IMG/VR virus record: IMGVR_UViG_3300037245_000477
Span: 1-50,533 of that record
Origin: a virus
Reading direction: 5' to 3' (one strand)
DNA length: 50,533 nucleotides
The first letter of the stretch is position 1; each line of letters opens with the position of its first letter. Of this stretch, positions 1 to 50,533 are shown one piece after another. The position numbers were made by a program, and so were the translations under genes. The notes beneath the pieces were generated by a model. It made no database searches, was not told the origin of the DNA, and saw nothing but the letters and a program-made list of their open reading frames with translations.

Positions 1-335
1 AATGGAACCGACCAAACCGAAATTTACGCCGATAATCCTCGACAGAACCAGACTTGAGCAGGCGGCGACTTGCCCTTTGCAGTGCTATTTGTCGATCATC
101 TGGGACGCACTGAAAGCCAAGGCAACCGATTATCAAGTCCACGACTGGGAACAGAAGATACTTGACGATGCTGACCCTGCGTTGATTGAAGCCATGAGCA
201 AGTGCGCAAAACAGTCAACTATGGGTAGGCTGGCAGAGTGCGGCATTGAGATACACGACCTGATTGACAAGGCACTGGAAGCCTGTAAGAATGACTTGCA
301 GATCGTACCTGCCTGGTTCGTGGATAACTTGCCGA
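1..335. repeat. Imperfect terminal repeat, left copy
   Basis: These bases recur at the right end of the window (50199-50533) without gaps but with 10 substitutions, at 127, 129, 130, 133, 134, 151, 160, 187, 213 and 227. Six are silent. The other four change three residues of the encoded nuclease (D43G, Q45E, Q71L). The layout fits a circular or circularly permuted genome assembled from two closely related variants. A real tandem duplication of the nuclease gene is the alternative. Confidence 0.95.
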
Positions 336-1126
336 GCATCAAGCCAAATATTTCTGCGATGGCAGTTCTGCACGCAAGGCACGTTGCTGATATGCTGGCA
401 GACTACCACGTTTCTATCATCGGCTCTGAGATACAGATTTCGATGATAATTATTCCTGAGACAGAAACTACGCCTGCGATCATCGGCACGACCAGACTGG
501 ACCTGCTTGGCTCAGGCATTGACAGCTTGCATGTTCACGACTGGAAGACTGGTTTTAAACGCAGGTCGAACACAGAAACCTTGACTTCGTTTCAGGCAAG
601 ATTTATCGCCGAACTGCTGTTTTCCCAGTCAGAGTACAAGGAGATAAACACAGTCCACTTTTGGTACATGGAAACCATGTGGGGTACACGATCATACGCC
701 AAGTTTGAGCGCAACGAGGAACACCCACGGCTGGTAGGGCTGACAACGGAAGTGTCGCTAATGGGACAGATCAAAGAAGCGGCGTTGGTGTTCCAGTCTG
801 GCTGTAAAGACGCTTGGCCCTTGCCTGATGCGTGCCTATGGTGCGATGTAATAAACTTCTGCGAATACGCCAGCATGGAAGCAAAGGAAATCGCAGACGA
901 CCCGAAAGCGTTTGTTGACAGTCTGGTTGTCCTGCAACAGTTGTGTGCCACACGCAAGAAGGCTCTGACAGTCTACTGTAAGGGGCATGGGCCTGTCAAG
1001 GGCAGTAAAGTTGAGTACACGCGAACGAAGCCGTCAAACAAGTTTACGGCTGGATTTGAGTCGTTAGAGAGGCCAAAAGGAAATGTCGAAATAGGTGTAG
1101 AATCTATCGACAGTCATTTTAACTAA
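2..1126 (+). CDS. Cas4/RecB-like PD-(D/E)XK exonuclease with predicted Fe-S cluster
   Basis: 374 aa. A central HDWKTGF (D/E-x-K core) followed by a SFQARF segment (QxxxY-like) matches the PD-(D/E)XK nuclease fold. Cysteines in ATCPLQC near residue 24 and the late CLWC-x5-C group could hold a 4Fe-4S cluster as in Cas4 and AddB. The likely role is 5'-end resection making single strands for the RecT-like protein, which is encoded directly upstream once the ends are joined (49156-50187). The ribosome binding site (GAAAGGAT) is visible only in the right-hand copy, before position 50200. The ATPase gene follows 29 bp downstream, so RecT, nuclease and ATPase form one recombination operon. Family assignment is firm; polarity is inferred. 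Confidence 0.82.
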   Translation: MEPTKPKFTPIILDRTRLEQAATCPLQCYLSIIWDALKAKATDYQVHDWEQKILDDADPALIEAMSKCAKQSTMGRLAECGIEIHDLIDKALEACKNDLQIVPAWFVDNLPSIKPNISAMAVLHARHVADMLADYHVSIIGSEIQISMIIIPETETTPAIIGTTRLDLLGSGIDSLHVHDWKTGFKRRSNTETLTSFQARFIAELLFSQSEYKEINTVHFWYMETMWGTRSYAKFERNEEHPRLVGLTTEVSLMGQIKEAALVFQSGCKDAWPLPDACLWCDVINFCEYASMEAKEIADDPKAFVDSLVVLQQLCATRKKALTVYCKGHGPVKGSKVEYTRTKPSNKFTAGFESLERPKGNVEIGVESIDSHFN

Positions 1127-1155
1127 AAGTAGTAACCCAAACTGAAAGGTAGCAA

Positions 1156-2451
1156 ATGAAGATCGTATCACTTAAAATGGAAAACTTCAAGCGTATTGAA
1201 GCGATAGAAATTACACCGTCGGGCAATACTGTCCTGATAACTGGCAAGAACGGCGCTGGCAAGTCGAGCATTATAGACGGAATAATTGCTGTCCTTTGCG
1301 GGAAGAAGTACATCCCTGAAAAGCCGATTCGTGACGGTGAAGATCACGCGGAAATCTCCATTACTACGGAGAACTGGATTATCAAGCGTACGTTTACTGA
1401 GGGCGGCGGTGGGTCTGTCACGATCACAGGAAAGAGCCAAGACGGTATGACTTCAACGGCGAACTCCCCGCAGAAGTTGCTCGACAAGATAAAAGGCTCA
1501 ATAGCCTTTGACCCCATGAAGTTTATTGCTATGGGCGACACGGAAGCTGGCAAGAAGGAACAGCGGTTGATGCTGATGAAGCTGGCTGGTCTGGACTTTG
1601 CTGACATTGACGCTGACATTGCTGGCGTGAAGCAGGTTCGTGCAGACGTTCGCAAGGACAAGGAACGGCTTGAGCATGAGGCTGACCGGATTGCTGTTGC
1701 GGACGATACGCCGGACGAAGAAGTTTCGGTTGTTGAGTTGGTTAAGCAGTTGCAAGAGATAGACGAACACAATAAGGCGATCATGGAAAAGTGCATTAGT
1801 CTTAATACCGAACGGGACGTGCTTCACGCTATGAGAAATGAAGCACAAAGCTCAGTCAACGCCATTGAAGAACTTAAGGCAGAACTAGCTATTGCGACGA
1901 AAAACTTGGAAGTAGGTAAAGCGGCTATTGTGACGAAACAGGAACGTATCGAAGCAGCCACCTCCGAACATGAAGGCATGGAATCGAAAGACCCCGCCCC
2001 TGTCCAGTTGACCATAGACGGCTCAGAGAAAACAAACGTAAACGTCCGGCTGAAAAAACAGAAAGCCGACCTAACCAAGCAGTCCGAAGCCAAGGCAGAC
2101 GAATGGCGAAAACTCGGCCAAGATGCGAAAGCCCTGGAACTGAAAAAGGCCAAACGCCTGTCAGAAGCGAAAATGCCGCTTGCAGGGCTGTCCGTGACAG
2201 ACGACTGCGTTATCATGGGGAAAATACCCCTGTCGCAAGTAAACGGCGCAGAACAGCTTCGTGTTGGCTTGGGGATTGCGATGGCAGAGAACCCCGAACT
2301 TCGGGTGATCCTGATGAACGGCAACGATCTGGACAGTGATAGCCTGAAAGTCATTGAAGAAATGACTGCCGAGAAGGACTTCCAAGTCTGGGTGGAGAGA
2401 ATTGAAGGCGAAGGCGGCATTGTTATCGAAGACGGCATGGTAAAGAAATAG
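1156..2451 (+). CDS. SMC/Rad50-like ATPase of the recombination operon
   Basis: 431 aa. Walker A is GKNGAGKS at residues 30-37 in an N-terminal RecF/Rad50-like fold (NFKRIEAIEI before it). Residues about 145-345 are charged and coiled-coil-like. An ABC signature variant (NGAEQLRVGL) lies near 363, followed by VILMNGNDLD where Walker B is expected. The usual Asp-Glu pair is missing there, as I recall for this phage ATPase group. The protein is much shorter than Rad50 or SbcC. It probably works with the upstream nuclease on DNA ends. The start is fixed by GAAAGG 8-13 nt upstream. Confidence 0.8.
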   Translation: MKIVSLKMENFKRIEAIEITPSGNTVLITGKNGAGKSSIIDGIIAVLCGKKYIPEKPIRDGEDHAEISITTENWIIKRTFTEGGGGSVTITGKSQDGMTSTANSPQKLLDKIKGSIAFDPMKFIAMGDTEAGKKEQRLMLMKLAGLDFADIDADIAGVKQVRADVRKDKERLEHEADRIAVADDTPDEEVSVVELVKQLQEIDEHNKAIMEKCISLNTERDVLHAMRNEAQSSVNAIEELKAELAIATKNLEVGKAAIVTKQERIEAATSEHEGMESKDPAPVQLTIDGSEKTNVNVRLKKQKADLTKQSEAKADEWRKLGQDAKALELKKAKRLSEAKMPLAGLSVTDDCVIMGKIPLSQVNGAEQLRVGLGIAMAENPELRVILMNGNDLDSDSLKVIEEMTAEKDFQVWVERIEGEGGIVIEDGMVKK

Positions 2452-2560
2452 AAACTTTCAGTCGACGCTGGAAACGCATTGGTGAGTTTTTTGCTTGTGG
2501 GAGCGTTGCAGTGGGATAGGCGGGTATCACGCCCAGTAGGGTTGACTGTAGGAAATAAGA

Positions 2561-2668
2561 ATGAAATACGACCACCTTGCAATGCTCTGTTTCGGCAAGT
2601 CGTACTGGGAACTGAACGACGACCAGCAGCTTGAAGTCAGAGACTTGTTTGACGAAAAAAATAGTTAG
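2561..2668 (+). CDS. Small hypothetical protein, 35 aa
   Basis: Short ORF beginning MKYDHLAMLC and ending DLFDEKNS, with an acidic C-terminal half. A Shine-Dalgarno-like TAGGAAAT stands upstream at usual spacing. It lies alone between the ATPase and the ParB-like gene, in a 378-bp gap that otherwise holds hairpins. No family recognised. Coding is supported only by the ribosome binding site and acidic protein-like composition. Confidence 0.45.
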   Translation: MKYDHLAMLCFGKSYWELNDDQQLEVRDLFDEKNS

Positions 2669-2682
2669 TACCTTTCTTAAAT

Positions 2683-2705
2683 CCCTCCCAGCCGGCGGTG
2701 GAGGG
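2683..2705 (+). terminator. GC-rich hairpin, possible terminator
   Basis: CCCTCC (2683-2688) pairs with GGAGGG (2700-2705) around an 11-nt loop containing the palindrome GCCGGC. No U-tract follows, only ACAATAAAAA. It could therefore be a weak terminator, an RNA-stability hairpin or a processing site after the 35-aa gene. Confidence 0.35.
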
Positions 2706-2726
2706 GACAATAAAAACACCGGCCTC

Positions 2727-2793
2727 ACTGTTCAGGTCTTCGCTCATGGTAACTAGGCGTTGCGTCTCATAACGTAATCCGGGCCTGAACAGT
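2727..2793 (+). ncRNA. tRNA-Met-like structured element lacking a T arm
   Basis: An outer stem pairs 2727-2736 (ACTGTTCAGG) with 2784-2793, extended by T2737-G2783 and C2738-G2782. Inside are a D-arm-like hairpin (CGCT 2741-2744 with GGCG 2756-2759, loop containing GG) and an anticodon-arm-like hairpin (TTGCG 2760-2764 with CGTAA 2773-2777). The second loop ends CTCATAA, the usual tRNA-Met(CAU) anticodon loop, plus one extra T. There is no T arm. It sits 37 nt before the ParB-like gene. It could be a degenerate tRNA, a T-armless tRNA or a leader RNA. Confidence 0.35.
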
Positions 2794-2829
2794 CTATATG
2801 ATAATTTAAACACAACTGAAAGGGAAGTA

Positions 2830-3681
2830 ATGTTAAAGCAAATAGCACTAGCAGATATTCGGATAGACGGGGGTACACAACAGCGGGTTGTGATCTGCGA
2901 CAATACAGTTATGCAGTATTCGTATGCAATGGGAAACTCGGATTTCCCGCCGATAGAGGCGACATTTGACGGCAAGGCGTATTGGTTGACGGATGGATTC
3001 CATAGGCTTCATGCCATGCGGAAACTCAAGAAGACTGTAATAGAAGTCGAAGTCACAACCGGAACAAAACGGGAAGCAATCTGGAAGTCACTGCAAGCAA
3101 ACCAGAAGCACGGACTCCGCAGGGCAATAGGTGATGTGAAAGCAATGCTGATCGAGACTGTTTTCCCCGACCCAGAATGGTCAAAGGTGACAGACGACGA
3201 ACTGGCGAAGTGGATTGGAACTACTGCGAACTACATCAGCAAAATACGCAAACAGACGGAACCAAAAGAGCAAACGCCGGAAGCATTTGAACACGGTGCT
3301 TACGATGAAAGCCCAGAAGAACCTGAACCAGAGAAGATCGCAGTAACAGACGAAGTTGGAAAGCCAGTACCGGAACACCTTGAAGCAGTTTTCAACAGAC
3401 GGCCTGAGATCAGGGAACTCATTAGAACTGTCAGCGATGTTTTCAAAACAGTCAAAGAAGCACAGGCCAAGAACGATCCGCTGTACTGCAACTGCAAAGT
3501 TGACCAGCTTAAAGCCGACCTTGCCAACTTCCGGCGAAACCTCCGCTTCACACTGCCGTATGCAGTCTGTTGCTATTGCGGTGGCGATGTAAATAACCAG
3601 GAATGTCAACTCTGCAACAGCACCGGATTCATTAACGAAATGACCTATGAAAACGGCGTTCCTGCTGAAATGAAAGGGTAA
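2830..3681 (+). CDS. ParB-like DNA-binding protein with zinc-finger tail
   Basis: 283 aa. The N-terminal ParB/Srx-type domain has the DGFHRL motif at 55-60. It is followed by a helical segment (about 95-140, GDVKAMLIET to NYISKIRKQ) resembling the ParB helix-turn-helix. An acidic linker follows, and four Cys (CYCGG...CQLC, about 248-265) look like a small zinc knuckle. Phages use such proteins as replication or regulatory DNA-binding factors; a partition role is unproven. Strong Shine-Dalgarno GAAAGGGA. The structured element at 2727-2793 lies in its 5' leader. Confidence 0.75.
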   Translation: MLKQIALADIRIDGGTQQRVVICDNTVMQYSYAMGNSDFPPIEATFDGKAYWLTDGFHRLHAMRKLKKTVIEVEVTTGTKREAIWKSLQANQKHGLRRAIGDVKAMLIETVFPDPEWSKVTDDELAKWIGTTANYISKIRKQTEPKEQTPEAFEHGAYDESPEEPEPEKIAVTDEVGKPVPEHLEAVFNRRPEIRELIRTVSDVFKTVKEAQAKNDPLYCNCKVDQLKADLANFRRNLRFTLPYAVCCYCGGDVNNQECQLCNSTGFINEMTYENGVPAEMKG

Positions 3682-3687
3682 ATTGCT

Positions 3688-3852
3688 ATGAAAGCTGAAA
3701 TGTATATGATTATATTCTCTGGAATTATGATAGCCTTTTCTGTTTGCTGCATCTTAGTATACGGCAGTTCAGGGATTCATTGGGTGGCACTTACTATTCA
3801 TCCAATCTTGATTGTGGTTAATATTGTGAGCATGAAACTTTTTAAGGACTAA
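3688..3852 (+). CDS. Small two-helix membrane protein, 54 aa
   Basis: Begins MKAEMYMIIF. Two hydrophobic segments (about residues 6-26 and 31-47) are split by YGSSG, with a short KLFKD tail. Shine-Dalgarno AAAGGG lies 10 nt upstream, overlapping the end of the ParB-like gene. Size and two-helix layout are compatible with a small holin-like or antiholin-like protein. However, it sits among replication genes rather than lysis genes, so no function is assigned. Confidence 0.6.
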   Translation: MKAEMYMIIFSGIMIAFSVCCILVYGSSGIHWVALTIHPILIVVNIVSMKLFKD

Positions 3853-3856
3853 ACCA

Positions 3857-4303
3857 ATGAGAAAACGACGAAACCGAGTTACCGCACAGCTGGTAATAGC
3901 ACCAAACGACATATTGACAAAGGTCTGTGAGCCTGTTGCAGACGGCGAGGATGTATCTGCCATCATCAGGGACATGATGCACATTCTTATAAACAGCAAG
4001 ACTGGCGTGGGGCTGGCAGCGCCGCAGGCAGGGTACTTGAAACGGATTATTGTTTTCAAGGATAGGGGAGGATTCAGGGTGTTTGTCAATCCGGTAATTG
4101 AAACTAGGTCATTCAAGTCATTACTTAAAAGGGAATATTGCCTTTCGTACCCCGGAGAATCAGCTAAGATAGTGAGAGCATTGGAAGTAAACGTATCTAG
4201 CATGAACTACGCTGGGGATTTGTATTACGGTGGAAAGCGAGCCAGAATAATCCAGCACGAAATAGACCACCTCGACGGTAAATGCAAAGTGGGGGCAGTC
4301 TGA
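3857..4303 (+). CDS. def: Peptide deformylase
   Basis: 148 aa with all three deformylase motifs: GVGLAAPQ (50-57, Gln57), EYCLS (93-97, metal ligand Cys95) and QHEIDHLDG (133-141, ligands His134 and His138, catalytic Glu135). It removes the N-formyl group from nascent proteins in the host cytoplasm. The C-terminal helix of bacterial enzymes is absent, as in other viral deformylases. Motif 2 has Tyr where Gly is usual (EGCLS). AAGGA precedes the start. The stop overlaps the helicase start as TGATG, so the two are translationally coupled. Confidence 0.92.
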   Translation: MRKRRNRVTAQLVIAPNDILTKVCEPVADGEDVSAIIRDMMHILINSKTGVGLAAPQAGYLKRIIVFKDRGGFRVFVNPVIETRSFKSLLKREYCLSYPGESAKIVRALEVNVSSMNYAGDLYYGGKRARIIQHEIDHLDGKCKVGAV

Positions 4304-5988
4304 TGGGAATGAGGCCGTACCAAGTAGAAGCTTATGACGAAACAATCAAATCGTTTGAAGAAGTAAAATCAGTTTTATGCGTCATGGCGACCGGATTAGG
4401 CAAGACCTATTACGGGGCAAACGTGGTCGATTATTACATTAAAAAGGGTCGCGTACTATGGCTTGCTCACCGCGAAGAACTGATAAGGCAGGCAGGTACA
4501 GCAATCGAAGACATAACAGGGGTCATGCCGGACGTTGAAATGGGCGATGAATGGGCTACTGGCGGGTGGCATAAATCGAAAGTTATCGTTTCTTCTATCC
4601 AGACGCAAACAGCAGGGCGTGAGGGTGGCAGGATGACGCGGTTTGACCCGAAAGATTTTTCGCTTGTTGTAGTTGACGAGTGCCATCACGCCATATCGGA
4701 TTCATACGGGAAAGTAATAGATTGGTACACTGCGAACCCAGATTTAAAGATTCTTGGCTTGACTGCGACCCCTGACAGGCATGACGGCAAAGCAATGGGT
4801 AAGCGTTTTGAAAAAGTAGCCTACGCCTACGACATCAAAGACGGAATTGACGATGGCTGGCTTGTGCCAATCGAGCAGAGTTCGGTATTTGTGGACGGGT
4901 TGGACTATTCGGCTATCAAGTCACAGATGGGCGACCTGAACGGCAAGGAACTGGCAAAGGTTTTAGAGTTTGAAGAAAACCTGCACGCCATTGCAGACCC
5001 GACAGTAAAGATGACCGGCGACAGAAAGACGTTGATGTTTGCCGCTTCGGTGGTACAGGCTGAACGGTTGACGGAAATCCTGAACAGGCACAAGCCTGAC
5101 AGTGCAAGATTCGTTTGTGGTTCAACGCCGAAAGAGACGCGCAGAGGGATGTTTGCTGATTACGCAGTAAACAAATTCCAGTACCTTGTAAATGTTGGAG
5201 TGGCGACAGAAGGTTTTGACGATCCTGGAATCCAGTGTGTTGTTCTGGCGAGGCCGACAAAGAGCAGGCCGCTGTTTACGCAGATGGTTGGCAGAGGCAC
5301 AAGACCTTTGCCGGGAATAGTTGACCTGTACGAAGACGCTGACAAACGCAGAGAGGGCATACTGCGAAGTAAGAAGCCGACTGTTGAGGTCATCGACTTC
5401 GTAGGCAATGCAGGCCGTCACAAGCTGATTACGACCGCTGACATACTCGGTGGTGACTATACGGACGAAGTGGTTGAGTTGGCTGCTAAGAACGCCGCTG
5501 AAAACTCGGCTGCATCGGGCAAACCTGCTGATGTTGCGTCTGAATTGCAACAGGCTATGCACGAATTTGCACGAAACCAAGCGATGCGGGAAGAAGCTGT
5601 TTTCCGTGACCGCATTTTGCTTCGGACGACTTTCAGCAAGGCCAAGATAAACCCGTTTGACGTTCTGGACATAAACCCGATCAGGGAACAGTCATGGAAC
5701 AAAGAAAAACCGCCGACGCAGAAACAGCTTGAGTACCTCAAGCATAAAGGCGTTGACTTTAACGGGATGGGCTATACACACGCCAAGCAGACTATAAAAG
5801 AGCTTCGGGAACGCCAGAAACAGGGCAAGGCGACGTACAAGCAGGCACGATGTCTGCGCAAGGCAGGTATCGACTCGTCAACCATAACATTTAAAGATGC
5901 TGGCGATATGATAACCAAGCTGGCTGCAAACCATTGGCGTTGCCCGACCGAGTGGAAATCTATGGACTTCTTTATTGGAAAGAAATAA
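4303..5988 (+). CDS. SF2 DEAD/DEAH-type helicase
   Basis: 561 aa from the ATG at 4303, chosen because of the TGATG overlap with the deformylase stop and GGGGG upstream. An in-frame ATG at 4282 would add 7 residues. Motif I is ATGLGKT (29-35), motif II DECH (125-128), motif III TATP (154-157), and motifs V/VI GVATEGFDDP and QMVGRGTR. The layout matches the UvsW/RecG-like/ResIII group used by phages for replication-fork or recombination unwinding. The roughly 200-residue C-terminal part is helical and Lys-rich. Part of the replication operon. Confidence 0.88.
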   Translation: MGMRPYQVEAYDETIKSFEEVKSVLCVMATGLGKTYYGANVVDYYIKKGRVLWLAHREELIRQAGTAIEDITGVMPDVEMGDEWATGGWHKSKVIVSSIQTQTAGREGGRMTRFDPKDFSLVVVDECHHAISDSYGKVIDWYTANPDLKILGLTATPDRHDGKAMGKRFEKVAYAYDIKDGIDDGWLVPIEQSSVFVDGLDYSAIKSQMGDLNGKELAKVLEFEENLHAIADPTVKMTGDRKTLMFAASVVQAERLTEILNRHKPDSARFVCGSTPKETRRGMFADYAVNKFQYLVNVGVATEGFDDPGIQCVVLARPTKSRPLFTQMVGRGTRPLPGIVDLYEDADKRREGILRSKKPTVEVIDFVGNAGRHKLITTADILGGDYTDEVVELAAKNAAENSAASGKPADVASELQQAMHEFARNQAMREEAVFRDRILLRTTFSKAKINPFDVLDINPIREQSWNKEKPPTQKQLEYLKHKGVDFNGMGYTHAKQTIKELRERQKQGKATYKQARCLRKAGIDSSTITFKDAGDMITKLAANHWRCPTEWKSMDFFIGKK

Positions 5989-5997
5989 ATATTTATC

Positions 5998-6028
5998 TTG
6001 ACTTTTAACCGAAAAGGACGATTATAGT
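5998..6028 (+). promoter_or_regulatory. Sigma70-like promoter of endonuclease cassette C
   Basis: TTGACT (5998-6003) and TATAGT (6023-6028) are separated by 19 nt, or 18 nt if TTATAG is used. The predicted start near 6034 coincides with the first base of the stem that begins at 6034. The same arrangement is seen at the other two endonuclease genes. The spacer is longer than ideal. Confidence 0.5.
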
Positions 6029-6033
6029 GATAT

Positions 6034-6123
6034 GCGAAGCAGTAAAAACCAATATACCAAAGCCAGACAGGGTGCATTCCGGCAATTCCGCCGTACTGCT
6101 TCGCAGCCCTGCTCTGGCTTTTT
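6034..6123 (+). promoter_or_regulatory. Pseudoknotted leader RNA with intrinsic terminator
   Basis: Four strands interleave. Strand a (6034-6044, GCGAAGCAGTA) pairs perfectly with a' (6094-6104). Strand b (6059-6066 and 6068-6072) pairs with b' (6114-6121 and 6107-6111). A small hairpin CGGC-aattcc-GCCG (6080-6093) sits directly 5' of a'. Order a-b-a'-b' is an H-type pseudoknot. b/b' ends in a T-tract (6119-6123), so it also reads as an intrinsic terminator, with a/a' as a competing or stacking helix. This suggests attenuation ahead of the endonuclease gene. No known riboswitch recognised. Confidence 0.65.
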
Positions 6124-6140
6124 CTATTGGAGATAGACAA

Positions 6141-6767
6141 ATGGCAACAGACCCCATGATAGGCAAGAAGTATCACAGATTGACGGTAATTGAGTTCGCA
6201 GGACGCTCTAAGCACAGAGCAATGTTGTATAAATGCGAATGTGAATGCGGAGAAATGTCAATTGCTCAACGCCCTCATCTAAAAAACGGACATACGAAAA
6301 GTTGTGGGTGCTTAAGCCGTGAAGGAGGACGTAAGGTTCACGGACACTCCGTAGCAGGGAAAATTACTAGGACATATTCTACATGGTTAAATATGAATGG
6401 CCGTTGCAACAACCCTAAAGCAAGAGGTTACAGCAGGTACGGAGGTAGAGGCATTACTATCTGCGAAAGATGGAAAAAATTCGAGAACTTTTTGGCTGAC
6501 ATGGGAGAACGGCCAGATAGTATGACTATCGACAGAATCAAAGGAGATAAGGGTTATTTGCCTGAAAATTGTAAATGGTCAACTAAAAAAGAACAGAACC
6601 GAAATATGAGCACAAATAAATTGCTCCTCTTTAAAGGTAAAACAAAATGCCTAGCTGAATGGTCAGAGATCATGGGCGTCAACGTGTCAACGCTTCGTGA
6701 ACGCATAAAAAGAGGTTGGTCTGTAGAAAAAGCACTGACAAAAAAAACTAAAAAGGCTTACATATGA
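6141..6767 (+). CDS. Homing-type endonuclease or DNA-binding protein with C-terminal helix-turn-helix
   Basis: 208 aa from the ATG at 6141, with GGAGA upstream; a GTG at 6027 in the same frame would run through the structured leader and is disfavoured. An N-terminal Cys cluster (CECECGE, about 32-37; SCGC, about 54-57) looks metal-binding. Then come YGGRGITICERW (about 100-111), TIDRI and NCKWS, a set typical of free-standing phage HNH/homing-associated proteins. The C-terminal CLAEWSEIMGV...WSVEKAL resembles a NUMOD-type helix-turn-helix. It has its own promoter and leader. Its stop overlaps the primase start (ATGA), as expected for a mobile gene fitted into an operon. Catalysis is inferred. 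Confidence 0.65.
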   Translation: MATDPMIGKKYHRLTVIEFAGRSKHRAMLYKCECECGEMSIAQRPHLKNGHTKSCGCLSREGGRKVHGHSVAGKITRTYSTWLNMNGRCNNPKARGYSRYGGRGITICERWKKFENFLADMGERPDSMTIDRIKGDKGYLPENCKWSTKKEQNRNMSTNKLLLFKGKTKCLAEWSEIMGVNVSTLRERIKRGWSVEKALTKKTKKAYI

Positions 6768-7615
6768 GAAATGGATGGGAGCGAGTAAAAAAATCGAATC
6801 TTTGTCCTGTCTGTAATTCAGGAGATTGGTGTTTAGTGCAATCGGACGGAACGGCTGCGATTTGTGCTAGGATTAGTGAAGGATCAATTAAGCAAGTAGG
6901 TGACTCTGGCGCAGGCTGGTTGCATAAGCTGACGGCAGACCCAAGCAGGCAAAGGCCAAAACTACCGCCGAAGAAGTTTGTGCCGGAGCGAATACCAAAC
7001 TGGTTTCGGCTGGTGAGCCAATGCCAGCAAAACTTGCCAGACCTGTCAGAACTGTCGCAGGAGCTTGGGCTGTCGATGGAGTCGCTTGCTCGTTTGCAAG
7101 TAGGGTTCTTTCGGAAATGTTACACGTTCCCTATTAGGGATGGAAACAACAGCTTCGTTGGTATCAGGATGCGTCCGAAGCGGGGCAAGAAATTCAGCAT
7201 TACAGGGACAAAGAACGCCCTTTACTGGCCTTTGGGAGTTTTTGCTGAAAGCAATAATATCCTATTCCTGCCAGAAGGGGCAACTGACACGGCTGCTATG
7301 CTAGACCTCGGATTTGATGCGATAGGCAGGCCAAATAACAGGGCTGGAAGTCAATACGTCAAAGACATAATAAAAGGTTATGATCGAGCAGTGGTGATTG
7401 TTTCAGACAAGGACGAAGCGAAGTTCAAGCCGGACGGAACAGCCTACTATCCGGGACAAGATGGCGCGGTGGCATTCGCTCAGGACATCAAGGAAGACGC
7501 AAGGCACGTTAGAGTAATTAAACCGCCACAGGCTAAGGACATGCGAAAATGGCTACAGGCCGGAGCGACAGCGGCGATGGTGATGACACTTGTTGATAAT
7601 GCTAGATTTATTTAA
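6764..7615 (+). CDS. DNA primase-like protein (zinc finger plus TOPRIM)
   Basis: 283 aa. An N-terminal zinc-finger-like set (C14, C17, C23, C34) is followed by a TOPRIM core: LFLPEGATDTAAML with Glu171, then VIVSDKDE with D215-x-D217. This is the layout of short phage primases that make RNA primers for lagging-strand synthesis. No helicase domain is fused; the SF2 helicase upstream is separate. It starts by ATGA overlap with the homing-type gene. Probably the replication primase of this phage. Confidence 0.8.
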   Translation: MRNGWERVKKSNLCPVCNSGDWCLVQSDGTAAICARISEGSIKQVGDSGAGWLHKLTADPSRQRPKLPPKKFVPERIPNWFRLVSQCQQNLPDLSELSQELGLSMESLARLQVGFFRKCYTFPIRDGNNSFVGIRMRPKRGKKFSITGTKNALYWPLGVFAESNNILFLPEGATDTAAMLDLGFDAIGRPNNRAGSQYVKDIIKGYDRAVVIVSDKDEAKFKPDGTAYYPGQDGAVAFAQDIKEDARHVRVIKPPQAKDMRKWLQAGATAAMVMTLVDNARFI

Positions 7616-7627
7616 AGGATTGAAATT

Positions 7628-8182
7628 ATGAAGTTTAAAGCGAAGGATTTAACGAGTTACGGAATTAAAAAGCCAATAACAATGTCGAGAGCGTGGGCAA
7701 TGCCCAGCAAGGACACGTTTAGTATTAAGCCGATACACGAATTAGTTATGCGGCTTCGAGATCAATCAACGGTTTCAGTTGACCCTTTCTCGAACGGAAA
7801 GTATTACGCTCAACACACCAACGACCTTGACCTTAGTAAAAAAGCGTCCCGACATTTAGACGCTGTTGATTTTTTACGAGAACAACCCGACGGTTTCTGT
7901 GACTTGATGCTATTCGACCCACCTTATTCGCCTCGGCAAGTCTCGGAGTGCTACAAGAAGTTGGGTAAGACAGTGAATATGCAAACAACTCAGTCATCGT
8001 ACTGGACTAAGCTAAAGAAAGAGATTGCCCGTATCGTAAAGCCTGGTGGTAAAGTCCTTACTTGTGGGTGGAATAGCGGCGGCATTGGGAAAACACTCGG
8101 CTTCGAGATCGAAGAAATACTGCTCGTAGCACATGGCGGATGGCACAATGACACAATATGCACCGTGGAAAGGAAACTATGA
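7628..8182 (+). CDS. DNA N6-adenine (or N4-cytosine) methyltransferase, phage type
   Basis: 184 aa. Catalytic motif DPPY is at 97-100 (LMLFDPPYSPRQVSECYK), followed by KKEIARIVKPGGKVLTCGW, a typical post-motif strand, and a short C-terminal sheet. The compact form matches solitary phage DNA methylases that protect DNA or mark it. Shine-Dalgarno AAAGGA. The next gene starts inside its stop (ATGA). The SAM-binding FxGxG motif is not clear, suggesting a permuted or reduced fold. Target sequence unknown. Confidence 0.75.
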   Translation: MKFKAKDLTSYGIKKPITMSRAWAMPSKDTFSIKPIHELVMRLRDQSTVSVDPFSNGKYYAQHTNDLDLSKKASRHLDAVDFLREQPDGFCDLMLFDPPYSPRQVSECYKKLGKTVNMQTTQSSYWTKLKKEIARIVKPGGKVLTCGWNSGGIGKTLGFEIEEILLVAHGGWHNDTICTVERKL

Positions 8183-8523
8183 GCGACACGTACCGCATAA
8201 AGAACTGGGACGAGAACTTCGAGAACGCCCAGAGCCGAAGATGCAGCACTATGAAAATGGGCTGGGTAAGAATACCGAATAAGCATGACGGCAAATCGTA
8301 CCGCAGGCTGTTGCGTAACCCGGAGCATGTAAAGATATTCTGTGCTTGGCTGCTGATCGTGCAGGTTGCATCGAGGCAGGTTCAGCGGGGAACGCTGGCA
8401 GACATCGACGGGCCTTTGACAGCCGAAGACTTATCCGACAGCACAGGCTTCCCCGAAGAAATATTTGAGTTGGCTTTCGAGGCGCTTACAGACCCTAGAA
8501 TTGGCTGGATGGAGATTACATGA
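8179..8523 (+). CDS. Hypothetical protein, replisome-organiser-like winged helix
   Basis: 114 aa from the ATG at 8179, which overlaps the methylase stop; an upstream in-frame ATG at 8158 lacks coupling. The segment WVRIPNKHDGKSYRRLLR...FCAWLLIVQVASRQVQRGTL is followed by LTAEDLSDSTGFPEEIFELAFEAL. It resembles the N-terminal winged-helix domain of phage replication-initiation proteins, without the usual C-terminal half. It could recognise the replication origin or load the helicase; this is inferred from similarity and position. Confidence 0.6.
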   Translation: MSDTYRIKNWDENFENAQSRRCSTMKMGWVRIPNKHDGKSYRRLLRNPEHVKIFCAWLLIVQVASRQVQRGTLADIDGPLTAEDLSDSTGFPEEIFELAFEALTDPRIGWMEIT

Positions 8524-8627
8524 AACGAATAAGACGATGGTTAAGCAAAATACTGATTAAGCTGGCTGTGAAACTATGGCCGGAAAATCCGCAAACTAAA
8601 ACTAAAACATTCTTCATGATGAGGTAA
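8520..8627 (+). CDS. Small basic amphipathic peptide, 35 aa
   Basis: Begins MKRIRRWLSKILIKLAVKLW: alternating basic and hydrophobic residues that would form a cationic amphipathic helix, followed by a polar Lys/Thr stretch. The start overlaps the previous stop (ATGA), and the NinG-like gene follows 4 bp later. Such a helix would bind membranes or nucleic acid. No family recognised. Confidence 0.55.
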   Translation: MKRIRRWLSKILIKLAVKLWPENPQTKTKTFFMMR

Positions 8628-8631
8628 CGCA

Positions 8632-9126
8632 ATGGCAAAACGTAAAAAGATAACAGTAACGTGGTGGAAAAAGAAAACATGGAAAACATTCTCGCAATTC
8701 ATCAGGCTTAGGGACGCAATAGCAACAACGCAAGGCCCGCATACAGTCAAATGCTGTTCGTGCGGTAAGCCTTACCCTGCGTTCGGGATCGGTTGCGCTC
8801 AGGCAGGCCACTTCGTACCGGGAAGACGTAATACAATCCTATTTGACGAAAGGTGCGTAAACGCCCAGTGCTACAACTGCAACGTAACCCTGAAAGGCAA
8901 CTGGCCGGGGTACTATGTATTCATGCTGGAAAAGTACGATCTTGAAACTATAGACGAACTCTTGATATTGGCGAAACAGATCAGGAAATTTACTACTGAC
9001 GAACTTGACGAGCTTAATCAGCATTATATCGACGAAATCGAAGCCTTGAAAAACAGGCCGAAAGTTAATATACTCGAACGTAGAAAGGTGGCAATTCCGC
9101 CACAAGAAAGGAAAGTCGAAGAATGA
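8632..9126 (+). CDS. NinG (Rap)-like recombination nuclease
   Basis: 164 aa. A Cys/His array CCSCGK...QAGHFVPGRR...NAQCYNCNVTLKGNW, followed by the LEKYD...ELL helix region, matches the lambda NinG/Rap family. Those proteins are Holliday-junction or D-loop structure-specific endonucleases acting in phage recombination. The Lys-rich N-terminus fits DNA binding. It lies at the end of the replication operon and overlaps the lipoprotein gene (ATGA). Confidence 0.78.
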   Translation: MAKRKKITVTWWKKKTWKTFSQFIRLRDAIATTQGPHTVKCCSCGKPYPAFGIGCAQAGHFVPGRRNTILFDERCVNAQCYNCNVTLKGNWPGYYVFMLEKYDLETIDELLILAKQIRKFTTDELDELNQHYIDEIEALKNRPKVNILERRKVAIPPQERKVEE

Positions 9127-9482
9127 AGCGAATTATTTTACTGTTAGTGCTGGCATTTATGCTGGCGGGATGCGATGACGTATTCCAGCAGGACGAAACG
9201 GGGAACAGTCCATTCCTAAAGGGGGTGGAAACGGCAAGGGCAGTCAACGCGGTAAGCGTCCCTGTGAACCCGTACGCTGGTCTTATTGAGATCGGACTGG
9301 GGCTGGTGACTATCGCAGCAGGTGGCTGTTACATCAAGAAGCGTAGCGAACTCGGAGTAGTAGCCAAGAAGTACCAATCGCACAAAGTGGCTGTCTCGGA
9401 CATTATGAAAGAAATGACACCCGAAGAACAGGCGTTATTGTACGAGAAAATCGGCTCACTGCGTAAAAAAGTAGGCTTATAA
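9123..9482 (+). CDS. Predicted lipoprotein with internal membrane segment
   Basis: 119 aa. A signal peptide MKRIILLLVLAFMLAGC ends in a lipobox with Cys17. A second hydrophobic stretch (about 54-72, GLIEIGLGLVTIAAGGCY) is followed by a basic, helical C-terminus. Lipid-anchored phage proteins act in superinfection exclusion or as outer-membrane spanin parts. No partner spanin is visible, so the role is open. Last gene of the leftmost plus-strand operon; the stop faces the recombinase gene across 18 bp. Confidence 0.6.
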   Translation: MKRIILLLVLAFMLAGCDDVFQQDETGNSPFLKGVETARAVNAVSVPVNPYAGLIEIGLGLVTIAAGGCYIKKRSELGVVAKKYQSHKVAVSDIMKEMTPEEQALLYEKIGSLRKKVGL

Positions 9483-9492
9483 CAGACCAGTC

Positions 9493-9526
9493 GGGGGACG
9501 CTAAAACATATCTTGCGTCTCCCGCC
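9493..9526. terminator. Inverted repeat between convergent operons
   Basis: GACGC (9497-9501) pairs with GCGTC (9515-9519). The stem extends by GGG (9494-9496) with CCC (9521-9523) past a bulged T, around a 13-nt loop. It overlaps the stop of the minus-strand recombinase gene and sits 11 nt after the plus-strand lipoprotein stop. That is where a shared terminator is expected, but U-tracts are poor in both directions. Confidence 0.4.
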
Positions 9527-10274
9527 TTATTATACTTCTGATCGTCCCGAAAGCCCATTTTCCCTTAACTGTCACCGGCTTATCTTTGAACATCTTGGTA
9601 GTCGGTCGGGCGTGGAACCCTTCCTTTGCGTCCAAATAAACAGCAATCTCCCTGAGTGTCCACGCGCGACATTCTCCCTCTGGCTCCTCGCGCAGAAACA
9701 TTATCTTGTCGATTATCTTGCGCTCACGCTCGTCAGGAAGCATCCTAGCGTCGTTGTCAGGGTCTTTTCTCCATCCATACGGCAAAGTGGCAGACATCCT
9801 GCGTCCACTGGCTTGGTGGCGAAGCATAGCGTCCGAGGTGCATTCAGAGATTTTCATCCGGTCAAGCTCATTAAAAGCAGACATAACAGTAAACATACAC
9901 TGCCCCATAGGGGTCGAAGTGTCGAAAGTCTCCTTGACTGAACACAGCGTAGCATTGCCCTTCGTCAGCCGTTCAGCGATCTGCAAAGCATCGCGTGTCG
10001 ATCTCGCCAGCCTGCTGAGTGAGTAGAACACCAGACAAGCCTTTGCGCGGATCGCGTGTTCAATCGCAGACTGCAAGCCGGGACGATTATCAGCATTCGC
10101 GCCCGACAGTGCTTCGTCCTCATAACTGCCGATGACAGCCATGTTGTGCAGCTTACAGTGCGAAGTGCAATATTCAAACTGTGTATCGAGACTTTCGCAG
10201 GTGTCGGCGTGCCTGCGCGGTGAAAAACGAGTATAAATTACACTTTCCTTCTTCGGTTCTTTCTTTTTACCCAT
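9501..10274 (-). CDS. Small serine recombinase (resolvase/invertase family)
   Basis: 257 aa from the ATG at 10274, which overlaps the upstream stop (TAATG) and follows AAGGAA; an ATG at 10295 has no ribosome binding site. The catalytic N-terminal domain has YTRFS (nucleophile Ser18), a SLDTQ segment and LSRLARS (active-site arginines). A recombinase domain follows (LPYGWRKDPDNDARMLPDERE...LREIAVYLDA...GTIRSII). It lacks the zinc ribbon and coiled coil of large phage integrases. Integration, inversion or resolution are all possible. Last gene of the minus operon. Confidence 0.82.
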   Translation of the reverse strand: MGKKKEPKKESVIYTRFSPRRHADTCESLDTQFEYCTSHCKLHNMAVIGSYEDEALSGANADNRPGLQSAIEHAIRAKACLVFYSLSRLARSTRDALQIAERLTKGNATLCSVKETFDTSTPMGQCMFTVMSAFNELDRMKISECTSDAMLRHQASGRRMSATLPYGWRKDPDNDARMLPDERERKIIDKIMFLREEPEGECRAWTLREIAVYLDAKEGFHARPTTKMFKDKPVTVKGKWAFGTIRSIIRRETQDMF

Positions 10275-10429
10275 TAGCCGTTCCTTCCGTACCATATTGT
10301 TTCGCAGATTGACTGTATGCCGTTATCGCAGATGTAACGTAAAGCCCCTGCGATGACAGCTATAATTATCACAGCACGCATCAATGTTGCGCCTAGGCGG
10401 ATAATCTCCCATTTAATTACTTTGTCCAT
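10274..10429 (-). CDS. Small single-helix membrane protein, 51 aa
   Basis: Begins MDKVIKWEIIRLG. One hydrophobic helix (about 15-30, TLMRAVIIIAVIAGAL) precedes a Cys-containing C-terminus (YICDNGIQSICETIW). AAAGG lies upstream. Its TAA overlaps the recombinase ATG and its start lies inside the preceding gene. No family recognised. Confidence 0.55.
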   Translation of the reverse strand: MDKVIKWEIIRLGATLMRAVIIIAVIAGALRYICDNGIQSICETIWYGRNG

Positions 10430-10541
10430 TGTCTCGCGCCTTTCGTGTCACAAACAAAGTCTGCGCAAACGACGGCGAAACACAGCCGACAAGTACGACG
10501 ATTACAGTCTGGATGATCCTGATTAGTTTATTATTACTCAT
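10413..10541 (-). CDS. Small exported protein with possible lipobox, 42 aa
   Basis: MSNNKLIRIIQTVIVVLVGC is a basic-hydrophobic leader ending in Cys20 (LVGC, lipobox-like). SPSFAQ follows, which would also serve as a signal-peptidase I site. The mature part is about 16-22 residues (TLFVTRKARDNGQSN). Strong Shine-Dalgarno GAGAGGA. It overlaps the 51-aa gene by 17 bp in another frame. It is smaller than usual Rz1 spanins. Confidence 0.5.
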   Translation of the reverse strand: MSNNKLIRIIQTVIVVLVGCVSPSFAQTLFVTRKARDNGQSN

Positions 10542-10543
10542 TT

Positions 10544-10630
10544 CTATCCTCTCACGCTGTATATTCCAGCGTATAAAACAACAACATTAAAAGTAGCAAT
10601 TAGTACATAAAACCCGATTTGCTTATCCAT
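10544..10630 (-). CDS. Tiny membrane peptide, 28 aa
   Basis: MDKQIGFYVLIATFNVVVLY: an almost entirely hydrophobic helix followed by AGIYSVRG. GGGGG lies upstream, and the start overlaps the stop of the 75-aa gene. Its end (GAGAGGATAG) forms the ribosome binding site of the next gene, so it is embedded in the operon. Function unknown. Confidence 0.5.
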   Translation of the reverse strand: MDKQIGFYVLIATFNVVVLYAGIYSVRG

Positions 10631-10850
10631 GACTGCCCCCTGTAAACGCTGGCTCATAAAATTCATCGTTAAGTTTATCAATCTCGCGCACACTACGCCG
10701 GATATTCTCGGCGGCAAATCTCGCGCGACCTCTGCACGAAAACATTAACTGTTCCGGTAGTCCCGATTCTTGGCTGGTTCGCAAGTAAAAGTCTCGGCAG
10801 TCCTGCCACTGTTCCAGGGTAAAGTCTATTTCTGGCTGATCTAAAAACAT
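10623..10850 (-). CDS. Hypothetical protein, 75 aa
   Basis: Begins MFLDQPEIDFTLEQWQDCRD. It is acidic at the N-terminus, with a central Arg-rich part (RGRARFAAENIRRSVREI). The start is certain because a near-perfect AGGAGGTGA lies just upstream. It is the best ribosome binding site in the minus operon, so the protein is probably made in quantity. No family recognised. Confidence 0.6.
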   Translation of the reverse strand: MFLDQPEIDFTLEQWQDCRDFYLRTSQESGLPEQLMFSCRGRARFAAENIRRSVREIDKLNDEFYEPAFTGGSHG

Positions 10851-10853
10851 AAG

Positions 10854-11027
10854 TCACCTCCTGGCAGGGATATTAAGACGGCTGCCAAAGCCACAATCTC
10901 GCGCCTTTCGCTTAGGCTTGGGATCGTCCCCGACAGCCTGCCGACAGCGTGACCCGTCTTTGCGGTTTAAATGGGTTTCGCGGCATACGCCCGCACATTT
11001 CTTGTTGTTGCATGAACAGATTATCAT
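10854..11027 (-). CDS. Small Cys-rich, probably zinc-binding protein, 57 aa
   Basis: Start taken at 11027, preceded by GAAAGGACTGTA; an in-frame ATG 45 codons earlier would overlap the neighbouring gene. MIICSCNNKKCAGVCRETH has four Cys and a His in 19 residues, then a basic region (PKPKRKARDCGFGSRL). The layout suggests a zinc-stabilised nucleic-acid-binding peptide. Function unknown. Confidence 0.5.
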   Translation of the reverse strand: MIICSCNNKKCAGVCRETHLNRKDGSRCRQAVGDDPKPKRKARDCGFGSRLNIPARR

Positions 11028-11046
11028 TACAGTCCTTTCGTTTTGG

Positions 11047-11244
11047 TTATGATTGACAGAGCAGACACCCACAAAAGCCGTCCGCCTGAGCTGCTTCAAG
11101 TAGTTTAACGCAATACGCCCGCGTTTCGTCTGCGGTCTTTGAGTCCCAGCACAAAGACCCATCCACGGGTTTTAATGCTTCTTCTTTCGCCGCTTCCTCG
11201 ATAAGGGCTACAGCTTTCTTGATGATTTCGTCTATTTCTGGCAT
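11047..11244 (-). CDS. Hypothetical acidic helical protein, 65 aa
   Basis: MPEIDEIIKKAVALIEEAAK begins an amphipathic acidic helix, and the protein ends with a Cys-rich tail (GFCGCLLCQS). GAAAGGACTGTAAGA upstream is the same ribosome-binding phrase used by its neighbours. No family recognised. Confidence 0.5.
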   Translation of the reverse strand: MPEIDEIIKKAVALIEEAAKEEALKPVDGSLCWDSKTADETRAYCVKLLEAAQADGFCGCLLCQS

Positions 11245-11320
11245 TCTTACAGTCCTTTCAAATTACAGTTAGCCATTACACAATAGCCCGCCAGAGAAGC
11301 GACAGGCCATTGAGTGAAAG

Positions 11321-11587
11321 CTAGGCTGAAAAGCGAGGAGAGAAGCAATCTTCAAGTTTGCCGTTCTCGCGGTTAATGTGGTGATTGATACCGCAAATAT
11401 CATGCAGGAAGTCGCAAGCCTCGGCAGCCAGCAAGTCGTTAAGGCGTAAGGGGCATCCGTTGGTGTGGCAAGCCTGTAAATCCATAACAATAGTTTGCTT
11501 TCTACCGTCAACATTTAATTCCAAGGCGCGGTCGGCAATATCAGAGATAATAAGTAAATCTTCTTTGTCTATTTTCCAGTTAATCAT
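11321..11587 (-). CDS. Conserved-type hypothetical protein, 88 aa (DUF6874-like)
   Basis: Start at 11587 (MINWKIDKED), preceded by AAAGGAG; a longer form from 11692 has no ribosome binding site. The pattern MDLQACHTNGCPLRL..LLAAEACDFLHDICGI..HI.RENGKL...FSPRF resembles a family of small proteins of phages and mobile elements that I believe is DUF6874. This is from memory and unverified. It lies downstream of the ArdC-N/methyltransferase gene. Confidence 0.55.
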   Translation of the reverse strand: MINWKIDKEDLLIISDIADRALELNVDGRKQTIVMDLQACHTNGCPLRLNDLLAAEACDFLHDICGINHHINRENGKLEDCFSPRFSA

Positions 11588-11698
11588 TGCTACAGTCTCC
11601 TTTACAGTCAAAATACATGGGACAGCCTGCGCTTTAGCGGACACAGACCGCCCCAGTTGGGTTGACCCTACCACGCTGGCAGAGCCGGACATTAAATA

Positions 11699-13051
11699 TT
11701 AGTTCTGAATAACCAACAACGCAACATTAACACCAGTTCCGGCCTCTTTGAAGCTGCCTTGTGGCAAGTCTTCCCAGAGATCAGCTAGCGGCATTAGTTC
11801 TTTTGCCTGCCTTGGTCCATTGGCGCAAAGGCTTACGAGCTTGCCGCCTTCGTTTAAGTGCTCAAGAGCGTGCTTGATGTGCTTTATGTCTGCGCCCCTG
11901 CTGAACGGTGGATTCATCACGATTCTATCAAACATGCCTAAATTACCGTTCAACTCCAAGAAATCGCCTTGTATAACAGCAGTCCCAGGGTGTGTTTTCT
12001 CAAGGTAATTACAAAGATCGTAGTTTTGCTCTACCGCAACGGCTCTTTCTGGCAAGAAGTCCAGAATATTACCCATGCCGGCGCTGGGTTCTAAAATTGT
12101 ATCGCTGTCTTCAATGCCAGCAAGGGCAATCATTCTTTCAATGATAACATCGGGCGTTGGAAAGAAATCGTCTATCTTCTGCAATAGCAAGGACTGTTTC
12201 AGTTTTGCGAGTTCGTTGATTTCCCGTTGCTTTCTTTCTTCTTCTCGGTTGCCCGCTATAAGTTCTTGAGCTGCTAGGGCTTCGGGTGTGTCTAAAGAGT
12301 AGTTTTCGTCAGGTATACAAGAATAATAGCCTTGGTTGCTGCTGGCGCCTTTGTAAACCAGCTTTGTAAGTTCGGCCTTCTTTGTAATGCCCTGCAATGC
12401 TTCGGGGAGCGTGCCTTTTTCAATACAATCAGACATAGCCAGCAAGAGCTTTTGAAGGCTTGAAAGGTTGCCAGCTTCCCAGAGACGGCTATTATATTCG
12501 CGGTTGCGTTTGGGTGTTGGGTTCTGCGTCATTGGTCGCTGTTTGTTTTCGATTTGAGCCGTCAAAGTATCTGCCATTGATAGAAATTTAGCGTTTGATT
12601 GTGGCTTTACAGTTGAAACAGCGGGCCTTCGTGTCTTCGTGGGCTTGTCGTCTGGCGATCCAATGGCGTCAACCTGCGAACGATGGAAAAGGTTATAAGA
12701 CTTTGGAAAGATAAAGCCGTTCTTTCCGTCTGGTGCTTCGGGAGTCGGTTCTTTCTTGCCAACACCAACCCAAGTAATACTGCCAAGCTTTGACTTTTCG
12801 CCCTTGCGGACCTGGAATCCGTTTTCTTTCCAGCCCTGATATGTCTTTGCGTCAAGGTATGGAATGCCGTCAAAGCCCTGTTGTTTCATTTCCATAGATA
12901 CGACCATAAAGCCAGTTTGTGAAATTGATCCCATGTTATGCGTCTGGATAATGGCGTCAATCTCGCTGATTTTCTGATCTGTCAACAGTGTTTTGGCCCG
13001 GTTCCAGCGGTCCCGCAGTTCCTTTGAATGTTCTTTTTGCTTCTGTGTCAT
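11699..13051 (-). CDS. ArdC-N-like domain fused to DNA methyltransferase
   Basis: 450 aa. Residues about 30-125 resemble the ArdC/LtrC-type N-terminal DNA-binding domain (GFQVRKGEKS 78-87, then WVGVG and the NLFHRSQV strand). Residues about 295-450 form a SAM-dependent methyltransferase with EPSAGMG (321-327) and NPPF (380-383), typical of N6-adenine enzymes. A helical linker joins them. This pairing occurs on plasmids and phages, where it is linked to antirestriction. It could protect incoming DNA by methylation. AGGATTTGAACT precedes the start. Confidence 0.75.
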   Translation of the reverse strand: MTQKQKEHSKELRDRWNRAKTLLTDQKISEIDAIIQTHNMGSISQTGFMVVSMEMKQQGFDGIPYLDAKTYQGWKENGFQVRKGEKSKLGSITWVGVGKKEPTPEAPDGKNGFIFPKSYNLFHRSQVDAIGSPDDKPTKTRRPAVSTVKPQSNAKFLSMADTLTAQIENKQRPMTQNPTPKRNREYNSRLWEAGNLSSLQKLLLAMSDCIEKGTLPEALQGITKKAELTKLVYKGASSNQGYYSCIPDENYSLDTPEALAAQELIAGNREEERKQREINELAKLKQSLLLQKIDDFFPTPDVIIERMIALAGIEDSDTILEPSAGMGNILDFLPERAVAVEQNYDLCNYLEKTHPGTAVIQGDFLELNGNLGMFDRIVMNPPFSRGADIKHIKHALEHLNEGGKLVSLCANGPRQAKELMPLADLWEDLPQGSFKEAGTGVNVALLVIQN

Positions 13052-13124
13052 AGTTCAAATCCTAATTAAATAAAGTTAGTTAAGCCCTTGACAGTCTTGG
13101 CAGACCGCAAGGGCGAGAGGTTAT

Positions 13125-13556
13125 TTATTCCTCGATCCATATTTCGTTGCGCCGGGGGGCTCGGTCGATTCTCACTGTATAACTGCCCGATCCGTCAGAA
13201 CAGGTGCGCTTTATTACTTTATCTTTCAGCCATTCCATAAGTCCTGAGATTGTTTTGAAGCCAGGAGAGCTTTCGTTTGTCCCGCCGAGAAACCACAAAC
13301 CCTTACTGTGCGTTTTATGTTTTACTGCTCGTAAGCAACCCATAGACCAAACTTCGCCATTCAGTTCCATTCTCAAGTGACGCCATATCGCCCATTTATC
13401 AGTAGACCATGGCATAGTGAATAGATTGACGTCAGCGACCGCAGCCGGTTCGACAACAACATGCTTGCCGGGTTCGTGGTAACATTTAGCAAATGGATCG
13501 TAGTACATGATATGAAGCGGAAGGCTTCCGAGCGTGATAGTTTCCATTATTCCCAT
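13125..13556 (-). CDS. Hypothetical protein, first gene of the minus operon
   Basis: 143 aa. Start taken at the ATG at 13556 (MGIMETITLG), 8 nt after AAGGA; a TTG two codons upstream is possible. The sequence is Trp-rich and mixed alpha/beta, with GLMEWLKDKV near the C-terminus and YTVRIDRAPRRNEIWIEE at the end. No signal, membrane segment or known motif. As first gene after the promoter it may be made early. Confidence 0.6.
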   Translation of the reverse strand: MGIMETITLGSLPLHIMYYDPFAKCYHEPGKHVVVEPAAVADVNLFTMPWSTDKWAIWRHLRMELNGEVWSMGCLRAVKHKTHSKGLWFLGGTNESSPGFKTISGLMEWLKDKVIKRTCSDGSGSYTVRIDRAPRRNEIWIEE

Positions 13557-13600
13557 GTTCAAATCCTTAAAAAAGTATTATTGTTTGTGCTTATGATTTA

Positions 13601-13629
13601 ACTATACAACCCATCGACACAATAAGCAA
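13601..13629 (-). promoter_or_regulatory. Sigma70-like promoter of the minus operon
   Basis: Read on the minus strand, TTGCTT (13629-13624) and TATAGT (13606-13601) are separated by 17 nt. They would start a transcript about 38 nt before the ATG at 13556. TATAGT is also the -10 seen at 6023 and 14786. It is placed correctly for the 13556-9501 operon. Confidence 0.6.
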
Positions 13630-13735
13630 ATTAAAAAGAGGAAATCTTTGAAAATAAACACCCAAGGCAAAAGATTTATCCAGGTCTTTAATTGTAACCG
13701 TGAATTGCAGGCGATTACAGCCGTTAATCAGTCCC

Positions 13736-13758
13736 GCGCAAGTTGGGGCGCAAGTTGG
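13736..13758. repeat. Tandem pair of GCGCAAGTTGG
   Basis: Two exact copies, 13736-13746 and 13748-13758, spaced 12 nt apart, about 107 bp upstream of the minus-strand promoter. The near one-turn spacing is iteron-like and could bind a replication initiator or regulator as a dimer. Only two copies are present. Confidence 0.5.
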
Positions 13759-13815
13759 TGATTTATTGGAATAATCCGAACAGACTCCGAGTGCAATCTG
13801 ATTGCAGTGTTAACA

Positions 13816-13855
13816 GAGGAGAGGAGAGGAGAGGAGAGGAGAGGAGAGGAGAGGA
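13816..13855. repeat. (GAGGA)8 purine tract
   Basis: Eight perfect 5-bp GAGGA units run from 13816 to 13855, then GAGAA. The tract is all purine on the plus strand and forms a mirror repeat, so it could adopt triplex (H-DNA) structure under negative supercoiling. It marks the left edge of the T-poor zone. Such short tandem repeats vary in copy number by slippage. Confidence 0.85.
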
Positions 13856-14352
13856 GAGAAAGAAGGCAGGCCAAAACACTAGGGGTCACAGTCTGCGCAA
13901 ACTGTAGGCAGTCACGACCGCAACAGCCTGAACACCAAGAGAGCAAACAGCTTGAGAACCAGGAGGGGATCGACCCAGCAGCCAGCAACCGGAGGAGATC
14001 AGGACGAACAGCCAGTACCACGGAACACAGACAGCCAGAGCAACCACGCAAGGCGACAATGACCCGAACAGTCAAAGACAGGGGAGAGAGAGACTACAGG
14101 AGAGCAGGCAAGGCGTAGCGTCAGACGGACGGCGTGACGTACAAACAGAGGGCAGGACGTACTGGCATAGTAAAGGGACACAGCCACACCACAACACCAG
14201 CCGAGGCATACACACTTACCCAGCGAACGCAACAGCCTACGACATGAGAGCAAGTAACACATACAGAGACAGACGTACAGCGTAGCAGGGACAGCAGGAC
14301 GGACAGCACCAGACAGGCATAGTAAGCAGATACAGACACACCACAACACCCA

Positions 14353-14387
14353 AGCGCATACGATGCACACCAACAGCGCATACGATG
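14353..14387. repeat. Direct repeat AGCGCATACGATG
   Basis: Exact 13-nt copies at 14353-14365 and 14375-14387, spaced 22 nt (about two helical turns) apart, at the end of the T-poor zone. Two-turn spacing puts both on the same DNA face, which fits a protein-binding pair near an origin or promoter. Chance occurrence in low-complexity sequence is possible. Confidence 0.5.
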
Positions 14388-14763
14388 GGGCGAGGTAACT
14401 CGACCAGCACCGTTGCAGTGCATCAAGCCATGAATCAGCGTTTACACGCTCTAACCAGCCATCTAGTCGCAATGGAGCGAACGCATCAACACAGCCAGAA
14501 CAGCCCCCAGAGCCCTAAAATCAAGGTTTTTTGCTTAGAACATCCCTCCTGGCTCCAGAATCCGAACCACGCCCCCCCCCCTTTTTTATTTTGGGTCCCC
14601 TAGATACCTTGAGAGCGGCCTTTCCCCTTTTCCCATTCCCTACCTTTGTCATCTTTAAAATCACCTTGAGCATGTTCCTGTAGTCTTTTTATCTTGTAAG
14701 TCACCCTTTGTTTGGTTGAGGGGGGTTTGTGTTTATTGTTTCTGCTTGAAATATATGCGCATG

Positions 14764-14791
14764 TTGATTTGTGGTTGTGTTGTTATATAGT
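14764..14791 (+). promoter_or_regulatory. Candidate rightward promoter
   Basis: TTGATT (14764-14769), 16-nt spacer, TATAGT (14786-14791). It lies in the T-rich half of the divergent region, 350 bp before the first rightward gene (15138). It would transcribe through the structured and tRNA-like sequence. The T-rich background makes chance matches likely. Confidence 0.35.
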
Positions 14792-14885
14792 CTTGAAACA
14801 TTTGCATTTGTTATAAATCGTCAAAATTTTCGAAAAACCTTGGATTTTTGTTGGCGTGTTGTCGAATAGGGGTTATGGTTTGTTT

Positions 14886-15022
14886 GTTGGCAGCAGACTG
14901 TCGCAGTGGGCAGTATGTGAAACAGCAGTAGACCAACTGCCTGCCGACATTTACAAGTGAATATGGGGTTCAGGTGGCTCTGCTAAGTACCGTGGTCGCT
15001 CCCGGAGACGCAACTGCCTGCC
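14886..15022 (+). other. Structured leader segment with repeated CAACTGCCTGCC
   Basis: CAACTGCCTGCC occurs exactly at 14934-14945 and 15011-15022. Each copy can close a hairpin with an upstream G-rich strand. GGCAGT near 14909 pairs with ACTGCC at 14936-14941, with GTCG/CGAC outside. GGGG...CAGG near 14966-14975 pairs with CCTGCCCC at 15017-15024. The segment ends 6 nt before the tRNA-like element. It looks like tandem structured RNA in the leader of the rightward operon; function unknown. Confidence 0.35.
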
Positions 15023-15028
15023 CCACCC

Positions 15029-15108
15029 GTTCCCGTAGCTCAACTGGTAGAGCAAGTGGCGTACAAGTAAGACCACAGAATACGCCTGTTCGATTCAGGC
15101 CGGGAGCA
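15029..15108 (+). tRNA. tRNA-like element with aberrant anticodon arm
   Basis: The acceptor stem pairs 15029-15035 (GTTCCCG) with 15101-15107 (CGGGAGC) in seven pairs including one G-U, then A15108. TA and a D arm (GCTC 15038-15041, GAGC 15050-15053, loop with GGTA) follow. The T arm is perfect (GCCTG-TTCGATT-CAGGC, 15084-15100). The 29-nt anticodon region is wrong for a normal tRNA: only GTGG (15056-15059) and CCAC (15073-15076) pair, leaving a 13-nt loop. GGCGTA/TACGCC gives a competing helix. No anticodon can be assigned and CCA is not encoded. A damaged tRNA, attachment-site relic or tRNA mimic are all possible. Confidence 0.5.
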
Positions 15109-15137
15109 GTAATGACTTAAACCGAAAGAAGACTGTT

Positions 15138-15332
15138 ATGGACGAATTAATGGGCGTAGGCGAAGGTAGGAAAATAGCGAGGCTTCCGTTAGACGATGGA
15201 ACATACATTGAGTTGAGCTATCCCAAAGACATGAAAATATGCGACACTGAGAATGAGGAAGTAACCCAGTGGTTGAAAATATTCAGTCGCCGATTCCGCA
15301 GAAAGTCAGTTTCGCCGGAATTGGAACCTTAA
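15138..15332 (+). CDS. Hypothetical protein, 64 aa
   Basis: First gene of the rightward operon. MDELMGVGEGRKIARLPLDD starts an acidic/beta-type N-terminal part, and the C-terminus is basic (IFSRRFRRKS). The ribosome binding site is the recurring TTAAACCGAAAG motif. No family recognised; the small size and charge split suggest an adaptor or regulatory protein. Confidence 0.55.
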   Translation: MDELMGVGEGRKIARLPLDDGTYIELSYPKDMKICDTENEEVTQWLKIFSRRFRRKSVSPELEP

Positions 15333-15360
15333 CAGCCGACCTTAAACCGAAAGAGTAATC

Positions 15361-16002
15361 ATGTATAACGAGAAACGTCTTAACCTTGCAAAGGAAAAGC
15401 GAAGATTGCACGATGCAAATGATAAGAGAAACAATTACAAAGCAGAAGTCTGTCCCCACGCGAAACACGAACTAACACCATGCTACCACAAGGACGGCGA
15501 GGACTGTTTGACTGACGACGGCTGTTGCCCTGGATGCGGATTGTCTGTGGAGTATCTTGATTACAAGAAGGATGGCGTTATCAAGAGTGATATGGTTGGC
15601 GAAAACATCAGACTTCGCCAGCGAGCCAAGGTTGCCGAGGCTGCACTTGCTGAGTCCCAGCAGCAGTTATCTATATCCAGATCAAACGCGGATGGATATA
15701 AGCACTCAAGCAAGGTGTGGGGAGAGAGGATGGAAACAGCCAACGCCGCCTACCAGCGGATATTCGACGAGAAGGCTGCCCGCTGCGAGTACATTGCCAA
15801 GCTGGAAGCTGAAATGGCGGTGATGAGATCATTGGTCGGTGAGCCTGAACCTGACGTTCCTACGGCAACGACAACGCACATCGAAGAACCGGAAGAAATT
15901 GACTACTGCCGCCACGATTGGAGAATTAACCCGCGAGAAAGAACGAGAGAGTGTGTGAAGTGTGGCGTAATAGTAACGGAGGTTCAATATAATGCCCTGT
16001 AA
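15361..16002 (+). CDS. Zinc-ribbon and coiled-coil protein
   Basis: 213 aa. A first Cys cluster (CPHAKHELTPCYHKDGEDC...GCCPGCG, about 31-60) and a second C-terminal pair (CRHDW...CVKCG) flank a helical, Glu/Ala-rich coiled coil (about 75-155). Paired zinc ribbons with a helical spacer suggest a nucleic-acid or protein-binding scaffold. The start follows the AAACCGAAAG motif. It overlaps the next gene by 11 bp. Confidence 0.6.
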   Translation: MYNEKRLNLAKEKRRLHDANDKRNNYKAEVCPHAKHELTPCYHKDGEDCLTDDGCCPGCGLSVEYLDYKKDGVIKSDMVGENIRLRQRAKVAEAALAESQQQLSISRSNADGYKHSSKVWGERMETANAAYQRIFDEKAARCEYIAKLEAEMAVMRSLVGEPEPDVPTATTTHIEEPEEIDYCRHDWRINPRERTRECVKCGVIVTEVQYNAL

Positions 16003-16213
16003 ACTCGACGAAAACTGTCCCTTCTCGGACCAGACTCCGACCTGTGACCGAATCCAGCATTGTTGCTTGGAGAAATTGGCTGGCAAGGACGCTGAGATTG
16101 CAGAATTGCAGTCTGAGAACAGCACCTTTTTACATCACATGCACGATTTACAGCGAGAGTTTCTTGGCGTAATAAACGGACTGCGAACCCGAATTGGAGA
16201 ACTTGAAAAATGA
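15992..16213 (+). CDS. Small Cys-containing coiled-coil protein, 73 aa
   Basis: MPCKLDENCPFSDQTPTCDR has several Cys (also CC at 24-25), then a leucine-spaced helix (LAGKDAEIAELQSENSTFLH to RTRIGELEK). The start lies inside the previous gene in another frame, and the stop overlaps the next start (ATGA), so all three are coupled. No family recognised. Confidence 0.55.
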   Translation: MPCKLDENCPFSDQTPTCDRIQHCCLEKLAGKDAEIAELQSENSTFLHHMHDLQREFLGVINGLRTRIGELEK

Positions 16214-16488
16214 AAAATTGGGAAGTATTTATAATAATCTTGGTAGCAATCTCAACAGTCGCAATAGTAAGTAAAGTCAGGGAAGAACCCGACAGTCCTC
16301 AGCCAGTCTACAAGATCGTAATAGCCAACTACCCTCACTGCTACATAGCTGGCGAGGAAGTTGACGTAAAGACTTTACAGGAAGCTGTTGGGTTGACTGG
16401 CACGGACGTTGATGGTAAGATTGGGTGCATAACTATCAAGGCAGTCATGCGAGAAAACAGCATTGTTGACTTTGAGGGAGCGTATTAA
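16210..16488 (+). CDS. Membrane-anchored small protein, 92 aa
   Basis: MKNWEVFIIILVAISTVAIV is an N-terminal membrane anchor or uncleaved signal. A polar domain of about 65 residues follows (YKIVIANYPHCYIAGEEVDV and so on). It starts by ATGA overlap with the preceding gene. Topology predicts a periplasmic or extracytoplasmic domain, which would suit a superinfection or lysis-control role; no direct evidence. Confidence 0.55.
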   Translation: MKNWEVFIIILVAISTVAIVSKVREEPDSPQPVYKIVIANYPHCYIAGEEVDVKTLQEAVGLTGTDVDGKIGCITIKAVMRENSIVDFEGAY

Positions 16489-16489
16489 A

Positions 16490-16891
16490 ATGATAACCAA
16501 AGAGCAAATGCTAAAACCAACCGGTGATGAACTGTCGAGGCTGGCGGGGGAAGTGTTGCAAGTTAAGCATGATATGGCCAATGATGGAGTTAATCATGTT
16601 ACTTGTAAGGTTTGCGATGAAACCCTTCCGTTGATGTGTCGCTGGGACTTACCAGAGCGATACCCTTGCGAAGTCCCCTTAACATGGGACGAAGCTATGA
16701 AGTGGCGGGATTGGGCTGTTGAGAAGTTTGGGGACTTGGCATGGCAAGACCCTATCTGGAAACTATATCACGACGTAAGCGGTGACAGGAAAAAAGTTTG
16801 TGTGTATGCCCATAGATTTATCGCTTACGCCCAACCCGAACACTACATCAAAGCAGCCTGCCTGTGTAAATTACAAGGAGGTAAACCATGA
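16490..16891 (+). CDS. Hypothetical phage protein, 133 aa
   Basis: Start at 16490 (MITKEQMLKPTGDELSRLAG), preceded by GAGGGAG. The segment PTGDELSRLAGEVL and a late WRDWAVEKFGDLAWQDPIWKL are reminiscent of small conserved phage proteins with an N-terminal ABA-sandwich-like motif, but I cannot name a family with certainty. A CKVCD pair lies mid-protein. It overlaps the following gene by 4 bp (ATGA). Confidence 0.55.
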   Translation: MITKEQMLKPTGDELSRLAGEVLQVKHDMANDGVNHVTCKVCDETLPLMCRWDLPERYPCEVPLTWDEAMKWRDWAVEKFGDLAWQDPIWKLYHDVSGDRKKVCVYAHRFIAYAQPEHYIKAACLCKLQGGKP

Positions 16892-17559
16892 CAGAGCCAG
16901 CCCAAAGACTAACAAAATACACAGAGCGAGAACTGAAAGACAGGCATGTCGCTACTTTCATTGATCCGCAAGGCATGGAAGTTGCCAGAGCGAAGATGAA
17001 GACGAAGCGGGAAACTTACGCAGCGGAGGGCGTGTTGCAGTCGTACAAGTCACTGTTCAAGTGCTTCAAGGTTTTACTGAGTATCGAAGACCCAATGGGA
17101 ACACCATGCACCGACCAATACCAGCCCTCCAAGTGTGCGCAGTTGATGATGGACAGTTGCTTGCTCAGACGAAGCCGAGGCGAGAAATGCGATGTTCCGT
17201 CCGAAGTGCATTTGTACGAGAAGAAGCAAGAGGAAGCTGCGAAAGGCATTGCACTGTACGAAGCAGACGAAGCCACTGACAAGCCGCCATGCTCCGAGAA
17301 CGAAAAACTCCGGTGGATATTCGAGAACATGAAATTAGAGGGCGTAGAGCCGTCTGATGCACCGTCAATCGGAACATTCACGTTGCTGATGGAACTGCGG
17401 GAAAACCAGCAGGCTAGGACTAAGTTTTATGAGTCACTTTGGCCGAAACTTCTTGCAAAGGAAGACGCAGAAAAGACAGGCAAGCTGGAAGACACAGGCA
17501 AAGATACAATCGAACTGATCGAGCGACTTCAAGCCGCGCAAGCAGAAAGCGAGGAATAA
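16888..17559 (+). CDS. Hypothetical protein, possible small terminase subunit
   Basis: 223 aa, helical and highly charged, with six to seven scattered Cys and an acidic Glu/Lys-rich C-terminus. Excellent ribosome binding site (AAGGAGGT). It lies three genes before the large terminase, where small terminase subunits often sit. However, no helix-turn-helix is evident, and that identity is only a positional guess. Confidence 0.5.
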   Translation: MTEPAQRLTKYTERELKDRHVATFIDPQGMEVARAKMKTKRETYAAEGVLQSYKSLFKCFKVLLSIEDPMGTPCTDQYQPSKCAQLMMDSCLLRRSRGEKCDVPSEVHLYEKKQEEAAKGIALYEADEATDKPPCSENEKLRWIFENMKLEGVEPSDAPSIGTFTLLMELRENQQARTKFYESLWPKLLAKEDAEKTGKLEDTGKDTIELIERLQAAQAESEE

Positions 17560-17560
17560 C

Positions 17561-17650
17561 ATGGGATGGGTACTGATAATAACAGGAATCTTCATGGTGT
17601 TTTTCAGTAGTTTTTACTGCTGGTATAAGCGAGAGGACAAAGATATATAA
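17561..17650 (+). CDS. Tiny membrane peptide, 29 aa
   Basis: MGWVLIITGIFMVFFSSFYC is one hydrophobic helix, followed by WYKREDKDI as cytoplasmic anchor. GAGGA lies upstream. The TAA overlaps the next ATG (TAATG). A similar tiny single-helix gene occurs in the minus operon (10544-10630). Function unknown. Confidence 0.55.
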   Translation: MGWVLIITGIFMVFFSSFYCWYKREDKDI

Positions 17651-17898
17651 TGAGCGAAAACAAAGGCTTAACCCACTGCGAAGAATGCCACAGATTTCAC
17701 ACAGAGGAAGACATCTGCAAGCCACTGCTGATTGCCAAGGTTGCGAAACTTGAGCCGCTTGCAGACGAGCTTGAGCGTGTTATGAAGCTGGTGCGTGCAG
17801 GCAAAGTCTGTATTCGGGGTTGCGCACAGCGGCCTTACAATACAGTTGACGAACAGGCGTGGTTTGACGAAATGGCTAAACTTGCGGAGGATGAATAA
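17650..17898 (+). CDS. Hypothetical protein with CxxC pair, 82 aa
   Basis: MSENKGLTHCEECHRFHTEE has CxxC plus two His, a likely half zinc site. A leucine-rich helix (LEPLADELERVMKLVRAG), then CIRGC, and an acidic end follow. Coupled to the previous peptide. It is the last gene before endonuclease cassette A. Confidence 0.55.
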   Translation: MSENKGLTHCEECHRFHTEEDICKPLLIAKVAKLEPLADELERVMKLVRAGKVCIRGCAQRPYNTVDEQAWFDEMAKLAEDE

Positions 17899-17903
17899 TT
17901 AAC

Positions 17904-17931
17904 TTGACTTTCTGTAGATACATGTTATTAT
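17904..17931 (+). promoter_or_regulatory. Sigma70-like promoter of HNH-AP2 cassette A
   Basis: TTGACT (17904-17909), 16-nt spacer, TATTAT (17926-17931). The predicted start near 17938 falls at the base of the first stem of the leader RNA. The geometry is identical to the promoter of cassette B (46094-46121), which supports both. Confidence 0.7.
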
Positions 17932-17935
17932 TTGT

Positions 17936-18014
17936 ATGGCTAGGCTTAGCGGCTGAAAAGTGGGGCATCTCGACCCACCTGCCATCAATTATTTCGAGAG
18001 ATACTTACGAGAGG
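17936..18014 (+). promoter_or_regulatory. Pseudoknotted leader RNA, copy A
   Basis: P1: ATGGC.AGG (17936-17944, T17941 bulged) with CTGCCAT (17979-17985). P2: GTGGG (17960-17964) with CCCAC (17974-17978) and a 9-nt loop. Pseudoknot: loop TCTCGA (17968-17973) with TCGAGA (17994-17999). The loop's CTCG can also pair with the Shine-Dalgarno CGAGAGG (18008-18014). Copy B (46126-46203) keeps P1 as sequence but changes two pairs of P2 and two of the pseudoknot in a compensatory way. This is a conserved RNA structure in the leader of the HNH-AP2 gene. I do not recognise the class. Confidence 0.82.
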
Positions 18015-18020
18015 TATAAC

Positions 18021-18515
18021 ATGAAACAGATTCCGCTAACACAAGGTAAATTTGCATTAGTTGACGACGAAGACTACGAAGAAGTTATGAGGTATGAATG
18101 GTATCCCAACAAAAAGAGTAATACGACTTACGCAATAAGGAATGTTCGCGTTTGCGGCAAGTACGTTGGTACTCAGCGTATGCACAGATTTATCCTTGAC
18201 TTACCACGAGACAAGCACTGCGACCATAAAGACGGCAACGGCCTGAATAACACAAGAGCAAACATAAGGCCATGCACTTGCAGGCAAAATCATTACAACC
18301 AAAAGCTATCATCTAAGAATACTTCTGGCTTTAAAGGAGTTGCGTGGAATACTCGCGACAGTAAGTGGCGAGCCTATATCAAGAAAGAAGGAAAGCAGAT
18401 TTTTCTAGGTAATTTTTTCTGTATCGTAAAAGCGGCGAAGGCATACGACGGAAAGGCGACAGAGATATTCGGCGAATTTGCTAAGCTAAACTTCCCAGAA
18501 GGAGTCAAGGTATGA
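18021..18515 (+). CDS. HNH-AP2 homing-type endonuclease, copy A
   Basis: 164 aa from the ATG at 18021 (GAGAGG 6 nt upstream). An N-terminal KFALVDDEDYEEV module precedes an HNH core (H55-R56, D68-H69-K70, N81) and an AP2-type DNA-binding domain (about 103-155; GFKGVAW, WRAYI, LGNF, AAKAYD). Free-standing genes of this kind spread by cutting alleles that lack them. The stop overlaps the terminase start (ATGA), with own promoter and structured leader upstream. Paralogous to 46211-46702, roughly 35-40% identical by eye. Confidence 0.85.
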   Translation: MKQIPLTQGKFALVDDEDYEEVMRYEWYPNKKSNTTYAIRNVRVCGKYVGTQRMHRFILDLPRDKHCDHKDGNGLNNTRANIRPCTCRQNHYNQKLSSKNTSGFKGVAWNTRDSKWRAYIKKEGKQIFLGNFFCIVKAAKAYDGKATEIFGEFAKLNFPEGVKV

Positions 18516-20416
18516 TCCCAGCAGGTCAATTTTTGGATATAAAGCAGGAATACACAGACAGGGCTTACGAGATACGTAACGGTGACGATTACCCGTATTA
18601 TTCATGGTGCATAAAAAACGTACCAGGATACAAAGAAATGCGAGGGAACTTAGCGTTCCGCAAGCAACTCCTTGAATTGGTGGCGAACGACTTGGAAGCA
18701 AAGAATGATGTTTATTCTATGTGTAAACGCGACATCCTCTTTTTTATTAACACGATGGCATTTACATACGATCCCCGCCTAAAGGGAGCCAAAACCATAC
18801 CTTTTATATCGTATAATTTCCAGGATGTAGCGATTGATAAAATTATCACGTCCGACGTAGACCTGTACGCTGAAAAGTCCAGAGATATGGGAGCAAGCTG
18901 GATCTTCGACACCTGTATTGAGCATCAGTGGCAATTCCAAGACGACTTTTCAGCCCTGCTTGGCTCCAGAACGGAAGATTACGTCGATAAGAAAGGTGAC
19001 AGGAAGTCGCTGATGTGGAAAATTGATTGCTTGATTGCGAATCAACCGAAATGGTTACAGCCGAATATGTACCGTATCTACCTCCATTTTGAGAACCTTG
19101 ATAATAGTTCAACAATCGAAGGCGAATCAACTACTGGCGACTTCGCTCGTGGTGGTCGCTGGACGATAATCATGTTGGATGAGTTTGCAGCAGTGGAACC
19201 CGATGGCGCAAAGGTATTGAAGGCGACCCGTGATGCAACAAGAAGGCGTATCTTTAACTCGACACACCAAGGCTCCGCTACTTCATTCTATCGAATAGGG
19301 CAGACTACGATAGAAAAACTGATACTGCACTGGTCTGTTCATCAAGAGAAAAACAAGGGACTGTACTATTCGGTTGACGACAAAGTTTTAAAGATGGACG
19401 AACACAGCGGCGAAGTGACTGTTGACGGAAAGAAGTACAGTTACCCAGACGACTACCCGTTTATCAAAGACGGCAAGCTCAGGAGTCCGTGGTACGACAA
19501 TGAATGTACTAGAGCTGAACATCCTATCGAGATTGCACAGGAACTTGACATTGACCCGTTCAGTTCTGACTTCCAATATTTCGACCCTGCGTTGACGGCA
19601 GAGATTGAAAAGGAAAACGTGTGCTTGCCGTATGCAACAGGCTACATCGAATTTGACGAAGACACACTAGACCCGATGGGGTTTATAGAAGCTCCGAACG
19701 GACCTTTGAAGTTGTGGGTTTATCCAGACAACTTGAACCAGATCGACAGGAACCTGAAAATGGGTGCTGGCGTGGATATTTCAGCCGGGACAGGTGCGAG
19801 TAACTCAACAGTCGCTTTCGGTAATATTGACACCGGAGAAAAGGTTGCCGAGTACGCAGACCCGAACATAAAGCCAGAAGCGTTTGCGAAGTTGCTGATA
19901 GCGATGTGTAAGTATTTCAATGACGCTTTCATGGTCCCTGACGGGGGTGGTCCGGGTCGAATTACCTTGGACGAAGTTATCCGGCTTGGGTACAGGAATC
20001 TGTACTACCGCAGGAACGAAGAAGGATTGAGCAAGAAAGTATCTGACAAGCCGGGCGTGTTCCTGAATCCAAAAGAAAAAGCGGCCGTATTTGGTATTTA
20101 CCGCAGGAAGCTGAAAGACCGGACGTTCATACAGCGAAGTTCAGACTCCAACCAGGAGTGCTTGCAGTACATATTCACGGTAGGCAACAAGATCGAGCAT
20201 AGTTCTGCGGTGAACAGTATTGATCCGTCTGGTGCGGGCGAGTCGCATGGTGACAGGGTTGTGGCGGACGTACTGCTGGCGAAGTGCTACGATTTCCTTG
20301 GCCCGAAGAAAACGTCCGGCAACACCGGCAGACCGCAGGGCGACCCCCCTGCTCGAAGTTTCGCTGGCAGGAAGCGGGCGCAATTGTTAAAATCACGAAA
20401 TTCTAAAAGGTGGTAA
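18512..20416 (+). CDS. terL: Terminase large subunit
   Basis: 634 aa. The N-terminal packaging ATPase has a Walker A variant SRDMGASW (123-130) and Walker B IIMLDEFA (Asp223, Glu224). The C-terminal RNase-H-like nuclease has VDISAG (Asp422), MVPDGGGPG (Asp477) and SHGDRVVAD near 595. It cuts concatemers and drives DNA into the prohead through the portal encoded downstream. AAGGAG precedes the start, inside the HNH gene end, so the two are coupled. Longer than lambda-type subunits by some 90 residues, mostly before the ATPase core. Confidence 0.9.
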   Translation: MIPAGQFLDIKQEYTDRAYEIRNGDDYPYYSWCIKNVPGYKEMRGNLAFRKQLLELVANDLEAKNDVYSMCKRDILFFINTMAFTYDPRLKGAKTIPFISYNFQDVAIDKIITSDVDLYAEKSRDMGASWIFDTCIEHQWQFQDDFSALLGSRTEDYVDKKGDRKSLMWKIDCLIANQPKWLQPNMYRIYLHFENLDNSSTIEGESTTGDFARGGRWTIIMLDEFAAVEPDGAKVLKATRDATRRRIFNSTHQGSATSFYRIGQTTIEKLILHWSVHQEKNKGLYYSVDDKVLKMDEHSGEVTVDGKKYSYPDDYPFIKDGKLRSPWYDNECTRAEHPIEIAQELDIDPFSSDFQYFDPALTAEIEKENVCLPYATGYIEFDEDTLDPMGFIEAPNGPLKLWVYPDNLNQIDRNLKMGAGVDISAGTGASNSTVAFGNIDTGEKVAEYADPNIKPEAFAKLLIAMCKYFNDAFMVPDGGGPGRITLDEVIRLGYRNLYYRRNEEGLSKKVSDKPGVFLNPKEKAAVFGIYRRKLKDRTFIQRSSDSNQECLQYIFTVGNKIEHSSAVNSIDPSGAGESHGDRVVADVLLAKCYDFLGPKKTSGNTGRPQGDPPARSFAGRKRAQLLKSRNSKRW

Positions 20417-20418
20417 AA

Positions 20419-20721
20419 ATGATTTGGACCGAAAACATGACAAAATTGAGGGATCTGGTCAGGAGAGAACGGGCAAGGTCGGGAACGCATACGATAGAAT
20501 TAAATAACGCCCTTAGCGACGATCTCGCACCCCTGTATTGGGAAATGCCGGTATGGGGAACAGATAGGCGATTCAAAGAAGAACCAAAAAAGAAAATAGA
20601 ATTTAGCGAGTTCCGAGAAAAACTAAGGGTGGGCGAATTTACAGAATTTCTATTCAGGGGAATATATGTAAAGTGGTTCTGCGGGGACGGCGAAACAGTA
20701 ATTGTCCCAACTGGAAAATAA
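20419..20721 (+). CDS. Hypothetical protein, 100 aa
   Basis: MIWTENMTKLRDLVRRERAR starts a basic helix, then a mixed alpha/beta part with two Trp-containing strands (PLYWEMPVWGT, YVKWFCGDGE). AAAGGTGG lies upstream; a GTG at 20410 is an alternative. It sits between terminase and the portal leader. Perhaps a packaging accessory, but nothing in the sequence proves it. Confidence 0.5.
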   Translation: MIWTENMTKLRDLVRRERARSGTHTIELNNALSDDLAPLYWEMPVWGTDRRFKEEPKKKIEFSEFREKLRVGEFTEFLFRGIYVKWFCGDGETVIVPTGK

Positions 20722-20735
20722 ATTTAATATTTTCC

Positions 20736-20763
20736 TTGCATTTTCCGATAAAGTGTGTATATG
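20736..20763 (+). promoter_or_regulatory. Candidate promoter of the structural operon
   Basis: TTGCAT (20736-20741), 16-nt spacer, TATATG (20758-20763). It would give a leader of about 130 nt before the portal gene. ATTGAC (20774-20779) can pair with GTCAAT (20819-20824), and a full terminator follows. The boxes are weak matches; the position after the terminase group makes it credible. Confidence 0.35.
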
Positions 20764-20834
20764 TAGAAGTGTAATTGACAAGTTAATACGGGTATGACAG
20801 ACGACCGGCCAGTTGAACGTCAATCAAAATAATC

Positions 20835-20878
20835 AAAGAAGCCATGCAGGGCTGCATTCTTGCATGGCTTCTTTTTTT
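20835..20878 (+). terminator. Strong intrinsic terminator before the portal gene
   Basis: A 14-bp perfect stem (20835-20848 with 20861-20874) encloses a 12-nt loop and is followed by T20872-20878. It ends 24 bp before the portal start. It either closes the early/packaging transcript or, with the promoter near 20736, acts as an attenuator in the structural leader. Confidence 0.9.
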
Positions 20879-20901
20879 ATGCCCGCACAAAAAGGAACTA
20901 T

Positions 20902-22686
20902 ATGGCGTTTGATCCAAATAGCAAAACTGACGTAGGCGAACTATCCCAAGCGGTGGGCTATTCGTGGACAGCAGCGCAAGTTTTCCGTGATAAACGGCTT
21001 GAGTTGATGCGGCAAGAGGTTGGATTCAATTACTCCGACGCCGGGGCAGCAAAAGCCGTCCCGATGAACTTGCTTGAACTCGCCATGAACATCTACCTGC
21101 AACGTCTGGTAGCCCAAAACCCACAAGTTTCGATTAACACGTTTTACCCCCAACTAAAAGAGATTGTCACCCGGTTTGAAATGGCTGGCAACAATCTGAT
21201 CGAGGATATAGACCTTGGCGATACGCTTTCGGTGGTTGTAAAAGGCGCTTTGATTTCGAAAGGTATCATTAAAATTGGCCTTAACAGGTCAGAAGTCGAA
21301 GTCGGCGGCATAACCCACGACAGCGGGCAGGCGTTTGCAGATGCAGTATCTCTGGACAACTGGATTGAGGATATGACCGTTTCAGAGAACGAGAACGGCC
21401 AATTCGAGGGAAACTACTGGTATCCGACAATCGACGAAGCTATGGAACTGTTTCCCGGAACAGCCGAAAAAGACTTTGCCCTGAAAAGCGAGCAGGTCGG
21501 CGAAAAGAAGAAAGACCACAATATTCAAGAGGGTGACGCAAACAATTCAACACGCATTGAATTTCGGCCAGTAGTAAAAATGCTGGACCTTTTCCTGAAA
21601 AAGCAGAATCTTATACTGCAATGCACCTTTTCAGGCGACGAAAACGACCCGATAGGCAAGGTTCTAAAGCACTTCAACTGGGACGGGCCTGAAAACGGAC
21701 CTTACCGGAAACTTGGGTTTGGGACAGTAGAGGGCTGTACGATGCCGTCTGCACCTGCACAGCATTGGATTGACGTTCACGACTTAACAAATACGCTGTT
21801 CAGGAAACTTGGCAGGCAGGCAGACAGGGAAAAGACGGTTTTGGGGGTTAGGCCCGGCGGCGATGTTGACGGGAATACGATGGTTACTGCAAATGACGGC
21901 GAAACGGTCAAACTTGACGATCCTCGCAATGTAGCAGAACTGCACACAGGCGGCATAAACCAAGGCACGTTGGCATTCGTATTGATGCTGAAAGACATAT
22001 TTAGCTACATGGGCGGGAACTTGGATAACCTCGGTGGATTGGGGCCTCAAAGTGAAACGCTAGGCCAGGACCAGCTTCTCTCGGCTTCCGCATCCATGCG
22101 GATCCAGAAGATGCAAAAAGAGGTTACGACTTTCACGACGGCAGTTTTGATGGACTTGATGTGGTACTTGTGGTATGACCCGAACCCCAAACAGAAAGAT
22201 GTAATCAAAGAAGCCCCCGGTTTTCCGAGTGTTACGATTGCTGTCCCGTTCAACCCGGAAGACCGCGAGGGCGACTTCTTGCAGTACAATATCAAACTTG
22301 AGCCATATTCGATGCAACATCAGTCGCCAGAGAGCAAATTGCAGGGGATTAGGACTATTCTGGCAGAAATGATACCTCCGCTGTTGCCGATGATGGAACA
22401 GCAGGGCGTGACTTTGAATGTCGAAAAACTGTTCAAGACAATCGGTAAACTCAGTAATATCACGGAGTTAAGCGATTTCATTGAGTATTCGACCCCAGAC
22501 CTGTCCCGGCCAGTCGGTAGTTCTTCGGAAGTCAGGCAAGCACCAAATACAACCCGAACGAATATAAGAAAGAATGTGGCGACAGGCGGTACGACGCAGG
22601 GTAGATCGCAAGTGTTACAAGAAGCACTGCTTGGCAAGAAGCCGCAGGCATCACAGGCAGACCAACTAACCAGAGCATCAGCGTAA
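20902..22686 (+). CDS. Portal protein
   Basis: 594 aa from the ATG at 20902 (AAGGA upstream); an ATG at 20860 lies inside the terminator and is rejected. Features of podovirus-type portals are seen: an N-terminal helical segment (VFRDKRLELMRQEVG), a long alpha/beta clip-wing region (DLGDTLSVVVKGALISKGIIK), FGTVEGC, and a helical stem part (SASASMRIQKMQKEVTTF). A dodecameric ring is expected at one capsid vertex, docking terminase and then the tail adaptor. First gene of the structural operon. Confidence 0.8.
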   Translation: MAFDPNSKTDVGELSQAVGYSWTAAQVFRDKRLELMRQEVGFNYSDAGAAKAVPMNLLELAMNIYLQRLVAQNPQVSINTFYPQLKEIVTRFEMAGNNLIEDIDLGDTLSVVVKGALISKGIIKIGLNRSEVEVGGITHDSGQAFADAVSLDNWIEDMTVSENENGQFEGNYWYPTIDEAMELFPGTAEKDFALKSEQVGEKKKDHNIQEGDANNSTRIEFRPVVKMLDLFLKKQNLILQCTFSGDENDPIGKVLKHFNWDGPENGPYRKLGFGTVEGCTMPSAPAQHWIDVHDLTNTLFRKLGRQADREKTVLGVRPGGDVDGNTMVTANDGETVKLDDPRNVAELHTGGINQGTLAFVLMLKDIFSYMGGNLDNLGGLGPQSETLGQDQLLSASASMRIQKMQKEVTTFTTAVLMDLMWYLWYDPNPKQKDVIKEAPGFPSVTIAVPFNPEDREGDFLQYNIKLEPYSMQHQSPESKLQGIRTILAEMIPPLLPMMEQQGVTLNVEKLFKTIGKLSNITELSDFIEYSTPDLSRPVGSSSEVRQAPNTTRTNIRKNVATGGTTQGRSQVLQEALLGKKPQASQADQLTRASA

Positions 22687-22696
22687 AGGGAACAGC

Positions 22697-23107
22697 ATGG
22701 CGAATGGAACAGGTAAGCACTGGCTTGGGATTATAATAGCAGTAGTTGGCCTTCTTATAGGGTCTGTTGGGTCAGTTGTCGCTATGGCATGGTCTGGTGG
22801 CGGTCGTTTAACAAGCGTTGAAAAAGATGTTGAGTTTCATTCTCAATACATAGACTCAGACAAAGCATACAGCCTCCGTGTAGATGGCGAGTTAAAATCA
22901 CTTCGGGCTGAGCAGGCTGAGTCGAAATTGAGGGACGCTCGAATGGAAGGTCATTACAAAACCATAGAGTCATACATGACCTTTACTTCGGAACAGACCG
23001 GAAATCTGGTAAAGAATTTCGAGAAATACCTTGAATCGCAAAGCGAGTTGGAAGTTAAGGTTGAAGGCATAAAGAAGACAGTTGAAAACTTAGAAAAGGT
23101 AGATTAA
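22697..23107 (+). CDS. Membrane-anchored coiled-coil protein, 136 aa
   Basis: After MANGTGKHW, a glycine-rich membrane helix (about 10-32, LGIIIAVVGLLIGSVGSVVA) is followed by a charged coiled coil (about 38-136). AAAGGG lies upstream. Single-anchor coiled-coil proteins of this size occur among holins, i-spanins and virion proteins. The place between portal and scaffold argues for a virion or assembly role, but it could be a holin. Confidence 0.55.
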   Translation: MANGTGKHWLGIIIAVVGLLIGSVGSVVAMAWSGGGRLTSVEKDVEFHSQYIDSDKAYSLRVDGELKSLRAEQAESKLRDARMEGHYKTIESYMTFTSEQTGNLVKNFEKYLESQSELEVKVEGIKKTVENLEKVD

Positions 23108-23193
23108 TGGCAAAAGTAAAAAGTAAAGAAAAGACAAAGGTTGAATCTAAACCGAAAACCAAAGTGAGAAGCAAAGGCAAAAAGGAAAAGTAA
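23107..23193 (+). CDS. Lys-rich 28-aa peptide
   Basis: MAKVKSKEKTKVESKPKTKV and eight more residues: over 40% Lys, with a repeated K-x-K-x-K pattern and no hydrophobic core, so disordered and DNA- or RNA-binding by charge. TAATG overlaps at both ends place it firmly in translational coupling. It might be a packaged DNA-condensing peptide or act by being translated. Confidence 0.6.
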   Translation: MAKVKSKEKTKVESKPKTKVRSKGKKEK

Positions 23194-23540
23194 TGCCAGT
23201 ATATACGTTTAAGTGTCCAAAATGCAGTAAATCAGAAATGATCGTCCGGTCTATGAAAGACGATGGGGAGATTGTCTGCAAGGCTGACGGGACAGTGATG
23301 GAACGCGACTTTAAGGCTGATTTCAGCAAGCAGAGGCGGTGTGACACTTACCCTTACGCTTCTTATGCGGTAGGGATAAGTCCCGACGAAGTTCCGGCAC
23401 AGATGAAACTTGACAAAGCGGCTGGCGTGCCGACGAATTATGATAAGGGCGGTGATCCCATTATGACCTCAAGGGGTCACAGGAAAAAGTATTTGAAACA
23501 TATAGGGTTTCACGACCGTAACAGTTATTTTGGACACTAA
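23193..23540 (+). CDS. FmdB-like zinc-ribbon protein
   Basis: 115 aa. MPVYTFKCPKCSKSEMIVRS is the characteristic FmdB/zinc-ribbon start (YxFxCxxCxxxxE). Only one further Cys (IVCKADG) is present, so the zinc site is incomplete. The C-terminal half is basic. Such small ribbons are frequent between portal and scaffold genes; the role is unknown. Coupled to the Lys-rich peptide by TAATG. Confidence 0.65.
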   Translation: MPVYTFKCPKCSKSEMIVRSMKDDGEIVCKADGTVMERDFKADFSKQRRCDTYPYASYAVGISPDEVPAQMKLDKAAGVPTNYDKGGDPIMTSRGHRKKYLKHIGFHDRNSYFGH

Positions 23541-23555
23541 ACCGAAGGGAAGCAA

Positions 23556-24533
23556 ATGGCAGACGAAGAAAAAACAGAAGTTGTAGTTGACGAAAAGAAG
23601 ACCGAAGAAGTTGTGGTCGAAGAAAAAGTAGAAGAAAAAACTACCGAAGAAAAAGCCGCTGAGGAGTCCGATAAAAAGGAAACCGAAGCGATGGAGAAAT
23701 TTGACGAGATACTTGACAGCGAAGAAGACGATTCCGCTGCCGAAGAAGATGGCGAAGAACAAGTTGCGAAAGAAGAAGCTCCCGCCAAGGAAGAAGCAGC
23801 TAAGGTAACATCCGAAGATGACAGTATTAACGCAGCGGCAGACGATCTTGAGAAAGAGATCGACGCTGAGTTTGCTAAAACTCCTGAGCAGAAAGCCACT
23901 GAAAAGGCCGAAGCAGAGCAGGAATTGGCAGACGAAGCAGTCGCACAAGCCAAGAAAGACGAAGAAGAAGCTGAAAAGCCTTATGATTGCGGTCTAAGCA
24001 CTGATCCAGATGGTGACGATCCTTATGAGCCTGCATTGGTCGAAGCATTGAACAAGCAGGGTCAAGACACCCTTAACAGGGCTGTGAAGGCAGAAAAGGC
24101 AAACGAAGTGTTATCGAGCAGACTTGACCAGGCATCCGCAGATCGTAACGCAGACTGGCTGGACAGGAAATTTGAGACACTTGGCGAAAACTTTGACGAA
24201 GTTCTTGGCAATGGTGAGTTTGACGACCTTGAAGTTGGTGGAACCCAGCGAGCAAACCGCATTGCGGTAAGCAAACGCATGGGAGTAACCATTGACGCTT
24301 ATGTAAAGGCTGGAAAAGCTATCCCAACGCGTACAAAACTGTTTTCAATGGCTGTTAATAATCTATTTAACAAAGAAACTAAGCAGCCGGAGACTGATAA
24401 GAAAACCATTGCAAGTGCCACAAAGAGGGCGAAAAACGTCCTTGGCGGCGGTGGTAAGAAGTCTAAAGCTGTATCGGGAGCAGTATCGAATACGCAGAAG
24501 CAAAAGGCTTTTGATGACATGCTCGACGAATAG
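23556..24533 (+). CDS. Scaffolding-type protein
   Basis: 325 aa. The N-terminal 150 residues are extremely acidic and repetitive (Glu/Lys/Val/Ala), and the centre and end are helical and basic (KKTIASATKRAKNVLG). Place directly before the major capsid gene, high charge and helical content are typical of podovirus scaffolds, which line the prohead and leave before packaging. Identification rests on position and composition. The ribosome binding site is the AAACCGAAGG variant. Confidence 0.7.
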   Translation: MADEEKTEVVVDEKKTEEVVVEEKVEEKTTEEKAAEESDKKETEAMEKFDEILDSEEDDSAAEEDGEEQVAKEEAPAKEEAAKVTSEDDSINAAADDLEKEIDAEFAKTPEQKATEKAEAEQELADEAVAQAKKDEEEAEKPYDCGLSTDPDGDDPYEPALVEALNKQGQDTLNRAVKAEKANEVLSSRLDQASADRNADWLDRKFETLGENFDEVLGNGEFDDLEVGGTQRANRIAVSKRMGVTIDAYVKAGKAIPTRTKLFSMAVNNLFNKETKQPETDKKTIASATKRAKNVLGGGGKKSKAVSGAVSNTQKQKAFDDMLDE

Positions 24534-24553
24534 CTCTCAGAAAGGCTCATAAA

Positions 24554-25633
24554 ATGGGCGATGTACAAACACATGATATTTTAGATATGCTGGAAACGAC
24601 TCGTGATTCTCACGACGATATGACCTTTATTGATATTTCGTCTGACCTACAGGAGTACACGGTAACTCCGTGGCTGTTGACTCAGGCGGGTGGATTGAAG
24701 GTTGAGGCTGGCGGCGGTACAGGTCACGAACAAACGCTGATGTATAACAACGGCGGTTACTCTAAGTGGGTTGACGAGTTTGCCGAGAGAACAGGCACGA
24801 TCATCAATCACTTGAAGAAGATGAAAGTCAACTACTCGCTGTTGCTTGACGGCCTTGAGTACACTTACGGCGAAATTATTGACAACCGCGGCAAAGAACG
24901 GATCAATAAGATCATCAAACCTAGGACGCGGTCAATGTGGCTTCGTGTCGCTAAGACGATGGAGCGTGACTTCTATGCAGCTCCCGATCCTTCGGACGAC
25001 CTGACTCCTTGGGGTTTGCAGTATTGGATTGTCAAGAACTCTGAAACTGGCTTCAATGGCGGTTATCCGTCTGGCTTTACGCGGATCGGCAACATTGATC
25101 TGGATGTAGTCACGAACTTCAAGAACTACACCGACCAGTACACTGCGACCACGAAGGGCGACCTCATTAAGAAGATGAAAAAGGCTACTCGCCAGACTAG
25201 CTTCTATGCTCCTCGTACTGACGCAGGCGTAACAGGCGACTCTATGCCTAATAAGCGTATGTACCTCGTCAACGAAGAAACTATCGAAGGCGTAGAGGAC
25301 ATCGGCGAAGCTCAGAACGAGAATCTAGGTAACGACATGGCCCCGAAAACTGCTGGTACAGGCGCGATGGGACTGCGGCTTGACAAGGGCGATAATATCA
25401 CCTTCAAGAAGAATCCGTTCGTTTACGCTCGTTTGCTTGACGCAGACAGCAGTGATCCTGTCTATGGTGTGGATATGAGTACCATCCATGCTCTGACGAA
25501 GAAGGGCGACAACATGAAGTTGAGCGAGTATTACCAGCATCCGACTCAGAGACGTCTTTTCCTTGCGGACTTGTTCCACAGGCATCAGACAATTTGTGTC
25601 AACAGACGCAACAACTTTGTCATCAGCAAATAA
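24554..25633 (+). CDS. Major capsid protein
   Basis: 359 aa. Position after the scaffold, length, lack of signal or membrane parts, and an N-terminal arm followed by an alpha/beta body agree with an HK97-fold capsid subunit. Examples are the helix around KMKVNYSLLLDGLEYTYGE and the P-domain-like YLVNEETIEG...GLRLDKGDNITF. It would build the icosahedral shell. AAAGG precedes the start. Two strong hairpins follow the stop, as often seen after highly expressed capsid genes. Confidence 0.75.
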   Translation: MGDVQTHDILDMLETTRDSHDDMTFIDISSDLQEYTVTPWLLTQAGGLKVEAGGGTGHEQTLMYNNGGYSKWVDEFAERTGTIINHLKKMKVNYSLLLDGLEYTYGEIIDNRGKERINKIIKPRTRSMWLRVAKTMERDFYAAPDPSDDLTPWGLQYWIVKNSETGFNGGYPSGFTRIGNIDLDVVTNFKNYTDQYTATTKGDLIKKMKKATRQTSFYAPRTDAGVTGDSMPNKRMYLVNEETIEGVEDIGEAQNENLGNDMAPKTAGTGAMGLRLDKGDNITFKKNPFVYARLLDADSSDPVYGVDMSTIHALTKKGDNMKLSEYYQHPTQRRLFLADLFHRHQTICVNRRNNFVISK

Positions 25634-25639
25634 TGAAAC

Positions 25640-25684
25640 GCCGTCGGGTGTGCCCGGCGGCATAACATCCGGGCGATCCCCGGA
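25640..25684 (+). terminator. Two GC-rich hairpins after the capsid gene
   Basis: Hairpin 1: GCCGTCGGG (25640-25648) with CCCGGCGGC (25653-25661), nine pairs, loop TGTG. Hairpin 2: TCCGGG (25668-25673) with CCCGGA (25679-25684), loop CGATC. Neither has a T-tract, so they more likely protect the capsid mRNA 3' end or cause partial termination than full stop. Confidence 0.6.
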
Positions 25685-25698
25685 AGATTGGAGTTACA

Positions 25699-26874
25699 AT
25701 GAGTGGTATTAGAAATTTAACGGGGTATGAAAGCCTGCGGAATGAAATGCTCGCAAGTTTTGTTTATACCGGAACAGCAGAATTGAAGCGTGGTGACGGC
25801 ATGTGCTTTAAGTTTAACGCAGCCGGAACCGGAACAGGCGAGCTTGCCACTGACCCCTGGGGTCGTAGAGGGCAGAATGAAATCGCGGTTCCTTCGGCTT
25901 CTAACGCGAACAGGTTTGCAGGGATTCTTACGCGGAGTTACGCGGCAGACGCAGGCGGCAGACTTAAAGTGGTCGAGTTGTCTCTGCCCGGCGGTTGTGC
26001 GATGATTTCGCAGCGAGTAATTTCGACTATTGGTGTTGGTCGCGTTACTTGTATCGTTGACAGCACTGCTGGCAATGGCGTTTCAGGTAAGTTCGGTTAC
26101 GGTGGTTTGCCCGGCAGAGGTTCTGCTGTACCGCTGGAAACTTTGGCGGCTGCAACCCTTGGCGATTTGGCAATCGCTGACTTGGGTATGGGTTCAGATG
26201 GCGTTTACGCTTCTGGCACAGGCTTGACCACTATCACGTTGACGGGTGCTGGAACGGCACTAGGTTACGTTGATGCGGCGATTGATGCCAGTCAGTACGA
26301 ATGTACTGTCGTTGAGGGTGCTACTGCCGCAGAAGGAGCAACCAGAGCCAACCTGGGTGTTTATCCAGTGAAGCAGGCTACTGGTGCAAACACCTTTACT
26401 GTCGTAGGCGATACCGGCGATACTGGCATGATGGTCTTCCTGACCATTAAAAACATGCTGAGACTGGCATACCTCGAAGATGGGGTTGAGTCTGGTCTTT
26501 CTGATTATGTCTGTCCAAGTAACGGTGCGGCACGGCAGTTCGTCTTAAATCAAGGCGGAACCACTTTCATTGCCGGTGCAGGTATCACAACCTTGACAGG
26601 AGCTAGTACAGGTGTCCTTGCTGATCCTATCACTATCGGCGGTTCGAATGGTGCAGTCAGGAAAGCGTTTAATGTTCTGTCAACCCTTGTCACAAGCGAT
26701 TACATCGTTACGGTGACAAGCGGCGTGCAGGCGTCTGACACGACTACGGCACTTGCTACTGCGGTGTTTGACACTGCGAAAGACGAGCTTGTTTTGGCAT
26801 GGAACGGCAACATGGGCGGTTCGGATGCGGGCTACTGGACAGACCAGATGCACGTTGGCGCGACGTTCACTTAA
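25699..26874 (+). CDS. Virion structural protein, possible capsid decoration protein
   Basis: 391 aa, rich in Gly, Ala, Thr and Val, with alternating short strands and few charged helices: a beta-rich, Ig- or fibre-like composition. No catalytic motif. Position immediately after the major capsid gene suggests a head decoration or head-fibre protein. The central repeats of G-x-T/A strands (GASTGVLADPITIGGSNG) support an exposed beta structure. Product type is inferred. Confidence 0.55.
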   Translation: MSGIRNLTGYESLRNEMLASFVYTGTAELKRGDGMCFKFNAAGTGTGELATDPWGRRGQNEIAVPSASNANRFAGILTRSYAADAGGRLKVVELSLPGGCAMISQRVISTIGVGRVTCIVDSTAGNGVSGKFGYGGLPGRGSAVPLETLAAATLGDLAIADLGMGSDGVYASGTGLTTITLTGAGTALGYVDAAIDASQYECTVVEGATAAEGATRANLGVYPVKQATGANTFTVVGDTGDTGMMVFLTIKNMLRLAYLEDGVESGLSDYVCPSNGAARQFVLNQGGTTFIAGAGITTLTGASTGVLADPITIGGSNGAVRKAFNVLSTLVTSDYIVTVTSGVQASDTTTALATAVFDTAKDELVLAWNGNMGGSDAGYWTDQMHVGATFT

Positions 26875-26899
26875 AATATCGGTTTGGGTCCTGATGTGG

Positions 26900-26921
26900 G
26901 CCGTGGCTTCGTGGTCACGGC
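26900..26921 (+). terminator. Hairpin downstream of the 391-aa gene
   Basis: GCCGTG (26900-26905) pairs with CACGGC (26916-26921) around a 10-nt loop. No T-tract follows. Like the hairpins after the capsid gene it may stabilise or punctuate the structural mRNA. Confidence 0.4.
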
Positions 26922-26964
26922 TTGCATCGTACCATAAGCCCAGACGGGCAGATTGGAGTTTATG

Positions 26965-27189
26965 ATGGGCGGACAGATTTATGGACGCGGAATAATTGAA
27001 GAAATACCGGGTGTCGGCGTACTTCGAATGTGGGGTACAACTGCCGAGCTTCCTACTGATGGCGCGACTGGGTATGCACCTAGTTGCCAATACCAAGCCA
27101 TTGACGGAGCAACACTTGATCTGGTGTTGTATATCAACATCGGAACGCTGGCATCGTGCAATTTTGATGCGGCGATTTGTGCAAGTTAA
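26965..27189 (+). CDS. Small structural-region protein, 74 aa
   Basis: Start taken at 26965 (MGGQIYGRGIIEE), giving 6-nt spacing from GGAG; ATG at 26962 is also possible. It is beta-type, Gly/Thr-rich (GVLRMWGTTAELPTDGATGY). No family recognised. It follows the 391-aa protein and precedes a perfect terminator, so may be a second decoration component. Confidence 0.5.
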   Translation: MGGQIYGRGIIEEIPGVGVLRMWGTTAELPTDGATGYAPSCQYQAIDGATLDLVLYINIGTLASCNFDAAICAS

Positions 27190-27195
27190 TTTAAT

Positions 27196-27221
27196 GCCCT
27201 TGCTTCGGCAGGGGCGTTTTT
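27196..27221 (+). terminator. Intrinsic terminator with UUCG tetraloop
   Basis: GCCCTTGC (27196-27203), loop TTCG, GCAGGGGC (27208-27215), then G and five T. Eight pairs with one G-U and a very stable tetraloop make this a confident intrinsic terminator, 7 bp after the 74-aa gene. Confidence 0.9.
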
Positions 27222-27241
27222 CACCTTAACGGGAGCCAATC

Positions 27242-27400
27242 ATGGCAAAGTTTATTAAAGCAAAGCAGGTCGAAGCAGTTGAACAGAAGCAGGGCAAAGT
27301 CGATGGTTATATGATTAAAGAAGTGGACAGTGAGCATTGGATGGAAAAAAAGGCGTTCCTTGCTGGTCACACTTTGATCGGCAAAGACGACAAGAAGTAA
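27242..27400 (+). CDS. Small hypothetical protein, 52 aa
   Basis: MAKFIKAKQVEAVEQKQGKV begins a Lys/Glu-rich protein (DGYMIKEVDSEHWMEKKAFL later). GGGAG lies upstream. It stands alone between two intrinsic terminators (27196 and 27408), so it may come from a separate or read-through transcript. Function unknown. Confidence 0.6.
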   Translation: MAKFIKAKQVEAVEQKQGKVDGYMIKEVDSEHWMEKKAFLAGHTLIGKDDKK

Positions 27401-27407
27401 TTTAACG

Positions 27408-27435
27408 CGCCTGTCTCCGGGCAGGCGTATCTTTT
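27408..27435 (+). terminator. Intrinsic terminator with UCCG tetraloop
   Basis: CGCCTGTC (27408-27415), loop TCCG, GGCAGGCG (27420-27427), then TATCTTTT. Same architecture as the terminator at 27196: 8-bp stem and YNCG loop. The T-tract overlaps the start of the long dispersed motif that carries the next gene's ribosome binding site. Confidence 0.8.
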
Positions 27436-27452
27436 AACCTAAACCGAAAGGG
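27432..27452 (+). repeat. 21-bp dispersed motif with ribosome binding site, copy 1
   Basis: Identical over 21 bases to 48456-48476; the core is AAACCGAAAGGG. Both copies end 5 nt before a start codon (27458 and 48482), so the motif includes the Shine-Dalgarno site plus a conserved 5' extension. Shorter forms precede other genes. Confidence 0.8.
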
Positions 27453-27457
27453 CAGTA

Positions 27458-28039
27458 ATGAATTACGAGGACATGAGACATAAGATGCAACCGTCGCACT
27501 GGGACCATTTCCGGCGTATGCTTGGGGTGAATGAGGTTCCAGAGCCAGTCATGGTGCGTTATTTCCAGTACAAGAAGTACATTGACAAGATCGGTTCGCA
27601 TATCAGCGTGATGGACTTGCTGAATATGGCTGTTGAGTGCGGGTTTAACCTTGAGACAGGGCTGTTTCAGGTTGGCGAGTTCAAGGGCGTTCCGATTCTT
27701 GCGAAAACTGAACTAGACACAGCGGAAGTCGGAGAAGAAGCCGAAAACACGCATACGCTTGACCTTGACGAAGCGGCGGCAACTGGCGGTACAGTCGTTG
27801 ACGAAACAGCAGAGAAGCGTGACCAGCTAGAGTTTGAAGATGTCATAGAAAATGGACCCGCAGAGCCAAAAACTACCGAGCCTATCGAAGACGGAACGAC
27901 AGTGCAGGTTTACATGGGCGAAGAACTGCAAGACGGCATTGTAAAAGGCCATGAGGTTGCCGAGGGCGGCGCAATCACTTACAAAGTCGAGATTGACGGC
28001 GAAACACACGAACTAAGCGAAGATGACGTTGACGCGTAG
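27458..28039 (+). CDS. Hypothetical head-tail region protein with SH3/Tudor-like tail
   Basis: 193 aa. Residues 1-85 are helical and basic/aromatic (MRHKMQPSHWDHFRRMLGV). Residues about 90-145 are an acidic, probably disordered linker. The last 45 (TVQVYMGEELQDGIVKGHEV...ETHELSEDDV) resemble a small SH3- or Tudor-type barrel. Position before the tail adaptor suggests a head-completion role; not proven. Confidence 0.55.
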   Translation: MNYEDMRHKMQPSHWDHFRRMLGVNEVPEPVMVRYFQYKKYIDKIGSHISVMDLLNMAVECGFNLETGLFQVGEFKGVPILAKTELDTAEVGEEAENTHTLDLDEAAATGGTVVDETAEKRDQLEFEDVIENGPAEPKTTEPIEDGTTVQVYMGEELQDGIVKGHEVAEGGAITYKVEIDGETHELSEDDVDA

Positions 28040-28047
28040 AGGTAATT

Positions 28048-29073
28048 ATGTCTGAAAGCACATTAGCAGTCTCGTATACAGAACTGAAACAGTCCGTGGC
28101 TATATATCTTGGTCATGGGGCGACTCCTGCTGCATGGTCGGCGGATCAGATTATCAAGATTGATATGGCGATTAAAGCCGGCCTGCGACAGTTTTATTTC
28201 CCTCCGAAGGTATTCGAAGACCAGCAATCGCATAAGTGGTCGTTCCTGACTCCTGTGACGACGTTGGAGACTGTTGGGCCGTATTCTACCGGAACAGTGG
28301 CGATTGCGAACGGAGCGACGACTATGACGCTGACGGACGGCGTATGGCCTGACTGGACAGCCACGCATGGTTCGATTGTCATTGACACCACGGAGTATGT
28401 AATCGCTTCCAGAACGAACGATACAGTTATCGAACTGGCTTCGGCTTGGGCGGAAGACACTGAGACAGCGGCAGAGTTTGTATTGAACCATGACGGCAAC
28501 TATGACCTGCCAGACGGGTTTGCTGGAATAGTCGGCAAGCTGGTTATCGAGTCACAGACTTTCGAATCCCCGATAACTATTGTCGGCGAGGGCGTGATAC
28601 GAAACTCCAGACAGCAGAACCCGCAGAATGTCGGAAGCGGAACGTCAACACAGCCGTACTACGCAGCGATCCGCCCGAAAGTGCAGACGACAACGACCGG
28701 ACAGCGGTTTGAGATTATGTTTTACACAATACCGAATACAGCCTTGACGATCAGCTACGCAATGCGGCTGTTGCCGGAAATGCTGGCTGATACCACAATC
28801 GAATACCCATACGGCGGGGCAACGCATTCGCAGACGATACTTGCGAGTTGTCTGGCGGCAGCAGAAGTACAGAGACTAGACGGACACGGCCCATTGTGGA
28901 CGGCGTACAAGGAGGAGCTTTCATCCTCAATAACCAGTGACAATGCCATGAATAGCGTACAATACTTTGGCTATAACGGCGATAACAGCGATGCAAACTA
29001 CCGAACAGGCCGGGACAACCGGGGCAGGCGGAGTTGCAATCCAGGAATAGTAACCTACGATGGAGACACATAA
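28048..29073 (+). CDS. Head-tail adaptor protein, podovirus type
   Basis: 341 aa. The start (LAVSYTELKQSVAIYLGHG, WSADQIIKIDMAIKAGLRQF) and then SHKWSFLTP follow the pattern of phage adaptor (gatekeeper) proteins that form a ring under the portal. An unusual insertion of about 85 residues (about 70-155, PYSTGTVAIANGATTMTLTD) looks like an extra beta domain. The next gene overlaps its stop (TAATG). Confidence 0.7.
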   Translation: MSESTLAVSYTELKQSVAIYLGHGATPAAWSADQIIKIDMAIKAGLRQFYFPPKVFEDQQSHKWSFLTPVTTLETVGPYSTGTVAIANGATTMTLTDGVWPDWTATHGSIVIDTTEYVIASRTNDTVIELASAWAEDTETAAEFVLNHDGNYDLPDGFAGIVGKLVIESQTFESPITIVGEGVIRNSRQQNPQNVGSGTSTQPYYAAIRPKVQTTTTGQRFEIMFYTIPNTALTISYAMRLLPEMLADTTIEYPYGGATHSQTILASCLAAAEVQRLDGHGPLWTAYKEELSSSITSDNAMNSVQYFGYNGDNSDANYRTGRDNRGRRSCNPGIVTYDGDT

Positions 29074-29366
29074 TGGCTGACAGAACACCAAAATTACAGT
29101 ATGAAACTTTAACTTTTGAGAACTTGGGCGATGGCCTTGAACAGACTTTTACGGTTCCAAATGATGTTGGGTCGCTGGCGTTTCAAGTGACAGCAGGAAC
29201 AGTTGTTCGTAGGAACGTCACAGGCACTTCCGCAGACGGCTGGACAGTCGCCAACGGACTTCCACAGGGGTTTGACATGCGAAGCCTTGAGGGTGAAGCC
29301 ATGTTCTTTACCGGAACGGAAGGCGCAATCATGGAAATATGCTGGGTAACTGGACTGCTAAGCTAA
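29073..29366 (+). CDS. Small virion-region protein, 97 aa
   Basis: Start at 29073, inside the adaptor stop (TAATG). MADRTPKLQYETLTFENLGD precedes a beta-rich body (TFTVPNDVGSLAFQVTAGTV). No family recognised; the all-beta pattern and coupling to the adaptor suggest a tail or fibre-attachment component. Confidence 0.55.
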   Translation: MADRTPKLQYETLTFENLGDGLEQTFTVPNDVGSLAFQVTAGTVVRRNVTGTSADGWTVANGLPQGFDMRSLEGEAMFFTGTEGAIMEICWVTGLLS

Positions 29367-29377
29367 ACAGGTGCTAA

Positions 29378-30904
29378 ATGGGTCAAATATTCAAAGGATC
29401 AGTCTTACCGCTAGGCGAAACGGATGGCCAGCTTCTTGTCTGGAATGATGTAACTGAGGAGTGGGAGCTTACCAGCAATCCAGAGGCCCCGCCCAGCGGA
29501 GTATTTGGGTATTGGACACGAACCGGGACAGTATTAAGCCCTGCCAACGCTGGCGACAATATCACGACGACCGGCACAGTTCAAGCGGAACAACTGACCT
29601 CGACAGACGACATAACCATGCTCGGCCACGCCCTGAATCTTGGCGATGGCAGTGCTAATAATATTAGTATCTTTTTTAACTCTGATGTTGGTACAGGCGA
29701 GATTGGGTGGAAAGATGGAGATGACAGGTTCGTGATAGACGGTGACACCTTCTTTAACGATACTGCTAGATTCGCCAGTGAAGTGACTATGCAAGCCGAC
29801 CTCGCCCTCCTCGCCCTCACCGGCCCCTCTGGACTTTACATTAACAGTGTCGAGAAAGTAACCACCGTAATCCCCTCCTCTGGCCCTCTCGGCTTCTGGA
29901 ACCTGACCGCTGTAAACGGCGTTCTTTCTCCTACTGTTGCGGCAGGGATGGTTGATGTTGAGCTTCCGGGGGATTTGGATGTTGATGGAGATATAACACT
30001 TGAGAACTCTGAATTTATAAGCAACTCCACTAATGGTATTATAAGAATGGGCGGGGCTGGAGGAACATACGACAACTGGATTGATTTCAAATTCGATGTA
30101 TTCAGCTCTGTTACAGACTTAGACACAAGTGCGACCAATTTCAGATTCCAGAAGAACTGTATTGTTGGTGACGATAAGATTTTTGGACTCGGAGATGGCG
30201 GGGACGCTTTCTTTAGGTGGAAGAATTTCGCTAGCAGGGATTGCTTGCAGTTAGCGACGTTCGTAAATGATTACGTAGGTTCAGGTGACAGCGGATACAT
30301 AACGATCATAAACCAATTAGATAGCGCTAGTGGGAACAGGGAACCAGCCGCATTTTCAGTTGACCCAGTGTTAAGAATATACAGTTCTGATGCAACCGAG
30401 GCCGATGACTGGATTGAGATATTCCATAACCAGACTACAGGCGTTATACAGTGTGGAAACGGTGGTTTAGTATCTCCGTGTAACGTCCGTATAGGCTCTA
30501 CCGTAGCCCCAGCAGTAGCCCTTGACGTAACAGGTGATGCAGCAGTCTCAGGCTCCTCCACCCTAGGCGACAATGCGGCGGTGGACTTGGTTACGGTCAA
30601 TGCTGATCTAATCGGGGCGGGCGGCAGACGGAAAGACACCACCAGAATAACGGGGAATACCACCCTCGACAATACGCACCATGAGGTATTCTGCGATACG
30701 GATGGCGGTTCGTTCACAGTAACGCTTCCGGCAGGGGTAGACGGAAGGACATATACAATCAAGAATGTCGGAACGTCCGGCAATATAGTGATCTTAACCC
30801 CTGATGGTTCGGAACTATTATTAGGCGAGAACAGCGATTATGTAATCCTAGATCGTGGTGATGACGAACAAATAACCTATGAAACAACGGAAGGATGGGG
30901 ATAA
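29378..30904 (+). CDS. Tail fibre-like protein
   Basis: 508 aa. Two similar opening modules (GYWTRTGTVLSPANAGDNIT and GFWNLTAVNGVLSPTVAAG) are followed by Gly/Asp/Thr-rich beta-strand repeats and a C-terminal segment (NTHHEVFCDTDGG to GRTYTIKNVGTSG) typical of fibre ends. Such trimeric proteins bind host surfaces. No chaperone or protease domain seen. AGGTG upstream; it overlaps the next gene. Confidence 0.65.
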   Translation: MGQIFKGSVLPLGETDGQLLVWNDVTEEWELTSNPEAPPSGVFGYWTRTGTVLSPANAGDNITTTGTVQAEQLTSTDDITMLGHALNLGDGSANNISIFFNSDVGTGEIGWKDGDDRFVIDGDTFFNDTARFASEVTMQADLALLALTGPSGLYINSVEKVTTVIPSSGPLGFWNLTAVNGVLSPTVAAGMVDVELPGDLDVDGDITLENSEFISNSTNGIIRMGGAGGTYDNWIDFKFDVFSSVTDLDTSATNFRFQKNCIVGDDKIFGLGDGGDAFFRWKNFASRDCLQLATFVNDYVGSGDSGYITIINQLDSASGNREPAAFSVDPVLRIYSSDATEADDWIEIFHNQTTGVIQCGNGGLVSPCNVRIGSTVAPAVALDVTGDAAVSGSSTLGDNAAVDLVTVNADLIGAGGRRKDTTRITGNTTLDNTHHEVFCDTDGGSFTVTLPAGVDGRTYTIKNVGTSGNIVILTPDGSELLLGENSDYVILDRGDDEQITYETTEGWG

Positions 30905-31689
30905 TGCCCAATAGGACAGCAACAAGAGACTTCTACCTTGAGGTGGCAAAGGGCAATATACCCGGTCATACTCATATAAATAAGTTTGGGCATAACCCAA
31001 CTGCCGATGAGGGTGATGATGTATGGGGTGGAGGTGGTGTATATCCTTTCTATCCTACCGCCGCTATAGATGTTGATATAGTTAGCACAAGCACTGACGA
31101 TGACGCGGGAGGCATAGGGGCAATACAAGTAATAGTGCAAGGTCTTGATACTAACTGGGACCAACAACAGGAAACAGTAACTCTTAACGGCACTGGTGTT
31201 GTCCAACTTAGTAATACTTACGTCAGGCTTTTTAGGGCATGGGTGCATGAAGCAGGAACGAGCAATACCAACATAGGAGATATTACGGCTTACGCTAGAT
31301 CAACAGGAAGCGGCGTAACTATTGGCGATGTTGGGATGTTTATTGGGATAGGAGACGGACAGACCTTACAAACTATTTATACTGTACCGAATAGCAAAAC
31401 GGCGTACTTCGTAAAAGGATATGTTGGATTGGCAACTTCCGCTAAGACCGCAGAAAACGGCACGTTTAGATGGCTGATGAAACTTAATAATGGCGTCAAT
31501 GGAGCATGGCTAGTCCAAGGAGAAATGGGACTCGTAAACCTTGGGGCTGGAAATTGGCAGTACGAGTATGGTGTTCCGGCAGGCCCACTCCCAGAGAGAA
31601 CAGATATAAGAATTGCATTAACTACTGCGTCAAATACATTCGACACGGTAGGCGGCTATGATTTAGTATTAGTAGATGACGGATTTTAA
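30904..31689 (+). CDS. Virion structural protein, 261 aa
   Basis: Start taken at 30904 (MPNRTATRDFYLEVAKGNIP), coupled by TAATG to the fibre gene; ATG at 30895 is possible. The protein is beta-rich with GDGQTLQTIYTVPNSKTAYF and PLPERTDIRIALTT segments. I recall this type of sequence from phage structural proteins of unknown position, but cannot name a family. Probably part of the fibre or tail complex. Confidence 0.55.
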   Translation: MPNRTATRDFYLEVAKGNIPGHTHINKFGHNPTADEGDDVWGGGGVYPFYPTAAIDVDIVSTSTDDDAGGIGAIQVIVQGLDTNWDQQQETVTLNGTGVVQLSNTYVRLFRAWVHEAGTSNTNIGDITAYARSTGSGVTIGDVGMFIGIGDGQTLQTIYTVPNSKTAYFVKGYVGLATSAKTAENGTFRWLMKLNNGVNGAWLVQGEMGLVNLGAGNWQYEYGVPAGPLPERTDIRIALTTASNTFDTVGGYDLVLVDDGF

Positions 31690-31698
31690 GGAAATAAC

Positions 31699-31935
31699 AT
31701 GGCAGAACTAAACTTAACAATAACAATACCGGACGCAAACGTAGCAGATGCAAAAGCAGGCTTTCTTGCAAAGCTACCAAATAATGAGCTTGACGAAAAC
31801 AACGATCCGAAGTACACTGACAAGGAATGGCTGGAAGTGTGCTTATCCAGATACATAAACAAGATTTACCGTAAAGGTAAAAACATAATCCGTGACAGGG
31901 AAGCTGTCATAATAAGTGATATAACTAAACCGTAA
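31699..31935 (+). CDS. Small hypothetical protein, 78 aa
   Basis: MAELNLTITIPDANVADAKA begins a mixed protein with an acidic centre (NELDENNDPKYTDKEWLEVC) and basic end (INKIYRKGKNIIRDREAV). The pattern resembles small phage proteins found beside fibre genes, where a strand is followed by a helix carrying a conserved Trp. Function unknown. Confidence 0.55.
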   Translation: MAELNLTITIPDANVADAKAGFLAKLPNNELDENNDPKYTDKEWLEVCLSRYINKIYRKGKNIIRDREAVIISDITKP

Positions 31936-31945
31936 AGGAAGACCG

Positions 31946-32110
31946 ATGGCAAAAGAAACAAAAGAAGCGGCGCAAAAACAGAAGCTGATCGTGAAAAAGG
32001 CGAAAGCAACAGACCTGAACATCAAGCTAGGCAAGATGCAAGCAGAGTTCAAGCTAGTTAATCAGGAATACGCAGCAGTTATGAACGAGATCGAAGCAGC
32101 AGAAAAATAG
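31946..32110 (+). CDS. Small coiled-coil protein, 54 aa
   Basis: MAKETKEAAQKQKLIVKKAK: a single charged helix with heptad spacing through LNIKLGKMQAEFKLVNQEYA. TAAAGGAAGACCG upstream includes AAGGA. Probably an oligomerising assembly or adaptor peptide; no family recognised. Confidence 0.6.
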   Translation: MAKETKEAAQKQKLIVKKAKATDLNIKLGKMQAEFKLVNQEYAAVMNEIEAAEK

Positions 32111-32126
32111 AAAGTAAGGGTACGAA

Positions 32127-32561
32127 ATGTTACTAGGTCCAGAATTAGTTACGAACGGCGATTTTGCGGCAGACACCGACTGGGACAAAGACGTGGGGGC
32201 CGAATGGGCGATTGCGGCAGGTGACGCGGCAATAGCCGTCGCTACCGGAACGCTCAGTCTCAGCCAAGGTATCGGCATGGTACTCGGCAGGTCGTACCGA
32301 GTTGGCTACAAGATAAGCGGAATAGCGGGTACGGCCAGTTTACTGATAGGCAACGGCGGAGTATCTAAGGTCTTAGTGGATGGGACTTTCTCTGAAACCT
32401 ACACGGCAACCGGAGCAACCCCCGGAACTCTGTATTTCCAAGCCGAAACAGGCGCTTCCGTTACTGTAGATGACGTATCGGTGAAAGAAGTGCTGAGCAG
32501 TAAGTTTTTCGTGCAGGGACATGGCGGCAGAATTGAAGATTACTTTAAGCAGAGTGGATAG
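32127..32561 (+). CDS. Carbohydrate-binding-module-like virion protein
   Basis: 144 aa. ELVTNGDFAADTDWDKDVGA and the ending ASVTVDDVSVKEV match the start and end of the jelly-roll module often found in phage fibres (TNGDF...W...G...DDVSV). A 20-residue tail follows. As a free-standing module it may bind surface sugars or join fibres. Assignment by pattern. Confidence 0.65.
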   Translation: MLLGPELVTNGDFAADTDWDKDVGAEWAIAAGDAAIAVATGTLSLSQGIGMVLGRSYRVGYKISGIAGTASLLIGNGGVSKVLVDGTFSETYTATGATPGTLYFQAETGASVTVDDVSVKEVLSSKFFVQGHGGRIEDYFKQSG

Positions 32562-32572
32562 AAAGGACTGTA

Positions 32573-32797
32573 ATGGCTAAGTTTAGATTTCCCTTGCTTG
32601 GCGTGAATAAAAACTTCGCTGCCAGTACCAGACCAGACTATACATCGTCTGACATGAACAACGTCCGTCCGTTTGACGTTCTGGAAGAAAGAGCCAGAGG
32701 AGGACAGCGACCTGGAATGCGGAAAGTGTATAATCAGGACATTGGAAGCGGGACTCCGGTGGTAAAGATAGCACAGATAACGACAGTGGAGCTTTAA
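32573..32797 (+). CDS. Tail nozzle N-terminal fragment, 74 aa
   Basis: MAKFRFPLLGVNKNFAASTR, then TSSDMNNVRPFDVLEERARG and GQRPGM, resembles the conserved start of podovirus tail-nozzle (tail tubular B-type) proteins. Those continue for 500 or more residues. Here the frame meets TAA at 32795-32797. The rest of the protein continues in the same frame from an ATG immediately after. GAAAGGACTGTA upstream. Either a split gene with re-initiation or a nonsense change. Confidence 0.6.
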   Translation: MAKFRFPLLGVNKNFAASTRPDYTSSDMNNVRPFDVLEERARGGQRPGMRKVYNQDIGSGTPVVKIAQITTVEL

Positions 32798-34429
32798 ATG
32801 GCAATAACTCCTACATCGCCGACTGATTCGGCAACAGATGTTCCTATCAATGCGGTACTGGTCTGGACTGATTCGGTCGAGAGTGATTCGTACAAGGTGT
32901 ACTTTGGGACGAACGAAACCAAGGTGACTAACGGCGACAGTGATGTTTTCCGTGGCGAAGTTACGGAGTTGACTTACGATCCGCGAGTATTGCTGACATA
33001 CAGCACTGAGTATTTCTGGCGGATTGACGCTGTTCTGGGCGCGGCTGTTACGACTGGTTCGGTGTATAGTTTTACTGTTATATCCTCCACGGCGAATATT
33101 ACAGGCAAGAAGTACAAGAAACGCCTTGTTGCTTTGGCAGACGACAGTTTTCATTATGAGGACATTGACAGCCAGCCGTCCGATATGATTGCTTTGGCTA
33201 GCTTGGTACTTGATACCAGCGAACCGATAGACATGGTGGAGGCGTACCAGAAGATATTTATAGTCAATGGGTCTGATAAGTGGGTTGTTGACTTTTCAAA
33301 TACGAAAGTCGTGGGGACTGTTTCGGGCAGAATAACCAGAGGGATGATTCTGGTTGGCGATGGGGCTGGCAATGCTCAAATGGTCGTTGATTTCTGGACA
33401 GGCTCGGCAACAGATATATTCTACGGGTTCAATACGACTTCTGCTGTATTCACGAATGGCGATGTTCTTTCAGGCCAGAACAAGGACGGCGAGAGTGTTT
33501 CGATCACTCTGACTGCGGACGGAGTGCTACCAGACCCACCTCATTACTACGAGTGGACGACATACGGCGACATCACTGACCCGACAGACCCAGACTATAA
33601 AGGCGAAATGCCGTCACTTTCAACGATACTTGCCAGATTCAGGGGCAGAATAAGTTTGTCTGGAAACAGCACCGTTCCGCATAGCTGGGATATGACTCGG
33701 CAGGACGACCCGTTTGACCTGCTGTTCCTGGAAGAAGATGCGGCTTCGGCAGTCCTTGGAGCAAACGCGGCGATAGGACAGATTGGCGATGTGGTAATAT
33801 CCGAGATGCCTTACAATGACGACTACCTGATATTCGGCTGTTCCAATTCGATCTGGATTCTGGCAGGCGACCCGGCAGGTGGCGGTTCACTGGACCCGCT
33901 GAATGAGACAACCGGAATCATGGGTCGGGACGCTTGGTGTAAAGATGGCGACGGAAATACATACTTCGTCGGGACAGACGGCATCTACAGGATAGCGAAA
34001 AACCTGACTTCGTTTGACAACCTGACGATGGATAAGATACCGACGATCATAAAAGACCTTGGGCTGGATGCAGACAAGCAGGTAGTCACAATGGGCTATG
34101 ACGGCAGGCAGCATGGCTTGGTGATCGGTGTGACAGAGCGAGAAGACGGAAGCAATCAAAACTTCTGGTACGACTTGCGAACAGGTGGATTCTTCCCTGA
34201 GAGCTATCCAAACCAAATGTCGCTGTTCGGACAGTTCTACTACAAGGCAGACAACGCAGAATATAAACGGCTGATGATTGGCTGTAATGATGGATTTATC
34301 AGAACTTTTGATGTAACATATAAAAATGACGAATTAAATGACACAGCTTATACGGCTCAAGACATCGACTTCGTTTCCTATGAATTACTCTGGGACGATG
34401 GCGATTTCGATGAAGGCGTAGCGATGTAA
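32798..34429 (+). CDS. Tail nozzle body with N-terminal FN3/Ig-like domain
   Basis: 543 aa, in frame with the preceding 74-aa ORF and separated by one TAA. GGAG stands 6 nt before its ATG. Residues about 3-95 (PTSPTDSATDVPINAVLVWT to EYFWRIDAV) form a fibronectin-III-like domain. The remainder is beta-propeller-like (YQKIFIVNGSDKWVVDFSN; YLIFGCSNSIWILAGDP; YFVGTDGIYRIAKNL), matching nozzle proteins that plug the tail tip. The FN3 domain lies exactly where the ORF is divided. Confidence 0.65.
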   Translation: MAITPTSPTDSATDVPINAVLVWTDSVESDSYKVYFGTNETKVTNGDSDVFRGEVTELTYDPRVLLTYSTEYFWRIDAVLGAAVTTGSVYSFTVISSTANITGKKYKKRLVALADDSFHYEDIDSQPSDMIALASLVLDTSEPIDMVEAYQKIFIVNGSDKWVVDFSNTKVVGTVSGRITRGMILVGDGAGNAQMVVDFWTGSATDIFYGFNTTSAVFTNGDVLSGQNKDGESVSITLTADGVLPDPPHYYEWTTYGDITDPTDPDYKGEMPSLSTILARFRGRISLSGNSTVPHSWDMTRQDDPFDLLFLEEDAASAVLGANAAIGQIGDVVISEMPYNDDYLIFGCSNSIWILAGDPAGGGSLDPLNETTGIMGRDAWCKDGDGNTYFVGTDGIYRIAKNLTSFDNLTMDKIPTIIKDLGLDADKQVVTMGYDGRQHGLVIGVTEREDGSNQNFWYDLRTGGFFPESYPNQMSLFGQFYYKADNAEYKRLMIGCNDGFIRTFDVTYKNDELNDTAYTAQDIDFVSYELLWDDGDFDEGVAM

Positions 34430-34439
34430 GGAGTTAGGC

Positions 34440-36290
34440 ATGGCAGAATCACTACCAAGTGCAGAAAACAATAAACTTTGGGGAACAGCTTATAATGGCT
34501 ATTTGCTTGTCGGCCACAATACAGACGGGACTCATTTTGGCGGCATTTTCAATGTCAAAGACCCTGCTTACGGCGCTGTTGGCGATGGCGAAGCTGACGA
34601 TACTGCTGCAATAGTATCAGCTATCATAGCTGCAAACGCAGCGGGCGGAGGAACTGTTTATTTCCCCCCCGGCACGTACAACGTAACCGGAGAAATCTCA
34701 ATCCTGTCAAACGTTACGCTTTTTGGAGACAACGCTACTATATTCCTTATTGCCAATTCTGATACTATAATTTTCCCGATTGTGTCTGGCAGTAATATAA
34801 TAGTAGACGGACTAGAGATAGACGGTAATGGTGATAATCAAGGTTCTACTTCTAATTTTTTCAATATGGGAGGCACGAACGACAATATTACAATTAAAAA
34901 CTGCCATTTACACGATGGAAAAGGTGCTGCTTATGCGAACGTAAGTTCAGCTACATCGAACATGAAGTTTATTGATAACTGGGTGCATGATTTCACAAGC
35001 AATGGTATTAGTATGACAGGTATAGGGACTACCTCCAATACACTTATTTCAAGAAATACTTTTACCGACTTACAGAAAGCGGTTTCAAGTCAACACAATA
35101 CAGATGATATAGCACATGTAGGCATTAGAATCACTGATAACTATGTTAAGGATATGAAAATAACCACACCTGGATTTGGCTTTGAGATGGGTGCGATTGA
35201 CACGACAGATATTTCCAACAACATCATAGACACATGTTTTAGGGGTGTTGGTATTGGAATTGAGGGTGCTGCAACTGTAACCTTATCTAATAACACCGTT
35301 AAAGGGGCGACAGATGTTGCTTTCGAGGTATCAAGTCAGGATGTGGGTGGATCAATACTTATGGAGGGTAATATTTTCATCAATTGCGTTGGAGGGATTG
35401 TAACTTCAACGCAAAATGGAATAAATTACAATATCACTGCCAATGATAATGAATTTGCAAACACACCTAGTGGAGACACTACGACTGAGGGGATTCGTTT
35501 TTCAGCGATCAACGGTACAATTTCCAATAATACGTTTCATATTAGCGATGCCGACAGTGGGGAAGCTATCCTGATTCAGGGAGGTGGAGGCGTAAATGCC
35601 CAAAATATAAACTGCATTGGCAATACCATCTTCTTTGACGCCACTGTAAGAACATTACCTCCGACTGCAATAGCCTTGGCTGGCGCGTCAGTAGTAACCG
35701 TTTCGAATAATATCTGCGTTATCGGTGACGATTCAGGTACGTCGGGCATAATACGAGTAAGTTCAAATGATTCCGACCATGTTTTCATAGAAGATAATCG
35801 CGTTATTTACGCAGGCGTAGGGATAGCAACTAATCCTGCGATTAAAATAACAGGCACAGAGGCAGAGGATTGTTCCATAGCCAGAAACTACATAGAAGGT
35901 TTTGCGATAGGCATAAATACTACTGGGAATACATCTTTCCCTGTTTCTATTAAAGACAATGTATTTATTGGTAACACGGCAAATATCCGAGCAGACATAA
36001 GCCATCAAACAGAAGCAACTACAACCTTGGATAATACCGGCACACCAACGGTTTCAGGTGCTACGATATGTCTTACAGGTGGAACTGCAACTATTACAGA
36101 TTTTGATGACGGGTTAACTAACCAGATAATCACAGTGATCGCAGAGCATTCGCTTGATATTACAGACGGAACAAACATATTCCTTAGCGGAAGTGCAACA
36201 TGGTCAATGACCGCGACAGACACGCTAGTATTGATTTGTAAGGCTGATAATAAATGGTATGAGTTAAGCCGTGGAGATAATGGAGCATAA
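34440..36290 (+). CDS. Tailspike with pectate-lyase (right-handed beta-helix) fold
   Basis: 616 aa. FNVKDPAYGAVGDGEADDTA followed by GGGTVYFPPGTY is the hallmark start of the pectate-lyase-3 superfamily. About 450 residues of beta-helix repeats follow (N-x-I/V-x-N-N-T type; NCHLHDGKG, SNNIIDTCFRG, IEDNRVIYAG). A short beta-sandwich end may trimerise. Such spikes bind and often cut host polysaccharide. Active-site residues cannot be assigned by eye. AAGGAG upstream; the stop overlaps the next ATG. Confidence 0.85.
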   Translation: MAESLPSAENNKLWGTAYNGYLLVGHNTDGTHFGGIFNVKDPAYGAVGDGEADDTAAIVSAIIAANAAGGGTVYFPPGTYNVTGEISILSNVTLFGDNATIFLIANSDTIIFPIVSGSNIIVDGLEIDGNGDNQGSTSNFFNMGGTNDNITIKNCHLHDGKGAAYANVSSATSNMKFIDNWVHDFTSNGISMTGIGTTSNTLISRNTFTDLQKAVSSQHNTDDIAHVGIRITDNYVKDMKITTPGFGFEMGAIDTTDISNNIIDTCFRGVGIGIEGAATVTLSNNTVKGATDVAFEVSSQDVGGSILMEGNIFINCVGGIVTSTQNGINYNITANDNEFANTPSGDTTTEGIRFSAINGTISNNTFHISDADSGEAILIQGGGGVNAQNINCIGNTIFFDATVRTLPPTAIALAGASVVTVSNNICVIGDDSGTSGIIRVSSNDSDHVFIEDNRVIYAGVGIATNPAIKITGTEAEDCSIARNYIEGFAIGINTTGNTSFPVSIKDNVFIGNTANIRADISHQTEATTTLDNTGTPTVSGATICLTGGTATITDFDDGLTNQIITVIAEHSLDITDGTNIFLSGSATWSMTATDTLVLICKADNKWYELSRGDNGA

Positions 36291-36856
36291 TGAGCGATTT
36301 AGTAGTACACATTTTAAATCACGGTTACGACAACAACGACCCGGTATATCTGTCGTGGCTGACTGATACGTTTTTTGTTGCTGATAAGAACGACCACAAC
36401 TTTAAGTTGGTTCGGACTTACGCGGGCGATGTTTACCTGCAATGGACAGAGGATATTACTTCTGGGTACGTTGTTCAGGCGAACATTCTGCCTATCGAGA
36501 GTTATGCTGTTCTGGGACCGAAGCCACTTTCGGCAGACGATTTTGCTAATACGAAGCTGACAGACTTGGTAATGATTTCTGGCGGTGGTGCGTTGGGCGG
36601 TTCTGAGCTTGACACTGACGGCTTGACGATGGATTTGTTCGTGAAAGACACCAGCGAAGAAGTTACCGAAGCAATCAAGGCTGATGCCACGCCACAGTAC
36701 ACATACACGCAGACTGGCCCCGGCAGGGCGCAGAACCAGCGACCGGACATTGCTGGGCTGGTAGCAGGCATTAAGCTGTCAAACGCAGTCCTCGACGAAA
36801 CGTGGGCTATTGAGAAAGTGTCCACGAAGACGAAGCCGTTTGGGAGGAAAACCTAA
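36290..36856 (+). CDS. Virion-region hypothetical protein, 188 aa
   Basis: MSDLVVHILNHGYDNNDPVY begins a beta-rich N-terminal half with aromatic residues, and a more helical, basic end (DETWAIEKVSTKTKPFGRKT). Coupled to the tailspike (ATAATG) and to the next fibre gene, which starts at its last base (TAATG). Probably a tail-fibre assembly or attachment protein; no family recognised. Confidence 0.5.
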   Translation: MSDLVVHILNHGYDNNDPVYLSWLTDTFFVADKNDHNFKLVRTYAGDVYLQWTEDITSGYVVQANILPIESYAVLGPKPLSADDFANTKLTDLVMISGGGALGGSELDTDGLTMDLFVKDTSEEVTEAIKADATPQYTYTQTGPGRAQNQRPDIAGLVAGIKLSNAVLDETWAIEKVSTKTKPFGRKT

Positions 36857-38370
36857 TGGCTGGACAAATTGTAGTTTCAGGAGCAACCAAAGCTGACATC
36901 AACAAAATCAGACGGCGTTTGCAGTTATTGTCGAGTGCATTGGCGCAGGCACTTTTCAAGGGTTCATTCCCCTCAGAAGCGGCACTTATATCCGAACATG
37001 GTACGCCGAAAGAGGGTTGGAACTACTACAATACTTCGATAGGCCAGACCTTGGCGTATCACAAGGGAGCGTGGTATCAGTACACTATTGACGGCGAGAA
37101 TGGAACGAACAGCGATTACAAAGGTTCGTTCACTGTTGCGCCGTCCGACCCGGTTACAGACGATGCTTACTACGACTCTGTTGACGGCGTTGTTTACATT
37201 TACAATGGCGTTGCATGGGAAATAATGTCGCAGGCTGGAACAGGCATTGCGGTCACTTACAACGACAGTGACCTTGACGCAACACCAGCCGACCCGACAG
37301 GGACAGGCGAAACAGGCGGCTGGCATCTTGACGCGACCGAAGACGTAAACTGGTTGAGCCAGAAAGTAGGCGCTGGCGACTGGGGAACTCCGATTCCAGC
37401 AAAGAATTTGGTCGGGGCGGTTGGGCCAGAGGGACCGCAGGGCGACCCCGGCGAGGATGGCACAGACGGAACGAATGGTACAGATGGCACGGATGGTTCA
37501 ATAGTCCCGATACTCAGTGCAGTTGACTTCAAGAGCAATGACCCGACAACAACAGTAAGCTGGTCACAGGGAACAATCAACTTCGGTACTGCCGAAATTG
37601 CAATGACAGGCGGTGGCGACAGTACGACATTGAAATACATTTACTGGGTTGGGCCGTCTGCAACAGTCTTGTCATATACAAACACGCTGGCGACTGCGAC
37701 AGCGACAGGCAACTGGCTTGTCTGCATAAACGATGCAGGTACGGCTTACCCTGCCAACGCAACACGTCTTATCAATGCTGGCATGATTACAGTAAATACG
37801 CTGGCGGCGATAGCAGTTGACGCAGGAACATTGACGGCTGGCGATATAACAGCATTGACAATTAGTGCTGATAAGATGACTGTTGGAACCTTGGAGGCAG
37901 GTAGGATATTCTCGTCTTCACTGGCAGGAGTTGGGGCGTTCGGTTTTCTTCCGCTGTTGACGGACATCACTAGCCTGCAACACAGTTCAAATTCCTACCA
38001 ATCAACCCAAACTGCTCCTTGGCTGGCAAGTTCGGACCAAACTGCACTGGCAGTAATGAAAATCCAGCGGGTGTTCAGCTTTACTATTACAGGCGATATG
38101 TATTGCGCGATAGGCGAATGGGATGAATCTGGCGACAAAACAGATTGGGCGAACTATGATGTTCTTGCAAGCGACACACACGATTTGCTGGCAAGCGAAG
38201 ACGAAGCTCAGGTATGGTATGGGAATATTTCAATGGAAGCAGCATTGACAAGCGGCAAGTGGTACATGATTTACCAAGAATCTAAACTTGACTCTGTTAC
38301 GACAAGCAATATAGTAGCAAGAGTGGACTATAATTTCTTAGAGACAAAAATTCTAAACGTAGATAAATAG
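36856..38370 (+). CDS. Fibre protein with collagen-like Gly-X-Y segment
   Basis: 504 aa. An N-terminal helix (KADINKIRRRLQLLSSALAQ, possible coiled coil) precedes repeated small domains (GWNYYNTSIGQTLAYHKGAW; DDAYYDSVDGVVYIYNGVAW). Nine Gly-X-Y triplets run at about 187-214 (GPEGPQGDPGEDGTDGTNG and on), then a C-terminal beta domain. Collagen-like stretches in phage fibres trimerise the shaft. Likely a side fibre acting with the tailspike. Confidence 0.7.
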   Translation: MAGQIVVSGATKADINKIRRRLQLLSSALAQALFKGSFPSEAALISEHGTPKEGWNYYNTSIGQTLAYHKGAWYQYTIDGENGTNSDYKGSFTVAPSDPVTDDAYYDSVDGVVYIYNGVAWEIMSQAGTGIAVTYNDSDLDATPADPTGTGETGGWHLDATEDVNWLSQKVGAGDWGTPIPAKNLVGAVGPEGPQGDPGEDGTDGTNGTDGTDGSIVPILSAVDFKSNDPTTTVSWSQGTINFGTAEIAMTGGGDSTTLKYIYWVGPSATVLSYTNTLATATATGNWLVCINDAGTAYPANATRLINAGMITVNTLAAIAVDAGTLTAGDITALTISADKMTVGTLEAGRIFSSSLAGVGAFGFLPLLTDITSLQHSSNSYQSTQTAPWLASSDQTALAVMKIQRVFSFTITGDMYCAIGEWDESGDKTDWANYDVLASDTHDLLASEDEAQVWYGNISMEAALTSGKWYMIYQESKLDSVTTSNIVARVDYNFLETKILNVDK

Positions 38371-38379
38371 GAGCAAAAA

Positions 38380-39015
38380 ATGGTATTCAGAAATCCATAC
38401 GCAGGAGCGTCGGGCGTTGATGCACTTAGAAGCGGCATAGCATACCAAAAGCAGTTCGGCCCAAAGGTGTTGACTCCTGCGGAAATAAACAAGCAAAAAG
38501 TTGAAGACTTTACTACCGAGTTCACCGAGAAGCAGGATGCGGCAAACTTGGCGAACGAAGAACGCTACGCAGACATTCTTGGTCAGTACGGCAGGACGAT
38601 TGAGGGTGCTACTGCCAGAGGGCCGGAGACATTGACTTTTGACGAGTCACAGTTTGCTGGCTTGGGCGATCAGGCGAAGAAAGACATTGCACAGACGTAC
38701 ACGAACCTTACGGCGGCTAATACACAAGGTCTGGTCAGTTCTGGGTTGGCTGGCACGACAGCAAGGGGCGCGGTGACAGCGGCATCAGCAAGAGGGCAGG
38801 TAGATGCAACTGGCAGGTTGAACGAAAGCCTGCGACGTGAGCGTATAAGTTACGGTTCAGACATTGACAGATTCAATGCGACAACCAGAAACGCATACGC
38901 CCAGTACATTGACAGTCTGACAGCCCAGAAGTTGAGCTTCATGGAACGGCGAGAAGACGAAGGCCCGAACGAGGCATTATTCCTGCAACAGTTAGAGAGA
39001 TTCGGCAACATTTAG
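38380..39015 (+). CDS. Internal virion (ejection-type) protein, 211 aa
   Basis: Ala/Gln/Arg-rich, almost all helical, no signal or membrane part. It is first of four consecutive genes with this composition at the end of the structural operon. In podoviruses such genes encode internal core proteins ejected before DNA. The SAL-type motif GLAGTTARGAVTAASARGQV is repetitive. Shine-Dalgarno AGGAG. The role is inferred from order and composition. Confidence 0.6.
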   Translation: MVFRNPYAGASGVDALRSGIAYQKQFGPKVLTPAEINKQKVEDFTTEFTEKQDAANLANEERYADILGQYGRTIEGATARGPETLTFDESQFAGLGDQAKKDIAQTYTNLTAANTQGLVSSGLAGTTARGAVTAASARGQVDATGRLNESLRRERISYGSDIDRFNATTRNAYAQYIDSLTAQKLSFMERREDEGPNEALFLQQLERFGNI

Positions 39016-39024
39016 GAGCAAAAG

Positions 39025-40773
39025 ATGGCTATTAGAGTAAAACATGCTGTATCGGGCAAGACTTCTGGGGACATTGCTTTCCAGACAGGCAAGGGCCAGC
39101 GTAGGGAACGTGACTTGCGGGTTGCGCAACAGCAGGCGGCAGAGCAACGCAGATTGCAAGCGGCGGCAGAGTCACAGGACAAGTCGCTGGCGGCGCGAGC
39201 GACCGAGTTTGAAGCTGGCCGTGAAGACGCAGAAGTTGAACGTCTGGACAGACTATCCGAGCAAGAACGAGCAAGAGAGTTCACAGCGGAGCGTGACGTC
39301 TACTCGAGGGCTGGCAGGGTCGAAGACTTGGAGTTTGGCAGGGAGTCCACTTCGATAGCTGGCAGGGAAGCCGAGGAACGCCGGGCAAGGGAGTTCGCAC
39401 TGGCAGCAAAACACAAGGCAGATGGTGACGAACGCCAGTACACAGTCGAGCAACAGCGAAAGAAAGACGCGATCAACAGTTCCAGGGTCAAGATTGACGA
39501 GGGCGTTGCCAACGGTACTTACACTGAGTTTCAGGCTGAACAGTTCCATCAGGAGTTGGATAAGCAGGAATTGGGCCTGTCGAAGATGTGGGGGCCGAAA
39601 AAGATTACTCCGCTGGATGAACTGAAAGCAAATACTTTCACTGCCGACAATGGTACACTGATGTATTACAATCTCAAGACGGGGAAAGTCGAGGTTTTCG
39701 ACGGACAGATTACGCCACTGGAAAAACTTGAAGCCACTGAAAAGGAAAAGACTCAGCAGTATGACTGGGACACGGCAGAGAAAGCTACAGCTGCGGAAGA
39801 TGCCCTAAATAGGACTAAGAATATTATAGACATGGCGAACCAGCTTGGCATTACAATTCCAGATGCGATAGAAAGATATGACTTGATAAATCCGAAATCG
39901 CCTGCACAGGTCATATCCGACAAGACAGGTAGGCCGATAGAACAAGTCAAAGCCGATATTGCAGCGGCACAGCAACGCGGTCAGCAGGGGAGTCAGCCAC
40001 AGGGTTCACCGCAACCGACAGGCCAGCCACAGCAGGCAGAGCGAAGACTTAAACTGCTTGAGGAGTTGCCAGCGGAAGACCAAGAGGCGGTATTGAATAA
40101 ATTCAGGAAAGCAGAAGCAAAAAGGCAGAAGCCAAGGAAAGGGTTTAGCATTTATGGCGGCCCAGCACAAGGCACGAAGTCTAACTTTGTTCCTATGAGC
40201 GAGCAACAGTTCATTGACCTTTACAACTCCGACGAGAACTTTGCAAACGACTTCAAGACGGAACTGCGTGAGGGAGTTGCGCCTGCAACGCTGAAAGAGG
40301 CTACGGTGTCAGATAAAAAGGCAATGTACGAAAACTATAAAACTACGGTCGAGCCGGGCGAGAAGTTGGAATCTAAGTTTAGGTTTGAACAACTGATCGA
40401 GGACGACCCAGAAGCTATCGCTTTCTACTTCAACCTAAAAAAAAAAGTAACGGAAGGGGCCAGTAAAGTGCCTTTAGATGACTCCATAAGACCAGATGGA
40501 ACAGCAAAAGATATTGGATTCTTGGGTGAATTACAACTTCCAGACGGCAAGGTTGCTACGGAATACTCTATCAGTTCGTCAGATGTTAAAGTAGATGGCA
40601 AGGAAATAGACTTCCCTACGCTCGTCCCAACTTTAACGCAAGAAGAAATTGATGTTATGGTTAATGATGTAATTCCGAATAATGGAAAAATACCAGAAAG
40701 TATTGTCAGAAAAGCGATTGCTCATGCTCGAAAGAGAATAAAAGCAGGACAAAGCCCGTTTTTTAGCAAATAG
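39025..40773 (+). CDS. Internal virion protein with conserved C-terminal domain
   Basis: 582 aa. The first 190 residues are a long charged coiled coil (Arg/Glu/Ala). A Gln/Pro-rich linker lies near 315-335. The final 95 residues (SIRPDGTAKDIGFLGELQLP... PTLVPTLTQEEIDVMVN ... AIAHARKRIKAGQSPFF) form a distinct domain I recall at the ends of several phage virion proteins. The domain keeps its full pattern here. Probably carried in the capsid. Confidence 0.6.
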   Translation: MAIRVKHAVSGKTSGDIAFQTGKGQRRERDLRVAQQQAAEQRRLQAAAESQDKSLAARATEFEAGREDAEVERLDRLSEQERAREFTAERDVYSRAGRVEDLEFGRESTSIAGREAEERRAREFALAAKHKADGDERQYTVEQQRKKDAINSSRVKIDEGVANGTYTEFQAEQFHQELDKQELGLSKMWGPKKITPLDELKANTFTADNGTLMYYNLKTGKVEVFDGQITPLEKLEATEKEKTQQYDWDTAEKATAAEDALNRTKNIIDMANQLGITIPDAIERYDLINPKSPAQVISDKTGRPIEQVKADIAAAQQRGQQGSQPQGSPQPTGQPQQAERRLKLLEELPAEDQEAVLNKFRKAEAKRQKPRKGFSIYGGPAQGTKSNFVPMSEQQFIDLYNSDENFANDFKTELREGVAPATLKEATVSDKKAMYENYKTTVEPGEKLESKFRFEQLIEDDPEAIAFYFNLKKKVTEGASKVPLDDSIRPDGTAKDIGFLGELQLPDGKVATEYSISSSDVKVDGKEIDFPTLVPTLTQEEIDVMVNDVIPNNGKIPESIVRKAIAHARKRIKAGQSPFFSK

Positions 40774-40781
40774 GAGCCACA

Positions 40782-43667
40782 GTGCCAACATACGAAGAAA
40801 TGATAGAGCAAGCCGCTTCTGCGAACGCCATCCCCGAAGCTGGGTTTACGCAGCCACAGACTGCACTTGCATACGATGATCTGATAGCACAGGCCGCTTT
40901 CCCAGCACTGCCGACACAGCCTGCCGAGGAAGCAGGGCCAGTAGAGAAGATCGGTTTTTGGGAGAACGTCCAGCGTGGCGGCTGGGACGGGTTTTTCAAC
41001 AAGGCGACCTTTGGCGTGAAAGAGTTGGCAGAGTCGGCTTCGCTATACAAAAGTGCGACCCGCTTGCAAAGTGGCAGATACAGTACCGGACCGATTGGCG
41101 ACAAGGAAAGAGAAAAGGACGAAACAAAAGTAGTTGCCTACCTTGAGGAACAGGCCGAGGTTTCAGAGCGTGGGAAGACTATTCCAGCAAAGGTTGGCGA
41201 TATTGTAGGCGAAATGTTACCGTTCATGGCAGAGTTTATCGCAACAGGCGGAGTGGCTTCTTTGGGTAAGGCGGCGGCAAAGAAAGGCATTTTGAAGCTG
41301 GTAGCCAAAACCACAGGCAAAGCGGTTGCTGGTAAGGTTGGGAAAGTAGCGGCAGGTGTCGGTGGACTGGTGACATCAGCGGCGATCAGAACAGCCTTGA
41401 CACCGCACAGGACGCTGAATGACTTCATTCAAAGGCGTATGCCAGATATTCAGGTAACGCCAGAGGGTCAGTTGATATTCGAGGAAGCCAAAGACAGCCC
41501 GTACAAGTCTGCGTACAAGGCAATCGGCAATCAGTTTATTGAAATGTTTTCCGAGGAATCTGGTACGGCGTTGGGTATCATTGGCGGTAAAATTGCAAGT
41601 AAGGTTCTGCCGAAAGGCGCAGTCACGGCGTTCCGTAAGCTGAAAGATGCGTGGGTATCAGGCGGAGCAGGCCGGACAGCGAAAGAGTTTGCTGAGAAAA
41701 TGGCAACCAAAGCAGGCTTTAACGGCATACTTGAAGAATACAGCGAAGAACGGCTGGGCGCGTTGATGCGGACTGTAACAGGCATAGACGATGGCGAGGG
41801 TACGACTTTTGAGAAGATACAAAAGGCGTTATGGCCGGGAGCAGAACAGGCGTTTGTCGAACTGATAGCGTTTAGTGTTCCGGGCGTTGCGAGGGCTGGT
41901 GCGGCAGTTGCTTTCGACAAGACAACCTACAGCCGAAAGGACTTGCAGGAACAGGGAGTGACCGAACAGACTTCTGCACCGGAACGCAAAGAGAAGTTTG
42001 ACGCAGACGTAGCGATTGCCGAAGAAGCTGGCACTGATACAGTCCACACGATGCCGGACGGTACGACCATGCCGGGGCCTGAGCATGCGGAGGCTGTCGC
42101 TGGCTCTGAGCGTGTTGTTGTTGCGCCCGTGGAAACGGAGGCAGAAGCCGAGATCGTCGAACAGCCAGCCGTACAGGAGCAGGAAACTGTACCAGAGGCC
42201 GTGGAGACTCCGCAGGTCGTAGAGCCAGTGAAGAAACAGCCCAGCAAGGGCAAACAGCCAAAAACTAAATTGCCAGAAGTTAGTACGAAATTAGTAGATA
42301 AGCCCAAGCCAGCCAAGAAGCCTAGTAAGGGCAAGCAGGTGGATGTTGAGACGGAACAGGCGGTAGAAGCTGAAAAACCGAAAGATACGGAAAGAGTTGA
42401 CATTGAAGTTGACCACACAGACATCGTGACGACGGAGGATGCGACTGATACCGATACGGTCGATCACTTCGTTACCAAGTTTGAGGCTGGCGAGACAGTA
42501 GAACCGATTACCCTAGTAGAGTCTGCCGCTGGCGATTTAGTAGTGAAAGACGGCCATCACAGGTTGGCGGCGGCAAAAAAGGCAGGGATTAAGAAAATAC
42601 CAGCCATCATTAAAAGATTTACTACCACGCAAGAAGAATTAGACAGTATAGAGGCAGGTGCCGAAAGCAGGCGACTAGAAGACCAAGAGTTTATTAAACG
42701 CATACAGGATCAGCCATTAACACCTGAACAGCAAGCCGATCCGGTAGAAGTGGCTAGAGACTCACTGGAAAAAGCACAAGGCCAAAGTGAGGAATTGTTT
42801 AATTCTACCTTGAAAGGCATTGAAACATCAGAAGTTATCGCAATCGTTGAATCTGGCGACAAGGTGAGCGGTTTTCTTTTGAATCAGGAGTTAGCGGTAA
42901 GATATAATAATTTAACAAAAGCTGAAAAAAAAGGGATTAGTTTTCAGGAATGGAAAGCGTCAAAAAGAATAAAGCCCGTACAGAAACCCAGCAAAGGCAA
43001 ACAGGCCAAAAAGACTGTTGAGGTCGCCGAGACAGTTGTGGACACGAAAAAAGAGAAAATCACCCAAGGTGAATTATCGGAGAAAGAGGATAAGAAAACA
43101 GCGAAACCTGCGGCAGGGAAAGTCAAGTCAACCAGTAAGATTGCCTTGCAGATGGAAAAGACGCTGGCAGACCAAGGACTTGAGCTAGGTATTGAGTATG
43201 ACCCGATTTCAATTAAGGAGCAGGTTGCAAAAGCCATTGCCTTTGTCGGCAAGTCGGTTGACGAAGCAAAGAAGATAGCGTATGGTGCAGTCAACCAGAC
43301 TGATATACTGGACAATGCTATTCGGCTTGCGTATTTCCAGAAACAGATAGAGGCCGAAAACTTTGATGAAGCCGCAAGGATAGCAAACTGGATTCGGTCA
43401 GAAAACACCAGACTGGGGCAGGAAATCGTAGTCAACAAGGGATTCCTTGACGATACTTCGGTGGCTAATTTCACAAAACAGCTTGTAACCGCCAAGATGG
43501 AAAAGGCCGGGGCTGGGCTGGGGAAAGCTATGAAGAAATCGCCTATCAAAAGAGTAAATAAGCGAGTAAAAAAAGAAGTATTGACCCTAAAAGAACGAGT
43601 CGCAGCGGCAAGGAAGAAGGATTTTGCACAGGCTCAAGAAATCATAGATTCGTTAAGGTGTCCCTAA
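40782..43667 (+). CDS. Large internal virion protein with embedded ParB/Srx-like domain
   Basis: 961 aa, GTG start after AGGAG. N-terminal about 400 residues are helical with Ala/Gly-rich membrane-active-looking segments (VGGLVTSAAIRTAL). A Glu/Val/Pro-rich linker carries KPSKGKQ-type repeats (near 490, 520 and 735). Residues about 565-615 form a ParB/Srx fold with VVKDGHHRLAAAKKAGI. The C-terminus is Lys-rich. It is likely ejected into the host. The ParB-like part could act on nucleotide or DNA there. Confidence 0.65.
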   Translation: MPTYEEMIEQAASANAIPEAGFTQPQTALAYDDLIAQAAFPALPTQPAEEAGPVEKIGFWENVQRGGWDGFFNKATFGVKELAESASLYKSATRLQSGRYSTGPIGDKEREKDETKVVAYLEEQAEVSERGKTIPAKVGDIVGEMLPFMAEFIATGGVASLGKAAAKKGILKLVAKTTGKAVAGKVGKVAAGVGGLVTSAAIRTALTPHRTLNDFIQRRMPDIQVTPEGQLIFEEAKDSPYKSAYKAIGNQFIEMFSEESGTALGIIGGKIASKVLPKGAVTAFRKLKDAWVSGGAGRTAKEFAEKMATKAGFNGILEEYSEERLGALMRTVTGIDDGEGTTFEKIQKALWPGAEQAFVELIAFSVPGVARAGAAVAFDKTTYSRKDLQEQGVTEQTSAPERKEKFDADVAIAEEAGTDTVHTMPDGTTMPGPEHAEAVAGSERVVVAPVETEAEAEIVEQPAVQEQETVPEAVETPQVVEPVKKQPSKGKQPKTKLPEVSTKLVDKPKPAKKPSKGKQVDVETEQAVEAEKPKDTERVDIEVDHTDIVTTEDATDTDTVDHFVTKFEAGETVEPITLVESAAGDLVVKDGHHRLAAAKKAGIKKIPAIIKRFTTTQEELDSIEAGAESRRLEDQEFIKRIQDQPLTPEQQADPVEVARDSLEKAQGQSEELFNSTLKGIETSEVIAIVESGDKVSGFLLNQELAVRYNNLTKAEKKGISFQEWKASKRIKPVQKPSKGKQAKKTVEVAETVVDTKKEKITQGELSEKEDKKTAKPAAGKVKSTSKIALQMEKTLADQGLELGIEYDPISIKEQVAKAIAFVGKSVDEAKKIAYGAVNQTDILDNAIRLAYFQKQIEAENFDEAARIANWIRSENTRLGQEIVVNKGFLDDTSVANFTKQLVTAKMEKAGAGLGKAMKKSPIKRVNKRVKKEVLTLKERVAAARKKDFAQAQEIIDSLRCP

Positions 43668-46090
43668 TGGCAAAAGCACTGTGCATACCAAAAGCAGAAG
43701 CAGATAAGATCATAAAGGCGTTGCAAAGCGGTGACCTGTCGATAGAGTCTTTGTATAACATGAACTCGTCTGCGGAGCGACAGGCTGCGTGGGCGAAGCA
43801 TACAGGCCCAGAGTTGGCGGCACTAATCAACCCTCAATGGGAAGCTGCGGCGGCAAATACAACCAGAGGTGCAATGACGAAGCTGATGACTGAGCTTGCT
43901 GGTTTGTCAAAAGGGAAAGCCAAGCCCAAAACGAAGACTATTCTTGACAAGGTGAAAGCACTGGACGATGCAGGACTTCTGGACGCAGACACGCAGGAGG
44001 CTACCTTTACAGACTTGATAATGACTCGGCTTGGCGTGAATGTCACAGGCGAAGAACTCGGTTTCATTACGAAAAAGGCAAAAGAGATCGAGGGTCTGCA
44101 AGTAGAAGCTGCAAAAGCGGAAGCCAAAGGGATTAAAGAGGGTGGCCAGACAAAAGAAGCGGCTGAGAAGTGGCGAGAAGAACTGCAACCGAAGATAATC
44201 GCATGGAAAAAGTCGTTGCAGGAAATGGATAAGTTCTTAAATTCCCGCGCACCAGTCCACACTTTAGCCGTCCTGACAGGCAGTATTGGGCGTGGAAACA
44301 TGTTGACAAGCGTATCGGTTGGTACAGTCAACAGCATAAGCAACTCTGTCCAAGGGCTATTTAAGGCTATTGAGCGAAGAATGGTATTACGGCAGATCAA
44401 AGGCTCTAATACGCCATTTGCTGTAGAATACGTCAAGATGGCAATGTCTGTATTCAACCAGACAGGCTTTGATATTAGCAGGGAATATGCAGAAGATATG
44501 CGGCTGGGCGAAAAACTCACGCACAATGAGGGGCCGTCAATTACAGAAGCGAAAGGGGTTCGCCAAAAGGGAGCAGCGGCAACGAGGGCTGTTGCGCGAG
44601 AGCAGGCGAAGCTGGTCTTCAAGTATATCCTTGGCTATTCGGATGTTATTTTCGCAGCAGCAGCAAGGGCAGACTATGCAAATATAGGGGCTACGAAGAT
44701 CGCTAAGATGCGCAAAGGGTTCACGGACGCTCAGAACGAAGCCTACGCATTACAGGTGTTCAAGGAGTCTGTTAAAACGACAGGCGTGGACATAATCACA
44801 CAGCAAGGCGAAGACGCTACTCTGATTAGCGTGGAGGCCATATCAGAGGCAGAAAGTGCCACATGGACAGATAAGAGATTCATGGCCGAGAAAGCGATGG
44901 GGCTGAGAGATTGGATTAACGGCGTTACTGGCGACTTACAGCTTGGGTTCTGGACGATACCGTTTGTCAAGACAGGCACTAATGTAGTTCAGTTTGGCCT
45001 TGAAGCAAGCCCGCTTGGTGCAATACCAGCCTTTGCTAATTTCGTTAAGTTCCACAAAGCCACGAAAGACCCGACTTCAACCGAAACTGACCTAAGGGAA
45101 GCATCGCAAGATATGTGGAGGTCTATATCGAGGGCTGGGCTGGGTACGCTTATGGCTGGCATACTAGTCGGCATGATCGACCCAGACGACTTCTTGAGTG
45201 CCTACGACTCATTGACCAAAAAAGAACGAGAACTCCGGGGACTTAAAAAAGGCGTTTACAATGCAGTCAAGATCGGGGAAACATGGATTTCGTTGGACTT
45301 CTTCGGTCCACTTGCGCCAGCGATAGTTGGAATGCTCTACGCAAAGAAGTATGGCGACGGCCCAGTTGATACAGCTTTTAAGTTCGCACAGGGAGCAGGC
45401 CAACAAACCTTACAAGTCCCCGGCATGGACAGTTTTGAAGACTTAATCGAAAGTTGGCGTGAACTGTTGACGGCAGATACGCTGGCAGACGGAACTAAAG
45501 CTATCTCAGTATCAACAATAAACACGATCCGGTCAAGGGCGATACCTGGCATATTCGGTTCCGTAGCAAAGGGACTGGACACCAAGGACAGGCAGATTGA
45601 CCGCGGTAAGTGGCTAGACGGCATCAAGGCTAATCTGCCACTGTTACGGGAGACTTTACCTGCTAAGATTGACGTTACGACCGGCGAGGAAGTCGGGGGA
45701 GCAGGTAGAACTGCACTCGGAAATCTATTCTTCAACATAGTATCGGGAAGCCGTGTAAAAAGGGCCAATGTTTCAGACCTGATCGACGAAATATCACGGC
45801 TTGACGATGCAGGGCATTCCCCAACAATAACAAGGTGGGATTCTTCAAGCAAAGTCCGTGGATTGAAAACACAGGTCAGCATCGACAAGTTCCAAGACGC
45901 CTTGAAGTGGGTCGGCAGGGAGTACGGCAGGCGGGCAACCAGACTGCTCAAAACAGCCAAATACAAGCGGGCATCGGACGAGGACAAGCGTGATTTGCTG
46001 AACGAAGTTCGTACAGATGTTCGTTCAATGATGCTCAGAAAGTTCGGGTATCGCAAGCCACGGAGCAAAGGTCGGCAAGTGCGGAAATAA
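43667..46090 (+). CDS. Large internal virion (ejection-type) protein, 807 aa
   Basis: Start at 43667 (MAKALCIPKAEADKII), coupled by TAATG and preceded by AAGGTG; a GTG at 43658 adds three codons. Largely helical. Hydrophobic or amphipathic stretches near 480-500 and 545-560 (GLGTLMAGILVGMIDPDDFL; LAPAIVGMLYAKKY) would suit membrane insertion during DNA entry. The C-terminus is basic (RSKGRQVRK). Last gene of the structural operon; cassette B follows directly. Confidence 0.65.
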   Translation: MAKALCIPKAEADKIIKALQSGDLSIESLYNMNSSAERQAAWAKHTGPELAALINPQWEAAAANTTRGAMTKLMTELAGLSKGKAKPKTKTILDKVKALDDAGLLDADTQEATFTDLIMTRLGVNVTGEELGFITKKAKEIEGLQVEAAKAEAKGIKEGGQTKEAAEKWREELQPKIIAWKKSLQEMDKFLNSRAPVHTLAVLTGSIGRGNMLTSVSVGTVNSISNSVQGLFKAIERRMVLRQIKGSNTPFAVEYVKMAMSVFNQTGFDISREYAEDMRLGEKLTHNEGPSITEAKGVRQKGAAATRAVAREQAKLVFKYILGYSDVIFAAAARADYANIGATKIAKMRKGFTDAQNEAYALQVFKESVKTTGVDIITQQGEDATLISVEAISEAESATWTDKRFMAEKAMGLRDWINGVTGDLQLGFWTIPFVKTGTNVVQFGLEASPLGAIPAFANFVKFHKATKDPTSTETDLREASQDMWRSISRAGLGTLMAGILVGMIDPDDFLSAYDSLTKKERELRGLKKGVYNAVKIGETWISLDFFGPLAPAIVGMLYAKKYGDGPVDTAFKFAQGAGQQTLQVPGMDSFEDLIESWRELLTADTLADGTKAISVSTINTIRSRAIPGIFGSVAKGLDTKDRQIDRGKWLDGIKANLPLLRETLPAKIDVTTGEEVGGAGRTALGNLFFNIVSGSRVKRANVSDLIDEISRLDDAGHSPTITRWDSSSKVRGLKTQVSIDKFQDALKWVGREYGRRATRLLKTAKYKRASDEDKRDLLNEVRTDVRSMMLRKFGYRKPRSKGRQVRK

Positions 46091-46093
46091 GTC

Positions 46094-46121
46094 TTGACAA
46101 AACCATAGAAAAGGTTACAAT
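46094..46121 (+). promoter_or_regulatory. Strong sigma70-like promoter of HNH-AP2 cassette B
   Basis: Perfect TTGACA (46094-46099), 16-nt spacer, TACAAT (46116-46121). Predicted start near 46128, at the base of P1 of the leader RNA. It begins just after the stop of the preceding structural gene. Geometry equals cassette A. Confidence 0.8.
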
Positions 46122-46125
46122 TTAT

Positions 46126-46203
46126 ATGGCTAGGTTCATTACCGAAAAGGCGGACACCTTGACCGCCCTGCCATTTAATCATTTCAAGGACTATTGCAAG
46201 GAG
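46126..46203 (+). promoter_or_regulatory. Pseudoknotted leader RNA, copy B
   Basis: P1: ATGGC.AGG (46126-46134) with CTGCCAT (46168-46174). P2: GGCGG (46149-46153) with CCGCC (46163-46167), 9-nt loop. Pseudoknot: CCTTGA (46157-46162) with TCAAGG (46184-46189). Loop CCTTG can also pair with the Shine-Dalgarno CAAGG (46197-46201). Compared with copy A, two P2 pairs and two pseudoknot pairs differ on both sides, so pairing is kept. GAAAAG before P2 and ATTTC before the pseudoknot strand are unchanged. Confidence 0.82.
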
Positions 46204-46210
46204 TAGTAAA

Positions 46211-46702
46211 ATGAGAGAAATCCTCTTACAAAACGGAACAGTGGTACTTGTAGATGACGAAGACTTCGAAGCCCTATCGAAGTACAAGTGGAATTGCAAT
46301 AACTATGGCTACGCATGCAGGACGGTGGGTTTAGAGCAATGGAGGAATGGCGACAGGGAGCATTTATTGTATTCCGTAGTCCTGATGCACAGGATAATCA
46401 CGAACGCACCTAAAGGCAAAGACGTAGATCATAAGAATCACGACAGGCTCGACAATAGAAAAAACAACCTGCGTATATGTACTCGTCAACAAAACTTACG
46501 GAATAAACAGAAATCCCTAAATTCTAAATACAGATACAAAGGCGTTGAAAGGGAATCGAACCACAGATGGATAGCGAAGATTTATTACAGGAAAAAACAA
46601 GAGCGAATAGGTGTCTTTGAGACGGAAGAACTTGCCGCAAAAGCGTACGACGAAAAAGCAAAATCGCATTTCGGGGAGTTCGCTTGTCTTAATTTCAGTT
46701 AG
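46211..46702 (+). CDS. HNH-AP2 homing-type endonuclease, copy B
   Basis: 163 aa. The same three parts as the gene at 18021: the N-terminal VVLVDDEDFEAL module, an HNH core (H60-R61, D73-H74-K75, N85/N86), and an AP2 domain (about 106-158; YKGVER, WIAKIYY, GVFETEELAAKAYDEKA). AAGGAG 7 nt upstream. Inserted between the last structural gene and the following early-type genes. It does not overlap its downstream neighbour. The intact motifs suggest an active enzyme. Confidence 0.85.
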   Translation: MREILLQNGTVVLVDDEDFEALSKYKWNCNNYGYACRTVGLEQWRNGDREHLLYSVVLMHRIITNAPKGKDVDHKNHDRLDNRKNNLRICTRQQNLRNKQKSLNSKYRYKGVERESNHRWIAKIYYRKKQERIGVFETEELAAKAYDEKAKSHFGEFACLNFS

Positions 46703-46846
46703 GGGCTCAACTGTCTTGTTTCGTAACCCATTGCAATTAAACGCCTTGTGAGAATCTCAACAAAATGTCAAGTTTTCAGTTGGCAAATCTGCGTTTATAC
46801 CCGATAGTTTAATCATCGAAAGCAGTGTAAATCAAAGGGATTAAAA
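46703..46846 (+). promoter_or_regulatory. Intergenic control region with palindrome and candidate promoter
   Basis: TGAGA-A-TCTCA (46749-46759) is an 11-bp operator-like palindrome. About 20 bp further on, TTGGCA (46780-46785) and GATAGT (46803-46808), spaced 17 nt, could start transcription for the genes from 46847. The promoter match is moderate and the palindrome short. Confidence 0.35.
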
Positions 46847-47386
46847 ATGACGAATGAAAACTTAACTTATGGCGACGAAACTCCATTCTGTAATGAGTGC
46901 CAAAGACGAGAACATTGCTTTCAGTTATGCGAAGCCTCGTTTAACACCAGACAGCATAATCCACTGGTGTTTCAAGAATGCAAATATTGTGATAACTTTT
47001 TAAGGATTAGTGAAATGGGTATCGAAAAAGACGGAGTAGAAAGAGAAGGCAGAACCCTTGCTCAAGACGTTGACGTTCTGAGGGCGTGTTGCAAGGACAA
47101 TAACGAAGACTTTGAACAGCGGCTTATGCGGATCGAGGATTCACTGAGTGGGCGACTAACGCCATGTAAAGAAGAAATCCGCAGTATTGTACCTGGAGAC
47201 TTGAAGAACCCTAGTAAAATAACAGTTACAAAAGGCTGTTCGGATTGCCCTCTGGCGAACTGGACAAGTATGCGATGTCAAGTAGGGGGTATTGAGGTGC
47301 GTTTAAGCGATAACGCTATACCGGCAAAATGCCCCATCCTAGCGAGGTGGGTAATTATTTGTATTAAAAAAGAACAGATGGTGTGA
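46847..47386 (+). CDS. Cys-rich hypothetical protein, 179 aa
   Basis: Thirteen or so Cys arranged as CNECQRREHC, CKYCDNFL, RACCKD and CSDCP...RCQV, suggesting two or three zinc sites around a helical centre (EDFEQRLMRIEDSLSGRL). AAAGGG upstream. First gene after cassette B and its possible promoter. Looks like a nucleic-acid- or protein-binding accessory factor; no family recognised. Confidence 0.55.
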   Translation: MTNENLTYGDETPFCNECQRREHCFQLCEASFNTRQHNPLVFQECKYCDNFLRISEMGIEKDGVEREGRTLAQDVDVLRACCKDNNEDFEQRLMRIEDSLSGRLTPCKEEIRSIVPGDLKNPSKITVTKGCSDCPLANWTSMRCQVGGIEVRLSDNAIPAKCPILARWVIICIKKEQMV

Positions 47387-47388
47387 CC

Positions 47389-48009
47389 ATGCTGACCGAG
47401 GAAGAAAGACGAGAAAACAGGCGGGCATCTAGCAGGAAGTGGGCGGCTGCGAACAAAGAGAAAGTAAAGGCTCGAAAACGAGAATATGGAAAGAAATATC
47501 ACAAGGAAAACAAAGAAAAAATAGCCAGTTACAGGCGAGAATACTACTTGGATAACGTAGAGAAGTTTAGGTCGCAATCTAGGAAATACAACGCAGAGCA
47601 TAAAGAAAAAAACAAAATGGTTCAGTTGAAGTACTACGATGCTAATAAAGATAGAATAGTAAAAAAGAACAAGGCTTATTACTATGCTAATCAGGCGAAA
47701 CAAAGCGAATGCAGCAAGGTTCGGTATCACGAAAACAAACTGGTTAATCAAGAAAAAAGTCGTGATTACTACGAGCTTAAAGGGAAGGTGAAGGGGAAAG
47801 CAGACCGCGACGCATTAAAAGATACCTACATTTTGCGAAGGCTAAAAACAGGGACTGCCTTGAAAACATCAGCTATACCAAAATCGCTAATAGAAGCCAA
47901 ACGGCTTGAACTAAAAATGAAACGCTTTATTAAGGAACAAGAAAATGAAGAAGGAACTCCCCAAGAACATGACCGAGTACATGAAAATGATGTTGCAGTT
48001 GCATCTTGA
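47389..48009 (+). CDS. Repetitive Lys/Tyr-rich helical protein, possibly HNH-associated
   Basis: 206 aa. About eight imperfect repeats of roughly 13 residues built on Y-x(3)-N-x-E/D-K-x(3)-R/K (REYGKKYHKENKEKI, YYLDNVEKFRSQSRKYNAEH, YYDANKDRIVKKNKAYY) fill residues 10-130. The end (ALKDTYILRRLKTGTALKTS, then LIEAKRLELKMKRFIKE) is one I recall from phage proteins that also carry HNH domains. No HNH core is present here. Very basic, so nucleic-acid binding is likely. Confidence 0.55.
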   Translation: MLTEEERRENRRASSRKWAAANKEKVKARKREYGKKYHKENKEKIASYRREYYLDNVEKFRSQSRKYNAEHKEKNKMVQLKYYDANKDRIVKKNKAYYYANQAKQSECSKVRYHENKLVNQEKSRDYYELKGKVKGKADRDALKDTYILRRLKTGTALKTSAIPKSLIEAKRLELKMKRFIKEQENEEGTPQEHDRVHENDVAVAS

Positions 48010-48154
48010 CGCTATGGCAGGAAACATGAAAAACGCAGAACTCAAAGAACACGCAAACATGTACGGTAAAACAGTACATGCTGCCAAGGTTCAGCTAGAA
48101 CAAAAGGTTTTTTTGAAAGACAAGACACCTGTAAAATTCCTGTTAGACGACTGA
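47945..48154 (+). CDS. Small helical protein, 69 aa
   Basis: MKKELPKNMTEYMKMMLQLH, Met-rich and helical. It overlaps the previous gene by 65 bp in another frame. AAGGAA lies upstream. The long overlap lowers certainty, but the ribosome binding site and helical composition favour a real gene. Confidence 0.5.
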   Translation: MKKELPKNMTEYMKMMLQLHLDAMAGNMKNAELKEHANMYGKTVHAAKVQLEQKVFLKDKTPVKFLLDD

Positions 48155-48162
48155 CGGAAGCC

Positions 48163-48177
48163 AATGTTTAACAGTTT
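48163..48177 (+). repeat. 15-bp intergenic repeat AATGTTTAACAGTTT, first copy
   Basis: The same 15 bases occur at 48444-48458, so one copy lies just before and one just after the 79-aa membrane-protein gene. The repeats could mark a past insertion of that gene, or be sites for RNA processing or a DNA-binding protein. Confidence 0.6.
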
Positions 48178-48200
48178 ATTACTTTTTAAGGATTAGAAAA

Positions 48201-48440
48201 ATGAGTAAAACAACAACAGCAGCGGAAAAAATCGTAGTGGCTTTGGTCACATCAATCGGAGTTATATGTCTTATGGCGGGCCTTGGAATGCTCTTGGCGT
48301 TTCCTATCAAGTGGACATGGAATGCGACAATGCCGTACTTATTTAGCCTGCCTGTTTTGACATGGGGTAAGGCATGGTGTTTGAATTTCCTATGCGGGGT
48401 ATTGATAAACAGAGGCAGATTCGCAACCCCGTCCAAGTAA
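48201..48440 (+). CDS. Two-helix membrane protein, 79 aa (holin candidate)
   Basis: A short polar start (MSKTTTAAEK), a first membrane helix (about 11-34, IVVALVTSIGVICLMAGLGM) and a second hydrophobic, Trp-containing helix (about 44-68), ending in a basic tail. Size and topology fit a class II holin. It lies outside any recognisable lysis cassette and no endolysin was found, so this is only a candidate. AAGGA upstream; flanked by the 15-bp repeats. Confidence 0.5.
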   Translation: MSKTTTAAEKIVVALVTSIGVICLMAGLGMLLAFPIKWTWNATMPYLFSLPVLTWGKAWCLNFLCGVLINRGRFATPSK

Positions 48441-48443
48441 GCT

Positions 48444-48458
48444 AATGTTTAACAGTTT
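48444..48458 (+). repeat. 15-bp intergenic repeat, second copy
   Basis: Exact copy of 48163-48177. Its last bases overlap the 21-bp ribosome-binding motif at 48456-48476. Confidence 0.6.
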
Positions 48459-48476
48459 TAACCTAAACCGAAAGGG
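48456..48476 (+). repeat. 21-bp dispersed motif with ribosome binding site, copy 2
   Basis: Identical to 27432-27452. It supplies the Shine-Dalgarno AAAGGG for the GTG start at 48482. The identity extends well beyond the part needed to bind 16S rRNA. Confidence 0.8.
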
Positions 48477-48481
48477 TAGAA

Positions 48482-48973
48482 GTGACACGAAAAGAAATTA
48501 TTCAGGCGTTGAAAGATAACTTGTGGCTGGCGTTTGGAGGCTGGTCAATCGACATGAAGAATGCGGCTCTCAAGGTCGGCTACAATGATTTTGAAGTACG
48601 AAGCCACGGCGACATGCAGTGGAAATTCATAGCCGGAGGATTCAAAGATGTTCTTATTCTACGCCTGCGTCCCGACTACGAAGAAGAACCGGAGACTGTG
48701 AAGTGTAAGGTTTATAGAGATGGAAATTGCTTAGTTTGGGACGGGCATAAGCCAAGCATAAATATAGTTTACGCCGCCAGCCATCCCGACTTCATCGGCT
48801 TCTTGTATGAGGATGACAGGATAGCCGTGGACCATCGCTTAAGTCCGTCACCGAGGCTTTACATGGACAAGTCCGGTTACACTGACCTAAATATCGACAT
48901 CAGTAAAATAGACGATTACGAAGTCCTCACCCCAACCCACGTATTATTCAGGAAGCAAACCGATGGAAAATAA
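48482..48973 (+). CDS. Hypothetical protein, 163 aa
   Basis: GTG start after AAAGGG. MTRKEIIQALKDNLWLAFGG is an amphipathic helix, followed by a mixed alpha/beta body (FEVRSHGDMQWKFIAGGF; VKCKVYRDGNCLVWDG; VHRLSP-like turns). No membrane segment, no known motif. It lies in the RecT operon and overlaps the next gene by 11 bp. It is co-transcribed with replication genes but function is unknown. Confidence 0.55.
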   Translation: MTRKEIIQALKDNLWLAFGGWSIDMKNAALKVGYNDFEVRSHGDMQWKFIAGGFKDVLILRLRPDYEEEPETVKCKVYRDGNCLVWDGHKPSINIVYAASHPDFIGFLYEDDRIAVDHRLSPSPRLYMDKSGYTDLNIDISKIDDYEVLTPTHVLFRKQTDGK

Positions 48974-49163
48974 CAAATGGAAATGGAAAGCAGGCCGACT
49001 TGTCAGGACGCGGGCAAGGGGCAGGGACGCTGAAACGTCGTATTCGACAGTAGAGGCGTATCACTTGATTCCGGTGGACGCAGACATTGCGGAAGCCTGC
49101 GACGGCGTGCTTGCACCTTACAAAGAATGGCGTGACGAATTGAGGGACTTGACTAATGGATGA
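48963..49163 (+). CDS. Small basic protein, 66 aa
   Basis: MENNKWKWKAGRLVRTRARG is strongly basic and aromatic, then an acidic half (VDADIAEACDGVLAPYKEWR). The start lies inside the previous gene and the stop overlaps the RecT start by 8 bp. Translational coupling to RecT suggests a recombination accessory role; no family recognised. Confidence 0.5.
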   Translation: MENNKWKWKAGRLVRTRARGRDAETSYSTVEAYHLIPVDADIAEACDGVLAPYKEWRDELRDLTNG

Positions 49164-50187
49164 AGCAACGAAAAAAGAAAACAGAGCCTTGGCGACAACG
49201 ATTGAGTTTGGCGACAATGGGTTTGCGATACAGAACATGGCACAGGCGACATTGGTTGCAGAGACGTTCCTTGCGAGCCAGCTAGTACCTGCTCACTTCA
49301 ACAGTACGGCGAAGATCATCATTGCTGCACAGGCGGCCAAAGAGCTTGGCAAGCCGTTGTGGTGGGGCATAAACAACATGTACGTTGTTCATGGCAAGGT
49401 TGGCATTGCGGCATCTGCTGTTGCAGGGCTGATTCTGGAAAGCGGAGTTTGTTGTCAGTGGCAGGTTGAAGAAAAAGGCACATTCGGACAGGACAGTTTT
49501 GCTATCGAAGTTACGTCAAAACGCAAAGGCTTTGAAGAACCGACCAAGACAACATTTTCCATAGCAGACGCAAAAACAGCGGGCTTGTGGACAAGTGCGA
49601 CATGGAAGAAGTACCCGAAAGTCATGCTGACATGGCGGGCTATTACGTTCCATGCGAGGCTGTACTACGCCGATGTGCTTGGCGGTGCATATACAGACAT
49701 GGAACTGACCGACATGAAGCCGGACGCCCTTGAGCCTCCGAAGTGCGATGTAGAACCAAGGGACACACGGCGTAAGAAAGTAGAATCAACAGAAACAGTA
49801 ATGGAAGGCTTTACTGAGCCAGATAAAGCTGTCATGTTCCCAGTACGGCTCGACGTAGCAGAGCCGAAGCACGCACAAATGGCAGGTCGCGGTAAACGGC
49901 CAGAAACAGAAACATCTCCTCCTCCTGAAAAGCCAGCGGATGTCGTTGCATCACAGGGCGACTCCGCTGGAGTAGGGGAAGCTGTTATTGAGGCCGAGGT
50001 TGTCGAGACTGACGATAGGGCTTACGATACACTTATGAGCGATTACATTGACGCAGGCGGAACGGACTTCACACAATGGGCGGCGGAAGCCCTCTGCCGT
50101 TCGGAGGAAGAAGTAAACAGCCCAGAACAGTTTACGCCGGAAATGATAAAAAGGCTGGGGCTCCGCTTGGAGAACTCAGGAATATAG
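49156..50187 (+). CDS. RecT-like single-strand annealing protein
   Basis: 343 aa. NSTAKIIIAAQAAKELGKPL, NNMYVVHGKVGIAASAVAGL, then FSIADAKTAGLW, WKKYPKVMLTWRAITFHARL and GGAYTDMEL follow the RecT/phage Bet-type pattern closely. It pairs complementary single strands made by the nuclease encoded next (50200 onward, equal to 2-1126). Residues 200-300 are a Pro/Glu-rich linker, and the last 45 form a small helical end that may bind a partner. First of the recombination trio. Confidence 0.8.
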   Translation: MDEATKKENRALATTIEFGDNGFAIQNMAQATLVAETFLASQLVPAHFNSTAKIIIAAQAAKELGKPLWWGINNMYVVHGKVGIAASAVAGLILESGVCCQWQVEEKGTFGQDSFAIEVTSKRKGFEEPTKTTFSIADAKTAGLWTSATWKKYPKVMLTWRAITFHARLYYADVLGGAYTDMELTDMKPDALEPPKCDVEPRDTRRKKVESTETVMEGFTEPDKAVMFPVRLDVAEPKHAQMAGRGKRPETETSPPPEKPADVVASQGDSAGVGEAVIEAEVVETDDRAYDTLMSDYIDAGGTDFTQWAAEALCRSEEEVNSPEQFTPEMIKRLGLRLENSGI

Positions 50188-50198
50188 AAAGGATAAAT

Positions 50199-50533
50199 AA
50201 TGGAACCGACCAAACCGAAATTTACGCCGATAATCCTCGACAGAACCAGACTTGAGCAGGCGGCGACTTGCCCTTTGCAGTGCTATTTGTCGATCATCTG
50301 GGACGCACTGAAAGCCAAGGCAACTGGCTACGAAGTCCACGACTGGGAGCAGAAGATTCTTGACGATGCTGACCCTGCGTTGATCGAAGCCATGAGCAAG
50401 TGCGCAAAACTGTCAACTATGGGTCGGCTGGCAGAGTGCGGCATTGAGATACACGACCTGATTGACAAGGCACTGGAAGCCTGTAAGAATGACTTGCAGA
50501 TCGTACCTGCCTGGTTCGTGGATAACTTGCCGA
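50199..50533. repeat. Imperfect terminal repeat, right copy
   Basis: Equals 1-335 without gaps and with 10 substitutions listed in the left copy entry. It includes the ribosome binding site upstream at 50188-50196 that the left end lacks. It shows the sequence continues into the nuclease gene, so the genome closes near 50.2 kb. Confidence 0.95.
50200..50533 (+). CDS. Cas4/RecB-like exonuclease, partial second copy
   Basis: The first 111 codons of the same nuclease gene as at 2, cut by the window end. AGAAAGGAT stands about 7 nt before the ATG, 12 bp after RecT. Compared with the left copy it has G43, E45 and L71. Either the wrap-around of the circular genome from a variant, or less likely a diverged tandem duplicate. 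Confidence 0.85.
   Translation, partial: MEPTKPKFTPIILDRTRLEQAATCPLQCYLSIIWDALKAKATGYEVHDWEQKILDDADPALIEAMSKCAKLSTMGRLAECGIEIHDLIDKALEACKNDLQIVPAWFVDNLP

Follow-up and report, generated by a model that had tools for sequence, protein, structure and literature searches.

The stretch of DNA analysed here (the window) is an IMG/VR virus record of 50,533 bases, in which two HNH endonuclease genes are each preceded by a structured leader. Both leaders were read directly from the window and, like the genes behind them, lie on the plus strand. The gene behind the first leader (copy 1; 18021-18515) encodes an HNH-AP2 endonuclease of 164 aa that matches phrog_99 HNH endonuclease at 8e-35, with AP2 below the Pfam cut-off. 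The gene behind the second leader (copy 2; 46211-46702) encodes a protein of 163 aa, 42% identical to that of copy 1. The window holds a third HNH endonuclease gene (6027-6767, plus strand; phrog_374, 1.5e-68), which lacks a leader of this kind, and, on the opposite strand, a serine recombinase (9501-10295; Pfam Resolvase, phrog_95 integrase) which suggests a temperate or formerly temperate phage. A simple GA-rich repeat (gaggagagg...) occurs at 13807-13870, in a region of about 1.5 kb where convincing genes are few.

Comparison with Rfam 15 assigned both leaders to a known class, the int-alpA RNA (RF02996). The matches at 17933-18001 (39.7 bits) and 46123-46189 (51.2 bits) lie above the gathering threshold of 35.8 and span the whole 71-position model (1-71), from which we conclude that the leader fold is real and its class known; the Rfam 15 scan of the window gave no match besides these two. 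The first-pass annotation had placed both leaders and their fold correctly. Its proposal of a new RNA class, which it had made dependent on the lack of a match to a known Rfam family, is ruled out by these scores. In our literature search RF02996 was not named and 'int-alpA' was met only in a presence list. The int/alpA placement is a naming feature of the class and lies outside the RF02996 model. It is seen in E. coli islands, where an AlpA gene follows the ORF, whereas it is absent around the window copies, which precede HNH-AP2 genes set between late phage genes and adjoin the terminase (18512) and an ORF at 43658-46090.

In copy 1 a sigma-70-like promoter (TTGACT-16-TATTAT with TG before the -10, 17904-17931; chance expectation for the region 0.7) is followed by the 5′ strand of stem P1 (AUGGC, 17936-17940), in which C17940 begins the conserved CUAG. 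The last G of the conserved GAAAAG at the three-way junction (17955-17960) is also the first base of the P2 hairpin, GUGGG-GCAUCUCGA-CCCAC (17960-17978), and the 3′ strand of P1 (GCCAU) follows at 17981-17985. Downstream lies a site complementary to the P2 loop, here called r1 (UCGAGA, 17994-17999), and then a hairpin P3 (AUACUU-acgag-AGGUAU, 18001-18017) enclosing a second such site, r2 (CGAGA, 18008-18012), which overlaps the SD sequence GAGAGG (18009-18014; both sites together 18008-18014). The start codon at 18021 stands 3′ of the end of P3. Copy 2 has the same arrangement: promoter TTGACA-16-TACAAT (46094-46121), P1 5′ strand AUGGC (46126-46130), GAAAAG at the junction (46144-46149, its last G again opening P2), P2 hairpin GGCGG-ACACCUUGA-CCGCC (46149-46167), P1 3′ strand GCCAU (46170-46174), r1 UCAAGG (46184-46189), P3 ACUAUU-gcaagg-AGUAGU (46190-46207, also present in the MFE fold), and r2 CAAGG (46197-46201) overlapping the SD AAGGAG (46198-46203; together 46197-46203). 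Both promoters end 4 nt before AUGGC, so that the mRNA is predicted to begin with the whole element. The earlier reading that a pseudoknot RNA leads both HNH-AP2 genes of the window was confirmed, including the pairing between loop and r1. Its extent for copy 1 was correct in location and too short at 18014, since P3 reaches 18017, and it had overlooked P3 and the second loop-complementary site at the SD, on which the functional meaning rests.

Between the two window copies, P2 differs by two pairs changed on both sides (GC, UA, GC, GC, GC in copy 1 versus GC, GC, CG, GC, GC in copy 2), as does the pseudoknot between the loop and its downstream partner (UCUCGA:UCGAGA versus CCUUGA:UCAAGG). All four compensatory changes noted at first pass are thus present, and covariation holds across many homologues, in agreement with a fold under selection. 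Thermodynamic folding of the single copies gave no significance (z 0.31 and -1.01); it was set aside as uninformative, and the evidence for the fold is therefore comparative. The cmscan output for RF02996 displays nested pairs only, and the loop-r1 pseudoknot may already have been noted in the Rfam seed or in the original description of int-alpA.

Homologues were collected in several ways. A pattern of the conserved core matched 13 loci in viruses and 71 in bacteria, mainly in Burkholderiales and other Proteobacteria, and relaxed patterns added further viral loci; 25 viral records obtained with the relaxed patterns split into 15 above the Rfam cut-off and 10 below it (30.5-35.4 bits). A later pattern, with the spacing from GAAAAG to CUG one base longer and with loop and tail unconstrained, gave 86 loci. 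Six pattern matches were dropped for poor P1 or P2 (L063, L118, L120, L122, L124 and L154); L037 and L086 were also removed by the P1 filter, yet appear real. A third set was found by Rfam's own model, in which several loci were mis-parsed owing to an altered GAAAAG, and the totals of that set were not used. Of 369 genomes sampled from the class to which a Dechloromonas genome belongs, 40 had RF02996 matches. Among complete E. coli genomes, 75 of 5,426 contain DNA similar to the Photorhabdus copy with its gene start. The island order in the two E. coli genomes examined is yicC - integrase - RNA - ORF - HTH gene, the HTH gene being AlpA in the one of the two that was tested, and in RefSeq E. 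coli records the CDS begins directly 3′ of r2.

Comparison of these sequences shows the junction, P2, the loop-r1 and loop-r2 pairings, P3 and a start codon coupled to the element. About 150 relatives support P1/P1b/P2, and this three-way junction shows covariation. In an alignment of 31 sequences the 15 nested pairs were paired in 95.0% of cases, compared with 66.4% in shuffled and no more than 49% in slid controls, and 12 of the 15 showed double changes. The conserved segments of the junction are CUAG, GAAAAG and CCUG, and the P2 loop has 9 nt. Because CUAG and GAAAAG were built into most of the search patterns, their invariance is partly by construction; both are likewise present in Rfam's independent consensus, and at least one divergent relative (L210) lacks CUAG.

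Two stretches further downstream are complementary to the P2 loop, namely r1 and r2, the latter overlapping the SD in the loop of P3. The order after CCUG in nearly all loci is spacer, r1, P3 with r2 in its loop, and start codon, with 10-17 nt between the starts of r1 and r2. Examples are L009 (loop CCUGAA, r1 UUCAGG, P3 ACUAUU-acagg-AAUAGU), L137 (loop CCAUGA, r1 UCAUGG, P3 AUAAAC-aaaugga-GUUUAU followed by AUG) and the common bacterial form (loop CCUUCA, r1 UGAAGG, P3 GCACU-ugaagg-GGUGC followed by AUG). Pairing of loop and r1 was found in 79-91 of 91 sequences per position, position 3 showing TA, CG, GC and AT, and pairing of loop and r2 at positions 1-4 in 90-91 of 91, CG, GC and AT variants included. 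Kinship was controlled for by taking one representative per distinct loop and matching loops against the tails of other loci. In the first set (17 loop classes) own sites outscored those of other loci for r1 (14.18 versus 8.66) and for r2 (12.24 versus 9.32), and the same was found for the 19 classes of the later pattern (r1 13.37 versus 8.73, r2 13.13 versus 10.18), each with 0 of 20,000 permutations; in the third set both sites occurred in most parsable members. P3 strands behaved likewise (45 distinct 3′ strands; own partner 9.4 versus 6.1, 0 of 20,000). Phage classes with the loop CCGUCA showed no clear P3. In a divergent HNH-AP2 leader (L166:1422-1503) the P2 loop is shortened to CUAUCCA and its sites are GGAUA and UGGAU, the second lying just 3′ of the SD and not on it.

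These comparisons bear on whether the loop-r2 match has a role of its own. The leader might act as a static translational enhancer, in which the loop-r1 pseudoknot positions the SD and the match to r2 is incidental, r2 being SD-like. Complementarity to r1 extends over six bases compared with four or five for r2 in many copies, and an activating role in translation is known for pseudoknots placed upstream of an SD, as in repZ of ColIb-P9 (titles cited in PMC10724649). We nevertheless regard this as quite unlikely, since a leader's own r2 outscores that of other loci in two independent sets, loop and r2 change together (CUCG/CGAG, CUCA/UGAG, CCGU/ACGG, CCCAU/AUGG), and two loci without r1 (L295 and L345) retain complementarity to r2, having a six-base P3 loop with the SD that is fully complementary to the P2 loop. 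Nor is r1 likely to be a plain second SD or standby site: many r1 sites, such as UCAUGG, UCGUGG and UGACGG, do not resemble an SD, and the duplex energy with the anti-SD is -4.3 kcal/mol for r1 versus -7.3 kcal/mol for the true SD region. Since r1 co-varies with the loop and is often not SD-like, it appears to be kept for the loop and not for the ribosome. The two pairings have similar mean duplex energies (loop-r1 -8.1, loop-r2 -7.8 kcal/mol), r1 being the stronger in 54 of 91, which singles out neither as the default state.

The element is closely coupled to gene starts. An ORF of at least 100 aa preceded by an SD-like sequence starts 30-50 nt after CCUG in 85 of 99 loci, while such an ORF was found at 149 of 1,980 random positions on the same strand (7.5%). 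Any promoter-like site just before P1 was seen in 15 of 35 viral and 4 of 63 bacterial loci; as such sites are mostly found in phage copies, many copies are probably intercistronic. Behind one intact leader with r1, r2 and P3 (L008:5335-5480) the following ORF begins MKQIELTRG, like HNH-AP2, and no ORF of 35 or more codons is present, possibly a remnant of a nuclease gene.

Rfam lists int-alpA under the type 'Gene; sRNA', and such a small RNA could act in trans, its P2 loop, which resembles an anti-SD, serving as a seed that represses other mRNAs. Two loci (L133 and L077) indeed have a terminator-like hairpin at the expected place of P3 and the SD, but these were the only loci with clear hairpins of this type behind the element; both (L133:4470-4565, plus strand; L077:6537-6578, minus strand) are int-alpA-like and might represent transcription-attenuation or free small-RNA forms. 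What makes action in trans improbable is the start codon at a near-fixed distance with the SD as r2 in the 85 of 99 loci, and the co-variation of the loop with two sites on its own transcript. The loops of the two window copies differ, and each fits its own sites only (15 own versus 8-10.5 crossed), which favours action in cis. In phages with two copies (the window, and G041 with L241 and L242) every copy carries a loop of its own with sites to match, which argues against a shared target in trans. The second element of that other phage (L241:1923-2018, minus strand; G041 36000-39500) has the loop CUCA with r1 and r2 both UGAG and adds another compensated class. The overlap of r2 with the SD and the near-fixed distance to the start codon point to a switch in cis.

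We further infer that the element acts as RNA. It does occur in mobile DNA, beside nuclease and recombinase genes, as a cruciform, an operator or a homing recognition site might, but such a role at the DNA level is highly improbable given that G-U is among the pairs and that strand-specific placement ahead of start codons, overlap with the SD and distance to AUG are constraints at the level of RNA.

The proteins encoded downstream of the leaders belong to no common family. Those encoded by viruses include HNH-AP2 endonucleases (window copies, L003, L009, L121), HNH or endonuclease-VII-like proteins (L013, L123, L297, L345), a NUMOD4-HNH (L316) and a GIY-YIG protein (L295), replication initiators and DnaD/primosomal proteins (L137, L138, L153, L338), and, in L125 and its relatives, a primase-helicase-like protein about 950 aa long; the ORFs of int-alpA islands are preceded by the element as well. 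A leader specific for HNH-AP2 genes, as the first-pass annotation had it, is ruled out, since the leader is present in only 2 of the 80 nearest viral HNH-AP2 relatives; among relatives in Bacillus, Microcystis and Curvibacter phages no leader match was found. The leader would thus be a module that some nuclease genes have acquired, and not a part of the nuclease family. The cassette of copy 2 had no DNA-level relatives among phage records. In an empty-site comparison the flanking proteins had few relatives, 43% (terminase) and 30-33% identical; the cassette was absent wherever the flank was readable in these, but they are too distant to prove insertion.

We consider it likely, on the basis of sequence, that the element is a cis-acting leader for translational control whose loop alternates between r1 and the SD site. 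The three-way junction P1/P1b/P2 would present the P2 loop, of which the six central bases could pair with either r1 or r2. Pairing with r2 would form a loop-loop (kissing) contact with P3 and hide the SD beside the start codon, presumably the off state, while in the on state the single-stranded r1 would take the loop as a decoy and free the SD. The two pairings exclude one another because they need the same bases of the loop, which would make the element a switch or a tuned attenuator. L295 and L345, which keep the complementarity of loop and SD without r1, suggest that the contact of loop and SD is the basic off contact and r1 a competing decoy. Such a leader would limit the timing or the amount of translation of a nuclease or replication gene of a mobile element, and the balance might be shifted by the stage of infection, by co-transcriptional timing, by a protein, or by a ligand that binds the junction. 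A riboswitch-type leader, sensing a metabolite or a protein at the conserved junction, would be a special case of the switch in cis with the same output. The joining segments are far more conserved than the stems, as in an aptamer, and pseudoknot-gated SDs are usual in small riboswitches; with downstream genes that share no pathway (nucleases, replication proteins and ORFs of unknown function) we find this version conceivable but somewhat unlikely.

The SAM/SAH and preQ1 pseudoknot riboswitches are compact leaders with a loop that pairs with the SD region. The int-alpA leader is similar in this respect and differs in having two alternative target sites and no known ligand. In repZ of ColIb-P9 and related plasmids a hairpin loop pairs upstream of the SD and controls a replication gene. 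A loop pairing with a site upstream of the SD is shared by the leaders studied here, whereas no leader peptide or antisense RNA was seen in these and their loop also matches the SD. Compared with the RF02996 model, the leaders have the same three-way junction, CUAG, GAAAAG, P2 with its 9-nt loop and r1 at the 3′ end of the model; the model ends there, without P3, r2 with the SD, and start codon, and its listing as a small-RNA gene differs from the action in cis that our sequence evidence favours. For phage homing endonucleases, RNA structure at the RBS has been described to limit or delay translation in T4 I-TevI and Aeh1 mobE (PMC3014915). A structure apparently able to occlude the SD of a homing-type nuclease is likewise found here. 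Simple helices cover SD and AUG in those genes (PMC3014915), whereas here the SD would lie in a hairpin loop and pair with a distant junction loop that may instead take a decoy. The proposed switch, if true, would be a different route to the same end.

The analysis provides a catalogued RNA of unknown function with a concrete proposal for its mechanism, and the int-alpA class should probably be corrected from a small-RNA gene to an mRNA leader. One portable RNA module is found before at least four kinds of phage nucleases (HNH-AP2, NUMOD4-HNH, GIY-YIG and endonuclease-VII-like) and before replication genes. Freely co-varying loop, decoy and SD would make it an attractive orthogonal part for translation control. 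There is, in our estimate, a little under an even chance that mobile DNA makes wide use of int-alpA RNAs as a translational switch, in which the loop picks either the decoy or the SD of the gene that follows while a shared signal, e.g. infection stage or induction, is sensed at the junction. Selfish nucleases, replication initiators and island genes that are unrelated to one another would then be switched by the same module; because loop, decoy and SD co-vary freely, this module could be recombined before almost any gene.
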